Source of the DNA: an uncultured SAR324 cluster bacterium
Lineage (GTDB): Bacteria; SAR324; NAC60-12
Reading direction: 5' to 3'
Assembly: GCA_905182865.1 (NCBI GenBank)
Contig: CAJJCY010000004.1
Coordinates: 744,001-808,000, forward strand
Length of the DNA stretch: 64,000 nt
The notes under the pieces were generated by a model. That model was given only the letters and a program-made list of their open reading frames with translations, was not told the origin of the DNA and did no database searches. Positions 1-64,000 of the stretch are shown in pieces (position 1 is the stretch's first letter; each line of letters opens with the position of its first letter). The translations under genes and the position numbers were made by a program.

Positions 1-142
1 TTTTGGAAAGTGATAAATACTGAAATATCAAATTATTTAATTTTTATTCCTCTGTCATTTTGCTTTTCAATAAATATCAACAAAACAAAAGTGCAAACGA
101 AAATAGCACATCATATAAATCAACACAAGTCAAAATTTGTGA

Positions 143-1252
143 CTATCCATTAGAGTAGATTCTGGGAATACGATCACTCAAATTTGTCAAAATTTCATAT
201 GGTATCGTTTCTGCCCACCCGGACATCTCTTCCACAGTTATACTCTGACCGACCTGTTCTCCAATTAAAACTACCTCATCTCCTACTTCAAGTGTCTCAT
301 TATTGGAGTTGACCATAAACTGATCCATACAAACCCGTCCTATGATAGCCCGCCGTTTTCCACGGATTATTACTTCACCATGATTTGAAAGGTGACGCCG
401 AAAACCATCGCCGTAACCCAGCGGAATAGTGGATATTTCTGTGGATCCGTCAGAAGTCCAGGTTGATCCATAACTGACTGAGAATCCTTTTGGAACAGAT
501 TTGTGAAAAGAAACCTGAGATTTAAGCTGGAGAGCCGGACGCACATCCAGAACATGCGGACTTGATGAATCTGGGTATACTCCATAAAGTAAAATTCCCG
601 GCCGGATGAGATCCAAGTGAGACTGAGGGAAATAAAGCACGCCACCTGAATTAGCAAGATGTCGCAAAGGAACCGGTGCATCAAGCCGCTCAAAAATTGA
701 TACTGCTGTTAAAAACCGGTCAACTTGTTCCAGAGTCATCGGATCTTCCGGATCATCTGCACAGGCTAAATGCGAACACACACCTTTAACTGTCAGATGC
801 TGTGAACGTACTGCTTCTTCAATAAAACCTGCTGACTCTTCCGCAATGATTCCAATCCGCCCCATTCCGCTGTCAAGCTTAAGATGCACTATTGCCTGCT
901 GACCTGAAGATTCACAAATTTTATCTGTTTTGCGTAATAAATTCAGAGAAGAAATAAAAAATTCTAAATTCCATTTCAAATACTCCGGAATCTGTTTTAA
1001 CAATACACCCCCAAAGACCACAATCGGCAAACTTATTCCGGACTCACGTAATATTATTCCTTCTTCCAGCAGAGCTACACCCAGACAATTTACTCCATGT
1101 TTTTCATAGAACTGTGCAACTCTCAATATTCCATGTCCGTATGCATTCGACTTTACGACTGCCATCACAGGACGATTATGTGTGTGTTTTCGAATCTGCT
1201 CCAGATTATATTTTAAATAATCCAGATTGACTTCTATGAAGGTGGGCCTCAT
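143..1252 (-). CDS. alr: Alanine racemase
   Basis: 369 aa; PLP-lysine motif AVVKSNAYGHG near the N-terminus and C-terminal GRVCMDQFMV. Confidence 0.95.
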   Translation of the reverse strand: MRPTFIEVNLDYLKYNLEQIRKHTHNRPVMAVVKSNAYGHGILRVAQFYEKHGVNCLGVALLEEGIILRESGISLPIVVFGGVLLKQIPEYLKWNLEFFISSLNLLRKTDKICESSGQQAIVHLKLDSGMGRIGIIAEESAGFIEEAVRSQHLTVKGVCSHLACADDPEDPMTLEQVDRFLTAVSIFERLDAPVPLRHLANSGGVLYFPQSHLDLIRPGILLYGVYPDSSSPHVLDVRPALQLKSQVSFHKSVPKGFSVSYGSTWTSDGSTEISTIPLGYGDGFRRHLSNHGEVIIRGKRRAIIGRVCMDQFMVNSNNETLEVGDEVVLIGEQVGQSITVEEMSGWAETIPYEILTNLSDRIPRIYSNG

Positions 1253-1307
1253 AAAACATGAATTTTAGATGAAATAATAATTGGGATTTTTTTACACAAT
1301 GATGCCA

Positions 1308-2042
1308 TCACTTTTGGGAACTGTAAAAGACAAAAAGGACACTGCAGAAAAGTTCAAAATTTTCCAATTCAACATCATTACTGATTTTTTCGAGGGTGGT
1401 ATTTAAATCATTATTACTGCGGATTTGGCTAAATGCCTGATAGAAACGAACTCGAATTTGGTGTTCCACAAATAAAGGTACGATCTCATTGATAATCTGT
1501 GCAAGTTCACCAGGATCTTCACTGAGACGTTTCAAAACATGACAGAAAAAACCATGAATATAAACATCCAGCTTACGTTTGTTTTCTTTTAATTTTTTTC
1601 TAGGCAAATATTCAGAGGAAACAATTTTCAATTTCCTCTCACTTCCAACTTTTTCAGACTCACCATCTTCATCCGTAGAAAAGGTTGGGTTTGCACCCGA
1701 GAGTTTTCTCTTACGGTGTGCAGAAATGTTTAGAGGATATTCCAGCGAATATGGTGATTTTTTTTCTAATTGTTGAAAAAGACTTTGTGCTTTTATGGGA
1801 TCCAATTGAATTTTATCTGTTTCCGCAGCTAGTATTCCAACCATAAACGGATTCTTGGGATTACTGTATACATCATAGGTTTCTGCACCAAAATCATAAG
1901 GGAGAGATTTTGTTCCTTTAATGTTTTTTGGATTCTGCTTTAATATCAGTGGCTGAAGAGGAACAGATTTAACTGTTCCAGTTGTATTCTCAATCCTTGC
2001 GGTTGGGTTTGCTCCTTGGAGCCCATTTTCTTTTATAATCAC
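1308..2042 (-). CDS. Hypothetical protein with two GANPT motifs and a basic central segment
   Basis: 244 aa ORF; no family recognised; start codon (GTG) uncertain. Confidence 0.5.
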   Translation of the reverse strand: MIIKENGLQGANPTARIENTTGTVKSVPLQPLILKQNPKNIKGTKSLPYDFGAETYDVYSNPKNPFMVGILAAETDKIQLDPIKAQSLFQQLEKKSPYSLEYPLNISAHRKRKLSGANPTFSTDEDGESEKVGSERKLKIVSSEYLPRKKLKENKRKLDVYIHGFFCHVLKRLSEDPGELAQIINEIVPLFVEHQIRVRFYQAFSQIRSNNDLNTTLEKISNDVELENFELFCSVLFVFYSSQK

Positions 2043-2182
2043 TATATATTTACTTTATATAATACTTATTTAAGCATTACGGCAAGATATTTGCTCTTGC
2101 ATTTATTGGAATCTTGGGTGCAGAATTTACTTAATGCATCCTAGCTATCAAGTAGCACCAACTATACCACCTGTATCAAATC

Positions 2183-4387
2183 ATGTTGCAGAGTAACTTT
2201 TCTTTCCCCGCTTTCAAAATTTCAATACAAACTTTCTTCTTCAGGAATCGCTGTAAGACAGTTGTCGAAGTTTTGATCATTACAGCCATGTTATTTTTTG
2301 CCAGTTCTGCATCTGCTCATAAAATATCTTCTTGGGAACCATATAAAAGTTTGTTAGAGCAGGGCGAGTGCCAAGAATTGATAAGTCACCTAAAACCTTT
2401 ATCCATGCCCCGGAACTGGTATGACAACCGAATGTGGAGCCAGTCACGGATCTTGAATTCCAAATGCCAGATGCAGTTAGAAAATTATAAAGCGGCCCTG
2501 AAGAGTCTAAAACAAACTCCTGAATCTGAAGAAAGAGACGTTTGGCTATTTCAAAAAATCAAGGTTTTACTTAAATCTGGCAATCAAAGTAAAGCAATTA
2601 CCAATATTAGAAAACTACTGAAACTGCCGGAAAAATTTTCTTATCTTCAAGGTCTACGAGATGATTTGAAGAATGAATTTAATACAGATAAGGAAGTAAG
2701 CTTACTTTTTCCTTTGCTGCATGAAACCCGTAAAAACTACAAATGGTTCCTTTCGGATTATGATCTTCATGCACTCTATATCCGTGGTGCAAAACTGAAA
2801 GGGATAAAACCTGAGCATACGTATAGAGTTTTGGGATGGCAGTTTCCCCTTGATGAAAAAACCGCACGCCAATCCCACAAGGACTTAACTGCCAAGGACC
2901 TAAAAAATATGTCTCCGGCAGAACTCATCAAACGCGTACGAACCTTGACCAGACTCGGTCTTAATAACTACCTGGTAAAACATTTGCCGCAGCTTCGGAA
3001 GTGGCGCAGCAGGAAGGTACTGAAAAAACTTGGTAAAACTTATCTAAAAGCACTCTTTGTAGAAAGATTTTATTATCGAATAATCATATCTCATAAAAAA
3101 GGTCAACTTTCAAAACTATGGTCTATACCAAAAGAAACCCAGCTTTACTGGACGGCACGCTCCTTCATCAAAAGAAGAAACATTCCGGATGCAAGAAGTT
3201 CTATCTATAAACTTGAAAGACTTAATGCAAATTCCAAGCTCCTGCCTAATTTGTTAAACACATTTGCCATACGTTACATGCTGGACTCAGAAATTGAGAA
3301 ATCACGATTTTGGTGGAATCGTCTGCTGAGTCATTTCCCCAAGCATGAGCTTGCTGCTGCTGCTGCATGGAGACTGGCCTGGTCAAACCTGCAGCAAAAT
3401 AATACAAAAAAAGCCCTGACATACCTTAAACAAGGACTTAAAACAAGAATTTACAATTCTGAGATGAAAGCTAAGTTACTATACTGGCAGGGAAAATTAC
3501 AACAATCTGCAGGCCGTCCGGATCTTGCAAAAAAAAGTTTCACAAAACTGCTTCTTCGTCAGCCAAATACGTATTATGGAATGCGACTGCTTTCCGCAAA
3601 AGATATTCCTGGAAGCATATTGGAAGTAGCCAAGTCCCGGCAAACAAAACTATACGCCGAACCAACTGAACCACTCAGTAAAAAAACCAAAAAATTATTA
3701 AAAAGAATCGAGTTTCTCTTTGATATTGCAGAACCTGAACAGGCTTTGAAAGAATTATTTGCCGGAATGGGGCGTTTTAAAAACAGTTCACGGAACTGGC
3801 ATGTAAGTCACATGCTTCATCGCAGAGGTGAACATCATGCCTTGCTCAGGATTTTCGCCAACTATTATCTGCCTCGCATGATTTCCCTTGAAGTTGGAGA
3901 ATATCCTCTCTGGGAATTGGCTTACCCTAGACCCTACTGGTCACAGTTGAAGAACTTTGCAAATCAGGCTGGAATAGACCCATATTTCGCTCTGGCAATA
4001 ATGCGAGAGGAAAGTCACTTTGATCCTCATGCATTATCTTCATCCAAGGCAATAGGTTTAATGCAGTTGATGCCCGCCACTGCAAAAGCTGTAGCTAAAA
4101 GAATAAAAATTAAACTAACAGGAAAGGCAGAAATATTTGATCCGGAACTGAATACCCAACTTGGTACGCTGTATCTAGGAAGGTTATCCAACAAGTTCAA
4201 GTCTGAACTGATTTATACAGCAGGCGGTTATAATGCCGGACCTCGAAACATGAGCAAGTGGATTAACCGCTGGAATGGAAAATCACTGGATGTCTTTGTT
4301 GAACAAATTCCATTCAAAGAAACCAGAAATTACGTCAAACGAGTTTACAGGAGCTACAAACTTTACAAACAAATCTACAGCTCATAA
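2183..4387 (+). CDS. Soluble lytic murein transglycosylase-like protein (SLT domain)
   Basis: C-terminal AIMREESHFDPHALSSSKAIGLMQLMPATAKAVAK...YTAGGYNAGP is a classic SLT domain; alpha-helical repeat N-terminal region. Confidence 0.9.
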   Translation: MLQSNFSFPAFKISIQTFFFRNRCKTVVEVLIITAMLFFASSASAHKISSWEPYKSLLEQGECQELISHLKPLSMPRNWYDNRMWSQSRILNSKCQMQLENYKAALKSLKQTPESEERDVWLFQKIKVLLKSGNQSKAITNIRKLLKLPEKFSYLQGLRDDLKNEFNTDKEVSLLFPLLHETRKNYKWFLSDYDLHALYIRGAKLKGIKPEHTYRVLGWQFPLDEKTARQSHKDLTAKDLKNMSPAELIKRVRTLTRLGLNNYLVKHLPQLRKWRSRKVLKKLGKTYLKALFVERFYYRIIISHKKGQLSKLWSIPKETQLYWTARSFIKRRNIPDARSSIYKLERLNANSKLLPNLLNTFAIRYMLDSEIEKSRFWWNRLLSHFPKHELAAAAAWRLAWSNLQQNNTKKALTYLKQGLKTRIYNSEMKAKLLYWQGKLQQSAGRPDLAKKSFTKLLLRQPNTYYGMRLLSAKDIPGSILEVAKSRQTKLYAEPTEPLSKKTKKLLKRIEFLFDIAEPEQALKELFAGMGRFKNSSRNWHVSHMLHRRGEHHALLRIFANYYLPRMISLEVGEYPLWELAYPRPYWSQLKNFANQAGIDPYFALAIMREESHFDPHALSSSKAIGLMQLMPATAKAVAKRIKIKLTGKAEIFDPELNTQLGTLYLGRLSNKFKSELIYTAGGYNAGPRNMSKWINRWNGKSLDVFVEQIPFKETRNYVKRVYRSYKLYKQIYSS

Positions 4388-4982
4388 ATTGCAAAAATAA
4401 ACCCGCGTCTCTCAATCCTCCACAACACCTTTAGGCATTTTGATTTAGCTACAAGAATCAATAAAAAGGATGCTGCACTATTTTAAATCCGGATTAGATC
4501 ACTTGATGTAAAAAAACTATAATCCAGATTTACTTCTATTCCCAGAAAACTGCCTTATTTTGTGGCGGATTGAAATGTCCCCCAAGTCAAGGTTCTTTAG
4601 ATTCCGGCAAGGCCTAGTCTTTCTATTCAGACACCAGCGCTGACTATAAAACCATGGAGACTGAGTATATGTATTGGTTGGTAACTTCCAAATTTGGCAT
4701 GTATGATTCTTCCGCAAGATGCAAAAAAGAAAAACAGAATGGTGTCCAAATACTAAAGAAATATTAAAAGCTCAGGACCTTGCAGTTTACAACTTAATCA
4801 AGGATCCGAAATACGCATTCCCCTCCGTTTTACCAAATGAGGATTATACGTATTACACTTTCAAAACTTCAAACATTAAATCTTTTTAATAAATCGTATA
4901 CTTGAATTAGTTCTAACATGTCCTACTTGAATTTCTACTTGGAATAATGTGGTTGAAGACAGTTTGTTCAACAAAATCAATT

Positions 4983-5756
4983 TTAAATTACAGTTTTTAA
5001 TTCACTCAGCATTTTACGAAAATCAAGTGGGTGACGTTTGTTTAGCATCTTTGCAGTTTCGTTAAATTCCTGCTTTTCCTGAAGTTGCTGAATTTTACTG
5101 GCAAAAAGTATTATATTTCCCTTCTCATTAGCACGTGCCTGAAAAAGCTGAGTAAATGTTGATTTCCATTGCTCACGACGCTCCATAAAATTTCCGGTTA
5201 TTGTCCATAAATTTCCAACAAGCCAGCCACCGGTATTCAGACAGTTACTAAGGTTTTGTAAAAATTCTGTACGGGTCACCTCTTCCGGAGGCCCATATTC
5301 ACCATATGCATCCAAAAATATGAGATCATATTTCAATTTAAGTTTTGTAATATTTTGTGTTGCGTCTGCCTGTATCACACTCAAACGCTTGTCAAGTGGA
5401 AACTCAAAAAAGCGCCGTGCCGCCTCGATTACTGCAGGATTTATTTCAATGATGGTTTGCTGAATTGAAGGAAATTCACGATACATCCATCTTACAATGC
5501 TGCCGCCTCCAAGACCGATATGCAGAACTGACTTTGGTTCCGGACAAAAAAGCAGTCCCAGCAGCATGAAGCGAGTGTAAGGCAAGACAAGATAATCTGG
5601 ATTGACAGTAGAAAAAACGCTCTGCATGATATGGTTGCCAAATCGCAATTCACGTCTACCCTCTTTTTCCAAGACCTGAACAGTAACACCAGAATTTTCT
5701 TTTTCCCAGATCAAACGTTCCGGCCTGCTTTTTTGCAGGATTTTTAATAGATTCAA
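4983..5756 (-). CDS. Spermidine synthase-like methyltransferase-fold protein
   Basis: VLHIGLGGGSIVRWMYREFPSIQQTIIEINPAVIEAARRFF and DLIFLDAYGEYGPPEEVTRTEFL. Confidence 0.8.
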   Translation of the reverse strand: MNLLKILQKSRPERLIWEKENSGVTVQVLEKEGRRELRFGNHIMQSVFSTVNPDYLVLPYTRFMLLGLLFCPEPKSVLHIGLGGGSIVRWMYREFPSIQQTIIEINPAVIEAARRFFEFPLDKRLSVIQADATQNITKLKLKYDLIFLDAYGEYGPPEEVTRTEFLQNLSNCLNTGGWLVGNLWTITGNFMERREQWKSTFTQLFQARANEKGNIILFASKIQQLQEKQEFNETAKMLNKRHPLDFRKMLSELKTVI

Positions 5757-5859
5757 AAATTAAAATTCTATATTAAAGGTTAAAAATAAAAGGCTAAAGG
5801 CTTCAAAGATTTACTTTAGTTACGGTTTCAGACCAGTCTGACAAAACCAATTCCTTCAT

Positions 5860-6468
5860 TTATTCCAAATGTGAAACTCCACCCATTTGTGAAACAATCC
5901 ATTTATCTTCCCATACTAAGCGGAATACACCAGTATTCCTGATTAAAAAGCGTGTGGGTGTTTCTAGAGAGAGCCCCAGTGAATGCTTCATTACAACCCT
6001 AATGAAACCACCATGTGTCACAAGCAATACACGTTCTTCCAGATGTTTAATCCGGATTTCATCTACAATCTCCAATGCACGATCCTGCAGCTGCTGTGTA
6101 CTTTCACCTTCATCAATTACATATTTTGAGCCTGCTGTTTTGAAAAGACTGAAGACTTCAGGATGACGCTCCCTTGCTTCCTCAGATGTTAATCCTTCAA
6201 AAACGCCAAGATTTTTTTCACGCAGACGCAGATCAATTTTCAGCTCATGTCCTGAAAACTGAGTAATTGCTTCAGCAGTTTGTTTTGCACGCAGGGAATC
6301 GCTGGAGTATATATGATCGAAAGGCACATTTTTCATCCACTGACCAAGTGCCTGAATTTGTGCTTGACCTACAGATGACAAATCACTGTTGGAATGTCCC
6401 TGCATTCGCTGCTGTGAGTTCCACTCTGTCTCACCGTGGCGAATAAAAATGATTTCCGTTTTTTTCAT
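5860..6468 (-). CDS. Histidine phosphatase family protein (phosphoglycerate mutase-like)
   Basis: IFIRHGETEWNSQQRMQGHSNSDLS and LLVTHGGFIRVV. Confidence 0.92.
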   Translation of the reverse strand: MKKTEIIFIRHGETEWNSQQRMQGHSNSDLSSVGQAQIQALGQWMKNVPFDHIYSSDSLRAKQTAEAITQFSGHELKIDLRLREKNLGVFEGLTSEEARERHPEVFSLFKTAGSKYVIDEGESTQQLQDRALEIVDEIRIKHLEERVLLVTHGGFIRVVMKHSLGLSLETPTRFLIRNTGVFRLVWEDKWIVSQMGGVSHLE

Positions 6469-6556
6469 AAATTACAATTTGATTTTTTCGTGAATAATCC
6501 ATTCATTTATTAAACTGGAGAGATAAAACAAGGTACGTGATAAAAAGAAGAGGACT

Positions 6557-7441
6557 TTAACCACTGTTTTCATTGTCGGGATTGTCGTGTAGTTTGAGCA
6601 ACCTCCGCATTTCATCCAGCAAAGCAGTCTTGTATTCCGGACGCAACAGGCCGATTTGCAAGGCAGAAGTAAGAAATCCGAGTGGTTCTCCCAAATCATA
6701 ACGGGTTCCTTCAAACTGCAGAGCCGACACCTGCCCCTGTGCAGCCAGATGATTGATCGCCTCGGTTTGAGTAAATTCACTCAGATGCGAATGATTTTTA
6801 TCGCTCCTGCGTAGTGCCTCAAAAAGATCCGGAGTGTAGAGGTAACGTCCATAAGAAACAAAACGACTGGGTGCAGTACCCGGAAGAGGTTTTTCAACCA
6901 TTTTATTTACCTGCATAATATTTCCTGAATCTACCGGGTCAATCACTCCATAGCGAAAAAGCTGATCTTCCTCCAACTCTTTAACTGCCAGAACCGTGTT
7001 ACCAGTTTTTTCCCAGGTTTCAATCAGTTGTCTGCTGAGAGGCTTTTCACCAAGAACTATATCGTCAGGATAGGCCACGACAAATGGCTGATTGTCTACA
7101 AACGGTTCAACCAGCATCAAGGCGTTCCCTGTACCCATCATTCGTTGTTGGCGCAATGTAAAAATGTTGGCTTCAATTGGTTTTATTACTGCTAATTTTT
7201 CAATTTCGTTGGACTTCGAAAATGCAGAAGACAACTCAATCTCCCGATCAAAATAATCCTCCATCACTTTCTTTCTGCGTGACGAAACTAGCAAAATATC
7301 ATTAATACCTGAATCCACCATTTCCTGCACAATGAAATCAATGGCCGGACGGTCAATAAGTGGAAACATTTCTTTGGGAATCGTTTTTGATGCAGGTAAA
7401 AATCTGGTTGCATAACCAGCAGCTAAAATTACACCTTTCAT
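6557..7441 (-). CDS. galU: UTP-glucose-1-phosphate uridylyltransferase
   Basis: MKGVILAAGYATRFLPASKTIPKEMFPLIDRPAIDFIVQEMVDSGI; VEKPLPGTAPSRFVSYGRYL. Confidence 0.93.
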   Translation of the reverse strand: MKGVILAAGYATRFLPASKTIPKEMFPLIDRPAIDFIVQEMVDSGINDILLVSSRRKKVMEDYFDREIELSSAFSKSNEIEKLAVIKPIEANIFTLRQQRMMGTGNALMLVEPFVDNQPFVVAYPDDIVLGEKPLSRQLIETWEKTGNTVLAVKELEEDQLFRYGVIDPVDSGNIMQVNKMVEKPLPGTAPSRFVSYGRYLYTPDLFEALRRSDKNHSHLSEFTQTEAINHLAAQGQVSALQFEGTRYDLGEPLGFLTSALQIGLLRPEYKTALLDEMRRLLKLHDNPDNENSG

Positions 7442-7548
7442 GGGCAGTTTTTAGTAATCAGTTTTAAGTTTTCTGCAATCAGTTGTCAGCTATTAGTTCA
7501 AACCGTATTTTTGAAAATGATTCAATCTAAAATAAAGTCCTGAAACCT

Positions 7549-7629
7549 TGTCATTTAGAGCGAAGTGATAAATCTTGTATAAGCGACACACTAATATCAT
7601 TAATATTTCTCGCTTCACACGAATTGACA
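7549..7629. repeat. Imperfect palindromic element between galU and ligA
   Basis: tgtcatttagagcgaagtgataaatctt ... aatatttctcgcttcacacgaattgaca inverted repeat. Confidence 0.6.
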
Positions 7630-7672
7630 GTATGTATTTCAAACTTTTTACTATTGTATCAATAATTATGAA

Positions 7673-9757
<2,085 letters not shown>

Positions 9758-9813
9758 CTATATAAACTCGGCCGCTAAAGTTCCATTCATTTCTAATTGA
9801 AAATAGTTTTCAA

Positions 9814-11982
9814 GTGAATTTATTTGAACACGCACACGATAAACAAATCCGCAAAGAAGCCCCTTTAGCAGACAGGATGCGCCCGCGGACAATTGAAGAA
9901 TTTGTCGGACAAAGTCATATTCTGGCACCAGGACGACTTTTACGGCGTGCGATTCAAGCCGATCAACTGTCAAGCCTGATTTTTTATGGACCGCCCGGAA
10001 CAGGAAAAACTACACTTTCGGCAGATCCAGATAGAAAGTTAATTGGTGATGAATCAATGCCGTTTTGTCTGGAATCGCTGATATCCGCAAATGTATTGAA
10101 ACTGCAAAAAAAGTTGAAGAATGGCAGCGACGTGCAGTATTGTTTGTCGATGAGGTTCATCGCTTCAATAAAGCACAGCAGGACGCACTCCTTCCACACG
10201 TTGAAAACGGAACTGTTATTTTAATTGGCGCCACTACTGAAAATCCGTATTTTGAAGTCAATAAGGCGCTCGTTAGCCGCTCCCGAATTTTTCAGCTTCA
10301 ATCACTGAATTCAACTGAGGTGGAAGAAATCATTGATCAGGCACTGACAGATTCTGAACGTGGTTTTGGCAACAAGCAAGTAAATTTAGCAGCGGAGGCA
10401 CGCAGGCACCTGGCGCATGTTGCCGGAGGTGATGCCAGAGCAGCCTTGAATGCACTTGAACTCGCCGTCTTAACAAGTCAAGCTGACGAAAATGGCATGC
10501 TGCAAATTACACTGGAAGTTGCAGAAGAATCAATTCAGCAGCGTGCAGTGCTTTATGACAAAGACGGCGATGCGCATTTTGACACAATTTCCGCTTTTAT
10601 CAAATCGATGCGCGGTTCTGATCCGGATGCTGCACTTTTCTGGATGGCAAAAATGGTGGAAGCTGGTGAAGACCCGCGTTTCATTTTCAGGAGGATGCTG
10701 ATTTTTGCCGGAGAAGATGTTGGAATGGCTGATCCGCAGGCGTTGGGTGTGGTTTCATCTGCAGCTCAGGCTTTTGATTATGTCGGCATGCCGGAAGGCC
10801 GTTATCATCTTGCACAAGCCTGTTTGTATTTAAGTACAGCACCAAAAAGTAATTCGGCATTTGCCTTTTTTGATGCAATTTTATGAAAATAAAACTGCTA
10901 AGTTGCAATCCATCCAGAGTCAGTCCACTCTGGAAGCCTTTGGACATGGAGAAGGCTATCTTTATCCACATGCCTACCGCGATCATTGGGTCGCACAGCA
11001 GTATCTTCCGGATGTCTTGCAGGGTCGAATATTTTATCAGCCCTCAGAACAAGGTTATGAAGCTTCTATACAGGAAACTGTATCACGGAACCGCGAAGCA
11101 CAACTTGCCACTTTTTTTTCACAAACTGCATCTGAACAATCCGGAAGTTTAAATTATTGGGAAGCCAGAACACTTGGCAGTTCAGGGGAATTGCTGAACG
11201 AATTTCGTGATCGATTGACTGAATGGTGTGAGCTTTCACGGAATTCACTTGCACTGGTTCTCAATGCAGGTGAAGGATTGCTCCTTGGTGAATTTCTTCG
11301 CCGTATTTCTGAGGAGAATGTTTATGCACTTGTTGAATCTTCTGAGGAAAAAATAATACTTGAAACTTTGTTCAAAAAAACAAATTCCAGAATTGAAGCT
11401 AAAATTGCAGTAGACAGCTCCGGATGTCCTGAATCATTTGAAATTGGAGATTTACGTTTTGAGCGGATTGTCGGCCGCAATGTACTGCAAAAACACGCAG
11501 ACAAAACGGGCTTTCTTGAAACTCTAAAACCGTGGATTTCTGCTGATGGCTTTTTCGTTTTTGGAGAGACGGTCCCCTCTCTGGGGCAGCGTCTTTCAGA
11601 TTTGATTCCGGAAGAATTGCTTGAGCCAGATTTTAGGAAAAAATTGAAAGCCGCAGAAAAAGAAATTTACCTGGATGAAGAAAATGTGCGCAGCAGTTGG
11701 ACACCATCCACTCTGCGTGATGAGCTGAATGGTGCAAATTGGAATATCATTCGCTGGCAGGTTAAAGAGTACAGCATCCCAACCATGATTCGAACTGAAC
11801 AAATAGAACAATGGTTTCCATCTCATCAGGACAGCCCCCATTCCAGCTACGGACAACGGTTATCAGCATATTTTTCTCCAAAACAACTTAATAATTTACG
11901 GGAGACTTTCCGAAATGAAGTTGCAGGAATAGTTGTCGAGTGGCACAGTGTCAGTCTGTTCATGCAATTGAAACCAAAATAA
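9814..11982 (+). CDS. rarA: RarA/MgsA-type AAA+ ATPase fused to a C-terminal methyltransferase-like domain (reading frame broken at least twice)
   Basis: ORFs 9814-10224 ([27 protein letters not shown]), 10065-10886 ([32 protein letters not shown]) and 10861-11982 ([40 protein letters not shown] plus about 280 aa extra domain) form one gene with frameshifts near 10020-10060 and 10875. Confidence 0.85.
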
Positions 11983-11985
11983 GTA

Positions 11986-12213
11986 ATGATTCATAAGCAG
12001 AAAATTTTTAATATATTGTTCCTTTGGACAACCTTGTTTATTCTGCAGATGCACACCGGATGCAGCAGTAAACCCCAATACATTATTTTCAAAACAGGAG
12101 ATCGGAACCAATTACAGGAACGGGCAGTTAAACACTGTTACGGTGATTTTAAGGTATTGCAAGAAAAAGAATTGGGACCGTACACGCGTGCCAGTCTTAA
12201 ATGTAAAGAGTAA
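11986..12213 (+). CDS. Small putative lipoprotein
   Basis: 75 aa; signal peptide with lipobox-like MHTGCSSK; immediately downstream of the rarA fusion. Confidence 0.6.
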   Translation: MIHKQKIFNILFLWTTLFILQMHTGCSSKPQYIIFKTGDRNQLQERAVKHCYGDFKVLQEKELGPYTRASLKCKE

Positions 12214-12318
12214 TTTATTGAGACGGAATAAACCACTTGTTCGGTGTACTTGATCCATGATCAAGTCTGGAATGACAAAGAATTATTTTCTGTGAACTCT
12301 TAACTAATTAGGAGTTTT

Positions 12319-13326
12319 TCAAATACAAAAAGTCTGAATTCGTTTAATCAAGGATTTCTCAACATCAACACCTTCGATCTCAATACGTTGACGATTCTCT
12401 TTGCGACGGTCACCTGGCAAGCGTGCACCATCCTGACCCTGGATTGCTTCTGTCAGGATTGTGATTCGCTCAGCAAATTCGGCACCAGAGAATGCATCCG
12501 GATCAAAGGCAAGGAAACACTGTCCCGTTCTCGGAGGCCCGCCTGCTGTGCCGGAGAAAGGACTGGCCTGAAGACCAAGCATAGCGCCACTGAGTGCCGC
12601 AGCCATAACTTCTACCAGCAAACCTGTACCGAAGCCTTTATAGCCTCCGCTTGGAGCCATACTTCCCTTGAGCGCTATTGCTGGATCTGTTGTGGTTTGC
12701 CCTTCAGCATCGAGTGCCCAGCCTTCAGGGATCGAATCACCTTCCCGCGCACGCATCATAATTTCACTCTTGGCAACCACACTTGCGCTTTGGTCAAGCA
12801 CGAAAGCCACACCTCCCGCTGAATCCGGAACTGCAAGAGCAAAGGGATTTGTACCAATAACAGGTATTTTCCCTCCGACAGGCGCAATCGAGGCCGGTGA
12901 ATTTGTAAAACCTATTCCTACAAGTCCCGCTTCAGCAAGACGTTCCACATGATAACCCAATACTCCACAGTTGTAGGAATTGCTGATTGTGAGTCCGACA
13001 CAGCCGTTTGATTTAACGAGAGGAATCAATTCTTTAAATCCCGCGTCGATCGCAGGGTGCGCAAAACCTGTTTTTGCGTCCACCTGAATCGCGGATAAAC
13101 GTGACTGGGTTACTTCAGGAATTGCTGCGCCGTCTACTTTTCCACACTTCACATGTTCACAGTATGTTGGAACGTAGAGCAGTCCATGACTCCTTATACC
13201 ATCGCGTTCAGCCGCCCGCGCAGCTTTGCCCACTGACATTGCGGATTCTGGACGAGTTCCCACCCCGATCAATGCTTCAGTTGCCAGGCTCTCAACTTCA
13301 GCTAAACTCATGTGTTCTGTACTCAT
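12319..13326 (-). CDS. Ldh-family oxidoreductase (malate/L-lactate dehydrogenase family, YlbC-type)
   Basis: RDGIRSHGLLYVPTYCEHV, GFTNSPASIAPVGGKIPVIGTNPFALAVP, GYKGFGTGLLVEVMAAALSGA. Confidence 0.9.
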   Translation of the reverse strand: MSTEHMSLAEVESLATEALIGVGTRPESAMSVGKAARAAERDGIRSHGLLYVPTYCEHVKCGKVDGAAIPEVTQSRLSAIQVDAKTGFAHPAIDAGFKELIPLVKSNGCVGLTISNSYNCGVLGYHVERLAEAGLVGIGFTNSPASIAPVGGKIPVIGTNPFALAVPDSAGGVAFVLDQSASVVAKSEIMMRAREGDSIPEGWALDAEGQTTTDPAIALKGSMAPSGGYKGFGTGLLVEVMAAALSGAMLGLQASPFSGTAGGPPRTGQCFLAFDPDAFSGAEFAERITILTEAIQGQDGARLPGDRRKENRQRIEIEGVDVEKSLIKRIQTFCI

Positions 13327-13340
13327 TGTATACTTTTGTT

Positions 13341-14099
13341 TTAAGATTTATTGTTTGAGGTACGTTCCCAAATGAATTCCGCAATATGCTGATGATCTGT
13401 CGAAATTCCGGAATATTTCATTGCACCGGAAATATTCAGCAGACAACCGCAGTCTCCACTGAGCAAGCGACTTGCACCAGTTTTTGAAATATCATCAACC
13501 TTGTCTTTTACCATTGCCGCAGAAATATGAGGCTCCTTAACGGCAAATGTGCCCCCAAATCCGCAACACTCATCTTCCCGCTCAAGTTCGAGTAATTCGA
13601 CGTTTTTTAACTGACGTAATAACTCCTTTGGTTCGGTGTCAATTCCCATTTCCCGCTTTGCATGACAGGAAGTATGCCACGTTAGTTTAATCGGTTCACC
13701 CAGGTCTTTAAGTTTTATTTTTAGTACATATACTAAAAATTCGGTTAACTCAAAAATACGTTCTGCCACAGATTCTGCCTCAGTTTTGAGGTCATCATTT
13801 TTAAATAATTCAGTATAATGCTTACGGATCATTGCTCCGCATGAGCCGGATGGGATCACAATCGGAATATCTTTTGGAAATAAGACAACTTGTTTTGCAG
13901 CAACTTTTCGGGCTTCGTCATGGAACCCGGAATTAAAGGCCGGCTGCCCGCAGCATGTTTGCTTCTGCGGAAAAATGACCTCCACTCCTTCACGCTGCAG
14001 CAGTTTGATCGCTGCCATTCCTGCCTCCGGATAAAACAGGTCCACCAGGCAGGTTCCAAAAAAATAGACGGCTTTAGATTTTTTTGGATATTTTTTCAT
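13341..14099 (-). CDS. (Fe-S)-binding protein, LutA/YkgE family (CCG-domain protein)
   Basis: FFGTCLVDLFYPEAGMAAIKLLQREGVEVIFPQKQTCCGQPAFNSG; LEREDECCGFGGTFAVKEP. Confidence 0.92.
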   Translation of the reverse strand: MKKYPKKSKAVYFFGTCLVDLFYPEAGMAAIKLLQREGVEVIFPQKQTCCGQPAFNSGFHDEARKVAAKQVVLFPKDIPIVIPSGSCGAMIRKHYTELFKNDDLKTEAESVAERIFELTEFLVYVLKIKLKDLGEPIKLTWHTSCHAKREMGIDTEPKELLRQLKNVELLELEREDECCGFGGTFAVKEPHISAAMVKDKVDDISKTGASRLLSGDCGCLLNISGAMKYSGISTDHQHIAEFIWERTSNNKS

Positions 14100-14138
14100 C
14101 TACTAACACACTTTGAAATTTTTAATTCTGTAATCGTT

Positions 14139-14844
14139 TCATGATGACTTTTGTTTTCGCCAACCAAACGGTCTCCCGCTTTTCAATGATCTGACTCGAC
14201 GTCCAGTCATTTTTTCCACTTCCATTTTAAAACTCTCGTCTCCAATTGCCAGTCCTTTATTTATACTGTCTCTTATTTCTTTCAGCAATTCTTCATTTGT
14301 ACTTTGTTCACAATATGCCAGATATTTTTCTGTACGCTCCTCTTTAGTTTCACCCAGTTTCAAATACTCTGCATGTGGTTTGCAAAGCGCGGAAGGTTTT
14401 CCTTTTGCGTTTAGTTGAAAACTTGACCAGTTATAATCACCTGCATGACTGACCAATGACAGCCGTACAGGATTCAGTTCAATGTAGCGGCAGACTTCCA
14501 GTAAATACTGTGCGGGCTGCACTAAGCAGGATCTGTAGCGTCCTTCCCAGAGGGTTCCTGAGCGCTGATTCTGCTGATTAAAAAAACGTACATATTGTCT
14601 GCCTAAAGCCTGGACCATACGGCTCAATCCACCTGCCGTATTTGGTGTAGATAACAAATGAAGATGATCTTCAAGCAAAGCCCAAGCATGTACATCAACC
14701 TGATATTTTTCAGAATATTCTCTCAACCACCACAAAAACGCCGCATAATCACCTGGATGCCTTAAAACATTGCTGACGGTTATTAGCTCTCAATAGTATA
14801 TGTACAGGTACTCCGACCGGTGCGGTTCTTTGCAGTCTTGCCAT
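14139..14844 (-). mobile_element. REP-associated tyrosine transposase (RAYT; IS200/Y1 family), one frameshift
   Basis: MARLQRTAPVGVPVHILLRANNRQQCFK (14844 downward) then +1 shift into HPGDYAAFLWWLREYSEKYQVDVHAWALLEDHLHLLSTPNTAGGLSRMVQALGRQYVRFFN; HLHLL active-site motif. Confidence 0.85.
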
Positions 14845-15145
14845 TTCTTGATGATGTGACTTTTACGGTATCTCAAATACGTGTATTAAAATTACTCTGA
14901 CCCTATTTATAATATATGCAAATGCCAAACCTTCAGGTTACAATATTTTAAATTAATATTGACATATTCAGCTTTATCACTAGCACATGCTCAAGCAGAT
15001 CATGTTAACGATAAGCGTTCTCGGAGTATAGTTCTTAAGCGGAGCCAAAAGAGAATCAAAATGGAATTTTCAGATGTGATGTCGGTTTCAACACCGCTCA
15101 ACTGGCTATTTGTAAAATAATTTTCAGTACGAATGAAACAATTTA

Positions 15146-15466
15146 CTAGTCTCTTGACTCCCACTCAGTTTCACACTGCCAGCATTGAGTAAACTGTGGT
15201 TCAATTTTTTCACCACAACCGGTACATATCCACGGAGTTTGCAGAGTATCGCTCTTTTTCATTGCTGAAGCTATTAACTGACGTGCTTGCTCCAACTCTG
15301 CAGCATCATGTACCCAAAGTTCCGGCCATGTATCCAGAGGAGCTAATCCCCCAACCGCACCAGACAATTGTTCTCTCAGGATCACACTGTCAATTTTATT
15401 TACCTCGAGGACACTCCGGGCGAAATGGACAAGAGTCACATCCTGAGAACTGTAAACTTTATGCAT
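15146..15466 (-). CDS. DUF2007-type putative signal-transducing protein with C-terminal zinc ribbon
   Basis: MHKVYSSQDVTLVHFARSVLEVNKIDSVILREQ...ELWVHDAAELEQARQLI; CTGCGEKIEPQFTQCWQCE. Confidence 0.75.
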   Translation of the reverse strand: MHKVYSSQDVTLVHFARSVLEVNKIDSVILREQLSGAVGGLAPLDTWPELWVHDAAELEQARQLIASAMKKSDTLQTPWICTGCGEKIEPQFTQCWQCETEWESRD

Positions 15467-15497
15467 AAAAATTTAATATAAAATTGATGTAAATAAT

Positions 15498-17553
15498 TTA
15501 TTCTTCGTACTTGACCAACCAGGCGCTGCTACATTTGTTGCAGGCAAGGACGCCGCTCTCATAATAGAAGGCTTGCACTATGCCAGGACAGGGTGCCCGA
15601 ATAGTGTGTTCCATTTTCATAGCTTCCATCACTAATAACGGCTGCCCGGAACTTACTTCATCTCCGGCTTTAACCAGCACACGGATCACGTTTCCGGGCA
15701 TCGGCGCGCTAAGTCTAAAGTCGCTGACCTCTTCACTCTGTTCGTAAGCTAAAGGATCCAGTCTGGTGAACAATGTGCGGCCGTCTTCATGAACTGCCAA
15801 CAGTTGCGATTCGTGACTCAGCACGAGCAAATGATGTCCATATTCTTCCAGCCCCGAACTGTGCCAGGTTAGATCCAGCAAATCCTCATGTGCAGAAACT
15901 GTGACCGATATTTGAGCATTTTCGTTTAAAATCCTGAAAGAATTATTTTCTTTAATAATCGTGACTTCTGTTTCCGTACCCTGCTGATTGCGTAACTGTA
16001 CCCTGTGAGGTTCCGGAGGACCTGTCCGCCAATTGTTCAGACTGTTCCAGGGCGAACAAGGTTCCATTGACTCCTGGGCTTTCGTTTCTGACTCAGCATA
16101 ATCTTCCAGCAAACAGGCAATCGCGGTTCCCCAGCAAACCCAGTCAACTGAATTATGATTTTCCTCAAGCAGAGACTCAAGGTTTGAATCTACAAACAGT
16201 GTATCCGTTTTTGCTGCTTCAAAATCCGGATGCTGCATGATGTTCTGCAAAAAACCAAGATTTGTCTCCACTCCAAGAACACCAGATTGAGCTAATGTAT
16301 TCTGCATAGTACGAATGGCTTGTTTACGTGAATCTGCGTGTACAACCAGTTTTGCAATCAGCGGATCATAGTGTATGCTGATTTCTCCGCCTTGTTCAAC
16401 TCCGGAATCGATTCTTATGCTGGACCAGGACTGACTATTGTTGTCTTCTATTTTTTTAACTTTATGAAAAATATCCGGAAAAGCCAGACGATGCAAAGTG
16501 CCGATACTTGGTAAAAATCCGGTTTTAGGATTTTCCGCATAAATTCTGGCTTCAATCGCATGTCCTGTTTGATGGACTTCATGCTGAGTTAAGGCAGTTT
16601 CTCACCTGCTGCAATCTCGAAGTGTCGACGCACAAATCACGCCGGTACGGCTTCCGTAACGGGATGCTCGACCTGCAGGCGGGTGTTCATTTCCATGAAG
16701 TAAAAATTCTCGAATCTTCATAAATAAACTCAACAGTTCCAGCCCCAGTGTATTTTACAGCCTTTGCTGCGGCAACCGCAGCATCCGCCATGCTCGAACG
16801 CAGTTCATCATCCATAAAAGGTGAAGGGGATTCTTCAATTATTTTCTGATGACGGCGCTGCAGCGAACAGTCTCGTTCAAAAAGATGAATTACGTTTCCA
16901 TGCTGATCACCAAATATCTGAAATTCAATATGACGCGGCCCACTGATGAAGCACTCCAGCAAAATCCGATCATCACCAAAGGCATTCCGGGCTTCGTTCC
17001 GGGCAGATTCAAGCGCTTCCGAAAAATCAGTTTGCTTGCGCACTACCCTCATTCCTTTACCTCCGCCACCAAGAACGGCTTTTATCATTAAGGGATAGCC
17101 GATTTTTTCTGCTTCTGCATTCAGGAACTCCGGACTTTGTTCGGCACCTTTATATCCAGAAACAACCGGAACTCCAGCGTTTTCCATCACACATTTAGCC
17201 TGATCCTTGGCTCCCATTTGTTCTATTGCTTCCGCTGACGGACCAATAAAAACAATTCCGGATTGAGAGCACCGACGAGCAAATTCCGCATTTTCCGATA
17301 AAAATCCATAACCCGGATGAATAGCCTGTGCGTCATGTTTTTTGGATGCATCCAGTACATTTTCAATACACAAATAAGACCCTGCCGGAGCTGATTTTCC
17401 GATGCAGCAGGCTTCATCTGCAAGGTGAACATGGAGCTCGCCGGCATCCGCTTCAGAGTAAACGGCGACTGTCCTGATGCCCATTCTGTGGCAAGTCAGG
17501 ATTATGCGACAGGCAATTTCACCACGATTGGCGATCAGGATTTTTTCAAACAT
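15498..17553 (-). CDS. Biotin-dependent acyl-CoA carboxylase alpha subunit (methylcrotonyl/acetyl-CoA carboxylase type; BC plus BCCP), multiple frameshifts
   Basis: N-terminal ORF 16687-17553 ([26 protein letters not shown]); C-terminal ORF 15498-16496 with biotinyl motif VMEAMKMEH; bridging DNA 16497-16690 encodes [20 protein letters not shown]...[12 protein letters not shown]...[21 protein letters not shown] across several frames. Confidence 0.88.
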
Positions 17554-17640
17554 TTAACATTTTGATGAGAATTATGCATACATGATTTATTAAGAAACCT
17601 TTCAATAAGAACTCACAAAAATTCAAACACGCACTTGTTC

Positions 17641-17715
17641 GTCATTCCCGCGAAAGTGGGAATCCATTATTCATGATACTTACAAGTTCCTGGATACATG
17701 CTTCGCGGGAATGAC
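17641..17715. repeat. Imperfect palindromic REP-like element (GTCATTCCCGCGA...TCGCGGGAATGAC)
   Basis: gtcattcccgcgaaagtgggaatccatt ... cctggatacatgcttcgcgggaatgac; terminal inverted repeats visible directly. Confidence 0.8.
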
Positions 17716-17749
17716 AACTTTTTAGGACTGCATCATCTAAAACTTTATT

Positions 17750-19072
17750 TCAAACTTGATTGGCATATTCCGCGGCTTTATGCAGAGCCCGTTCAGCATA
17801 CCATTTTTTTCGATCAGCTTTGTTCATCTTTTTTTCCGGAGGATCAAGCAAACCTAAATTGGAATTCATCGGTTGAAAAATTGTGGGATCGGTTTCTGTA
17901 ATGTAACGGATCAATGCGCCCATCATTGTGTCCGGGGACGGTGGACTTTCTAGACGATTCTCAAGACTGGCGGCAATTTGTCTGGCGGCCAAAATCCCCA
18001 TTGCAGTGGATTCCATATATCCTTCAACACCTGTGATCTGTCCTGCGAAAAACACGTTTGGATGTGATTTGAGGTTCAACTGCGGATTAAGCAAAGCAGG
18101 GCCGTTTATAAAAGTGTTGCGGTGAACCGAGCCAAGCCTTACAAATTCTGCATTTGCCAAACCTGGAATCATGGCAAAAACTTCTTTTTGTGCAGTCCAT
18201 GTCATTTTTGTTTGGAATCCAACCAAATTGTATAAACTGCCCACTGAATTTTCCTGTCGAAGTTGAACTACCGCATGGAAACGCTCACCTGTTTCCGGAT
18301 GTTCCAGGCCAACTGGTTTCATAGGACCAAAGCGTAAAGTGTCCGGACCTCGTTCAACCATAACCTCAATGGGCAGACACCCTTCGAAAGGACGTATGTC
18401 CTCAAATTGATGCAGCTCAACTTTTTCAGCTTCCTGGACTGCTGTTATAAAAGTCTGATACTGCTCATGATGCATTGGACAATTGAAATAATCCGCCTCA
18501 CCTTTTCCGTAACGCGATGCACGAAAAGCAATGTCCATGTCAATTGACTCTGCAGTAATTACCGGTGCAATCGCGTCATAAAATGATAAATATTGGGCAC
18601 CTAAAATGTCCTGGAGTGAGGCGGCGAGGGCATCAGACGTCAGTGGACCTGTTGCAAAAATAACATGTGAATGAGAGTTGATCAGTTCTGAGACATCGAT
18701 AACTTCTTCATTGCAAAAAGTAATTTTTGGATGTGCCTTCAATTGTACGCCGATGGATTCAGCAAAAGGTTCCCTGTCGATGGCTAATGCTTGTCCGGCA
18801 GGAACAGAAAAGCGCTCACCAGTTTTCAAAATCAAGGATTTGTGCAGGGCCATTTCTGCTTTAAGCAAACCATGCGCGTTTTCTACTGAGCGGCTCTTAA
18901 ATGAATTGCTACAAACCAGTTCAGCACATTCTCCTGTTTTGTGAGCTGCAGTCATTCGTACCGGACGCATTTCAAACAGACGTACCGCATGGCCACGCTC
19001 AGCCAACTGCCACGCCGCTTCAGAACCTGCCAATCCTGCTCCAACAATGGCCACGCTTGGTATTTTTTTCAT
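17750..19072 (-). CDS. trmFO: Methylenetetrahydrofolate-tRNA-(uracil-5-)-methyltransferase TrmFO
   Basis: VAIVGAGLAGSEAAWQLAERGHAVRLFEMRPVRMTAAHKT; ELVCSNSFKS; GVEGYMESTAMGILAA. Confidence 0.96.
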   Translation of the reverse strand: MKKIPSVAIVGAGLAGSEAAWQLAERGHAVRLFEMRPVRMTAAHKTGECAELVCSNSFKSRSVENAHGLLKAEMALHKSLILKTGERFSVPAGQALAIDREPFAESIGVQLKAHPKITFCNEEVIDVSELINSHSHVIFATGPLTSDALAASLQDILGAQYLSFYDAIAPVITAESIDMDIAFRASRYGKGEADYFNCPMHHEQYQTFITAVQEAEKVELHQFEDIRPFEGCLPIEVMVERGPDTLRFGPMKPVGLEHPETGERFHAVVQLRQENSVGSLYNLVGFQTKMTWTAQKEVFAMIPGLANAEFVRLGSVHRNTFINGPALLNPQLNLKSHPNVFFAGQITGVEGYMESTAMGILAARQIAASLENRLESPPSPDTMMGALIRYITETDPTIFQPMNSNLGLLDPPEKKMNKADRKKWYAERALHKAAEYANQV

Positions 19073-19335
19073 AAATTAATAATTTTACTCTCTCAAAAAT
19101 ATTCTGAAATCCACACAGTTATTTCAACAATATGGAGAAATTTTCATGATATTAAAATGATCGCTCAGACAAGATTTAACGCTTAGCCCTAAATGACTAA
19201 GCTTCAGGACTTTTTAAGAATGAATTATAATATAATTTTTAAAAAATAGTCTGGATTTTTTCCCGAATGATTGCCGTATTAAGTATTCTAACTGCTTAAA
19301 TCGGTTTATATCCCAACACAATAATAGTTAAACTA

Positions 19336-19388
19336 GAAAGAGGAAAGAGGAAAGAGGAAAGAGGAAAGAGGAAAGTGGAAACTGGAAA
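19336..19388. repeat. Heptamer microsatellite (GAAAGAG)x5 plus GAAAGTG, GAAACTG, GAAA
   Basis: Directly visible tandem array upstream of the radical SAM gene. Confidence 0.95.
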
Positions 19389-19484
19389 TTATTAAACAGG
19401 CAGGAGACATATATTGAGTATTGTGTCTAGCTTCAAAGCATAATTTCTGTTATGCTCAAATTATAACATTTCAAGGAAAACAAG

Positions 19485-20546
19485 ATGTATCATCCTGGAA
19501 GATACTGGCAAAAACTTGATGACGGCAGGATTCAATGTGACGTCTGCCCGAGGCTGTGCAAACTTCATGACGGGCAGCGTGGTCTTTGTTTTGTGCGCCA
19601 GTCAAAAGGAGAGCAAATTGTACTGACAACTTATGGACGTTCCAGCGGATTTTGCATTGATCCGATTGAAAAAAAACCTCTGAATCATTTCCTTCCGGGC
19701 ACACCGGTTTTATCGTTTGGAACTGCCGGATGTAATCTCACCTGTAAATTTTGTCAAAACTGGGACATCAGTAAGTCGCGTGAATTTGACAGACTCACCG
19801 AAATCGCTTCTCCGGAAATGATTGCTAAAGCAGCAAAAGCACATGGCTGCCGCAGCGTTGCTTTCACATACAATGATCCGGTTATTTTTCTGGAATACGC
19901 GGTTGATATCGCACAAGCCTGCCGGGATTCTGGTGTTCATCCGGTTGCGGTCACAGCAGGCTATATTCTTCCTGAAGCACGTGAAGAATTTTTCAGAAAC
20001 ATGGATGCGGCAAATGTTGACCTAAAGGCTTTCAGCGAAAAATTTTATAAAAAGATTTGCGGAGGTAAACTTGCTGCTGTTTTGGAAACTTTGTTATATT
20101 TGAAGAACGAAACTGAAGTTTGGTTTGAATTGACAACCCTGCTCATTCCGGGAGAAAACGACTCTCCAGAAGAACTACATGAAATGACGGAATGGATTGT
20201 GGAAAATTTAGGTCCGGATGTTCCCCTGCACTTTTCAGCATTTCATCCGGACTGGAAAATGCGTGATATCGAAAACACTCCGCACTCAACTTTAAGCCTC
20301 GCAAGGAAAATTGCTCTGGGAAATGGAATTCGTTACGTCTATGTCGGAAATGTTCATGACAAATCCGGATCAAGCACATACTGCCATCAATGTGGTGAGT
20401 TGTTAATAGGCAGGGACTGGTATGAATTAAGTGACTGGAACCTGGATGGAGCCGGACTCTGCGTTTCATGCGGAACGGAATGTCCCGGACTTATTGAAAA
20501 TCATCCCGGAGAGTGGGGATCAAAGAGGCTTCCGATACTTTTATAA
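19485..20546 (+). CDS. amrS: AmmeMemoRadiSam system radical SAM enzyme
   Basis: CDVCPRLCKLHDGQRGLCFVRQ, CxxxCxxC in GTAGCNLTCKFCQNWDIS, AFTYNDPVIFLEY. Confidence 0.93.
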   Translation: MYHPGRYWQKLDDGRIQCDVCPRLCKLHDGQRGLCFVRQSKGEQIVLTTYGRSSGFCIDPIEKKPLNHFLPGTPVLSFGTAGCNLTCKFCQNWDISKSREFDRLTEIASPEMIAKAAKAHGCRSVAFTYNDPVIFLEYAVDIAQACRDSGVHPVAVTAGYILPEAREEFFRNMDAANVDLKAFSEKFYKKICGGKLAAVLETLLYLKNETEVWFELTTLLIPGENDSPEELHEMTEWIVENLGPDVPLHFSAFHPDWKMRDIENTPHSTLSLARKIALGNGIRYVYVGNVHDKSGSSTYCHQCGELLIGRDWYELSDWNLDGAGLCVSCGTECPGLIENHPGEWGSKRLPILL

Positions 20547-20555
20547 ATCCAGTTG

Positions 20556-21398
20556 TCAGGCCGTCATCGCCCACGCACCATAACCGACAACACGTCCGCG
20601 TTCTCCCGCAGTATCTCCAGAATTACAGAGGCCAAGCCGATGAACTTTCCATTGGTTTTGAGAAGCGGCTAATAAAGCTCCCCGCAGCGGATATGCTCCA
20701 CAGGCATCTTCTGTTGAAATCCGGTTTTGCTCCAGAAGTTCTATTGCATTTGCGGTACGTCCATCGATTTCCCGTGCCGTTTCATAATCATGAAAATGAC
20801 TGAGATCCGTACTGATCACAATCAGCGTTTCATGGTCTTTGCTAAACTGCTGAATTAGTGCAGCAAGCAGTTCTGTTTTCGCATCTCCCACAACCAGTGG
20901 AAGCAGTTTGAATTCACCAAGAGTTTCCTGTAAAAAAGGCAGTTGAACTTCCAAACAATGCTCTTCTGCATGCGCCTTGTCACTGACAGAAATCCATGAA
21001 AATTCTGCCAGTATTTTTTCAATCAACTCTTTATCCAGAGTTATCTCACCAAGAGGCGTTTCAAAGGCATCCATCTCTGGGAAAGCCGCACCCTCAAGCA
21101 ATACTCGATGTGCCGGACCCAAAAGCAAAACCCGTTTAAATTGGTTTTTATTTTGCTCTAGAAGACGATAGGCGGAGGCCGCTATTTTTCCGGAATAAAT
21201 GTAACCGGCATGTGGAACAATCAGTGTACGTAATTCAGCAAATTCTTCTTTTTTCAACTGAGAAACGTCCTCTTCTGTGCCTGCATTGCTTAAATAATTC
21301 TGTACTGCCTTCCGGAGCTCTGCAGCACCGACCGGATAGAACATGGATGCTACTGCGGGAGGTCGAATATGTTTTGGAATATTTTGATTAATCATCAT
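20556..21398 (-). CDS. amrB: AmmeMemoRadiSam system protein B (Memo family)
   Basis: RPPAVASMFYPVGAAELRKAV, IVPHAGYIYSGKIAASAYRLL, ISTDLSHFHDYETAREID; convergent to amrS. Confidence 0.93.
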   Translation of the reverse strand: MMINQNIPKHIRPPAVASMFYPVGAAELRKAVQNYLSNAGTEEDVSQLKKEEFAELRTLIVPHAGYIYSGKIAASAYRLLEQNKNQFKRVLLLGPAHRVLLEGAAFPEMDAFETPLGEITLDKELIEKILAEFSWISVSDKAHAEEHCLEVQLPFLQETLGEFKLLPLVVGDAKTELLAALIQQFSKDHETLIVISTDLSHFHDYETAREIDGRTANAIELLEQNRISTEDACGAYPLRGALLAASQNQWKVHRLGLCNSGDTAGERGRVVGYGAWAMTA

Positions 21399-21422
21399 AC
21401 CTACTCACGGAATACTTTGCAG

Positions 21423-22196
21423 TTAATAGCCGAAGTGTTTGATTTCCTCTCCTTTTTCCTCTATATCGGTCATGGCCTGGATGCCCATTTCGAGATGCAT
21501 ATCTACATATTTTGCAGTAACTTTTTTGTCCATTTCCTGAGTTTTTATTCCTTCGGGCATAAGCGGCATATCTGAAACAAGGAGAATTGCACCACGGGAA
21601 ATTTTATTTGCATGACCAACAATAAAGATTGTTGCGGTTTCCATATCAATACCTATAGCAGAAAGATTAATCAGTCTTTCCCGGAATTTAATGTCCCATT
21701 CCCAGACACGACGATTAGTGGTGTAAATAACTCCTGTGCGATAATCCTGCCCATATTCAAGGACGGTATCAGAGACAAATTTGTGGAGCTTAAATGAAGG
21801 TAAAGCCGGTACTTCCGGCGGCAGATAATCATTGCTCGTTCCTTCTCCGCGAATTGCCGCAATAGGGATGATATACCGTCCAATTTCAGCAGATTGCTTC
21901 AAACCTCCACACTTGCCTAAAAACAAAACTCCTTTTGGATTACAGGCAGTCAACAGGTCCATGATCGTAGCCGCATTCGCAGAGCCGATTCCAAAATTTA
22001 TGATGCTCAGTCCCTTGTTGTTTGTGGCAGTCTGCATGGGACCGCCTTTGCCCTTGATTTCACAATCGAAACGTTTTGCAAATTTGCTCAAATAATTACT
22101 GAAATTTGTCAGTAAAATATATTCTCCAAATTCGGAAATCTCTGTTCCGGTATAACGCGGCAGCCAGTCACGGGTGATCTCAATTTTGGTTTTCAT
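21423..22196 (-). CDS. AMP nucleosidase / purine phosphorylase-fold protein
   Basis: Full-length similarity to short AMP nucleosidases: EYILLTNFSNYLSKFAKRF...GIGSANAATIMDLLTACNPKGVLFLGKCGGLK, GIDMETATIFIVGHAN. Confidence 0.85.
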   Translation of the reverse strand: MKTKIEITRDWLPRYTGTEISEFGEYILLTNFSNYLSKFAKRFDCEIKGKGGPMQTATNNKGLSIINFGIGSANAATIMDLLTACNPKGVLFLGKCGGLKQSAEIGRYIIPIAAIRGEGTSNDYLPPEVPALPSFKLHKFVSDTVLEYGQDYRTGVIYTTNRRVWEWDIKFRERLINLSAIGIDMETATIFIVGHANKISRGAILLVSDMPLMPEGIKTQEMDKKVTAKYVDMHLEMGIQAMTDIEEKGEEIKHFGY

Positions 22197-22260
22197 AAAA
22201 TTACTCTTTTTTAAATAACTCGTTAGTTATTAATTCTTGAAAGGTGCAAATATTATCGAC

Positions 22261-22354
22261 TGTGACATTTCATTTCGATCGAAGGGAGAGATATTTCAAA
22301 GCGCTGATATATTAGAAGATTTCTCAAATACGTTTGGGATGACAAATTTTTAGT
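22261..22354. repeat. Imperfect palindromic element (catttcgatcgaagggagagatat...gatttctcaaatacgtttgggatgaca)
   Basis: Same motif layout as 7549-7629 and 40328-40413. Confidence 0.55.
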
Positions 22355-22400
22355 TTCAAACTTTATTTCTAGACAATCATACCTTAGATTTTCCTCAATT

Positions 22401-22440
22401 CTCATTCCGCGCGAAGCTCAACATAGACCCGGAATCCAGG
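22401..22440. repeat. Degenerate REP-like half element (inverted relative to 22628-22680)
   Basis: ctcattccgcgcgaagctcaacatagacccggaatccagg is approximately the reverse complement of cctggattcccgcc...aagcttcgcgggaatgaca. Confidence 0.6.
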
Positions 22441-22627
22441 AGTTGTTCTTCAATTCTCGTACTCAAACTGATCATAAATATTAATCACAGATAAAGTCCG
22501 GTTTGAAAAACAAGATTTTATACAGTGTGTCATAATTTCAGAAGTATCTCAAATAATCCACTTCCAAATTACAATTTGCTTCCTTTTTTCAGCAAGAGAA
22601 AAATATGAAGGAAAAGTAGAAATTTCC

Positions 22628-22680
22628 CCTGGATTCCCGCCCCCCAATCAGGCCGAGGACAAGCTTCGCGGGAATGACAA
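22628..22680. repeat. REP-like half element
   Basis: cctggattcccgccccccaatcaggccgaggacaagcttcgcgggaatgacaa. Confidence 0.65.
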
Positions 22681-22949
22681 TCGAAAGTCTACAATATTTG
22701 AAAGAGAATTAGCTTTGTAGAAACACCCATGAATTCTCTCTTCCGCGGGACTGATAAGTTGCGCTAGAACGACTAGCTTTCCCGTAATGACGAATTACAC
22801 GATAATAATATGCAACGTGAGAAATTCAATTAAACTTTTGTCTTAGATTTCTACTGAAAATAACCCTGCATGTCATTCACATGACATCAGTTACTTAGTT
22901 GATATTAAAGGGAGAGTATTGTAAATTAAGCAAGTACTGGGAAAGAGTC

Positions 22950-22979
22950 CGGAAGCAACACAAGACTGTGTTGCTTCCG
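22950..22979 (-). terminator. Perfect 13-bp stem / 4-nt loop hairpin downstream of the NMT1 gene
   Basis: cggaagcaacaca agac tgtgttgcttccg; no clear T-run, so a Rho-independent terminator is not certain. Confidence 0.55.
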
Positions 22980-22999
22980 AACTAATAAATTAAATGGGA

Positions 23000-24004
23000 T
23001 TACATTGCATTCCAGATTATGTGACTCCATGCGCCTTTAGGCTTTTTAGAGATCACAGGATCAGAATCAGATGACATCAGAACATCGACCGTGCGCCTAT
23101 AATCCGCTGGAATCAGGTAACCAATGCCCTGGGGCTGATTGCCAACCAATTTGCTTATTTCTCGCATCATCCGACGCTGATGTTTTTCTGTCTGTGCACC
23201 GGTATCGTCATTTTCCAGAATGATATCTGCTGCTTCATCAGGATGATCTGCTGCATACTTCCAACCTTTGATAGAAGCTTTGAGGAAGCGGGCCATTTTA
23301 CTGACGAAGGCCTTTTTTCTCAGATTTTTTTCCATTACATACAAACCGTCTTCCAAGGTAGAAACACCTTGATCTTCATATTTGTAGACCACTAATTCTG
23401 ATGGACTGAGGCCTGCATCAATAACTTGCCAGTATTCGTTGTAGGTCATGGTAGAAACGCATTCTGCCTGCTTCTGCAGAATTGGATCCACGTTGAAACC
23501 CTGCTTCATGACAGTCACTCCGTTTGAACCGCCGGTGGTAGGAATTCCCAATTTGCTCATCCAGCTCAGGAAAGGATATTCGTTTCCGCCAAACCAGACG
23601 CCCAACGTTTTCCCTCGAAAATCGGAAGGAGATTTGATCCCGCTGTCTTTGCGGCAAGTGAGCATCAATCCAGATTTTTTGAAAATTTGGGCAATGTTCA
23701 CCAGAGCCACACCTTTTTCACGAGATGCCAATGCTGAAGGCATCCAATCAACGATCACATCAGCTCCTCCTCCAGCTATTACCTGAGGCGTCGCTATGTC
23801 TGGTCCACCCGGCTTGATGGTCACATCCAGCCCTTCTGCTTGATAGTAACCCTTGTCCTGGGCTACATAGTAACCTGCAAACTGAGCCTGTGTGACCCAC
23901 TTCAACTGAATCGTTACTTTTTCTGCTGCTTGTGTGGAAAATGCCAACCCGACTGTCAGCAACACCATCACTACTTTTTTTATTATACTCATAATTTTCT
24001 CCAT
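23000..24004 (-). CDS. ABC transporter substrate-binding protein, NMT1/THI5-like
   Basis: Signal peptide; VTIQLKWVTQAQFAGYYVAQDKGYYQAEGLDVTIKPGGPDI. Confidence 0.93.
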   Translation of the reverse strand: MEKIMSIIKKVVMVLLTVGLAFSTQAAEKVTIQLKWVTQAQFAGYYVAQDKGYYQAEGLDVTIKPGGPDIATPQVIAGGGADVIVDWMPSALASREKGVALVNIAQIFKKSGLMLTCRKDSGIKSPSDFRGKTLGVWFGGNEYPFLSWMSKLGIPTTGGSNGVTVMKQGFNVDPILQKQAECVSTMTYNEYWQVIDAGLSPSELVVYKYEDQGVSTLEDGLYVMEKNLRKKAFVSKMARFLKASIKGWKYAADHPDEAADIILENDDTGAQTEKHQRRMMREISKLVGNQPQGIGYLIPADYRRTVDVLMSSDSDPVISKKPKGAWSHIIWNAM

Positions 24005-24047
24005 TCGAGATTAAAATTAAGTCAGCTTTTTGTTTGCAACAAGCAAG

Positions 24048-25163
24048 TTAGCTGACCCTGAAAGATGGGTGCCATCCTGTAAACTGCCGTTCCAAAAAAG
24101 CCAGCAAGGCATAGAACAACGACCCGGACAATGCTGCTACCGCAATGGATGCCCATACGACGTCAACATTCAATCGACCGATTTCGACAGAAATACGAAA
24201 TCCCATTCCTACAATCGGTGTACCGAAGAACTCCGCCACTATGGCACCAATAAGCGCCAAAGTAGAGTTGATCTTCAATGCGTTAAAAATAAAAGGCAGT
24301 GCGTTCGGAAGACGTACCTTAAGAAGCATCTGCCAGTAGTCTGCTGCATAAGAGTGCATTAAGTCAAGCTCCATTCGATCCGTGGACTTTAATCCTGTAA
24401 GAGTATTCACCAGCATCGGGAAAAAGGTCATCATAACCACAACCGCAGCTTTGGACTGCCAGTCAAACCCAAACCACATAACCATGATTGGAGCTACCCC
24501 AACGATGGGCAGAGCACTCGCCAGATTCCCCAGTGGAAGCAGGCCCCGCTGTAAAAAAGGAACTTTATCAACCAAAACTGCAACCACAAATCCGGAGACA
24601 CAACCCATGAAAAAACCGGCTAGCACTGCTTTCAAAAATGTCTGCTGAAAATCAGCCCAGAGCATTTCCAGTGAGTTAGTAAAAGCAACTCCGATCAAGG
24701 ACGGTGCCGGCAGCAAAACCTGTGGTACCTCGAAACCTATCGTCAACATTTCCCACAAATAAAGCAGCATCCCTCCAAATAATAATGGAACGAGTAAATT
24801 TATGACAATTCCAGTTTTTTTATTGAGTTTGGTTTCCACCCTCGACCAGAATCCCATTACCTCCCACATCAGACCTACCAGCGTCACAACATAAAGCCAA
24901 ATGCCCCAAGTTGTACCCGAATCTGCAGAATGCACACTGTTTAATGTCGCAATGCATCCGGATGCAACCACGAGAGTTATCACAATTTTACCTGGCATCA
25001 GCACGATTACCCTTTTGCGAAAAAGGGCTGCTGCAGATCCGATCAGCGGCATCAGCGCAAACAGCACAGTATTCTCTCCAAGCGACATCCAGTCCCTGGA
25101 AAACAGAAACTGAATTGCAAAACAGATTATAAATAACCAGTAGAAAATTCCGGAAGTTTTCAT
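24048..25163 (-). CDS. ABC transporter permease
   Basis: BPD-type permease segment LPIVGVAPIMVMWFGFDWQSKAAVVVMMTFFPMLVNTLTGL; start at MKTSGIFYW overlaps the stop of the upstream permease gene. Confidence 0.9.
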   Translation of the reverse strand: MKTSGIFYWLFIICFAIQFLFSRDWMSLGENTVLFALMPLIGSAAALFRKRVIVLMPGKIVITLVVASGCIATLNSVHSADSGTTWGIWLYVVTLVGLMWEVMGFWSRVETKLNKKTGIVINLLVPLLFGGMLLYLWEMLTIGFEVPQVLLPAPSLIGVAFTNSLEMLWADFQQTFLKAVLAGFFMGCVSGFVVAVLVDKVPFLQRGLLPLGNLASALPIVGVAPIMVMWFGFDWQSKAAVVVMMTFFPMLVNTLTGLKSTDRMELDLMHSYAADYWQMLLKVRLPNALPFIFNALKINSTLALIGAIVAEFFGTPIVGMGFRISVEIGRLNVDVVWASIAVAALSGSLFYALLAFLERQFTGWHPSFRVS

Positions 25164-26038
25164 GCCTGTACTCCCATTCTTTTTTGGACTTTGCTCTCCA
25201 TGACAGTCATCAGAAAAACGAATGACCCCGCGATAATCGAGGCTACAAACAATGCACTCCAAATTTGTATTGTCTGTCCGTAATAAGAACCAGTCAATAA
25301 TCTTGCACCCAAACCGGCTCTTGCTCCAGCCGGCAATTCTCCCACTATCGCTCCTACCAAACTGATGGCTATAGAAACCTTGAAACTTGCAAACAAAAAA
25401 GGAGTCGAGGTGGGCCAGCGTAATTTATAAAATGTTTGAGATTTAGATGCATTGTAAGTTTTCATCAAATCCAGATGCATTGGATCAGGTGAACGCAGGC
25501 CCTTGACCATACCGATTGCAATTGGAAAAAAACAAAGGTAGGCAGAAATAATTGCTTTGGGAAAAAGTCCTGTTACACCAACGGCTCCCAAAACAACTAT
25601 AACCATCGGTGCAATTGCCAAAATCGGTATTGTCTGCGACGCAATTATCCAGGGTAAAATACTTTTGTTGAGTGTTGGTACGTGCACAATTCCTACTGCC
25701 AGCAAAATACCTAAAACTGCTCCCATTGCAAAACCAACCAGGGTTGACGAAATTGTCACCCATCCATGATAAACCAGGCTGCGCTTGGAATTTATTTTGT
25801 AACCAAAAATCGACTTCTTCATGTCGAGCATAATTTGATGCGGTGCAGGCATAATCGGACGTTTCATGGCCCATGAATCTTCAACCAGTTTGGTGAAATT
25901 CCAATCAATTTTTTTTCGATCATATTTATCTATCAAAACATCAGAATTGAGATAAACTGCTGCTCCATACCAAATGACAGTGGTGAAGGCAAGCACGGCT
26001 GCAATCGAAAAAAAAGATGAGGAACGAAGCCAATTCAT
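25160..26038 (-). CDS. ABC transporter permease
   Basis: IPILAIAPMVIVVLGAVGVTGLFPKAIISAYLCFFPIAIGMVKGL. Confidence 0.92.
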   Translation of the reverse strand: MNWLRSSSFFSIAAVLAFTTVIWYGAAVYLNSDVLIDKYDRKKIDWNFTKLVEDSWAMKRPIMPAPHQIMLDMKKSIFGYKINSKRSLVYHGWVTISSTLVGFAMGAVLGILLAVGIVHVPTLNKSILPWIIASQTIPILAIAPMVIVVLGAVGVTGLFPKAIISAYLCFFPIAIGMVKGLRSPDPMHLDLMKTYNASKSQTFYKLRWPTSTPFLFASFKVSIAISLVGAIVGELPAGARAGLGARLLTGSYYGQTIQIWSALFVASIIAGSFVFLMTVMESKVQKRMGVQA

Positions 26039-26047
26039 AACATCTGG

Positions 26048-28275
<2,228 letters not shown>

Positions 28276-28304
28276 TTATATTTAGTATTTTATATTCTAC
28301 AGAT

Positions 28305-29579
28305 TTAATTCTCTTCCACTCTCATCGGATTATTCTCATGGGTTGTCCAGTTCTGATATTCAGTTCCTGAATCAACTCGTTCCATGGTGATGCAGTCCGG
28401 TACAGGACAGGCAAACATACAAAGATTGCAACCAACACATTCTTTGTCAATGACCTCAAATCGTCGATCACCATTTTCTTTTATTATACGAATGGCCTGG
28501 TGCGAAGCGTCCTCACAAGAAATATGACATAATCCACAATGGATGCAAGTCGATTCGTCAATGCGGGCTTTGATGTCGTATTTCAGGTTCAGAAATTGCC
28601 ACTCAGTCACATTTGGAACAGCAATGCCCCTGAAATCCTCCAACGTCTCATAGCCCTTTTCGTCCATCCAGTTATTCAGTCCGTCAATCATGTCATCCAC
28701 TATTTTAAAACCATAGTGCATGACTGCAGTACAAACCTGCACACCAGCAGCTCCCATTGCGATAAATTCGGCGGCATCACGCCAGTTTGATATTCCTCCG
28801 ATGGCTGAGATTGGTAAATTTTTCGTTTCCGTAGCTTTGGCAATTTCTGTCACCATGTGCAAAGCTATTGGTTTGACTGCCGGTCCACAATATCCTCCAT
28901 GAGAGCCTTTTCCGTCAATAGTCGGTTCGGGAGCCATCAAATCCAGATCAACGGAAACAATAGAATTGACAGTGTTGATTAAAGCTACTCCATCACCTCC
29001 CCCAGCTTTTGCAGCGTTTGCCGCATGGCAGATATCCGCAACATTTGGTGTCAGCTTGACCAGGCACGGTAAGTCTGTACACTCCTTAACCCAGCGGGTA
29101 ACCATTTCAATGTACTCCGGAACTTGGCCGACAGCAGAACCCATTCCCCGTTCAGACATTCCGTGTGGGCAGCCAAAATTCAGTTCTACTCCGTCACATC
29201 CGGTGTCCTCTATTTTATTAATGATGAACTGCCAGTCTTTTTCAGTGCATGGAACCATCAGTGAAACAACAACTGCTCGATCAGGCCAGTCTTTTTTGAT
29301 TTTCTTGATGTCCTGAAGATTGTCTTCAAGCGGACGGTCAGTAATCAATTCAACGTTGTTAAATCCCATCATGCGTTGACCGTTATAGTGCACCGCACCA
29401 TAACGTGAACTGACATTAACGATGGGAGGATCTATTCCCAAAGTTTTCCAAACCACTCCGCCCCATCCCGCACGGAAAGCACGTTCAACATTGTACAATT
29501 TGTCTGTGGGTGGAGCCGAGGCTAGCCAAAATGGATTTGGGGCCTTGATACCGGCAACATTGCAACTTAAATCAGCCAT
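28305..29579 (-). CDS. preA: NAD-dependent dihydropyrimidine dehydrogenase subunit PreA
   Basis: NPFWLASAPPTDKLYNVERAFRAGWGGVVWKTLG; C-terminal 2x[4Fe-4S] CIHCGLCHISCEDASHQAI and CVGCNLCMFACPVPDCITME. Confidence 0.95.
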   Translation of the reverse strand: MADLSCNVAGIKAPNPFWLASAPPTDKLYNVERAFRAGWGGVVWKTLGIDPPIVNVSSRYGAVHYNGQRMMGFNNVELITDRPLEDNLQDIKKIKKDWPDRAVVVSLMVPCTEKDWQFIINKIEDTGCDGVELNFGCPHGMSERGMGSAVGQVPEYIEMVTRWVKECTDLPCLVKLTPNVADICHAANAAKAGGGDGVALINTVNSIVSVDLDLMAPEPTIDGKGSHGGYCGPAVKPIALHMVTEIAKATETKNLPISAIGGISNWRDAAEFIAMGAAGVQVCTAVMHYGFKIVDDMIDGLNNWMDEKGYETLEDFRGIAVPNVTEWQFLNLKYDIKARIDESTCIHCGLCHISCEDASHQAIRIIKENGDRRFEVIDKECVGCNLCMFACPVPDCITMERVDSGTEYQNWTTHENNPMRVEEN

Positions 29580-29611
29580 GATTGTTTTTTATATTATTGA
29601 TTTCAGATTGA

Positions 29612-30949
29612 TTATTTTAATCTTCTGTGAATAGAGAGTGCGGCCTGCTTACCGTCTTCCACGGATTGTACAGTTAAATCCTCTCCGGAACCCACACAAT
29701 CTCCTCCGGCCCAGACGCCTGGTAGAGACGTTTCAAATTCCAGGTTGACGTTTATTTTTCCACCTTCAATTGCAGGCATTTCCGAACCAGAAAAAACTGA
29801 GTCTTCCAATAACTGACCGATAGCCTTAAAAACAACATCAGCCTCCATATGACGAAACTCTCCTGTTCCTCTTAGTTTCCCTTCCGGGTTCAGTTCCATG
29901 CACTCAAACTCAATTCCGGTAACATGTCCATTTTCTGACCGCAAACTTTTTGGAGCAACCCAATGTTTTACGCGGACTCCGTTGGTTTGTGCAAACTCCT
30001 GTTCTTTCCAGGTGGCATTCATTTGTTCCGGCCCTCGTCGATAGGCCAGTGTTACATCTTCAGCACCAAGTTTTTTGGACTGCACCGCAATGTCAATTGC
30101 GGTACTTCCGCCACCGATCACTATTACACGCCGACCGACTGATAATTCTGCAAGATTTACGGATTGACGCAGCTCTAAAATAGTGTCGACCGCATCGTAA
30201 ACTCCAGCTATTTCTTCACTTTCCAAACCGAGTGAATTGACATCTCCTAAACCGACACTCAAAAATACTGCGTCAAATTCTTGACGGAGATCTTCCAGTT
30301 TCACATCCTGCCCCAATCGCTGATTCGTACGGATTTCTATCCCGCCGATCTTTAAAATAAAATCAACTTCACGCTGAGCAAAATCATTAACAGTTTTATA
30401 AGCCGCTATTCCGTATTCATTCAGACCGCTCAATTTTTCACGTGCTTCAAAGACTACTGCGTGATGGCCTAATACTGCAAGACGGTGTGCACACGAAAGT
30501 CCTGCGGGACCACCGCCGACAACCGCGATTTTTTTACCGCTTGATTCAGCTCTTTCAAAAAATGTTTCACTGGTTTCCAGATAACTGTCTGTCGCATAAC
30601 GCTGCAGTTCACCGATACGTACCGGCTGATGGTCCTGAGTTTCTCTGACACATGCCCCCTCACAAAGAGTTTCTGTTGGACAAACGCGGGCGCACATTCC
30701 ACCCATTATGTTTTGTGAAAAAATGTCTCTTGCAGATCCTTTCAGGTTGCCTGTAGATATTTTACGGATAAAATTTGGTATGTCGATAGCGGTGGGGCAT
30801 GCATCAATACATGGTGCGTCAAAACAAAAATAACAGCGGTTTGCCTCAACAATCGCATTTCCGGAATTCAAAGGTGGATGAGCATCGGAAAAATTTTCGG
30901 AAAGCTGTTCCTGTGATAAGCGTCCGGCCTGAACGTCGATAGTGGTCAT
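29612..30949 (-). CDS. preT: NAD-dependent dihydropyrimidine dehydrogenase subunit PreT
   Basis: CYFCFDAPCIDACPTAIDIPNFIRKISTGN, VVGGGPAGLSCAHRLAVLGH; start taken at MTTIDVQAG. Confidence 0.93.
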   Translation of the reverse strand: MTTIDVQAGRLSQEQLSENFSDAHPPLNSGNAIVEANRCYFCFDAPCIDACPTAIDIPNFIRKISTGNLKGSARDIFSQNIMGGMCARVCPTETLCEGACVRETQDHQPVRIGELQRYATDSYLETSETFFERAESSGKKIAVVGGGPAGLSCAHRLAVLGHHAVVFEAREKLSGLNEYGIAAYKTVNDFAQREVDFILKIGGIEIRTNQRLGQDVKLEDLRQEFDAVFLSVGLGDVNSLGLESEEIAGVYDAVDTILELRQSVNLAELSVGRRVIVIGGGSTAIDIAVQSKKLGAEDVTLAYRRGPEQMNATWKEQEFAQTNGVRVKHWVAPKSLRSENGHVTGIEFECMELNPEGKLRGTGEFRHMEADVVFKAIGQLLEDSVFSGSEMPAIEGGKINVNLEFETSLPGVWAGGDCVGSGEDLTVQSVEDGKQAALSIHRRLK

Positions 30950-31009
30950 GGTTTTTTTCAGCGTTTTCGGCGGTAATCTTTGAACAAATAACACCACCAG
31001 TTGAAACAA

Positions 31010-31873
31010 TTATTGCAGTGCAGTTAAATCTCCATAAATCTCCGGACGACGGTCACGGAAAAATTGCCATAGGTTGCGAATTTCTCTGACTGCATCCATA
31101 TCCATGTCATGAATCAGCAAACCATCAGTCTTATCATCCAACTGTGCTTCAATTTTACCTCGTGGATTTACTATGTAGCTTGAGCCATAAAACGTACCAA
31201 TATTCCAGGGTTCTTCGGTACCAATTCGATTGATAGCACCAATGTAGCAGCCATTAGCTGCAGCTGAGGCCGGTTGTTCCAGTTCCCATAAATATTGAGA
31301 TAGTCCTGCAACCGTAGCGGAAGGATTAACAATATACTCTGCACCGTTCAAAGCCAGAGCCCGCCAACCTTCAGGGAAATGCCTGTCGTAACAAATATAC
31401 ACTCCAAGTTTACAGTAAGCAGTTTCAAAAACAGGATAGCCTAAATTCCCAGGTTTGAAGAAAAATTTTTCATAAAAACCTGCAACCTGTGGAATATGTG
31501 ATTTGCGGTACTTACCCAGATATTTACCGTCTGCATCTATTACTGCTGCTGTGTTATAATAAACACCTGTCATTTCCTCTTCATAGATGGGAACGACAAT
31601 CACCATGTTGTACTTTTTTGCATATTCCTGCATAAGTTTCGTAGTTGGTCCTTCTGGTATTTTTTCAACAGCTGCATACCATTTTGTATCCTGGCTGGGA
31701 CAAAAATATGGTTGTGTAAAGACCTCCTGCATGCAGAGCACCTGAACCCCTTTTTCTCCTGCCTCTTCAATATAAGGAATATGTGCTTCAATCATTATTT
31801 TGGTAATTTCTTCTGGGGCCATGGATGTATCCCCTTTGAGGGCCATTTGAATCAACCCGCTGCGAACTTTCAT
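31010..31873 (-). CDS. Beta-ureidopropionase / N-carbamoyl-amino-acid amidohydrolase (nitrilase superfamily)
   Basis: KLGVYICYDRHFPEGWRALALNGAEYIVNPSATVAGLSQYLWELEQPASAAANGCYIGAINRIGTE; clustered with preT/preA/hydA. Confidence 0.9.
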   Translation of the reverse strand: MKVRSGLIQMALKGDTSMAPEEITKIMIEAHIPYIEEAGEKGVQVLCMQEVFTQPYFCPSQDTKWYAAVEKIPEGPTTKLMQEYAKKYNMVIVVPIYEEEMTGVYYNTAAVIDADGKYLGKYRKSHIPQVAGFYEKFFFKPGNLGYPVFETAYCKLGVYICYDRHFPEGWRALALNGAEYIVNPSATVAGLSQYLWELEQPASAAANGCYIGAINRIGTEEPWNIGTFYGSSYIVNPRGKIEAQLDDKTDGLLIHDMDMDAVREIRNLWQFFRDRRPEIYGDLTALQ

Positions 31874-32139
31874 TTTTTTCTCCTTGCAACTATCGAATGT
31901 GGAAGCTACCCCTGCAGGACGACATTCATCTTCCTGATTCTTCCTGTAATTAAATTTGTTTCTTAAAGGTGAAAATTATATAAGTTGATACAAGGCTCGT
32001 CAAGTCTTTTTCATGTTTTAAACTCCAAATCAGTCTAAAATACTTCCCGAGTTTTTTTATTTTTACTTGTCAACAATTAATTGATGTGTTAGTTTCTTAA
32101 GTATTATTACAGACATTAAACTTATGATTCGGCAAGATA

Positions 32140-33045
32140 ATGAATGGAAAAACTATTGTAGCCAACATTTATCCATCTCTCAATTTCAGTAAGATCAGAG
32201 ATTATATTACCTTAACAAAACCAAGGTTACTGTCCAGTGTACTGTTAAGCACTGTACTGGGTTATATTCTTCCAGTGGACACTTCAGCTGGGGTCTTTCC
32301 GCTGCTATATCTTCTGTTAGGTACTGCAATGATTGGCGCAGGTGCACATACACTTAATCAATGGCAGGAACAAATTCCTGACTCGAAGATGAGAAGGACA
32401 AAGAATCGGCCTTTACCGACGGGAAGACTAAGTGGGAATGAAGCTTTGGCTTTTGGCATTATTATTTCGGTCTCCGGTTTCACTACATTATGGCTTAGTC
32501 TAAATATACTTACTGCTGCTCTTGGATTACTGACCCTCTTTTCTTACATTCTGATCTATACACCTCTAAAACGGAAATCAGTCAGTAACACCTGGTTTGG
32601 AGGAATAACTGGTGCATTACCTCCGGTGATGGGCTGGACAGCGGCTAGAGGCACGTTGGACTGGGAAGTCCTGCCAATTTTTGCCCTGCTTTATTTTTGG
32701 CAGCTTCCACATTTTTTTGCAATTGCCTGGATGTATCGTGATGACTACCGCAGAGGCGGTTTCAAAATGCTTTCACTTGAGGATCCAACAGGTAAAAAAA
32801 CCAGTGTTCAAATGCTGTTCTACGGCGGTTTGCTTTTTATTTCCAGCATTGCTGTTTTTATTATCGGCCAGTTAAGCCTCGTTTATCTGGTAAGTGCATT
32901 TTTACTGGGGCTGGGATTTTTAGCAGTAATTTCTTTATTTTTTCGAAAAAGCAGTAGTGAGAATGCACGTAAAGTGTTTCTTGCGTCCATTATTTACTTG
33001 CCAGTCTTGAGCAGTATTATTATTCTGGATATGTTTATTTATTAA
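32140..33045 (+). CDS. ctaB: Protoheme IX farnesyltransferase (heme O synthase)
   Basis: YITLTKPRLLSSVLLSTVLGY, NQWQEQIPDSKMRRTKNRPLPTGRLS, YFWQLPHFFAIAWMYRDDYRRGGFKML. Confidence 0.95.
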   Translation: MNGKTIVANIYPSLNFSKIRDYITLTKPRLLSSVLLSTVLGYILPVDTSAGVFPLLYLLLGTAMIGAGAHTLNQWQEQIPDSKMRRTKNRPLPTGRLSGNEALAFGIIISVSGFTTLWLSLNILTAALGLLTLFSYILIYTPLKRKSVSNTWFGGITGALPPVMGWTAARGTLDWEVLPIFALLYFWQLPHFFAIAWMYRDDYRRGGFKMLSLEDPTGKKTSVQMLFYGGLLFISSIAVFIIGQLSLVYLVSAFLLGLGFLAVISLFFRKSSSENARKVFLASIIYLPVLSSIIILDMFIY

Positions 33046-33085
33046 TTTGTCAAGGAGTATTTATGGAGAAAAATGATTCGGATGC

Positions 33086-33169
33086 ATGGGCATTAAGAGT
33101 ATTTTATTTGTATTCACTGGAAGTGTATTGTTTATGCTTGCTGTCTACATTTTTGCGTTTAATTCCTGA
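33086..33169 (+). CDS. Candidate 27-aa single-TM peptide between ctaB and coxB (or 3' part of a frameshifted ORF starting at 33063)
   Basis: Read by eye: MGIKSILFVFTGSVLFMLAVYIFAFNS*; AAGGAG Shine-Dalgarno-like site upstream of the ATG at 33063. Confidence 0.45.
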   Translation: MGIKSILFVFTGSVLFMLAVYIFAFNS

Positions 33170-33247
33170 TAACCTTTAACATTGCTGAATTAATTCTATG
33201 TATTTATTTGTTGAAAAGCAGTTAACGATGTATTAGAGAAAACTTAG

Positions 33248-34027
33248 ATGATTGAATATTTTATACACAGTGCGTCCTCATTTTCAGGGGATATAGACAA
33301 CCTCTTTTTTGTGATTACTTTGATCATAGGATTTTGGTTTATTCTTGTATTTGGCGCACTTGTTTATTTTATACTCAGATTTCGCAGGAAAGACGGTGTA
33401 AAGGCCCAGTACATAACCGGTGAGAAGCACAGTGAAACAAAATGGACTCATTATCCTCACTATGCAGTGATAGCTATGGATGTGGTCATAATTGCCGCTA
33501 ATATCATAGTTTGGGTAAACATAAAACAGACTTTGCCTCCTAAAGACAACCTTATCAGAGTCATCGGGCAACAATGGAGTTGGTCCTTTGTTGATGCAGG
33601 CCAGGATGGGGTCTTGGATACTGCTGATGATATTACTACAGTTAATGATCTGCATGTAAAAGTGGATGAAACATATCACTTTGAATTACAGTCTCGTGAT
33701 GTGCTTCATAACTTTTCTGTTCCAGCCTTTCGATTGAGACAAGATGCTGTGCCTGGTCGTACAATTAGTGGTTGGTTTAAGCCGACAATTACCGGTTCTT
33801 TTGATATACAATGCGCTGAAATGTGTGGATATGGTCACGGAATAATGGGGGCAGCAATTACAGTTCATTCTGAAGAAAGCTATACTACAACTATTGCTCA
33901 GATTAAAAGTGGTACCTATGAGAGTCATTTTCAAAAGCGTAAAGGAACCAAGACAGCATCCCCAATTAACACCTCTCAAGTTGAGGAGAAAGACTCCTTC
34001 GCAGAGCTTTTAGCCAGTATTTTTTAG
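33248..34027 (+). CDS. coxB: Cytochrome c oxidase subunit II
   Basis: CuA motif CAEMCGYGHGIM; two N-terminal TM helices. Confidence 0.94.
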   Translation: MIEYFIHSASSFSGDIDNLFFVITLIIGFWFILVFGALVYFILRFRRKDGVKAQYITGEKHSETKWTHYPHYAVIAMDVVIIAANIIVWVNIKQTLPPKDNLIRVIGQQWSWSFVDAGQDGVLDTADDITTVNDLHVKVDETYHFELQSRDVLHNFSVPAFRLRQDAVPGRTISGWFKPTITGSFDIQCAEMCGYGHGIMGAAITVHSEESYTTTIAQIKSGTYESHFQKRKGTKTASPINTSQVEEKDSFAELLASIF

Positions 34028-34033
34028 TATTAA

Positions 34034-35769
34034 TTTGTTGAAGAGAATAAAATTGAATTAACTGCAAATATAAAATTAGAACCTAATATACAGCAACATG
34101 AAGAATTAAGTTTTTTATACAAATATATTCTCCCTTTAGATCATAAAATAATTGGCATGCAATACATATTCACTGGATTGATCATGGCAATTATCGGTGG
34201 TTATTTTGCTTATGCTTTCCGGATGCAACTTGCCTTTCCAGGAGAAGTAGTTCCTTTCTATGGCCTGGTCGGACCGGGTGAATATAACATGTTGGTTACA
34301 AATCACGGAACCATCATGATTTTTTGGGTTGCTATGCCAGTGCTGATTGCGGGATTCGGTAACTATATTATCCCGTTGATGATCGGTTGTGATGATATGG
34401 TTTTTCCAAGATTGAACCGCTTGTCGTTTCAAATTTTTTTAGTCAGCGCTCTGGTTTTGATCCTATCTTTTTTTGTTAGAGGAGGGGGTTTTGGTGGAGC
34501 ATGGACTTCATACCCTCCTCTTTCTTCAGTAGCTGAATACAGTCTCACTGACTGGGGAGCTTCTTTATGGATTTTGGCTGTTGCTTTGGAGTTTGTGTCA
34601 TTTTTGTTAGGTGGAATAAATTTTATCACAACCACAATGAACGCACGTGCTCCGGGAATGAAAATGATGGACATTCCAATTGCTGTCTGGTTTATAGTTC
34701 TTGCAGTTATTTTGTTTATGGCGTCTGTTGGGCCACTGTTTGCTGGAGCTATTATGTTGTTCATGGATCAAAGAATTGGTACGACATTCTTCCTTCCGTC
34801 CGGTGGTGGTGATCCGTTACTTTGGCAACATTTGTTCTGGTTCTTTGGACATCCAGAAGTATATGTTGTACTGCTGCCGACCATGGGTATAGTTGCGGAT
34901 ATTATCACAGTTTTCTCCAGAAAAAACCTCTATTTGGATATGCCTCTATGGTATATGCAACAGCTTCAATTGCTTTCTTATCATTTATAGTTTGGGCACA
35001 TCATCAATTTATTGCAGGAATTGACCCTCGTGTGGCTAATGTTTTTGTTGTAACTACTGTTTTGATTTCAATTCCTCTTGCGGAAATGATGTTTAGCTAT
35101 ATTGCCACTCTGTACGGAGGTTCTATTGAATTTAAAACACCAATGCTCTGGGCTTTGAGCTTTTTAGCAGCATTTTTAATTGGTGGTGTTACGGGAATTT
35201 ATTTAGGAGCAAGTGCCCTGGATATATATTTTCATGATTCATATTTTGTGCTGGCCCACTTCCATTATACTTTTTTCCCAATCACTATTATAGGCATGTT
35301 TGCCGCACTCACTTATTGGTTCCCAAAAATGTTTGGTCGTATGATGAATGAAACCCTAGGCAAAATTCATTTTTGGGGAACTTTTATTCCATTTAACTGT
35401 ATTTTTCTGCCATTATTCCTACTTGGTTTGGCTGGACAAAATCGTAGGGTATACAATTTCCAAAACTATCCCGACTTAGCAAGACAAGAGTTACAAGATA
35501 TCAGAATATTTGCAACAGTTAGTTTAATAGTTTTGTTACTATTTCAATTTGTCTTCATTTATAATTTTTTCGTCAGCATGTTCAAAGGTGAAAAGGCTCC
35601 AAATAATCCATGGAATGCCAATACTCTCGAATGGAGTATTCCTTCCCCACCACCTCATGGTAATTTCAAGTCTTTTCCAACAGTTTACCGTGGAGCTTAT
35701 GAATATAGTGTGCCTGGTCGTGAAATGGATTACTGGCCTCAAAATGAACCACCTGAAGGAAACAAATAA
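34034..35769 (+). CDS. coxA: Cytochrome c oxidase subunit I (one frameshift at an A-run near 34920)
   Basis: LDHKIIGMQYIFTGLIMAIIGG, HGTIMIFW, FFGHPEVYVVLLP, WAHHQFIAGIDP, LAHFHY; ORFs 34157-34990 and 34822-35769 join at SRK(K)PLFGYAS; start codon unclear. Confidence 0.92.
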
Positions 35770-35838
35770 TTCTTTAAAATTTAAAAAAGAGCAAAAGATG
35801 CTTTATTTATATTGCTAACTACAAAAAAGGATTTAACA

Positions 35839-36420
35839 ATGTCGATGCATGGCCCTATTGCTACCCATAGAAGTGCTGCCGGTGTGCCCACCGGACGCTT
35901 AGCAACATGGTGGTTACTGGCTTCAGAAATTTTTATTTTTGGTGGATTAATTGCCTGCTTCCTCCTCTTTAAACTAAGTGGAACTCCTGGGTTTGAAGAC
36001 GCTTCCCTGACAAGTGTGACTGCAGGAGCTGTAAATACATTTGTACTTCTTACTTCCAGTTTGAGTATAGTACTGGCACATGCTGCAATCGAAAAAGGGG
36101 ATCAAAAGAAATCATTCACTTACATCTGGTACACAATTGGTGCAGGTCTGGTATTTTTAGGAATTAAAACTTATGAATACACCGGCAAAATTCTGAATGG
36201 TCATACAATTACGGAAAATATATTCTGGTCATTTTATTATACTATGACCGGATTACATGCCCTGCATGTTATTGGAGGAATGGTTATCATGGCACTCATT
36301 TCATTTGATATCCGCAAAGGGTACAATTATCAGCGTGTGGAACTGATAGGAATTTACTGGCACTTTGTAGATCTTGTCTGGATCTTCTTGTTTCCTCTCT
36401 TGTATATTGCAAATTTCTAA
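35839..36420 (+). CDS. coxC: Cytochrome c oxidase subunit III
   Basis: LATWWLLASEIFIFGGLIACFLLFK, TGLHALHVIGGMV, YWHFVDLVWIFLFPLLYI. Confidence 0.93.
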   Translation: MSMHGPIATHRSAAGVPTGRLATWWLLASEIFIFGGLIACFLLFKLSGTPGFEDASLTSVTAGAVNTFVLLTSSLSIVLAHAAIEKGDQKKSFTYIWYTIGAGLVFLGIKTYEYTGKILNGHTITENIFWSFYYTMTGLHALHVIGGMVIMALISFDIRKGYNYQRVELIGIYWHFVDLVWIFLFPLLYIANF

Positions 36421-36450
36421 TATTATTAACACATCTTTACAGATCAAACT

Positions 36451-36780
36451 ATGAGTGAAGCTTACGCACATCCCAACTATGTTAAAATATGGTTTTTGCT
36501 TGTTGTTTTACTGCTGATCAGCGTGGCAGGGCCAATGTTGGAAATTCCTGTGCTGACAATTATAACTGCCTTTGGAATTGCAGTCGTTAAGGCATTCCTT
36601 GTTGCAGCTAATTTTATGCATCTGAAGTTTGAAAAACAAATTATTTCGTTTTTACTGATTCTGGCCCTCTGCCTGCTAGGTGTTTTCTTTTTTGGTGTTG
36701 CACCAGATATCATGATGACAGATGGAGATCAGTGGATAGACTGCATTGCAGACAAATCTTGTGTAGAGCAGCGCTTGTGA
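36451..36780 (+). CDS. Cytochrome c oxidase subunit IV-type membrane protein
   Basis: Three TM segments, VVKAFLVAANFMHLKFE motif, located in the cox cluster. Confidence 0.8.
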   Translation: MSEAYAHPNYVKIWFLLVVLLLISVAGPMLEIPVLTIITAFGIAVVKAFLVAANFMHLKFEKQIISFLLILALCLLGVFFFGVAPDIMMTDGDQWIDCIADKSCVEQRL

Positions 36781-37403
36781 CAAACCCCTCCAGCCAGTCT
36801 GTTTTATTTGCCACCTCAGAAGTTTCTTTGACCAATCGGCCAAAGCGGGCTAAACCTCCGGTGTCAAGTGGTGTAATTGGGATGCTTATTTTTATGGTTA
36901 CAGAAGCCATGTTTTTTGCAGCTCTCATCAGTGCATACTTGGTGATACGTTCCGGCATTGAAGAATGGCCTCCATGGGGACAGCCCAGATTACCGATTGA
37001 AACTACTGCATTCAATACTTTAGTTCTTTTGTTGAGTGGGCTAACGATGGGATTTTCACGTAACCTACTGCAAAAACAAAAATTTCAGGAAGGACGTAGA
37101 TTGCTGGGAGTATCCATTTTATTAGGGACTTTCTTTATGGTGGCTCAAGGTTATGAGTGGGTGCAATTGGTTAATTTCGGGATGACAGTCTCGTCCAGTG
37201 TGTACGGTGGTTTGTTCTATTTAATAATAGGTGCACACGGATTTCACGTGGTCGGAGTTTTGGCTGCGCTCATCCATGCCTGGAACCGATTGGGGGCTTC
37301 TAATAATTCTATAACTGTAGAAGGACTACTTCCTTTACAACTCCTGTGGTATTTTGTCGTTTGTGTCTGGCCTGTTTTGTATGTGCTGGTTTATCTGACC
37401 TGA
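36777..37403 (+). CDS. Second heme-copper oxidase subunit III-like protein
   Basis: GVIGMLIFMVTEAMFFAALISAYLVIR...LIIGAHGFHVVGVLAALIHAW; probable GTG start overlapping the previous stop. Confidence 0.88.
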   Translation: MTNPSSQSVLFATSEVSLTNRPKRAKPPVSSGVIGMLIFMVTEAMFFAALISAYLVIRSGIEEWPPWGQPRLPIETTAFNTLVLLLSGLTMGFSRNLLQKQKFQEGRRLLGVSILLGTFFMVAQGYEWVQLVNFGMTVSSSVYGGLFYLIIGAHGFHVVGVLAALIHAWNRLGASNNSITVEGLLPLQLLWYFVVCVWPVLYVLVYLT

Positions 37404-37450
37404 TGCTAACAGCAAGTTTGAGCACACACCTCTACAAGAATAATCTGAAA

Positions 37451-37657
37451 ATGCATTTGCAACATTTTCTCCTTTTTCCATTCCTGTTAGGCCTCCTCTT
37501 TGCACCTGAAATAGCAAATGCCTGTGCAGTCTGTTTCTCTTCCAGTGAAGAAACATTAGAAGCATTTTACTTTACTACTATTTTCCTGACTTTGCTTCCT
37601 GTTGTAATGCTCTCCACAATTGGTTATTGGCTGTATAGTAAACATAAAAAAACCTGA
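37451..37657 (+). CDS. Small secreted/membrane protein with CAVC motif
   Basis: MHLQHFLLFPFLLGLLFAPEIANACAVCFSSSEETLEAFYFTTIFLTLLPVVMLSTIGYWLYSKHKKT; signal peptide plus one TM. Confidence 0.65.
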   Translation: MHLQHFLLFPFLLGLLFAPEIANACAVCFSSSEETLEAFYFTTIFLTLLPVVMLSTIGYWLYSKHKKT

Positions 37658-37698
37658 TTATTAATCAAATTTTTGCAGCACAATAATTTATTCTTACC

Positions 37699-38663
37699 GT
37701 GAAAAAAACTTTCTTCTTTTGGGTGGTTTTCCTGTGGTGCTCCGTCTTCGTTCATGCAAATGAAATGAGACCGGATGGTCTGATTTTTAGTGATTATCCA
37801 GGTTCAACCGTTTTAGTTATAGACAAATCTGCATGTCGCTTGATGGTCTATAAGTTTCAGGAATCTTGGAAAATGCACCGTGTTTTCCCCTGTACAACCG
37901 GCAAAGTAAATGGAGACAAGTTCCGTGAAGGAGATCTCAAAACTCCTATTGGCATATATTGGCTTAATCAGGCTTGGGCTGGATGGGAATTGGCTCAGTA
38001 CTACGGCAATGGAGCCAATGTGTACGGAACAGGTGCTTTTGAGGTCAGTTACCCAAATTATTTTGATCAGGTAATCGAACGGAAAAACGGGGACGGCATC
38101 TGGATTCACGGGACAGTAAAAGGAGAACCTATACCGACCAGAGGTTGTATTTCTATAAGTAATTATAACTTTCTGGAATTAACCCGTTCTGTTGAATTGG
38201 GAGCTACTCCAGTAATTATTGAAGAAAAGGTGAATAAGGTACTTAAAACTCTTTCTATGGGCCATGCAAATTTTAAAATTGAACTATTGAGTCGTGGAAG
38301 AGAGCCTGGGAATCAAATGATGTAGATAATTACCTGTCTTTTTATTCTTCTAATTTTCTCACAGAGAAATGGGATTTTAACAGTTGGCAGGCACACAAAA
38401 AAAGTGTCAGTTACCAAAACAAAAGACGCCGTATTCTTTTAAATGATCTCTCAGTTCTTATGAGTAAGAACATTTACCACGTTCGCTTTGTACAGACATA
38501 TACATCTTCTTCAATCAACGATGTTGGTTACAAACACCTCTTTCTTGTCAAAGAGGCAGATGGCCTAAAGATCATCAGCGAGAACTGGACTCCCTTAAAT
38601 CAACTTTCCCCCAGCCCGGCATTTCAATATGCTTACAAGGAGTCACAACAAAGCTCCATGTGA
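37699..38663 (+). CDS. L,D-transpeptidase (YkuD) with C-terminal NTF2-like domain; one frameshift near 38320
   Basis: ORF 37699-38325 has IWIHGTVKGEPIPTRGCISISN catalytic motif; the following frame encodes DNYLSFYSSNFLTEKWDFNSWQAHKKSVSYQNKRRRILLNDLSVLMSKNIYHVRFVQTYTSSSINDVGYKHLFLVKE. Confidence 0.8.
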
Positions 38664-38726
38664 TTTGAGATTTTAATAACGTTTATAATTCATAAGAACG
38701 TTTCTACTAATTTTTCCACACTTTTA

Positions 38727-39260
38727 TCATAATTGGTACAGCATCAGGTAAACCAGTACACCTGTAACTGAGATATACATCCAGAGTGGCAGTGTTATCC
38801 GGGCAATTTTGGGATGTATGGTAAAATTACCCGTAGCCGCAAAGAAAACTGTTGTTAGAATCAGCGGCAAAACTACCACAGAAAGTATAATGTGCGAAAT
38901 CAAAATAAAGAAATACAGCGGACGAACCCAGCCTTCACCCTGAAATAACGTGTCCCCATGAAAGGCATGATACGTGAGGTAGCTGACTAAAAATAAAAAA
39001 GAAAATAATAATGCACTAAGCATCATTTTCTTATGACGCACCCGGTTGCCTCTTCTAATAGCTTTAAACCCAAAAATAAGACATGTGGCGCTCATTAAGT
39101 TCAGCAATGCATTGAGTGGAGGTAGAATTGTAAGATTAAGAGAGCTGCCCTCTACTGGAGTTTCACGAAAGTAGATCAGCCAGAACAAAAAAGATAAAAT
39201 TAATGCAGAAGCAATTAATATTAATGTTACTGCACTCCGATTTCCAATTAAAGTTTTCAT
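38727..39260 (-). CDS. DUF420-family membrane protein
   Basis: LPPLNALLNLMSATCLIFGFKAIRRGNRVRHKKMMLSALLFSFLFLVSYLTYHAFHG; adjacent to ctaA. Confidence 0.88.
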   Translation of the reverse strand: MKTLIGNRSAVTLILIASALILSFLFWLIYFRETPVEGSSLNLTILPPLNALLNLMSATCLIFGFKAIRRGNRVRHKKMMLSALLFSFLFLVSYLTYHAFHGDTLFQGEGWVRPLYFFILISHIILSVVVLPLILTTVFFAATGNFTIHPKIARITLPLWMYISVTGVLVYLMLYQL

Positions 39261-40249
39261 GCTTTCACCAAATTATGATTGCCTTCTGCAGCTGCAAGAA
39301 ACAACAGTCCTGTCAGTGTGGCTGCAATTGCAGTATGTGTGGCAGATATTGGCGCAGGTACACGGAATACTGCATTAAGAATCCCCACGCATATTTCCAG
39401 CATAATTAGCGCAACAATACTCAGTCCTATTGCACTATGTCCATATCTGTTCTTCAGCCCGGACCAAGCCATTATCATTAATACTACTCCACCAATAATG
39501 GCTGTCAAGCGGTGCAGCATGTGTATCCATTCGTTTTCATATGCAGGAAGAAAACGTCCCTGATATTCTGATGGTGCAGGAGGCAAAATGTACTCTTCGA
39601 TTCCTGTCCACTCAGATAAGTCAGTACCACTCATTCCAAAAGATAAAGAACTTCCTTCATGGCATCCTGGAAATGCTTCACAGTGAGAGCCTGATGAAGT
39701 AGAGCTATTATAACCTCCGGATATAATCATAATAAAAAGCACAGCCAGCATCAAAACTATGTGGCGTCTCTTTAACTCTCTATCTTTTACAGGTTTAGTA
39801 TGAGTAGAAGAACTGTCTGAATGATATTCCACATTCTCCAGAAAAGTGACTCTAGCAAAATATACCAAAATTCCAAACAAAATATTTCCGCCCAGCAGGT
39901 GCATTGTAACAACCGGCGGCCAGAGCACCATTGTTACAGTCAGTGCTCCCAAAATTCCCTGGATACAAACTAAAATCAAACTGATTACAGCAAGTTTTCT
40001 ATGGTGGCGATATGCAGGTTGATAAAATGTTTTAACAGTGATTGTAATTATCAAAATTCCCAACAAAGTTGCAACAAACCTATGTCCCGTTTCCAAAGCA
40101 ATCTCAAAGCCCGGAGGTGGAATAAATTGTCCGTAGCAAAGCGGCCAGTCCGGACAGGAAAGACCTGCATTCTTTAAACGTACAAATGCTCCAAAAGGAA
40201 TAAGCGGCCAGGTGAGAAGTGCAGCCCCAAAGCATAACCATTTCATCAT
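39257..40249 (-). CDS. ctaA: Heme A synthase (COX15/CtaA)
   Basis: GAFVRLKNAGLSCPDWPLCYGQFIPP, ETGHRFVATLLG, MLHRLTAIIGG. Confidence 0.93.
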   Translation of the reverse strand: MMKWLCFGAALLTWPLIPFGAFVRLKNAGLSCPDWPLCYGQFIPPPGFEIALETGHRFVATLLGILIITITVKTFYQPAYRHHRKLAVISLILVCIQGILGALTVTMVLWPPVVTMHLLGGNILFGILVYFARVTFLENVEYHSDSSSTHTKPVKDRELKRRHIVLMLAVLFIMIISGGYNSSTSSGSHCEAFPGCHEGSSLSFGMSGTDLSEWTGIEEYILPPAPSEYQGRFLPAYENEWIHMLHRLTAIIGGVVLMIMAWSGLKNRYGHSAIGLSIVALIMLEICVGILNAVFRVPAPISATHTAIAATLTGLLFLAAAEGNHNLVKA

Positions 40250-40327
40250 AATGTAATTCTAGGCTCCTGATTAACTGACTCGTGAATCGCAGATTTTAGT
40301 AAGTTACTGATTTTAATGACTACACCG

Positions 40328-40413
40328 CGTCATCTCGACCGAAGGGATAAATATGATAGTATACTGATATCATATATGTTACTCCATTTTAGTTCGGAAT
40401 GACACGATAAAAC
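40328..40413. repeat. Imperfect palindromic element, GTCATCTCGACCGAAGGGA family
   Basis: cgcgtcatctcgaccgaagggataaatatgata...tttagttcggaatgacacg. Confidence 0.65.
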
Positions 40414-40688
40414 GCGTGTCTGTAGTGTTAACTGATATTAGCAGAAAATAATTATTACAATCTCAACCGTTATACTAAAGCCACAGAAGAGGCTATATAC
40501 AGAAATGAGGAATATTGATCACATTCCGGTTGAAAACACTTTTCATAAAAGTTAAAGAATAATCTGTTTAGATCAAGTTAAGTCAAAAATTTAACAATTC
40601 TTCCGTTTTTTCTTCAAGAATTTTTAGAATTTGCCGATGTAGAAAGTGAGACAACAAGTTTGGCTTGCAAACCGAATGCATCAGGTAG

Positions 40689-40937
40689 GTGAATAAAGTG
40701 TGCGGCCTTTTTTATGACAAATATTGGAAGGATTGCAAAATGTACATGCAAAACATTGATACAAAATTACAAAAAAAAGTTCAGTCTAAAGAGTTTGAAG
40801 AATCAGTTGATCAGGCAGTGCGGTCGTTCATGTACGAATTAGACTTCATGCTTCTTGAGGAACAGCATACCACTTCTAGCCTCAACTATTCATGCATTCA
40901 GCCAGATGCAGCAGTCAAGTGGGTTAACCCGGATTGA
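40689..40937 (+). CDS. Small hypothetical protein
   Basis: 82 aa ORF, GTG start or internal ATG; weak evidence. Confidence 0.35.
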   Translation: MNKVCGLFYDKYWKDCKMYMQNIDTKLQKKVQSKEFEESVDQAVRSFMYELDFMLLEEQHTTSSLNYSCIQPDAAVKWVNPD

Positions 40938-40989
40938 GAATCCTGTGGATTGCAGTACCTGACATAGGATAATTATGCATTCAGGATTA

Positions 40990-42636
40990 TTAGGCACTAA
41001 GGGAGATGGAATCACTTTGTTTCTGGACCGTACGTGATGGTGCAGGAATAACACAGTCAGGAAGAATAATTTCAAACACTACTCCGCGATTGTCCAGCAG
41101 ATTGAACCCTTGAATACCTCCACCATGAGCTTCAATAAGTTGCTTGGATATTGACAGTCCAAGCCCAGTTCCCATTTCCTTGCCTTCAGTTTGATACGAT
41201 TGAAAAAGTTTGGTTAAAATCGAATCCGGAATTGGGCCGCCGTTATCAACAATTTGAATTTTTAGTTCCCGCATATTTTGTGGAATAAAACGAACCTCAA
41301 TGAAAGCAGGTTTATCATCTTTTGTTTCAGGAAAATCCTGGAATTTTTCCCACGCATTTTTTACAAGATTCACAATCACACGAATGATTTTACGACCGTC
41401 AATCCTGAGAAGGAAGACTGGCTGCCCTGCTGGGACTCGATAATGTAAAAGAAGTTCATCTATAAAACCAAGTTGAGATTCAATTTGTTCCTGAAATTCA
41501 TCTAATTGATATATTTCCGGACGAATCTCCATTCTGCCTGCAGCAAAATCCAGAATATCTGTTGTCAAACCTGTCACGTTGTTTGAAGAGTTTTTTATCC
41601 TGCGAATATAGGTCAATGCCTGAACGACCTCTATCGCCTTTATTCGATCCTTGTCAAGCATTTTTAAGAGCAAATTGGCAAAACTTGAAATGGAACCATT
41701 TGCATTACGAATGTCATGCCCAAATTCTGCTACAGTGTTACCAAGTTCAACCAACCGACGCTCCTTCTGTTTAGCCACCTGCAGATCAGTCACAGTTTGT
41801 TCTAATTTCTGTTTTGAGTCTTCCAGTTCATCCACATTTTGAGCCAGTTCTTCCTGCATGGACTGAAAACGTGTCCAAAGTTCTTCAAGAACTGCTATAC
41901 GCTGTCCAATCAATGTTCGACCATCAGAAGTTTCGGTAGGATATAAATCTCCAGATTCGTTTTCGCGTCTATATTTAACAAAATGACGACAAAGAACATC
42001 AACCTGATCTGTTATTCGAATGGTTTGTTTAAATACCAGTAAAGCAACAATAAGCAAAACGACACTTCCGCTAATTAACGAACGTATCCAAAAGAAGATC
42101 CCCCCAACTGCAGAAATATCCTGAGAAATAACAAGGATTCCATGAGTTCCATCTTTTCCTACAGGTATCTGGAATGAAACTTTATTCCCAATTTGACCGA
42201 ACATTTCAGGATAATTTTCTGTAACAGTAGCGTTTAATTTAAAATTTGAGTGAACACCCAATTGACTGATATTTTGTTTTCTTTGGCTGTAACATTTCTC
42301 TATTTTTTCAGTTTTGTCAGTTTCTTCCTGCATAAAAATGCTGACTTTTGACGCTAATAAATTGAGTTCGTGAAGTGTTTTTAAGGGGAGAGAAGGAGAA
42401 CTTATGGAAGAGAGAGGAAGAAAAGAGGTCAGGTAAAAAGTGATTACAAAAATAATTACGGAAAGTAAACTAAAATGAGTAATTTTAAGCCATGATTCAC
42501 TCAGTTTTTTTTCCGGCCTGTCTTGCTTTATGCTCCTATTTGATGTAAGTAAAGCTCTTCTAGGTTTAATTTTCCTGGGATATTTATGCTGGTTTCTTAA
42601 TGTTACTTTGTTAAAAGTATTAATCATGATACCCAT
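40990..42636 (-). CDS. Membrane-bound sensor histidine kinase
   Basis: FGHDIRNANGSISSFANLL (H-box), VIVNLVKNAWEKF (N-box), GTGLGLSISKQLIEAHGGGI (G-box); two TM segments. Confidence 0.88.
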   Translation of the reverse strand: MGIMINTFNKVTLRNQHKYPRKIKPRRALLTSNRSIKQDRPEKKLSESWLKITHFSLLSVIIFVITFYLTSFLPLSSISSPSLPLKTLHELNLLASKVSIFMQEETDKTEKIEKCYSQRKQNISQLGVHSNFKLNATVTENYPEMFGQIGNKVSFQIPVGKDGTHGILVISQDISAVGGIFFWIRSLISGSVVLLIVALLVFKQTIRITDQVDVLCRHFVKYRRENESGDLYPTETSDGRTLIGQRIAVLEELWTRFQSMQEELAQNVDELEDSKQKLEQTVTDLQVAKQKERRLVELGNTVAEFGHDIRNANGSISSFANLLLKMLDKDRIKAIEVVQALTYIRRIKNSSNNVTGLTTDILDFAAGRMEIRPEIYQLDEFQEQIESQLGFIDELLLHYRVPAGQPVFLLRIDGRKIIRVIVNLVKNAWEKFQDFPETKDDKPAFIEVRFIPQNMRELKIQIVDNGGPIPDSILTKLFQSYQTEGKEMGTGLGLSISKQLIEAHGGGIQGFNLLDNRGVVFEIILPDCVIPAPSRTVQKQSDSISLSA

Positions 42637-43194
42637 TCCATGTAAATAAGTTCCAGATGGTTTCCATTCCTAAATCATTATAATTTTACACATCCATGTG
42701 CAAAATATTTGCTTATTTAATGATCTGCAGCCTAAAATCATTACTGCATTGGATATTGTCTGATTAGTTATATGCTAAATCACAAAGCTATGCAAACATT
42801 TTTTTTAAAATAATTGATTCCAATGTAACATTTTTTAATTAAATATATATTTAATTATTTTTTTTGAATTATATCAATGTTTTATATTAATTATGATAAA
42901 GTATATCTTTTATCAAAAAATAGGTTAAATATAGAATATTTTTGCATAAAATAATTTTATACAAACAAATATAAATAGTTATTATTCACAAAATACATTT
43001 GTAATTCAGATTTGCTTTAAACATTAAATCACCACATGTTCATATAATGATATAACTTGCATTCCTTTACAGAATTAAATATAATTCAGAAGGATCTTAA
43101 AAAGTGTTTTTTTTGATTTAAGATTAATTTTAACCAATTATTAAGGAGATAAAATGAAAATGGAGTATAACGACATGCAAAAAGGAGTCAAAGG

Positions 43195-44320
43195 ATTAAA
43201 ACTGCAAATCAGGATTTCAAGGTTGCAGACATTAATTTGGCGGAACTCGGACGGAAGAGTATCACAATGGCGGAACATGAGATGCCGGGCCTGATGATGC
43301 TTCGAGAAGAGTACAAAGGTAAGAAGCCTTTGTCAGGTGCTCGCATTACGGGATCATTGCATATGACTGTGGAAACAGCAGTTTTGATTGAAACTCTGGT
43401 TGACTTGGGTGCTGAGGTTCGATGGTCATCCTGTAATATTTTTTCAACTCAGGATCATGCAGCAGCAGCAATAGCTAAAGCAGGAATACCAGTATTTGCC
43501 TGGAAAGGTGAAACCGAAGAAGAGTATTGGTGGTGTCTCGAACAAACTTTGGAATGGCCAGAAGGACAAGGCCCAAATTTACTCTTGGATGACGGAGGTG
43601 ATCTTACCGGCTATGTACATGAAAAACGTCCTGAATTACTGAAAGAAGTCAATGGTGTCTCTGAGGAAACTACAACGGGTGTACATCGTTTAGAGCAAAT
43701 GGGCAGGCAGGGATTATTGAAAATTCCGGCATTCAATGTGAACGACTCGGTTACCAAGAGTAAATTTGACAATTTATACGGTTGCCGTGAATCACTGATT
43801 GACGGAATCAAGCGCGCTACTGATGTGATGATTGCGGGGAAAATTGCAGTAGTTGCCGGCTATGGTGATGTAGGCAAAGGTTCTGCTCAATCGTTACGTG
43901 CACTAGGTGCACGTGTCCTAGTGACAGAAATTGACCCGATTTGTGCATTACAAGCTTCAATGGAAGGTTATCAGGTTGTCACCATGGAAGATGCCGCACC
44001 AGTTGGAGACATATTTGTTACCACAACAGGCTGTGCTGATATCATTTGCCGTGAGCACATGGATGTCATGAAAGATCAGGCAATTGTCTGTAATATAGGA
44101 CATTTTGACATCGAAATCGATGTTGCCTCACTGAACGATGATTCTTCACTTAAAAAGATCAACGTCAAGCCCCAGGTGGATCAATATGTATGGCCGGACG
44201 GGAAGCGTATGATTTTACTGGCAGAAGGACGTCTGGTAAATTTAGGCTGTGCAACAGGTCATCCTGCTTTCGTTATGTCAAATAGTTTCACAAACCAAGT
44301 GATGGCCCAAATTAAAGGTA
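43195..44320 (+). CDS. ahcY: Adenosylhomocysteinase, C-terminally truncated
   Basis: [39 protein letters not shown]...[27 protein letters not shown]...[25 protein letters not shown], then homology ends abruptly. Confidence 0.9.
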
Positions 44321-44545
44321 AAAAGAAATGTTTTCAATTGATAAAAGCTAATGAGCAGCCAATATTACTTGATGAAAAATATTTGATGCAATCTGAAGAG
44401 TTCAAAGAAGATGATTTAAAACCTCCAGCAACTGAACAAAGTCGTTTAGAAAGATTGTATGATTTGTCTCGAATGGTTTTTGCAGATAACATTGCTGATG
44501 AGGCTGAAAAAAATCTTTTAAAACGTTTAATAATTGGGCTTGGAT
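44320..44545 (+). other. TerB-like alpha-helical segment fused in frame after AhcY
   Basis: [42 protein letters not shown] resembles the TerB/YebE-type helical repeat; family call tentative. Confidence 0.4.
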
Positions 44546-45396
44546 TTGCACTTTTGCTGTTCACTGGTGGATGTGGTTCCAAGCCAATCATGCTCATGAA
44601 CGCCCCTTTAGATAACGGTGAGGATGTTCCCATTCCTCCAACTCCGGAAGAACTCCTGACATCAAAGTCATTTATTGCTTTTGTTCCAGCACAATTTTCA
44701 GAGAATCTTTCCCGCTATCACAAGGCACTGAGCGTGAGCTTTGTGCAGTCTGTACTGGAGGAGCATGGAGATCTCAAAATAATTGACGACGTCCGTGTTA
44801 AGAGTGCATTGAATCGGAGTGAGTTTGCAAAACTAAGTGCTTCTTTAAAGCAAAGTAAATTACGCAGTTTTGAAGACGACCTGGTAAAACAAACCATTGA
44901 ACTGGGTAAGTGGCTACGGGTACGTTATATAGTTTTAATGAGGGTACAACCAAGTCCAGAAAAGGTTTCGTCAAATGATTGGAGCACCTATATCAGATTC
45001 AGGATTTACCGAGTTGAAGATCCTGTAAAAAGTGAAATGAATCACGAATTCACTTTTGTTTTTTCGGAGTCAAATAATCTTTGGGAAGAACTTGGGGGGC
45101 TTGTTCGTGGTCGTTTCCCTTTAGGTGGATTTATCATCGAGTCACGTGCAAATAGAGCTTATGTACGCATTAATTTGGGAAGGCTCAACAGAGTCTCGGT
45201 CGAACAAGAGTGCAAAATATTCCGCAGGGTTATCAAGAAAAAAAAGGGATCAAACGGAAATATTATTTCCAGCATTGAGTTTGATAGAATAGGGCAATTG
45301 ACTTTATTTCGCGTGCAGGAAGATTTTTCTTGGGGAAAAGTTCCTTCAAATTTTCGAGGCAACATCCTGAAAGGTGATGCAGTTCGCTGTTACTGA
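44540..45396 (+). CDS. Putative lipoprotein (FlgT-C-like C-terminal region), fused in frame to the preceding segments
   Basis: [14 protein letters not shown] lipobox; [26 protein letters not shown]-terminal beta domain. Confidence 0.5.
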
Positions 45397-45398
45397 GC

Positions 45399-45992
45399 AT
45401 GTCCGGGGTGTCGCTTTTGAACAAAACTGAAATACGAAAAACTCTGCTGAAACAACGCAGGGGATTGTCAGCATCAAAAAAAAAACAGTATGAGCTCCAG
45501 ATGCTGAATTCCCTGTGGACATGGGATGTTTTCAAGGAAGCATCCATAATCCATATTTTTCTTTCTAAAGCAGATGAACCGGAAACCAGCCAAATTATTG
45601 AACTGGCTTGGAAGTCCGGAAAACAAATCGGTGTACCATGTGTTCTACCGGATACACTCGAACTCTTCCATTCTCAACTGAATTCTTTCGAGGATTTACG
45701 CCCCGGTGCTTTAGGCGTATTAGAACCTTCGCCAGAACAAAGAACAGCTTTGACTCCGGAAAGCTTCGATCTAGTAATAGTTCCAGGAGTTGCTTTTGAC
45801 CGTCAGGGCGGAAGGCTTGGCTACGGCAAAGGCTACTATGATCGTTTTCTGGATCAAAGTCTCGCTTTTCGTTTAGCATTGGCCTTTGATTTTCAATTAC
45901 TTGAAACAGTACCCACTGAAGCACACGATGTGCCTATGGATGGAATTTTGACAGAAAATGGAATATTTTATTGCGGAGATTCACAAACATGA
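45399..45992 (+). CDS. 5-formyltetrahydrofolate cyclo-ligase
   Basis: FDLVIVPGVAFDRQGGRLGYGKGYYDRFLDQ. Confidence 0.93.
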   Translation: MSGVSLLNKTEIRKTLLKQRRGLSASKKKQYELQMLNSLWTWDVFKEASIIHIFLSKADEPETSQIIELAWKSGKQIGVPCVLPDTLELFHSQLNSFEDLRPGALGVLEPSPEQRTALTPESFDLVIVPGVAFDRQGGRLGYGKGYYDRFLDQSLAFRLALAFDFQLLETVPTEAHDVPMDGILTENGIFYCGDSQT

Positions 45993-46633
45993 AAAAATGG
46001 CTGATCGTCGTTATTATTGCTATAGGACTGCTTGCAACAGCAATTTCACAATACAAGTCAATCCTGACATCATACGCTGCATTTTTTACTGTAAATAACG
46101 CAATTTCCGGTGCCGACGCAATTGTCGTCCTTTCCGGTGGAAAAGCCACCCGAATACCTCATGCCTTAAAACTCTTTGCTCAAGGCTATGCCCCACGCCT
46201 GTTATTGACCGATGAAAAGAAAAGAAATATTCGTTTTGCTCATCTGTTTTCAACAAATGAAGAAATTGCGCAGGCCATGATTGAAGAATTAAAGATGAAC
46301 GTTCAAATTAAAACTGTTCCTTCACTAAAGAAAGGTGCTACTTCAACATTTGATGAAGCATACGATCTACTACAATTAAGCAAAATTGAGGGATTTAACC
46401 ACCTGATTTTAGTGACTGATTCTTTTCACACACGTCGTGCATACCATGCATTTCAAACTGTTTTCGAAGGAACAGAGATACGCCTGGAAATGTCTGCGGC
46501 ACAGAATGAAATTTTTACTGAAAGTAACTGGTGGACTTCAGACCAGGGAATTTCAGCTTATGTTTTAGAAAGCATCAAGTATCCCGTTTATCTGCTATCC
46601 TCCAGAAACGTGACCTTTATCCGCAACGACTAA
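45989..46633 (+). CDS. YdcF/SanA (DUF218) family protein
   Basis: GADAIVVLSGGKATRIPHALKLFAQGYAPRLLLT, ILVTDSFHTRRAYHAF. Confidence 0.88.
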   Translation: MKKWLIVVIIAIGLLATAISQYKSILTSYAAFFTVNNAISGADAIVVLSGGKATRIPHALKLFAQGYAPRLLLTDEKKRNIRFAHLFSTNEEIAQAMIEELKMNVQIKTVPSLKKGATSTFDEAYDLLQLSKIEGFNHLILVTDSFHTRRAYHAFQTVFEGTEIRLEMSAAQNEIFTESNWWTSDQGISAYVLESIKYPVYLLSSRNVTFIRND

Positions 46634-47070
46634 TGCCTCAAAAACAAATGCTGGTCCGTCCTTACAGAACTGATGATGAAGAATCTCTTGTCTCACTCTG
46701 GCAAGTCTGCGAATTAACAGTTCCATGGAATAATCCTCATAAAGACATTGCCAGAAAGCTTCAGGTTCAGCCTGAACTATTTTTGGTCGGTATTTTGGAT
46801 AGTCGTTTAATTGCCACCGTGATGGGAGGTTATGACGGTCACCGCGGGTGGATAAATTATTTGGCGGTCCATCCTGATTTTCAAGGAAAGGGGTACGGAC
46901 AGGAAATCATGAATTCTGTGGAAACAGGACTGCGGGAAATGGGTTGTCCCAAAATCAATTTGCAGATTCGTACGGGAAACGATAAGATTGAATCCTTCTA
47001 CCAAAAACTTGGTTTTACCAACGATCAAGTAGTCAGTATGGGAAAACGGATGGAAGCCGATCATTCCTGA
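46633..47070 (+). CDS. GNAT-family acetyltransferase (YpeA-like)
   Basis: MLVRPYRTDDEESLVSLWQVCEL, GHRGWINYLAVHPDFQGKGYGQEIM. Confidence 0.9.
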   Translation: MPQKQMLVRPYRTDDEESLVSLWQVCELTVPWNNPHKDIARKLQVQPELFLVGILDSRLIATVMGGYDGHRGWINYLAVHPDFQGKGYGQEIMNSVETGLREMGCPKINLQIRTGNDKIESFYQKLGFTNDQVVSMGKRMEADHS

Positions 47071-47115
47071 AATACCCTTTAAATTACAATCGTGACCACT
47101 TGCTTGAGATAAGTT

Positions 47116-48099
47116 ATGCCTGAGTTAATAATGATTGCCATCTATATCATTGGCGGACTAATTCTACTTTATTTTGGTGCCAACTGGTTGGTTCAGGGTG
47201 CCATAACCCTGTCATTGCATTTAGGGTTAAGTCCTTTGATTGTAGGTCTAACAGTCGTGGCACTTGGAACAAGTCTTCCTGAAGCACTCGTCAGTGTACA
47301 GGCAGCCATAGGACATCAGGGAGGAATTGCTATTGGAAACGTTGTTGGTTCTAATATTCTTAACATTGCGTTGATTCTCGGACTCTCAGCCTTTTTCAAT
47401 CCACTTAAAGTTGATTCTCATCTGGTCAAAGCAGACATACCTCTGTTAGCAGGAGCAACTTTTATGTTGGTTGTCCTACTTGAGGATTTTCACATTTCCC
47501 GCATGGAAGGCGCGTTTTTGCTGTTGTGTATTGTAGGTTATGTGGCTGGAAATATAATGACCGTCAAAAGAACTTCTCCGGAAGAGAACAAAATAGAGGG
47601 GGTGGAAGTACCGGAAGATCATCGCAAAAATTTGTGGCGAGATATCAGTTTTTTGTTTATTGGGCTGATTGCATTGGCTTTCGGTTCAAATTTCCTGGTA
47701 ACAGGTGCGGTTGACCTCGCCAGAATCTGGGGATTGAGCGAAGCACTGATTGGACTGACAATTGTTTCGATTGGTACAGGAACTCCGGAAATGGCAACGG
47801 CCCTGATGGCTGCTTACCGGAAGAGATCCGACCTTGCGATTGGGAATGCCGTCGGGTCAAATCTATTCAATATCATGTTTGTCCTAGGCATTGCCGCACT
47901 CGTTGCTCCACTCGACGGAAAAGGCATTTCTTCCATTGATCTTTATGTAATGCTTGGTGTTACATTCCTGCTGCTACCTACAGTTTGGACCGGTCGAATC
48001 CTTGACCGCAAGGAAGGATTCCTTTTCCTGGCAATTTATTTGCAGCGCTTCGTTGCGCCTCTTAATGCACTACAAGAAATGTTTTCAGATTTTTCATAA
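47116..48099 (+). CDS. Calcium/sodium antiporter (CaCA family)
   Basis: Two repeats: VGLTVVALGTSLPEALVSVQAA...GNVVGSNILNI and IGLTIVSIGTGTPEMATALMAA...GNAVGSNLFNI. Confidence 0.93.
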   Translation: MPELIMIAIYIIGGLILLYFGANWLVQGAITLSLHLGLSPLIVGLTVVALGTSLPEALVSVQAAIGHQGGIAIGNVVGSNILNIALILGLSAFFNPLKVDSHLVKADIPLLAGATFMLVVLLEDFHISRMEGAFLLLCIVGYVAGNIMTVKRTSPEENKIEGVEVPEDHRKNLWRDISFLFIGLIALAFGSNFLVTGAVDLARIWGLSEALIGLTIVSIGTGTPEMATALMAAYRKRSDLAIGNAVGSNLFNIMFVLGIAALVAPLDGKGISSIDLYVMLGVTFLLLPTVWTGRILDRKEGFLFLAIYLQRFVAPLNALQEMFSDFS

Positions 48100-49383
48100 G
48101 CAGTTCAAAGCCTGATCTAAATCTGAAATAATATCTTCGACACACTCAATTCCAATGGAAAGACGAATCACTTCCTGTCCTGCACCTGCTGCGATACGTT
48201 GTTCCTCTGTGAGTTGTCGATGAGTGGTGGAAGCTGGATGGAGAATCAGTGAGCGAGTGTCACCAATGTTGGCCACATGACTGAACAACTTAACGGCTTC
48301 CAGCATTTTTAAGCCGCTTTCATAACCCCCCTTGACACCAAAAGTAAAAACAGAACCTGTACCTTCAGGCAAATATTTTTTCCCAAGCTCAAAATAAGGA
48401 CTTGATTCGAGACCAGCGAAAGAAACCCATTCTACGTTAGCCTGTTTTTCAAGAAATTTTGCTACAGCCAAACCGTTGGAACAGTGCCGTTCCATGCGCA
48501 AAGGCAAGGTTTCAATGCCGTTAAGAGTAATCCAGGCATTCATTGGAGATTGCGTACAGCCAAGATCTCGCAAACTGATGGCGTGACTGTACATGGTGTA
48601 TGCAAGGTCTCCAAAAGTTTCTGCAAATGTGAGTCCGTTATATTCCGGTGAGGGCGCACTCAAACTTGGAAATTTGGAATTTCCCAACCAGGGGAATTTT
48701 CCTGAATCAATAACCACTCCTCCGACCGCATTTCCCTGTCCTGACAGGAATTTTGTTGTGGAATGCACTACCAAATCCGCTCCCCATTCAAATGGTTGAC
48801 ACAAAAAAGGAGTCGCCATCGTGTTGTCTACAATCAGAGGTACTCCTGCTTCTTCAGCAACTTTAGCAATTGCTTCCAGGTCAACAACAACTCCACCGGG
48901 ATTGGCAAGGTTTTCAATAAAAATTGCTCGAGTTTTTTCAGTAACCGCCTTGCGGAAAGCTTCCGGATTATCGGTGTCAACAAAAACTGCATTCCAGCCA
49001 AATTTCTGGTAACTTTTTCCCATTAAATTGATCGTTCCGCCGTACAATTTGTCTGCCACTATCACCTCCATTCCTGGAGCCATCAACGGAAACAAAGCCA
49101 GAGTTTCCGCAGCATGTCCGGAAGAGGTTACTGTTCCACCGCGACCGCCTTCCAGAGTAGCCAGCTTTTCTTCTAAAGCTGCTACAGTTGGGTTAGTCAA
49201 ACGAGAATAAATAAAGCCTGGTTCCTGCAAGTTAAACAGTGATGCAGCATGGTCTGCGTCATCAAATACATAGGCGGTAGTTTGATAAATTGGAAAAGAG
49301 CGCGCACCTGTCGTTGGATCTGGAGCCGTTCCAGAATGAACTGCAAGTGTATTAAAACCATATTCTGGATGCAGTTTTTTCAT
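48094..49383 (-). CDS. metY: O-acetylhomoserine sulfhydrylase (PLP-dependent, MetY type)
   Basis: FNTLAVHSGTAPDPTTGARSFPIYQTTAYVFDD; VHSTTKFLSGQGNAVGGVVIDSGKF. Confidence 0.92.
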   Translation of the reverse strand: MKKLHPEYGFNTLAVHSGTAPDPTTGARSFPIYQTTAYVFDDADHAASLFNLQEPGFIYSRLTNPTVAALEEKLATLEGGRGGTVTSSGHAAETLALFPLMAPGMEVIVADKLYGGTINLMGKSYQKFGWNAVFVDTDNPEAFRKAVTEKTRAIFIENLANPGGVVVDLEAIAKVAEEAGVPLIVDNTMATPFLCQPFEWGADLVVHSTTKFLSGQGNAVGGVVIDSGKFPWLGNSKFPSLSAPSPEYNGLTFAETFGDLAYTMYSHAISLRDLGCTQSPMNAWITLNGIETLPLRMERHCSNGLAVAKFLEKQANVEWVSFAGLESSPYFELGKKYLPEGTGSVFTFGVKGGYESGLKMLEAVKLFSHVANIGDTRSLILHPASTTHRQLTEEQRIAAGAGQEVIRLSIGIECVEDIISDLDQALNCL

Positions 49384-49879
49384 TAAAACCTCTTCCTGCG
49401 ATTACTGATTACACCTGTATTGATTCCGTTCCAGCCCAGCTCACCAGTCAAGCGGGCATATTCAATTTTAGGACAGCGGTTTTGTACAACGTCTAACCCG
49501 CGCGCCTCGGCTCGGTGGCGGCTTCTTCGTTAGCGATTCCAAGCTGCATCCAGAAAACTTTTGCTCCAATTTTAATGGCCTCTTCTACCAGTTCTGGAGC
49601 ATCTTCTGCCGGGCGAAAAATATCAACCATGTCCACAGTTCCAGAGAGTGAAGATAAATCAGGAAACACCGTTTCTCCACAAATTTTTTGTCCAGCTGCA
49701 CCAGGATTGACCGGAATAACCTTAAATCCTTTTTTAAGTAAATATTTCATGACAAAATTGCTGGGACGGTTCCAGGTTGCACTGGCTCCAACCATTGCAA
49801 TGCTGCGTACATTTTTTAGTATTTCACGAATATAAGAATCCGGATAGGAGTTGTGATCAACGGATGCAGGATCGGGCAT
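49383..49879 (-). CDS. CoA-binding protein (YccU type), one frameshift near 49493
   Basis: IREILKNVRSIAMVGASATWNRPSNFVMKYLLKKGFKVIPVNPG; after the shift LDVVQNRCPKIEYARLTGELGWNGINTGVISNRRKRF, stop overlapping the metY start. Confidence 0.85.
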
Positions 49880-50136
49880 GGAAGAAAATCAGGATTAGCG
49901 GTGATTAGTCTTGGATGGATACCTTAGCAAAATATATCACGCCACGAAAATAAATTCAACGTTATGCATCAGGCTAAAGGTAAACATAAGGAGGAAAAAA
50001 TTAGTAAGATTCATATTTCGTGGGTCATCAAGCGCAAAGGCTAAAGCGCTTTCAACCAAAAACTATCAGTTATTAACAGGTTCCTGAATTCATCTGTGAT
50101 AATGCTTGACCTGAAAACGTATGGCAGTACCGTTTT

Positions 50137-50319
50137 TCATTCCCAAATCATATCAATAAATTTACCTTTACCATCCCATTTATCTGTAATTGCCGAAGAT
50201 TTACTGTTATCCTCTCTCTGTGACAACACACTAAAACTTTTTGTTACAGGAGAAACAATAAACCAGGAAATTGCAAATATTGCTAGAGCAATTGCCAAAA
50301 AGACTTTCCAACTTTTCAT
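50137..50319 (-). CDS. Small single-TM protein
   Basis: 60 aa MKSWKVFLAIALAIFAISWFIVSPVTKS...; upstream GGAGG at good spacing. Confidence 0.5.
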   Translation of the reverse strand: MKSWKVFLAIALAIFAISWFIVSPVTKSFSVLSQREDNSKSSAITDKWDGKGKFIDMIWE

Positions 50320-50848
50320 ACTTCCTCCTTCACAGAAGAGCAGTGGACATATTTATTTGAAAACAAAGTGGTAAAACAGTAAAGCGATGTTAAATATATT
50401 AGAAGCAGATAAAGAGTTCGATCTCAACAGCTTTCCCTGCAACTATAATTCTATACCTATTGGTTCTGTAGTCAACTCTATAATTTGTGGAGAAACAGGC
50501 AAAATATAAAAATGCAAGAAGGTATTCTCAAGATTGAACAGAACAAAGTGCATTTCCCTGACTTAATATCTATGAAATAACCAGTACTTTGAGCCAAAAC
50601 CACCTAGACAAAAATTATTTCTGAGGAGTCTTATTTATGTAAAATTATTCTGACCATCACCTTAAGAATCAATTTGATTCTGGTTTTAATCATTGATAAA
50701 ATCAAATGTAAAATAGGCAGTGTTCAACATATTTTGAAATTTACTGCTTTTTTTCTGTACTGAGGTCGAATCTTTTGAGTCCTCTGTAACTGATTGGGAA
50801 TTAAAAAGACACTTTGAACGAATATAAATAATTTACAGGATAATAAAA

Positions 50849-51619
50849 TGAGATTAGAAAATAAGGTTGCCCTCATTACAGGCGCATCAAGTGGAATTGG
50901 GAAAGAATCTGCGCTGTTGTTTGCAAAAGAAGGTGCAAAAATTGTAGCAGTTGACGTACAGACTGCTTCCAAAAAAAACAGTTTCAGAAATTAAAGCTAC
51001 TGGAGGCGAAGCGATTTATACACATGCGGATATTTCCAAAGCAGCAGACTGCGAAAATATGGTTAAAACCGCAGAAGATCAATTCGGCAAACTGAATGTG
51101 ATGTTTAACAATGCCGGAATCATGGACAGCCGTGATGACAATGCGCTTGTTACAGAGGAAGAGGTTTGGGATTTAACGATGGCAATTAACCTTAAAGGAG
51201 TGTTTCTCGGCTGCAAATACGGAATTGCCGCCATGCTCCGAGCCGGTGGGGGGTCGATCATCAACACCGCTTCTTTCGTAGGACTGATGGGTGCAGCGAC
51301 TCCTCAGGTAGCCTACACCGCCAGCAAAGGAGGTGTGATTGCCCTGACTCGTGAATTATCCGTAATTCACGCACGTGAAAACATCCGGGTCAATGCCCTT
51401 TGTCCGGGACCTTTGCGCACTGAATTGCTGATGAAGTTCCTTGATACTGAAGCCAAAAAACAAAAACGGCTGGTACATATTCCTATGGGTCGTTTTGGAG
51501 AAGCAAAAGAAATGGCACAGGCAGCTTTATTTTTAGCTTCCGATGAGTCGTCATACACCACCGGAACAGAATTCGTAGTCGACGGCGGAATCACTTCAGC
51601 ATATGTAACTCCGGAGTGA
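50849..51619 (+). CDS. Short-chain dehydrogenase/reductase, one frameshift in an A-run near 50980
   Basis: [42 protein letters not shown] then shifted [22 protein letters not shown]...FNNAGIMDS...AYTASKGGV; 8 A where 7 would restore the frame. Confidence 0.92.
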
Positions 51620-51628
51620 TTTTTTCAA

Positions 51629-53137
51629 TCACTCTCCCCACTTAGCTTTTACTGCCTCACGATCTACCTCATTATTTTCGCGAGGCAGTATTTTCACAAA
51701 TTCTACTTTTCTGGGTTTCTTAAAACCCGCAATTTGTCCGCCAACATAATCACTTACTTCTTTTTCGGAAAGCTTGGATCCTTTCTTAAGCACACAAACT
51801 GCTTTCACTGCTTCGCCCCAGGTCTTATCAGTAACTCCTATAACACAGCAATCTTTAATCTCAGCATGTTTCCGCAAAACTGATTCAACCTCACCGGGAT
51901 AAACATTTTCTCCACCGGTTTTTATCAACTCTTTTTCTCCCTTTCTTTTGACATACCACAAGTATCCATCGTCATCTAAGCGTCCTATATCACCCGTGTG
52001 GTGCCAACTGTTGCGCTGGGCATATTCTGTTGCTTCGGGCATATTCCAGTATTCAAGAAAAATGTTTTCTCCCCGCACAACAATTTCGCCCTCTTCCCCT
52101 GTTGGCACCTTTTCATCTAACTCATTAACAATTGCCACGGAGTTAATCAAAGTCGACTGTCCGGAAGCACCAAGACGTTCAGAAGCTGGAGACGCAGTCA
52201 CAAAAGCCGTGGTTTCCGCTTGTCCAAAGCCCGTCCAAAAAACAGACTTGGTTTCTTCCTGTAAGCGTTTGATATTCTGTGGTCCTTCTAAACCATATAC
52301 AACCTGTAAACTTTTCAAAACTGATCCTGTTTCTTTTGCAGAGTCAAGTACACGTTCCAAAATTGGCGGAAACGAACCAAAATATGTCAGTTGTTCAGAG
52401 TCAATTAAACGCACAGCTTCTTTATCATCAAATTGTTTAAGCACTACATTTTTACCACCACCAATGAATGTCGCCCAGGCAGAAGTCAGACCCATCACAT
52501 GAAAGATCGGCAGCGCAAGTAAATGACCTTTGATGGCATCACTTCCAAAATGGTGGAGATGCACTGCCGCAGAGGCCAAAACATTTCGTTGACTGAGCAA
52601 AGCTCCTTTAGGCACACCATCCACTGCCGCAGTTGGAATAATCAACCAGCCCTCGTCCACACCGGGTTGTGGCTCAGTGAGCGGTGCAGGGTTTTCATCC
52701 AGCAGTTGGTCAAAGGATGTAGAAAGTATCGAAGCTTCATCAATACAGTAAAATTGACGATGTGGAAACACATCACTTAGTTCTTCAGCCTGCTGTTCGA
52801 AACTCGTTTGAAATAGCAAGGCTTTCGGTTTTGTACTTTCAAGCACCATGCGCATTTCGCCAGCACTTGTTCGTGTGTTCAAACAGACTGCAACTACCCC
52901 AACACGACTACAGGCAGCCAAAAGCAGTGCATATTCGGCACAGTTGTTTAGCAGAACAGCAATCCTGTCTCCTTTCTCAAAACCGGTATTCAGTAATCCC
53001 CGTGCCAGACAATTGACGTGAATTGGAATTTCCGAAAAAGTGAGTCTTAGATCACCTGAAACCAGAGCTGTTTCTTCGGATAAATTCAGGGCATTCCTCA
53101 TAATACAATCGTAAATAGAATGTTCCCGTATAGCCAT
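51629..53137 (-). CDS. Acyl-CoA synthetase / AMP-dependent ligase, copy 1
   Basis: Class I adenylate-forming enzyme: YWNMPEATEYAQRNSWHHTGDIGRLDDDGYLWYVKRKGEKELIKTGGENVYPGEVE. Confidence 0.93.
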   Translation of the reverse strand: MAIREHSIYDCIMRNALNLSEETALVSGDLRLTFSEIPIHVNCLARGLLNTGFEKGDRIAVLLNNCAEYALLLAACSRVGVVAVCLNTRTSAGEMRMVLESTKPKALLFQTSFEQQAEELSDVFPHRQFYCIDEASILSTSFDQLLDENPAPLTEPQPGVDEGWLIIPTAAVDGVPKGALLSQRNVLASAAVHLHHFGSDAIKGHLLALPIFHVMGLTSAWATFIGGGKNVVLKQFDDKEAVRLIDSEQLTYFGSFPPILERVLDSAKETGSVLKSLQVVYGLEGPQNIKRLQEETKSVFWTGFGQAETTAFVTASPASERLGASGQSTLINSVAIVNELDEKVPTGEEGEIVVRGENIFLEYWNMPEATEYAQRNSWHHTGDIGRLDDDGYLWYVKRKGEKELIKTGGENVYPGEVESVLRKHAEIKDCCVIGVTDKTWGEAVKAVCVLKKGSKLSEKEVSDYVGGQIAGFKKPRKVEFVKILPRENNEVDREAVKAKWGE

Positions 53138-53155
53138 TATTCCCTTTTCAATTTG

Positions 53156-53980
53156 TTAAAGTTCTTCCAGTAAACGTTGATGAATATTATCGAATTTCCC
53201 ATTACTCATAATTAAGACAACATCTCCTGAGCGGCAATTTGATTTTAGATGTTCAATTATGCCCTCTACTTGAGGAAATTCATAGGCAGGAATTTTGTTT
53301 TTAATCAGTGATTTCAAAACTTCCAAAACTTCCAAGCGCTGTTCTACAGGCGTCTGTTCCAAACGATGTGGTGTAGTTAAAATCACCTCGTCGGCTTCCT
53401 TGAAAGAGTCAATCAAGGCGTCCTGGTGTATTTTAAGTACGCTGGTATTGCTTCGTGGCTCAAAAACAGTAATCAAGCGGCGTCCTGGATGTTTTTGCCT
53501 GATTGCAGTCACTGTCTCACGAATCGCTGTCGGATGATGTGCAAAGTCATCATAAACAGAAATTCCGTTTACTTCTCCACGTAATTCCTGCCTTCTACGA
53601 ACACTCTGGAATGAATCAAAAGCAGCCTGAATTGTTTTGTCTGCAATTCCGTTATACCGTGCCAGTACAATCACACCCAATGCATTGAGGACGTTGTACG
53701 TTCCAAAAAGATTTAGTTCAAATTCCTGATTTTGGGTAGAACTTTCAGCACGATTGTCAAGTACCACAAAAGACATTCCTGCTTCACTGGATTTCAGATT
53801 TACTGCCTGTATATCACAAGATTTACCTAAACCAAATTTAAGTACCGGCGAAAAAGACGACTCCAAAACACTTTTTACATTTTCATCATCTCCATTGGCA
53901 ACAATCAGACCTTTCCGTGGAATAAGACGCAGCAGCAGTCTGAAGGCCTTTTTAATATCTGCAAGTGAATCAAAAATATC
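53156..53980 (-). pseudogene. mpl: mpl 3' fragment, copy 1, truncated at the duplication junction
   Basis: Identical to the C-terminal part of the 56129-57598 protein; N-terminal part replaced by junction sequence. Confidence 0.93.
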
Positions 53981-54592
53981 GAAGCGATTTATACACATGC
54001 GGATATTTCCAAAGCAGCAGACTGCGAAAATATGGTTAAAACCGCAGAAGATCAATTCGGCAAACTGAATGTGATGTTTAACAATGCCGGAATCATGGAC
54101 AGCCGTGATGACAATGCGCTTGTTACAGAGGAAGAGGTTTGGGATTTAACGATGGCAATTAACCTTAAAGGAGTGTTTCTCGGCTGCAAATACGGAATTG
54201 CCGCCATGCTCCGCGCCGGTGGGGGGTCGATCATCAACACCGCTTCTTTCGTAGGACTGATGGGTGCAGCGACTCCTCAGGTAGCCTACACCGCCAGCAA
54301 AGGAGGTGTGATTGCCCTGACTCGTGAATTATCCGTAATTCACGCACGTGAAAACATCCGGGTCAATGCCCTTTGTCCGGGACCTTTGCGCACTGAATTG
54401 CTGATGAAGTTCCTTGATACTGAAGCCAAAAAACAAAAACGGCTGGTACATATTCCTATGGGTCGTTTTGGAGAAGCAAAAGAAATGGCACAGGCAGCTT
54501 TATTTTTAGCTTCCGATGAGTCGTCATACACCACCGGAACAGAATTCGTAGTCGACGGCGGAATCACTTCAGCATATGTAACTCCGGAGTGA
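53981..54592 (+). pseudogene. SDR 3' fragment, copy 2, truncated at the duplication junction
   Basis: Begins at gaagcgatttatacac, lacks the Rossmann N-terminus; otherwise identical protein to copy 1. Confidence 0.93.
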
Positions 54593-54601
54593 TTTTTTCA
54601 A

Positions 54602-56110
54602 TCACTCTCCCCACTTAGCTTTTACTGCCTCACGATCTACCTCATTATTTTCGCGAGGCAGTATTTTCACAAATTCTACTTTTCTGGGTTTCTTAAAACC
54701 CGCAATTTGTCCGCCAACATAATCACTTACTTCTTTTTCGGAAAGCTTGGATCCTTTCTTAAGCACACAAACTGCTTTCACTGCTTCGCCCCAGGTCTTA
54801 TCAGTAACTCCTATAACACAGCAATCTTTAATCTCAGCATGTTTCCGCAAAACTGATTCAACCTCACCGGGATAAACATTTTCTCCACCGGTTTTTATCA
54901 ACTCTTTTTCTCCCTTTCTTTTGACATACCACAAGTATCCATCGTCATCTAAGCGTCCTATATCACCCGTGTGGTGCCAACTGTTGCGCTGGGCATATTC
55001 TGTTGCTTCGGGCATATTCCAGTATTCAAGAAAAATGTTTTCTCCCCGCACAACAATTTCGCCCTCTTCCCCTGTTGGCACCTTTTCATCTAACTCATTA
55101 ACAATTGCCACGGAGTTAATCAAAGTCGACTGTCCGGAAGCACCAAGACGTTCAGAAGCTGGAGACGCAGTCACAAAAGCCGTGGTTTCCGCTTGTCCAA
55201 AGCCCGTCCAAAAAACAGACTTGGTTTCTTCCTGTAAGCGTTTGATATTCTGTGGTCCTTCTAAACCATATACAACCTGTAAACTTTTCAAAACTGATCC
55301 TGTTTCTTTTGCAGAGTCAAGTACACGTTCCAAAATTGGCGGAAACGAACCAAAATATGTCAGTTGTTCAGAGTCAATTAAACGCACAGCTTCTTTATCA
55401 TCAAATTGTTTAAGCACTACATTTTTACCACCACCAATGAATGTCGCCCAGGCAGAAGTCAGACCCATCACATGAAAGATCGGCAGCGCAAGTAAATGAC
55501 CTTTGATGGCATCACTTCCAAAATGGTGGAGATGCACTGCCGCAGAGGCCAAAACATTTCGTTGACTGAGCAAAGCTCCTTTAGGCACACCATCCACTGC
55601 CGCAGTTGGAATAATCAACCAGCCCTCGTCCACACCGGGTTGTGGCTCAGTGAGCGGTGCAGGGTTTTCATCCAGCAGTTGGTCAAAGGATGTAGAAAGT
55701 ATCGAAGCTTCATCAATACAGTAAAATTGACGATGTGGAAACACATCACTTAGTTCTTCAGCCTGCTGTTCGAAACTCGTTTGAAATAGCAAGGCTTTCG
55801 GTTTTGTACTTTCAAGCACCATGCGCATTTCGCCAGCACTTGTTCGTGTGTTCAAACAGACTGCAACTACCCCAACACGACTACAGGCAGCCAAAAGCAG
55901 TGCATATTCGGCACAGTTGTTTAGCAGAACAGCAATCCTGTCTCCTTTCTCAAAACCGGTATTCAGTAATCCACGTGCCAGACAATTGACGTGAATTGGA
56001 ATTTCCGAAAAAGTGAGTCTTAGATCACCTGAAACCAGAGCTGTTTCTTCGGATAAATTCAGGGCATTCCTCATAATACAATCGTAAATAGAATGTTCCC
56101 GTATAGCCAT
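54602..56110 (-). CDS. Acyl-CoA synthetase / AMP-dependent ligase, copy 2
   Basis: Protein identical to copy 1 (502 aa). Confidence 0.93.
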   Translation of the reverse strand: MAIREHSIYDCIMRNALNLSEETALVSGDLRLTFSEIPIHVNCLARGLLNTGFEKGDRIAVLLNNCAEYALLLAACSRVGVVAVCLNTRTSAGEMRMVLESTKPKALLFQTSFEQQAEELSDVFPHRQFYCIDEASILSTSFDQLLDENPAPLTEPQPGVDEGWLIIPTAAVDGVPKGALLSQRNVLASAAVHLHHFGSDAIKGHLLALPIFHVMGLTSAWATFIGGGKNVVLKQFDDKEAVRLIDSEQLTYFGSFPPILERVLDSAKETGSVLKSLQVVYGLEGPQNIKRLQEETKSVFWTGFGQAETTAFVTASPASERLGASGQSTLINSVAIVNELDEKVPTGEEGEIVVRGENIFLEYWNMPEATEYAQRNSWHHTGDIGRLDDDGYLWYVKRKGEKELIKTGGENVYPGEVESVLRKHAEIKDCCVIGVTDKTWGEAVKAVCVLKKGSKLSEKEVSDYVGGQIAGFKKPRKVEFVKILPRENNEVDREAVKAKWGE

Positions 56111-56128
56111 TATTCCCTTTTCAATTTG

Positions 56129-57598
56129 TTAAAGTTCTTCCAGTAAACGTTGATGAATATTATCGAATTTCCCATTACTCATAATTAAGACAACATCTCC
56201 TGAGCGGCAATTTGATTTTAGATGTTCAATTATGCCCTCTACTTGAGGAAATTCATAGGCAGGAATTTTGTTTTTAATCAGTGATTTCAAAACTTCCAAA
56301 ACTTCCAAGCGCTGTTCTACAGGCGTCTGTTCCAAACGATGTGGTGTAGTTAAAATCACCTCGTCGGCTTCCTTGAAAGAGTCAATCAAGGCGTCCTGGT
56401 GTATTTTAAGTACGCTGGTATTGCTTCGTGGCTCAAAAACAGTAATCAAGCGGCGTCCTGGATGTTTTTGCCTGATTGCAGTCACTGTCTCACGAATCGC
56501 TGTCGGATGATGTGCAAAGTCATCATAAACAGAAATTCCGTTTACTTCTCCACGTAATTCCTGCCTTCTACGAACACTCTGGAATGAATCAAAAGCAGCC
56601 TGAATTGTTTTGTCTGCAATTCCGTTATACCGTGCCAGTACAATCACACCCAATGCATTGAGGACGTTGTACGTTCCAAAAAGATTTAGTTCAAATTCCT
56701 GATTTTGGGTAGAACTTTCAGCACGATTGTCAAGTACCACAAAAGACATTCCTGCTTCACTGGATTTCAGATTTACTGCCTGTATATCACAAGATTTACC
56801 TAAACCAAATTTAAGTACCGGCGAAAAAGACGACTCCAAAACACTTTTTACATTTTCATCATCTCCATTGGCAACAATCAGACCTTTCCGTGGAATAAGA
56901 CGCAGCAGCAGTCTGAAGGCCTTTTTAATATCTGCAAGTGAATCAAAAATATCTGCATGATCAAATTCGAGATTATTCAGAATTAACTGATCCGGCAGAT
57001 AGTGTAAAAATTTTGATCTTTTATCAAAAAATGCAGTGTCGTACTCATCACCTTCAGTAATAAAACAGTTACCGCTTCCATCAAGACAACTGGCTCCAAA
57101 ATTTTCTGCAATACCTCCAATCATGAAGCCCGGCTTTTTCTCTGCAGTCTCAAATACCCAGGCCAATAAAGACGTTGTAGTTGTTTTTCCGTGTGTTCCA
57201 GTGACCACAAGAGATGTTTTTCCACGTATGAAATACTCTTTCAGCAGTTCCGCCATCGAAATATACGGCAGTTTACTCTCCAGAATTGCCTCTACCTCAG
57301 GATTACCTCGCGATAGAGCATTTCCGATTACAACCAAATCAGGGACAGGCTCCAAATTTTTTGCGTCATATCCGCTCTTTACGGTTATGTTATTTTGTGA
57401 AAGAAATTCACTCATGGGAGGATAAACATTTTCATCAGAACCACATATATGATGACCACGCTGTTTCAATAACACTGCGAGAGAAGCCATTCCGGTTCCG
57501 CAGATTCCTGTAAAATAAATTAGCTTGGAATTTGAATATAGAAGAGACATCGGGTAACAAAATGTAGCTGCATTAAGAAAAACAGGAGGGAGCAGCAC
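56129..57598 (-). CDS. mpl: UDP-N-acetylmuramate:L-Ala-gamma-D-Glu-meso-DAP ligase
   Basis: IYFTGICGTGMASLAVLLKQRGHHICGSDENVYPPMSEFL, VTGTHGKTTTTSLLAWVFE, DDFAHHPTAIRETV. Confidence 0.94.
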   Translation of the reverse strand: MLLPPVFLNAATFCYPMSLLYSNSKLIYFTGICGTGMASLAVLLKQRGHHICGSDENVYPPMSEFLSQNNITVKSGYDAKNLEPVPDLVVIGNALSRGNPEVEAILESKLPYISMAELLKEYFIRGKTSLVVTGTHGKTTTTSLLAWVFETAEKKPGFMIGGIAENFGASCLDGSGNCFITEGDEYDTAFFDKRSKFLHYLPDQLILNNLEFDHADIFDSLADIKKAFRLLLRLIPRKGLIVANGDDENVKSVLESSFSPVLKFGLGKSCDIQAVNLKSSEAGMSFVVLDNRAESSTQNQEFELNLFGTYNVLNALGVIVLARYNGIADKTIQAAFDSFQSVRRRQELRGEVNGISVYDDFAHHPTAIRETVTAIRQKHPGRRLITVFEPRSNTSVLKIHQDALIDSFKEADEVILTTPHRLEQTPVEQRLEVLEVLKSLIKNKIPAYEFPQVEGIIEHLKSNCRSGDVVLIMSNGKFDNIHQRLLEEL

Positions 57599-57683
57599 AG
57601 ACTATCATAAACTGTACTACGAAACAAAAACCACGAACCTTATTGAGTAAATAATGAGGATCGCAATGGTCTGACAGCCCCAA

Positions 57684-59301
57684 TTAGAAGCGTTTATCGT
57701 AAACCTTTTCACCAATTTTACAAGCCAGTAACGTAAATGTTTCACGTTCAAAAGCTCCATCCAGTGCAACCTGTAGTTCGTTTCGACTTGAAATCCAGTG
57801 TCCAATACCACCCAAAGCCCGGGCTACAGCTGGAAAGTCGGTTGCACCAAAATCGACTCCGAGATTCTGTAATTTTGATTTACGCTGTTTGAGTTCAATC
57901 AGGGCCAGTGATTCATCGATAAATACCACAATCACAACAGGCAATTTTAAATCCCGCAAAGTCGCCAATTCACCTAAAACCATTTCCATACCTGCATCTC
58001 CGACAAAGGCCACGACCGCCGGAATGTCCTGAGCGACATTCCCGCACCAGACGTTCCGGCCTGAGCCGCCAAACGAAAGCCCATGGCCAACGGTACAGCG
58101 CAACCCATCGTACAAAGTCCAGAAGATTGCAGCAAGCTGCGAGCTTCGTAACATTCCCACATCTGGCTCAGCAAAATCCTGTGCGCTCCGCTGTCCACCG
58201 TGGCAATTCCATTTCGTGGTAAGGCTTTTCGCACAACATCAACTACGGCTCCTGGCCCCCATTCCACCAGCACCGGCGTTAAGTTCCGGAAAAGATCGAT
58301 TTCAAATCTCTCCTGACTTTTTCCGGTTCTCCATTTTTCCAAACCAGATTTGCAGAAGCTTCTTTTCTCAAGGTTTTCAAACCTTCACCAACGTGTCCGA
58401 CAAAACTCAAATCGGCTTGGTGCATATAATGCGTGTTTGGTACTGCGCAAAATTCGATCACCCTTCGTGCCATCATCCCAGGGTCACGCCAGCCTGAACG
58501 CATTTCAATCGGATCGTATCCTGCCAGAATAATTAAATCACTTTCCCGTACCAGTGGTAACAAATATTGGTCGGCCAAAGGGGACAGGCCCGCACCGCCA
58601 AGGGCAAGCGCGTCATCCTCAGGCAGCAATCGCCTTTTGCTTTGTATGTCGTGACATCAGTGGATCGCGAAACGTCCCGCCATTTCCGTTCACATCGCAG
58701 TGGCGGCATCTCTCGATTCGACGGCATCCACACCTGCTATTATCAAAGGCCGTTTTGCTTCCCGGAACCACTGTCGGGCAGCTTCCAATTCTGTTCCTTC
58801 CGCTGGTGCGGTATGTGAAGGAAATGTTCGGACAATCATAGTGCTTGCCGGCTGTGATTTCGAGGCCAGACTAATCGGCAAATCAAGATGCACCGGTCCG
58901 GGTTGACCGTCCAACGCGATCGCTATCGCCTTATCAATGGACACATCAACAGCGCCATCAACGACTTTTATACTGGCCTTAGTAACCGATTTGAGTAATT
59001 CACCGTGATCAAAAACCTGATGAGTGTAGGTCAGGGCCTCATCAGCATCCACACAACCGGTAAGGAAAATCAACGGCACCCGATCCTGAAAAGCATTTGC
59101 TACTACATTCACAGCATTGGCAACTCCCGGACCAATGGTCGCAACCAGAATTCCTGGCGCACCGTCAGCATGAAACCCGCCTTCCGCCATGAACCCGGCA
59201 CAGTTTTCGTGCTTTGTTAAAACAAAATCAATTCCGGATTTTTTCAAGCCCTCCATCAAAACCATCAAAGATTGCTGGTCAAACCTTGTTGACACAGTCA
59301 T
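57684..59301 (-). pseudogene. Thiamine-pyrophosphate enzyme (acetolactate synthase-like), N-terminally truncated and multiply frameshifted
   Basis: Pieces 58690-59301 (KHENCAGFMAEGGFHADGAPGILVATIGPGVANAVN), 58279-58629, 57974-58342, 57684-58160 (FVGDAGMEMVLGELATLRDLKLPVVIVVF) in different frames. Confidence 0.85.
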
Positions 59302-59475
59302 AAGTACATGTTCCCAATTATTTCAGCAGAATTTGCCATTACAACCTTTCATTCTATTTTGCTAAAATCTCACAAAAACCAAAAATATATTTTGCCTATA
59401 ACGCGCATTTATTTTTTGCAAAAAGCTGTAGGGCCTGACATAGTGCAGAACATTGCTAAATTACATGCCTCCGAA

Positions 59476-60702
59476 TTATGCCTCTTTTGCCGCCAATTTA
59501 AAATGCCCGTCCCGTGTTTGCGGGAGTTTTCGATTCAGTAATGCGGAGGCCACTACAGTACGCAAAATCTGTGCTGTGCCGCCTCCAATGGTAAACATAC
59601 GTGCATCCCTCACCATACGTTCCAGTGGCATGTTACGGGAATATCCAGCAGAACCAAATATTTGCAGTGCGTCATTGGTGACTTTGATTGCCATTTCAGA
59701 GGAAAAAATCTTGGCCTGCGCCGCTTCCAGCATGTCTGGAAAACCCGGAACGTCCGGTGCGACTTGTCCAGAACTTCCGGAACTTGAGCTAGCAGCTTTG
59801 TGAAGCAATAGCCGTGCGGCTTCAATTTGCGTGTGCATATCGACCAGCATCCACTGTAATCCCTGAAATTCGCAAATAGGGCGTCCGAATTGTTCACGTT
59901 GCTTTGAATAGTCCAAGGCCAGTTCATAGGCACCAGTGGCAATACCCAGCGCTACCGTTCCAGCTCCAACACGCTGGCCGTTGTAAGCATTCATCAACCC
60001 GGCAAATCCGTGTCGCAAACCTTCCGGCGGAATCAAGACCATTTCTTCCGGAACTTCTAAATCTTTGCAAATGATATGCGTTTCCGGCATTCCGCGCAAA
60101 CCCATCGCCGGTTCGCGTCTTCCCACTTTCAATCCCTTTGTTCCCTGCAAAACGATAAATCCAGCAATACCCTGCGATTCGTTATTTTCGAAAACACGGG
60201 CAAAAATTAAATGAAACTTGGAAACTCCACCACCCGTAATCCAGTGCTTTGTACCGTTGAGAATATAGCTGTCGCCTTTGTGATCGGCGCGTGTCGTCAT
60301 TTCTGTGGCCGCACTTCCAGCTCCAGGTTCGGTGATGCAGATCGCCGGTTTGTCGCCACTCAAAACATGTTCCGCCGCCAATTTTTTTTGAACTTCTGAA
60401 CCGTATTTCATTACTGCTCCAACTGCTCCCATATTCGCTTCCACAACTATCCGAGCCGAAACCCCGCAGGCCTTTGCAATTTCCTCAATTACCAGTACCA
60501 CATCCATATACGACATCCCAGGTCCTCCATATTCTTCCGGAATCGTCATGCCCATGAAACCCTGCTTGGTCAAGAGTTCAACATTTTCCCATGGATACTG
60601 TTCCGTACGATCTACTTCTGCGGCACGGGGGGCAATTTCCTTTTTGGCAAACTCCCGTGCGGTTAATTGCAGTTGTTTCTGTGTTGCTGATAGTTCAAAC
60701 AT
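59476..60702 (-). CDS. Acyl-CoA dehydrogenase
   Basis: CITEPGAGSAATEMTTRADHKGDSYILNGTKHWITGG; YSRNMPLERMVRDARMFTIGGGTAQILRTVVA. Confidence 0.94.
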   Translation of the reverse strand: MFELSATQKQLQLTAREFAKKEIAPRAAEVDRTEQYPWENVELLTKQGFMGMTIPEEYGGPGMSYMDVVLVIEEIAKACGVSARIVVEANMGAVGAVMKYGSEVQKKLAAEHVLSGDKPAICITEPGAGSAATEMTTRADHKGDSYILNGTKHWITGGGVSKFHLIFARVFENNESQGIAGFIVLQGTKGLKVGRREPAMGLRGMPETHIICKDLEVPEEMVLIPPEGLRHGFAGLMNAYNGQRVGAGTVALGIATGAYELALDYSKQREQFGRPICEFQGLQWMLVDMHTQIEAARLLLHKAASSSSGSSGQVAPDVPGFPDMLEAAQAKIFSSEMAIKVTNDALQIFGSAGYSRNMPLERMVRDARMFTIGGGTAQILRTVVASALLNRKLPQTRDGHFKLAAKEA

Positions 60703-60765
60703 TATTTTTGAATAGTTGATTATTTTATGAAAATTAGACTGGTTAAATATGAAAAATTGAATTTT

Positions 60766-60936
60766 CTAGAGGCTCTTCACGTCCTGCAGTTTTCTCAGCA
60801 CTGGTACACGGATTCCCAAAAAGATATCAACTTCACCGTATTCTCCTTTTCCGGTTTTGAAAAATCTTTGTGAATGTTCAGCTATTTGCTCATTGGCCAG
60901 CTGCATCAAATCATTATGAATGATTTTATGATTCAT
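60766..60936 (-). pseudogene. N-terminal remnant of a DNA alkylation repair (AlkD-like) protein
   Basis: Read by eye: [56 protein letters not shown]; typical AlkD-family N-terminus cut after 50 aa. Confidence 0.75.
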
Positions 60937-61008
60937 TTTTCAAAATTATACAAAATAATTTTGTGTAAAAAATGGATTCATAAAAATGTTAAAAATTTCT
61001 ATAAACAT

Positions 61009-61848
61009 TCAAAATAATAATCCAGAAAATGTTTTTTTAATAAACATACGTGGAAAGCCTGCATAGTCGCGAATGGCTTGATGCTGCACGCAGCGGTTAT
61101 CCCACATCAACACATCTCCTTGGCGCCAACTGTGGCGGTAGATATTTTCCTGCCGCGTGGCAAGTTCCATTAGCCATTCAATCAACAATCGGCTTTCTTC
61201 CGGTGTCCATCCAACAAAACTCTCGGTATAATATGGATTGACGTATAGCGCCTTGCGACCGGTTTCGGGATGAGTACGCACCACAGGATGGCTGACTATA
61301 CTTGGAATAGAAGCAATCGATTTGGCGTTGTTATCGCCTTCGTTGTTCCGTCGAACCAAAGCTTCTGCGGAATGCAAAGCACGCAAGCCTTTCAGTGTTT
61401 TTTGCAGTCCTGGAGACAGTTCCTCTAAAACACTATACATATTGCAAAACAAAGTATCTCCCAGTCCTTCACCCGGGACCTCAAGAGCGTAGAGTACTGA
61501 ACCAAGCGGAGGACATTCTGCGAAGGAAATATCAGAATGCCAAAAGTCATTCCGTGGTGCAGGAATATCGGCGCGGTTCTCCAATACTAGAATTTCAGGT
61601 TGGGATAGGGCTCCCTCACGGCTCCCCAAAGGATGAGGTTCCACCGGTCCAAAGCAACTTGTAAAACTGACCTGTTGTGCAGGAGTTAAACATTGTTCTC
61701 GGAAGAGCAACACTATGTTTTCGTGGAATGCATCTTTGATCTTGGAACAGTTTGCTGGGTCCATATCATGTGACAGATCTATTCCGTGCACCTCCGCGCC
61801 CAATGCCCCGCAGAGAGGGGTTATTTCAACTTTCATTTTGCTTCCCAA
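61009..61848 (-). CDS. TauD/TfdA-family dioxygenase
   Basis: ALGAEVHGIDLSHDMD, FWHSDISFAECPPLGSVLYA, GDVLMWDNRCVQHQAIRDY. Confidence 0.93.
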   Translation of the reverse strand: MGSKMKVEITPLCGALGAEVHGIDLSHDMDPANCSKIKDAFHENIVLLFREQCLTPAQQVSFTSCFGPVEPHPLGSREGALSQPEILVLENRADIPAPRNDFWHSDISFAECPPLGSVLYALEVPGEGLGDTLFCNMYSVLEELSPGLQKTLKGLRALHSAEALVRRNNEGDNNAKSIASIPSIVSHPVVRTHPETGRKALYVNPYYTESFVGWTPEESRLLIEWLMELATRQENIYRHSWRQGDVLMWDNRCVQHQAIRDYAGFPRMFIKKTFSGLLF

Positions 61849-61884
61849 AAACGTGTCTTAAAAAGAATATCCCAAACCAATTTT

Positions 61885-63111
61885 TCAAACTACCTTTTTC
61901 ATTGCCAATTCCCTTCGTTCATCTTCATCCATGCCCAGTAATTCCTCTAATATTTCGTCCGTGTGCTGACCTAATGTTGGCGGAGCATGTCGGTAAGTCA
62001 CCGGCGTTGCCGACATTTTCAGTGGACTGCCGATTAAAGTGACATTTCCATTTCCGGAAAGTGGGTGGGGCATGGAAATTTCCATTTCGCGGTGCTGGAT
62101 TTGAGGATCATCAAAGACTTCTTTGATTGTGTTAACAGGGCCACAGGGAACCTGCCTTTTTGCCAGTCCCTCCAACCAATATTGAGTCGTGTGTTGTTGC
62201 GTCAAATCAGTAATCAATGCAACCAAAATGTTACGATTTTTCACTCTATCCGAATTAGTTTTGAAGCGGGAATCATCAGGCAATTCCGATGCCTCCGCAA
62301 ATTTACAAAACTTCCTGAACTGAGCATCGTTTCCAATTGCCAATACAAAAAAACTATCACTTGTTTGAAAAGATTGATAAGGCACGATGTTCGGATGGGC
62401 ATTACCCAGACGGTGCTGATCTTCGCGGGAAGTTAAATAATTCGATCCGGAATTGATCAGCCATGCTGTCTGTGAATCGAGCAACGCCAAGTCGATGTAT
62501 TGTCCCTGTCCACCCTGATCCCGATGACGAATTGCTGCCAGAATACTGACTGCAGCATACATTCCGCACATCACATCCGCTATGCCGACGCCTACCTTCA
62601 TTGGTGAACCATCCGGTTCTCCGGTAACACTCATTATTCCGCCCATCGCCTGAATCATAAAATCGTAACCTGGCAAGTGCGACTTTGGCCCTGACTGTCC
62701 GAAGCCGGAAATGGAACAATAAATCAATTCTGGAAATTCCGTTTTTATTGCGGCATAATCCAAACCGTATTTTTTCAGGCCACCAACTTTATAATTCTCA
62801 ATCAGCACATCACATTTACCAACAAGTTTCCAGATCAGTTTCTGTCCTTCCTCCTTTGTAATATCTACCGTCAATGAACGCTTGTTGCGGTTAGCACAAA
62901 GATAATACGCGCTTTCGCTGGTGTCATTTCCGTCTGAGTCTTTAACATACGGAGGCCCCCATTTACGGGTATCATCACCTACTCCCGGACGTTCAATTTT
63001 AATGATATCTGCTCCTAAATCGCCAAACATTTGAGTACAGGTTGGACCGGCTAAAATCCGGGTCATGTCTAAAATACGTAAGCCTTTTAGGGGGCCTGGG
63101 TTGGTTGCCAT
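61885..63111 (-). CDS. CaiB/BaiF family CoA transferase
   Basis: LKGLRILDMTRILAGPTCTQMFGDLGADIIKIERPGVGDDTRKWGPP. Confidence 0.95.
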   Translation of the reverse strand: MATNPGPLKGLRILDMTRILAGPTCTQMFGDLGADIIKIERPGVGDDTRKWGPPYVKDSDGNDTSESAYYLCANRNKRSLTVDITKEEGQKLIWKLVGKCDVLIENYKVGGLKKYGLDYAAIKTEFPELIYCSISGFGQSGPKSHLPGYDFMIQAMGGIMSVTGEPDGSPMKVGVGIADVMCGMYAAVSILAAIRHRDQGGQGQYIDLALLDSQTAWLINSGSNYLTSREDQHRLGNAHPNIVPYQSFQTSDSFFVLAIGNDAQFRKFCKFAEASELPDDSRFKTNSDRVKNRNILVALITDLTQQHTTQYWLEGLAKRQVPCGPVNTIKEVFDDPQIQHREMEISMPHPLSGNGNVTLIGSPLKMSATPVTYRHAPPTLGQHTDEILEELLGMDEDERRELAMKKVV

Positions 63112-63142
63112 AGTTTTGTATTACTTTTACCTATCATTAGTC

Positions 63143-64000
63143 TTAAATTCTCCGCCGTCGTTGTCTAATAACCACAAGACCCAAAAGTGCTAAGGCAGGA
63201 AAGTACATCCACTGCTTGGCAGGTCGGTCGGTGGGAATTTGCAGACTGAGTATTTCCCAATCAAAATCGATTCCGGCTTTTTGCGCCAAACTGTCATATG
63301 TGACCATATCAACAAAAACTCTTTTTTTCTCTGTGCGTAATTCAAGACCAGCTTTTTCTAAACGAGCTTTTCCAGGTGCTGATTCTCCCATTGGTAGAAC
63401 AACCATTTTGCTGACAAGATTCCCTTCGATACTTTCACCTTCTACATGCAAACGCAAATCTGAATTTGGAGGAAGTTGCTCAACCATTTCAACAATCTTA
63501 ATTGCCTGAACAATCTGGCTTGAAGGATAAACCATTTCCCACCAGTAACCAGGACGGAATAATGTGAATGAAATCAAGAGCAGAATGAGTGTTTCCCACC
63601 AACGACTTTTTACAAAGAAATAGCCTTGAGTGGCGGCGGCAAACAAAAGCATGGCCAAAATCGCGGTGATAATTGTGATCAGCAAATGCCACCAACTCTC
63701 AATCCCAATCATCAAAAGTTCTGTGTTGAAAATAAAAAGGAAAGGAAGAATTGCCGTGCGAATATCATAGAGAAAACCTTGTATTCCGGTTTTAATCGGA
63801 TCACTTTTCGCAATCGCTGAAGCCGCAAAAGCCGCTAAACCGACTGGTGGCGTATCGTCTGCTAAAATTCCAAAATAAAAGACAAACATATGAACCGCAA
63901 TCAACGGTACGATCAAACCGTTTTGCGCACCTAATGTTACAATCACCGGAGCCATCAGAGTGGAGACCACGATGTAATTTGCTGTGGTTGGCAATCCCAT
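63143..64000 (-). CDS. TRAP transporter fused permease, C-terminal part (truncated by window edge)
   Basis: MGLPTTANYIVVSTLMAPVI...FGILADDTPPVGLAAFAASAIAKSDPIKTGIQGF; DUF3394-like C-terminus. Confidence 0.92.
   Translation of the reverse strand: MGLPTTANYIVVSTLMAPVIVTLGAQNGLIVPLIAVHMFVFYFGILADDTPPVGLAAFAASAIAKSDPIKTGIQGFLYDIRTAILPFLFIFNTELLMIGIESWWHLLITIITAILAMLLFAAATQGYFFVKSRWWETLILLLISFTLFRPGYWWEMVYPSSQIVQAIKIVEMVEQLPPNSDLRLHVEGESIEGNLVSKMVVLPMGESAPGKARLEKAGLELRTEKKRVFVDMVTYDSLAQKAGIDFDWEILSLQIPTDRPAKQWMYFPALALLGLVVIRQRRRRI

Follow-up and report, generated by a model that had tools for sequence, protein, structure and literature searches.

A tandem 2973-bp repeat of an acyl-CoA ligase locus in a SAR324-cluster draft genome, probably a false duplication made in assembly

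In a draft genome of the SAR324 cluster (3.23 Mb in 5 contigs, 86.5% complete), an acyl-CoA ligase gene and parts of both its neighbours are printed twice in succession. Does the chromosome of this bacterium carry two copies, or did the assembly make the second one? The question was addressed in a window of 64,000 nucleotides (contig C4, 744001-808000; all coordinates are those of the window unless a contig is named), chiefly by comparison with the sister genome SAR324-CTD7B (G001), which is 96-98% identical. We put the probability that the array was produced by a joining error in assembly at about 0.6. The features concerned are as follows.

50721-50972, no strand: seam of low identity to the left of the repeat; 81-86% to G001 with several indels, as opposed to about 98% beyond it
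50849-51619, + strand: SDR family oxidoreductase, the copy bearing the 5' end; not intact, frameshifted at 50961-50971
51008-53980, no strand: repeat copy 1, delimited by exact comparison; non-ancestral base at both differing sites, as judged from G001
51629-53137, - strand: acyl-CoA ligase (AMP-binding enzyme) copy 1, 502 aa; Pfam PF00501 and PF13193
53156-54055, - strand: mpl 3' fragment (middle and C-terminal domains) without the N-terminal Mur ligase domain, fused to SDR sequence in antisense
53980/53981, no strand: junction AAAAATATC/GAAGCG, left side in mpl and right side in SDR; 1 bp homology
53981-56953, no strand: repeat copy 2, delimited by exact comparison; sister-genome base at both differing sites
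54032-54592, + strand: SDR 3' fragment, 186 aa, beginning at about position 61 of the adh_short_C2 model, without the nucleotide-binding N-terminus
54602-56110, - strand: acyl-CoA ligase copy 2, 502 aa, protein identical to copy 1; 18 bp downstream of the intact mpl
56129-57598, - strand: intact mpl of 489 aa, encoding UDP-N-acetylmuramate:L-alanyl-gamma-D-glutamyl-meso-diaminopimelate ligase; TIGR01081 score 467.6 bits, cut-off 388.7

When the window is compared with itself at an offset of 2973, positions 51008-53980 match 53981-56953 over 2973 bp with two mismatches and no indels, and identity drops off sharply beyond both ends. The resulting 99.93% identity excludes a chance match, and the unit is the sole direct repeat of at least 40 bp between 45 and 64 kb of the window. 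Each unit takes in the whole ligase gene (-), flanked by the 3' parts of the SDR gene (+) and of mpl (-). A preliminary description had given this recurrence with its constant offset, and its coordinates are right to the base; direct comparison also returns the same two single-base differences that it listed as synonymous third-codon changes. One lies in an SDR arginine codon (51241 A versus 54214 C; CGA/CGC) and the other in a ligase arginine codon (53000 C versus 55973 A; CGG/CGT). G001 has C and A at these sites, the bases of copy 2, and copy 1 thus bears the changed base at both.

This arrangement of near-identical units set head to tail, each with an intact gene, is what a real tandem duplication would show. 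The perfect register, the two intact ligase copies and the lack of any indel difference between them favour such an event and count against a false duplication, and two synonymous changes that both fall in copy 1 relative to the sister are as expected of mutation after duplication. Being synonymous, the differences also fit genuine variation more readily than chance errors, but they number only two and variants from different strains would look alike.

The genes of the array are less complete than was first supposed. The claim that both flanking genes survive in one full copy holds for mpl, which is complete at 489 aa, but fails for the SDR, of which one copy is frameshifted and the other lacks its N-terminal part. 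The SDR 5' part (ATG at 50849) is out of frame with the remainder (ORF 50951-51619), and indels relative to G001 fall at 50961, 50964 and 50971. As for the ligase, its 25 best NCBIfam matches all fall short of their curated cut-offs. Scans for promoters and terminators returned sites no more numerous than in shuffled sequence.

The array is private to this assembly. The ligase is single-copy in all 12 of the same-genus genomes in which it was found (G001-G005, G007 and G011-G016; the G007 contig stops within the ligase gene), and the order is SDR-ligase-mpl wherever contigs cover both neighbours. Among the named relatives, which at the ligase locus are MAGs of the SAR324 cluster, SAR324-CTD7B (LSNO01000085.1; 96% protein identity) comes closest; its 45,658-bp contig C28 spans both flanks and carries one ligase. 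A 120-bp probe across 53980/53981 matches the relatives as separate halves only, with no match spanning the junction. The search of related genomes for the same array, which the preliminary description had proposed, thus returned nothing, either among the 12 ligase carriers or with the probe. An ancestral array shared with the relatives is thereby ruled out, as those that carry the ligase have one copy and none has a spanning match; the duplication is therefore either recent and confined to this assembly or not real. Its absence from all relatives, the closest included, counts against a real duplication. In one further genome (G009) the SDR gene and mpl are adjacent, about 110 bp apart, with no ligase between them, and the ligase is therefore an accessory gene at this site.

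A separate difference from G001 lies nearby: at 50610-50621 the window lacks about 4.6 kb that G001 has (C28:33869-38450). By eye, this segment holds TRAP-transporter-like genes, for a binding protein and for large and small permeases, together with another SDR gene. It may reflect gain, loss or a misjoin.

Both breakpoints of the repeat are intragenic, in the SDR gene and in mpl. The base C precedes each copy, giving a junction homology of 1 bp, and the longest word common to the regions near both ends is 8 bp and is located off the break. The microhomology of about 1 bp that had been reported is thus seen in direct comparison, but only part of what was drawn from it stands. No repeat-mediated junction is present: apart from the unit itself there is no direct repeat of at least 40 bp in that 45-64 kb and no flanking repeat, and an IS- or repeat-mediated origin was rejected. 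A single base is, on the other hand, not diagnostic of illegitimate recombination, because at least 1 bp of homology is expected in 45% of random joins, so that the observed value is at chance level, and because a genome-wide survey in Salmonella deduced a junction cut-off of 11 bp or more for true spontaneous duplications (PMC3411829). Chance-level homology suits an assembly join, and illegitimate recombination is equally allowed by it. The survey's cut-off, set against 1 bp here, speaks against a real duplication; in its favour, amplifications with no junction homology are known (PMC11721125), as are duplications without it (PMC11111574).

The sequence just left of the repeat is disturbed. 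From 50973 to past 51200 the window is about 98-99% identical to G001 (98.6% over 50985-51130), whereas 50845-50958 is 96.5% identical to G013, another species, whose identity over the locus is 77%. Between them lies a scrambled, frame-breaking seam (50958-50972), the last difference of which, at 50972, is 35 bp ahead of the repeat start. A G013-like left side and a G001-like right side look like mixed strains, and the fact that the left end of the repeat adjoins a faulty seam weighs against a real duplication.

Similar trouble is found elsewhere in the window. When the genes of the 45.7-kb G001 contig are mapped on the window, 26 are intact and 7 of the 33 are frame-broken; in the reverse mapping of window genes on G001, 37 are intact and the 1 that is broken is a piece of a TPP enzyme gene that is itself among the broken genes of the window. 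Patches of low identity with indels, some 100 bp to 2 kb long, alternate with stretches of 97-100% identity. These frame-breaking mosaic seams are read as consensus faults from mixed strains, not as biology, because natural recombination mosaics should rarely break frames at their seams. They would then be further local errors of this consensus, which is what a false duplication leads one to expect. The indels in general were not attributed to homopolymer error, since most of the isolated ones lie outside long homopolymers.

Three sites in the window illustrate the extent of these differences. The TPP enzyme gene (acetolactate-synthase-like; 57684-59301, - strand) has about 20 indels and runs through several frames where the G001 gene is intact, and its indels are probably consensus faults. 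The blocks 29989-30689 and 33689-35889 are 60-91% (mostly 67-86%) identical to G001 amid surroundings mostly above 90%, which suggests a mosaic strain origin or a chimeric consensus.

A joining error in assembly would account for these observations in the following way. The true chromosome locus would be single-copy as in the relatives, reading flank, SDR, ligase and mpl. Two assembled pieces, derived from near-identical co-occurring strains, would overlap by 2973 bp at 99.93% identity, the left one having its end in mpl (53980) and the right one its start in the SDR gene (53981). Set end to end with the overlap unmerged, they would print the common stretch twice. This explanation is favoured because the arbitrary intragenic ends, the chance-level homology, the absence in relatives and the nearby consensus trouble are all predicted by it and seen. 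Of the two possibilities initially raised, strain variants joined by an assembler is accordingly the one that we judge likelier, the balance having shifted with the incomplete SDR, the undiagnostic single base of homology and the frame-breaking mosaic seams throughout the window.

A duplicate printed from overlapping flanks, with Ns between the copies, has been described as a local assembly error (PMC7111523). The array resembles such false duplications in being a direct repeat of the overlap with arbitrary intragenic ends and chance-level homology, and also in its near-identical strain variants and its absence from relatives. It differs in having no Ns between the copies.

The main alternative is a real and recent tandem duplication by illegitimate recombination, with little or no homology, between a site in the SDR gene and a site in mpl. 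We regard this as possible but somewhat doubtful. The duplication would have been kept by selection for ligase dosage or caught in passing, and expression of the extra ligase would come from transcripts reading through from mpl and from the other ligase copy. Spontaneous illegitimate tandem duplications (PMC11111574, PMC11721125) likewise repeat an entire gene head to tail and leave the flanking genes truncated where the units meet; the present case differs in its chance-level homology, the faulty assembly adjoining it and the lack of a selected phenotype. Tandem amplifications are also typically unstable without selection (PMC11721125), and to reach a population consensus this one would need selection or luck. 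A narrower version of this reading is unlikely: that in a marine SAR324 strain selection recently favoured a genuine extra dose of an accessory acyl-CoA ligase, lying beside the likely 3-sulfinopropanoyl-CoA desulfinase described below, and that the array was caught in the wild before it was lost by recombination.

Other repeats in the genome bear on the choice between an assembly join and a real event. A self-comparison of about 800 kb, window included (C4:464001-862623 with 200 kb from each of C1 and C3), turned up no other tandem duplication that is blunt and near-perfect. A run of 5000 Ns in contig C3 (30001-35000) begins and ends at round coordinates, is probably a mask and was not counted as a sign of scaffolding. 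That the sampled sequence holds no other such duplication favours a real event, and a lone event slightly weakens the reading as an artefact, though an error of this kind can occur singly. A genome-wide rash of false duplications was rejected, none having been seen in the sample; the other local repeats on C4 look like paralogues, those examined (named by eye from translations) being flagellin, chemoreceptor-like genes and a repeat-rich, heavily broken surface protein. The last corresponds to repeat-rich, surface-protein-like frames at C4:653000-680000, whose internal repeats measure 0.3-3 kb and are 82-99% identical.

The start of contig C1 (1-2349) is a 2.3-kb array of the 8-bp unit TCCTGTAA in about 290 copies, which suggests that long reads were used and that the repeat was left unresolved at the contig end. 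Long reads of this sort might have spanned 6 kb, which counts against a false duplication.

It is highly improbable that a duplication in a minority of cells, or a chimeric library molecule, was taken as consensus by the assembler: this would account for the absence in relatives and the blunt junction, and such junctions are known to arise from chimeric ligation molecules (PMC3411829), but a consensus normally needs several independent reads and nothing seen here points to this origin directly.

The array is thus probably not biology, which is the likelier reading and not a proven one, and under either reading the event is of an ordinary kind. If false, as is likelier, it serves as a caution that copy numbers and gene integrity of this draft genome are untrustworthy without reads. 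If real, it would be one more young tandem duplication and a snapshot, of modest interest, of changing gene dosage in an uncultured marine lineage.

Within 59476-63111 (- strand), an acyl-CoA dehydrogenase scores above the NCBIfam cut-off for 3-sulfinopropanoyl-CoA desulfinase (657 versus 600), and the gene set beside the ligase thus likely includes this enzyme. The neighbours of the candidate desulfinase are a taurine-dioxygenase-like gene and one for a class III CoA-transferase; this region, which lies upstream of mpl and the ligase, may be a cluster for organosulfur catabolism.
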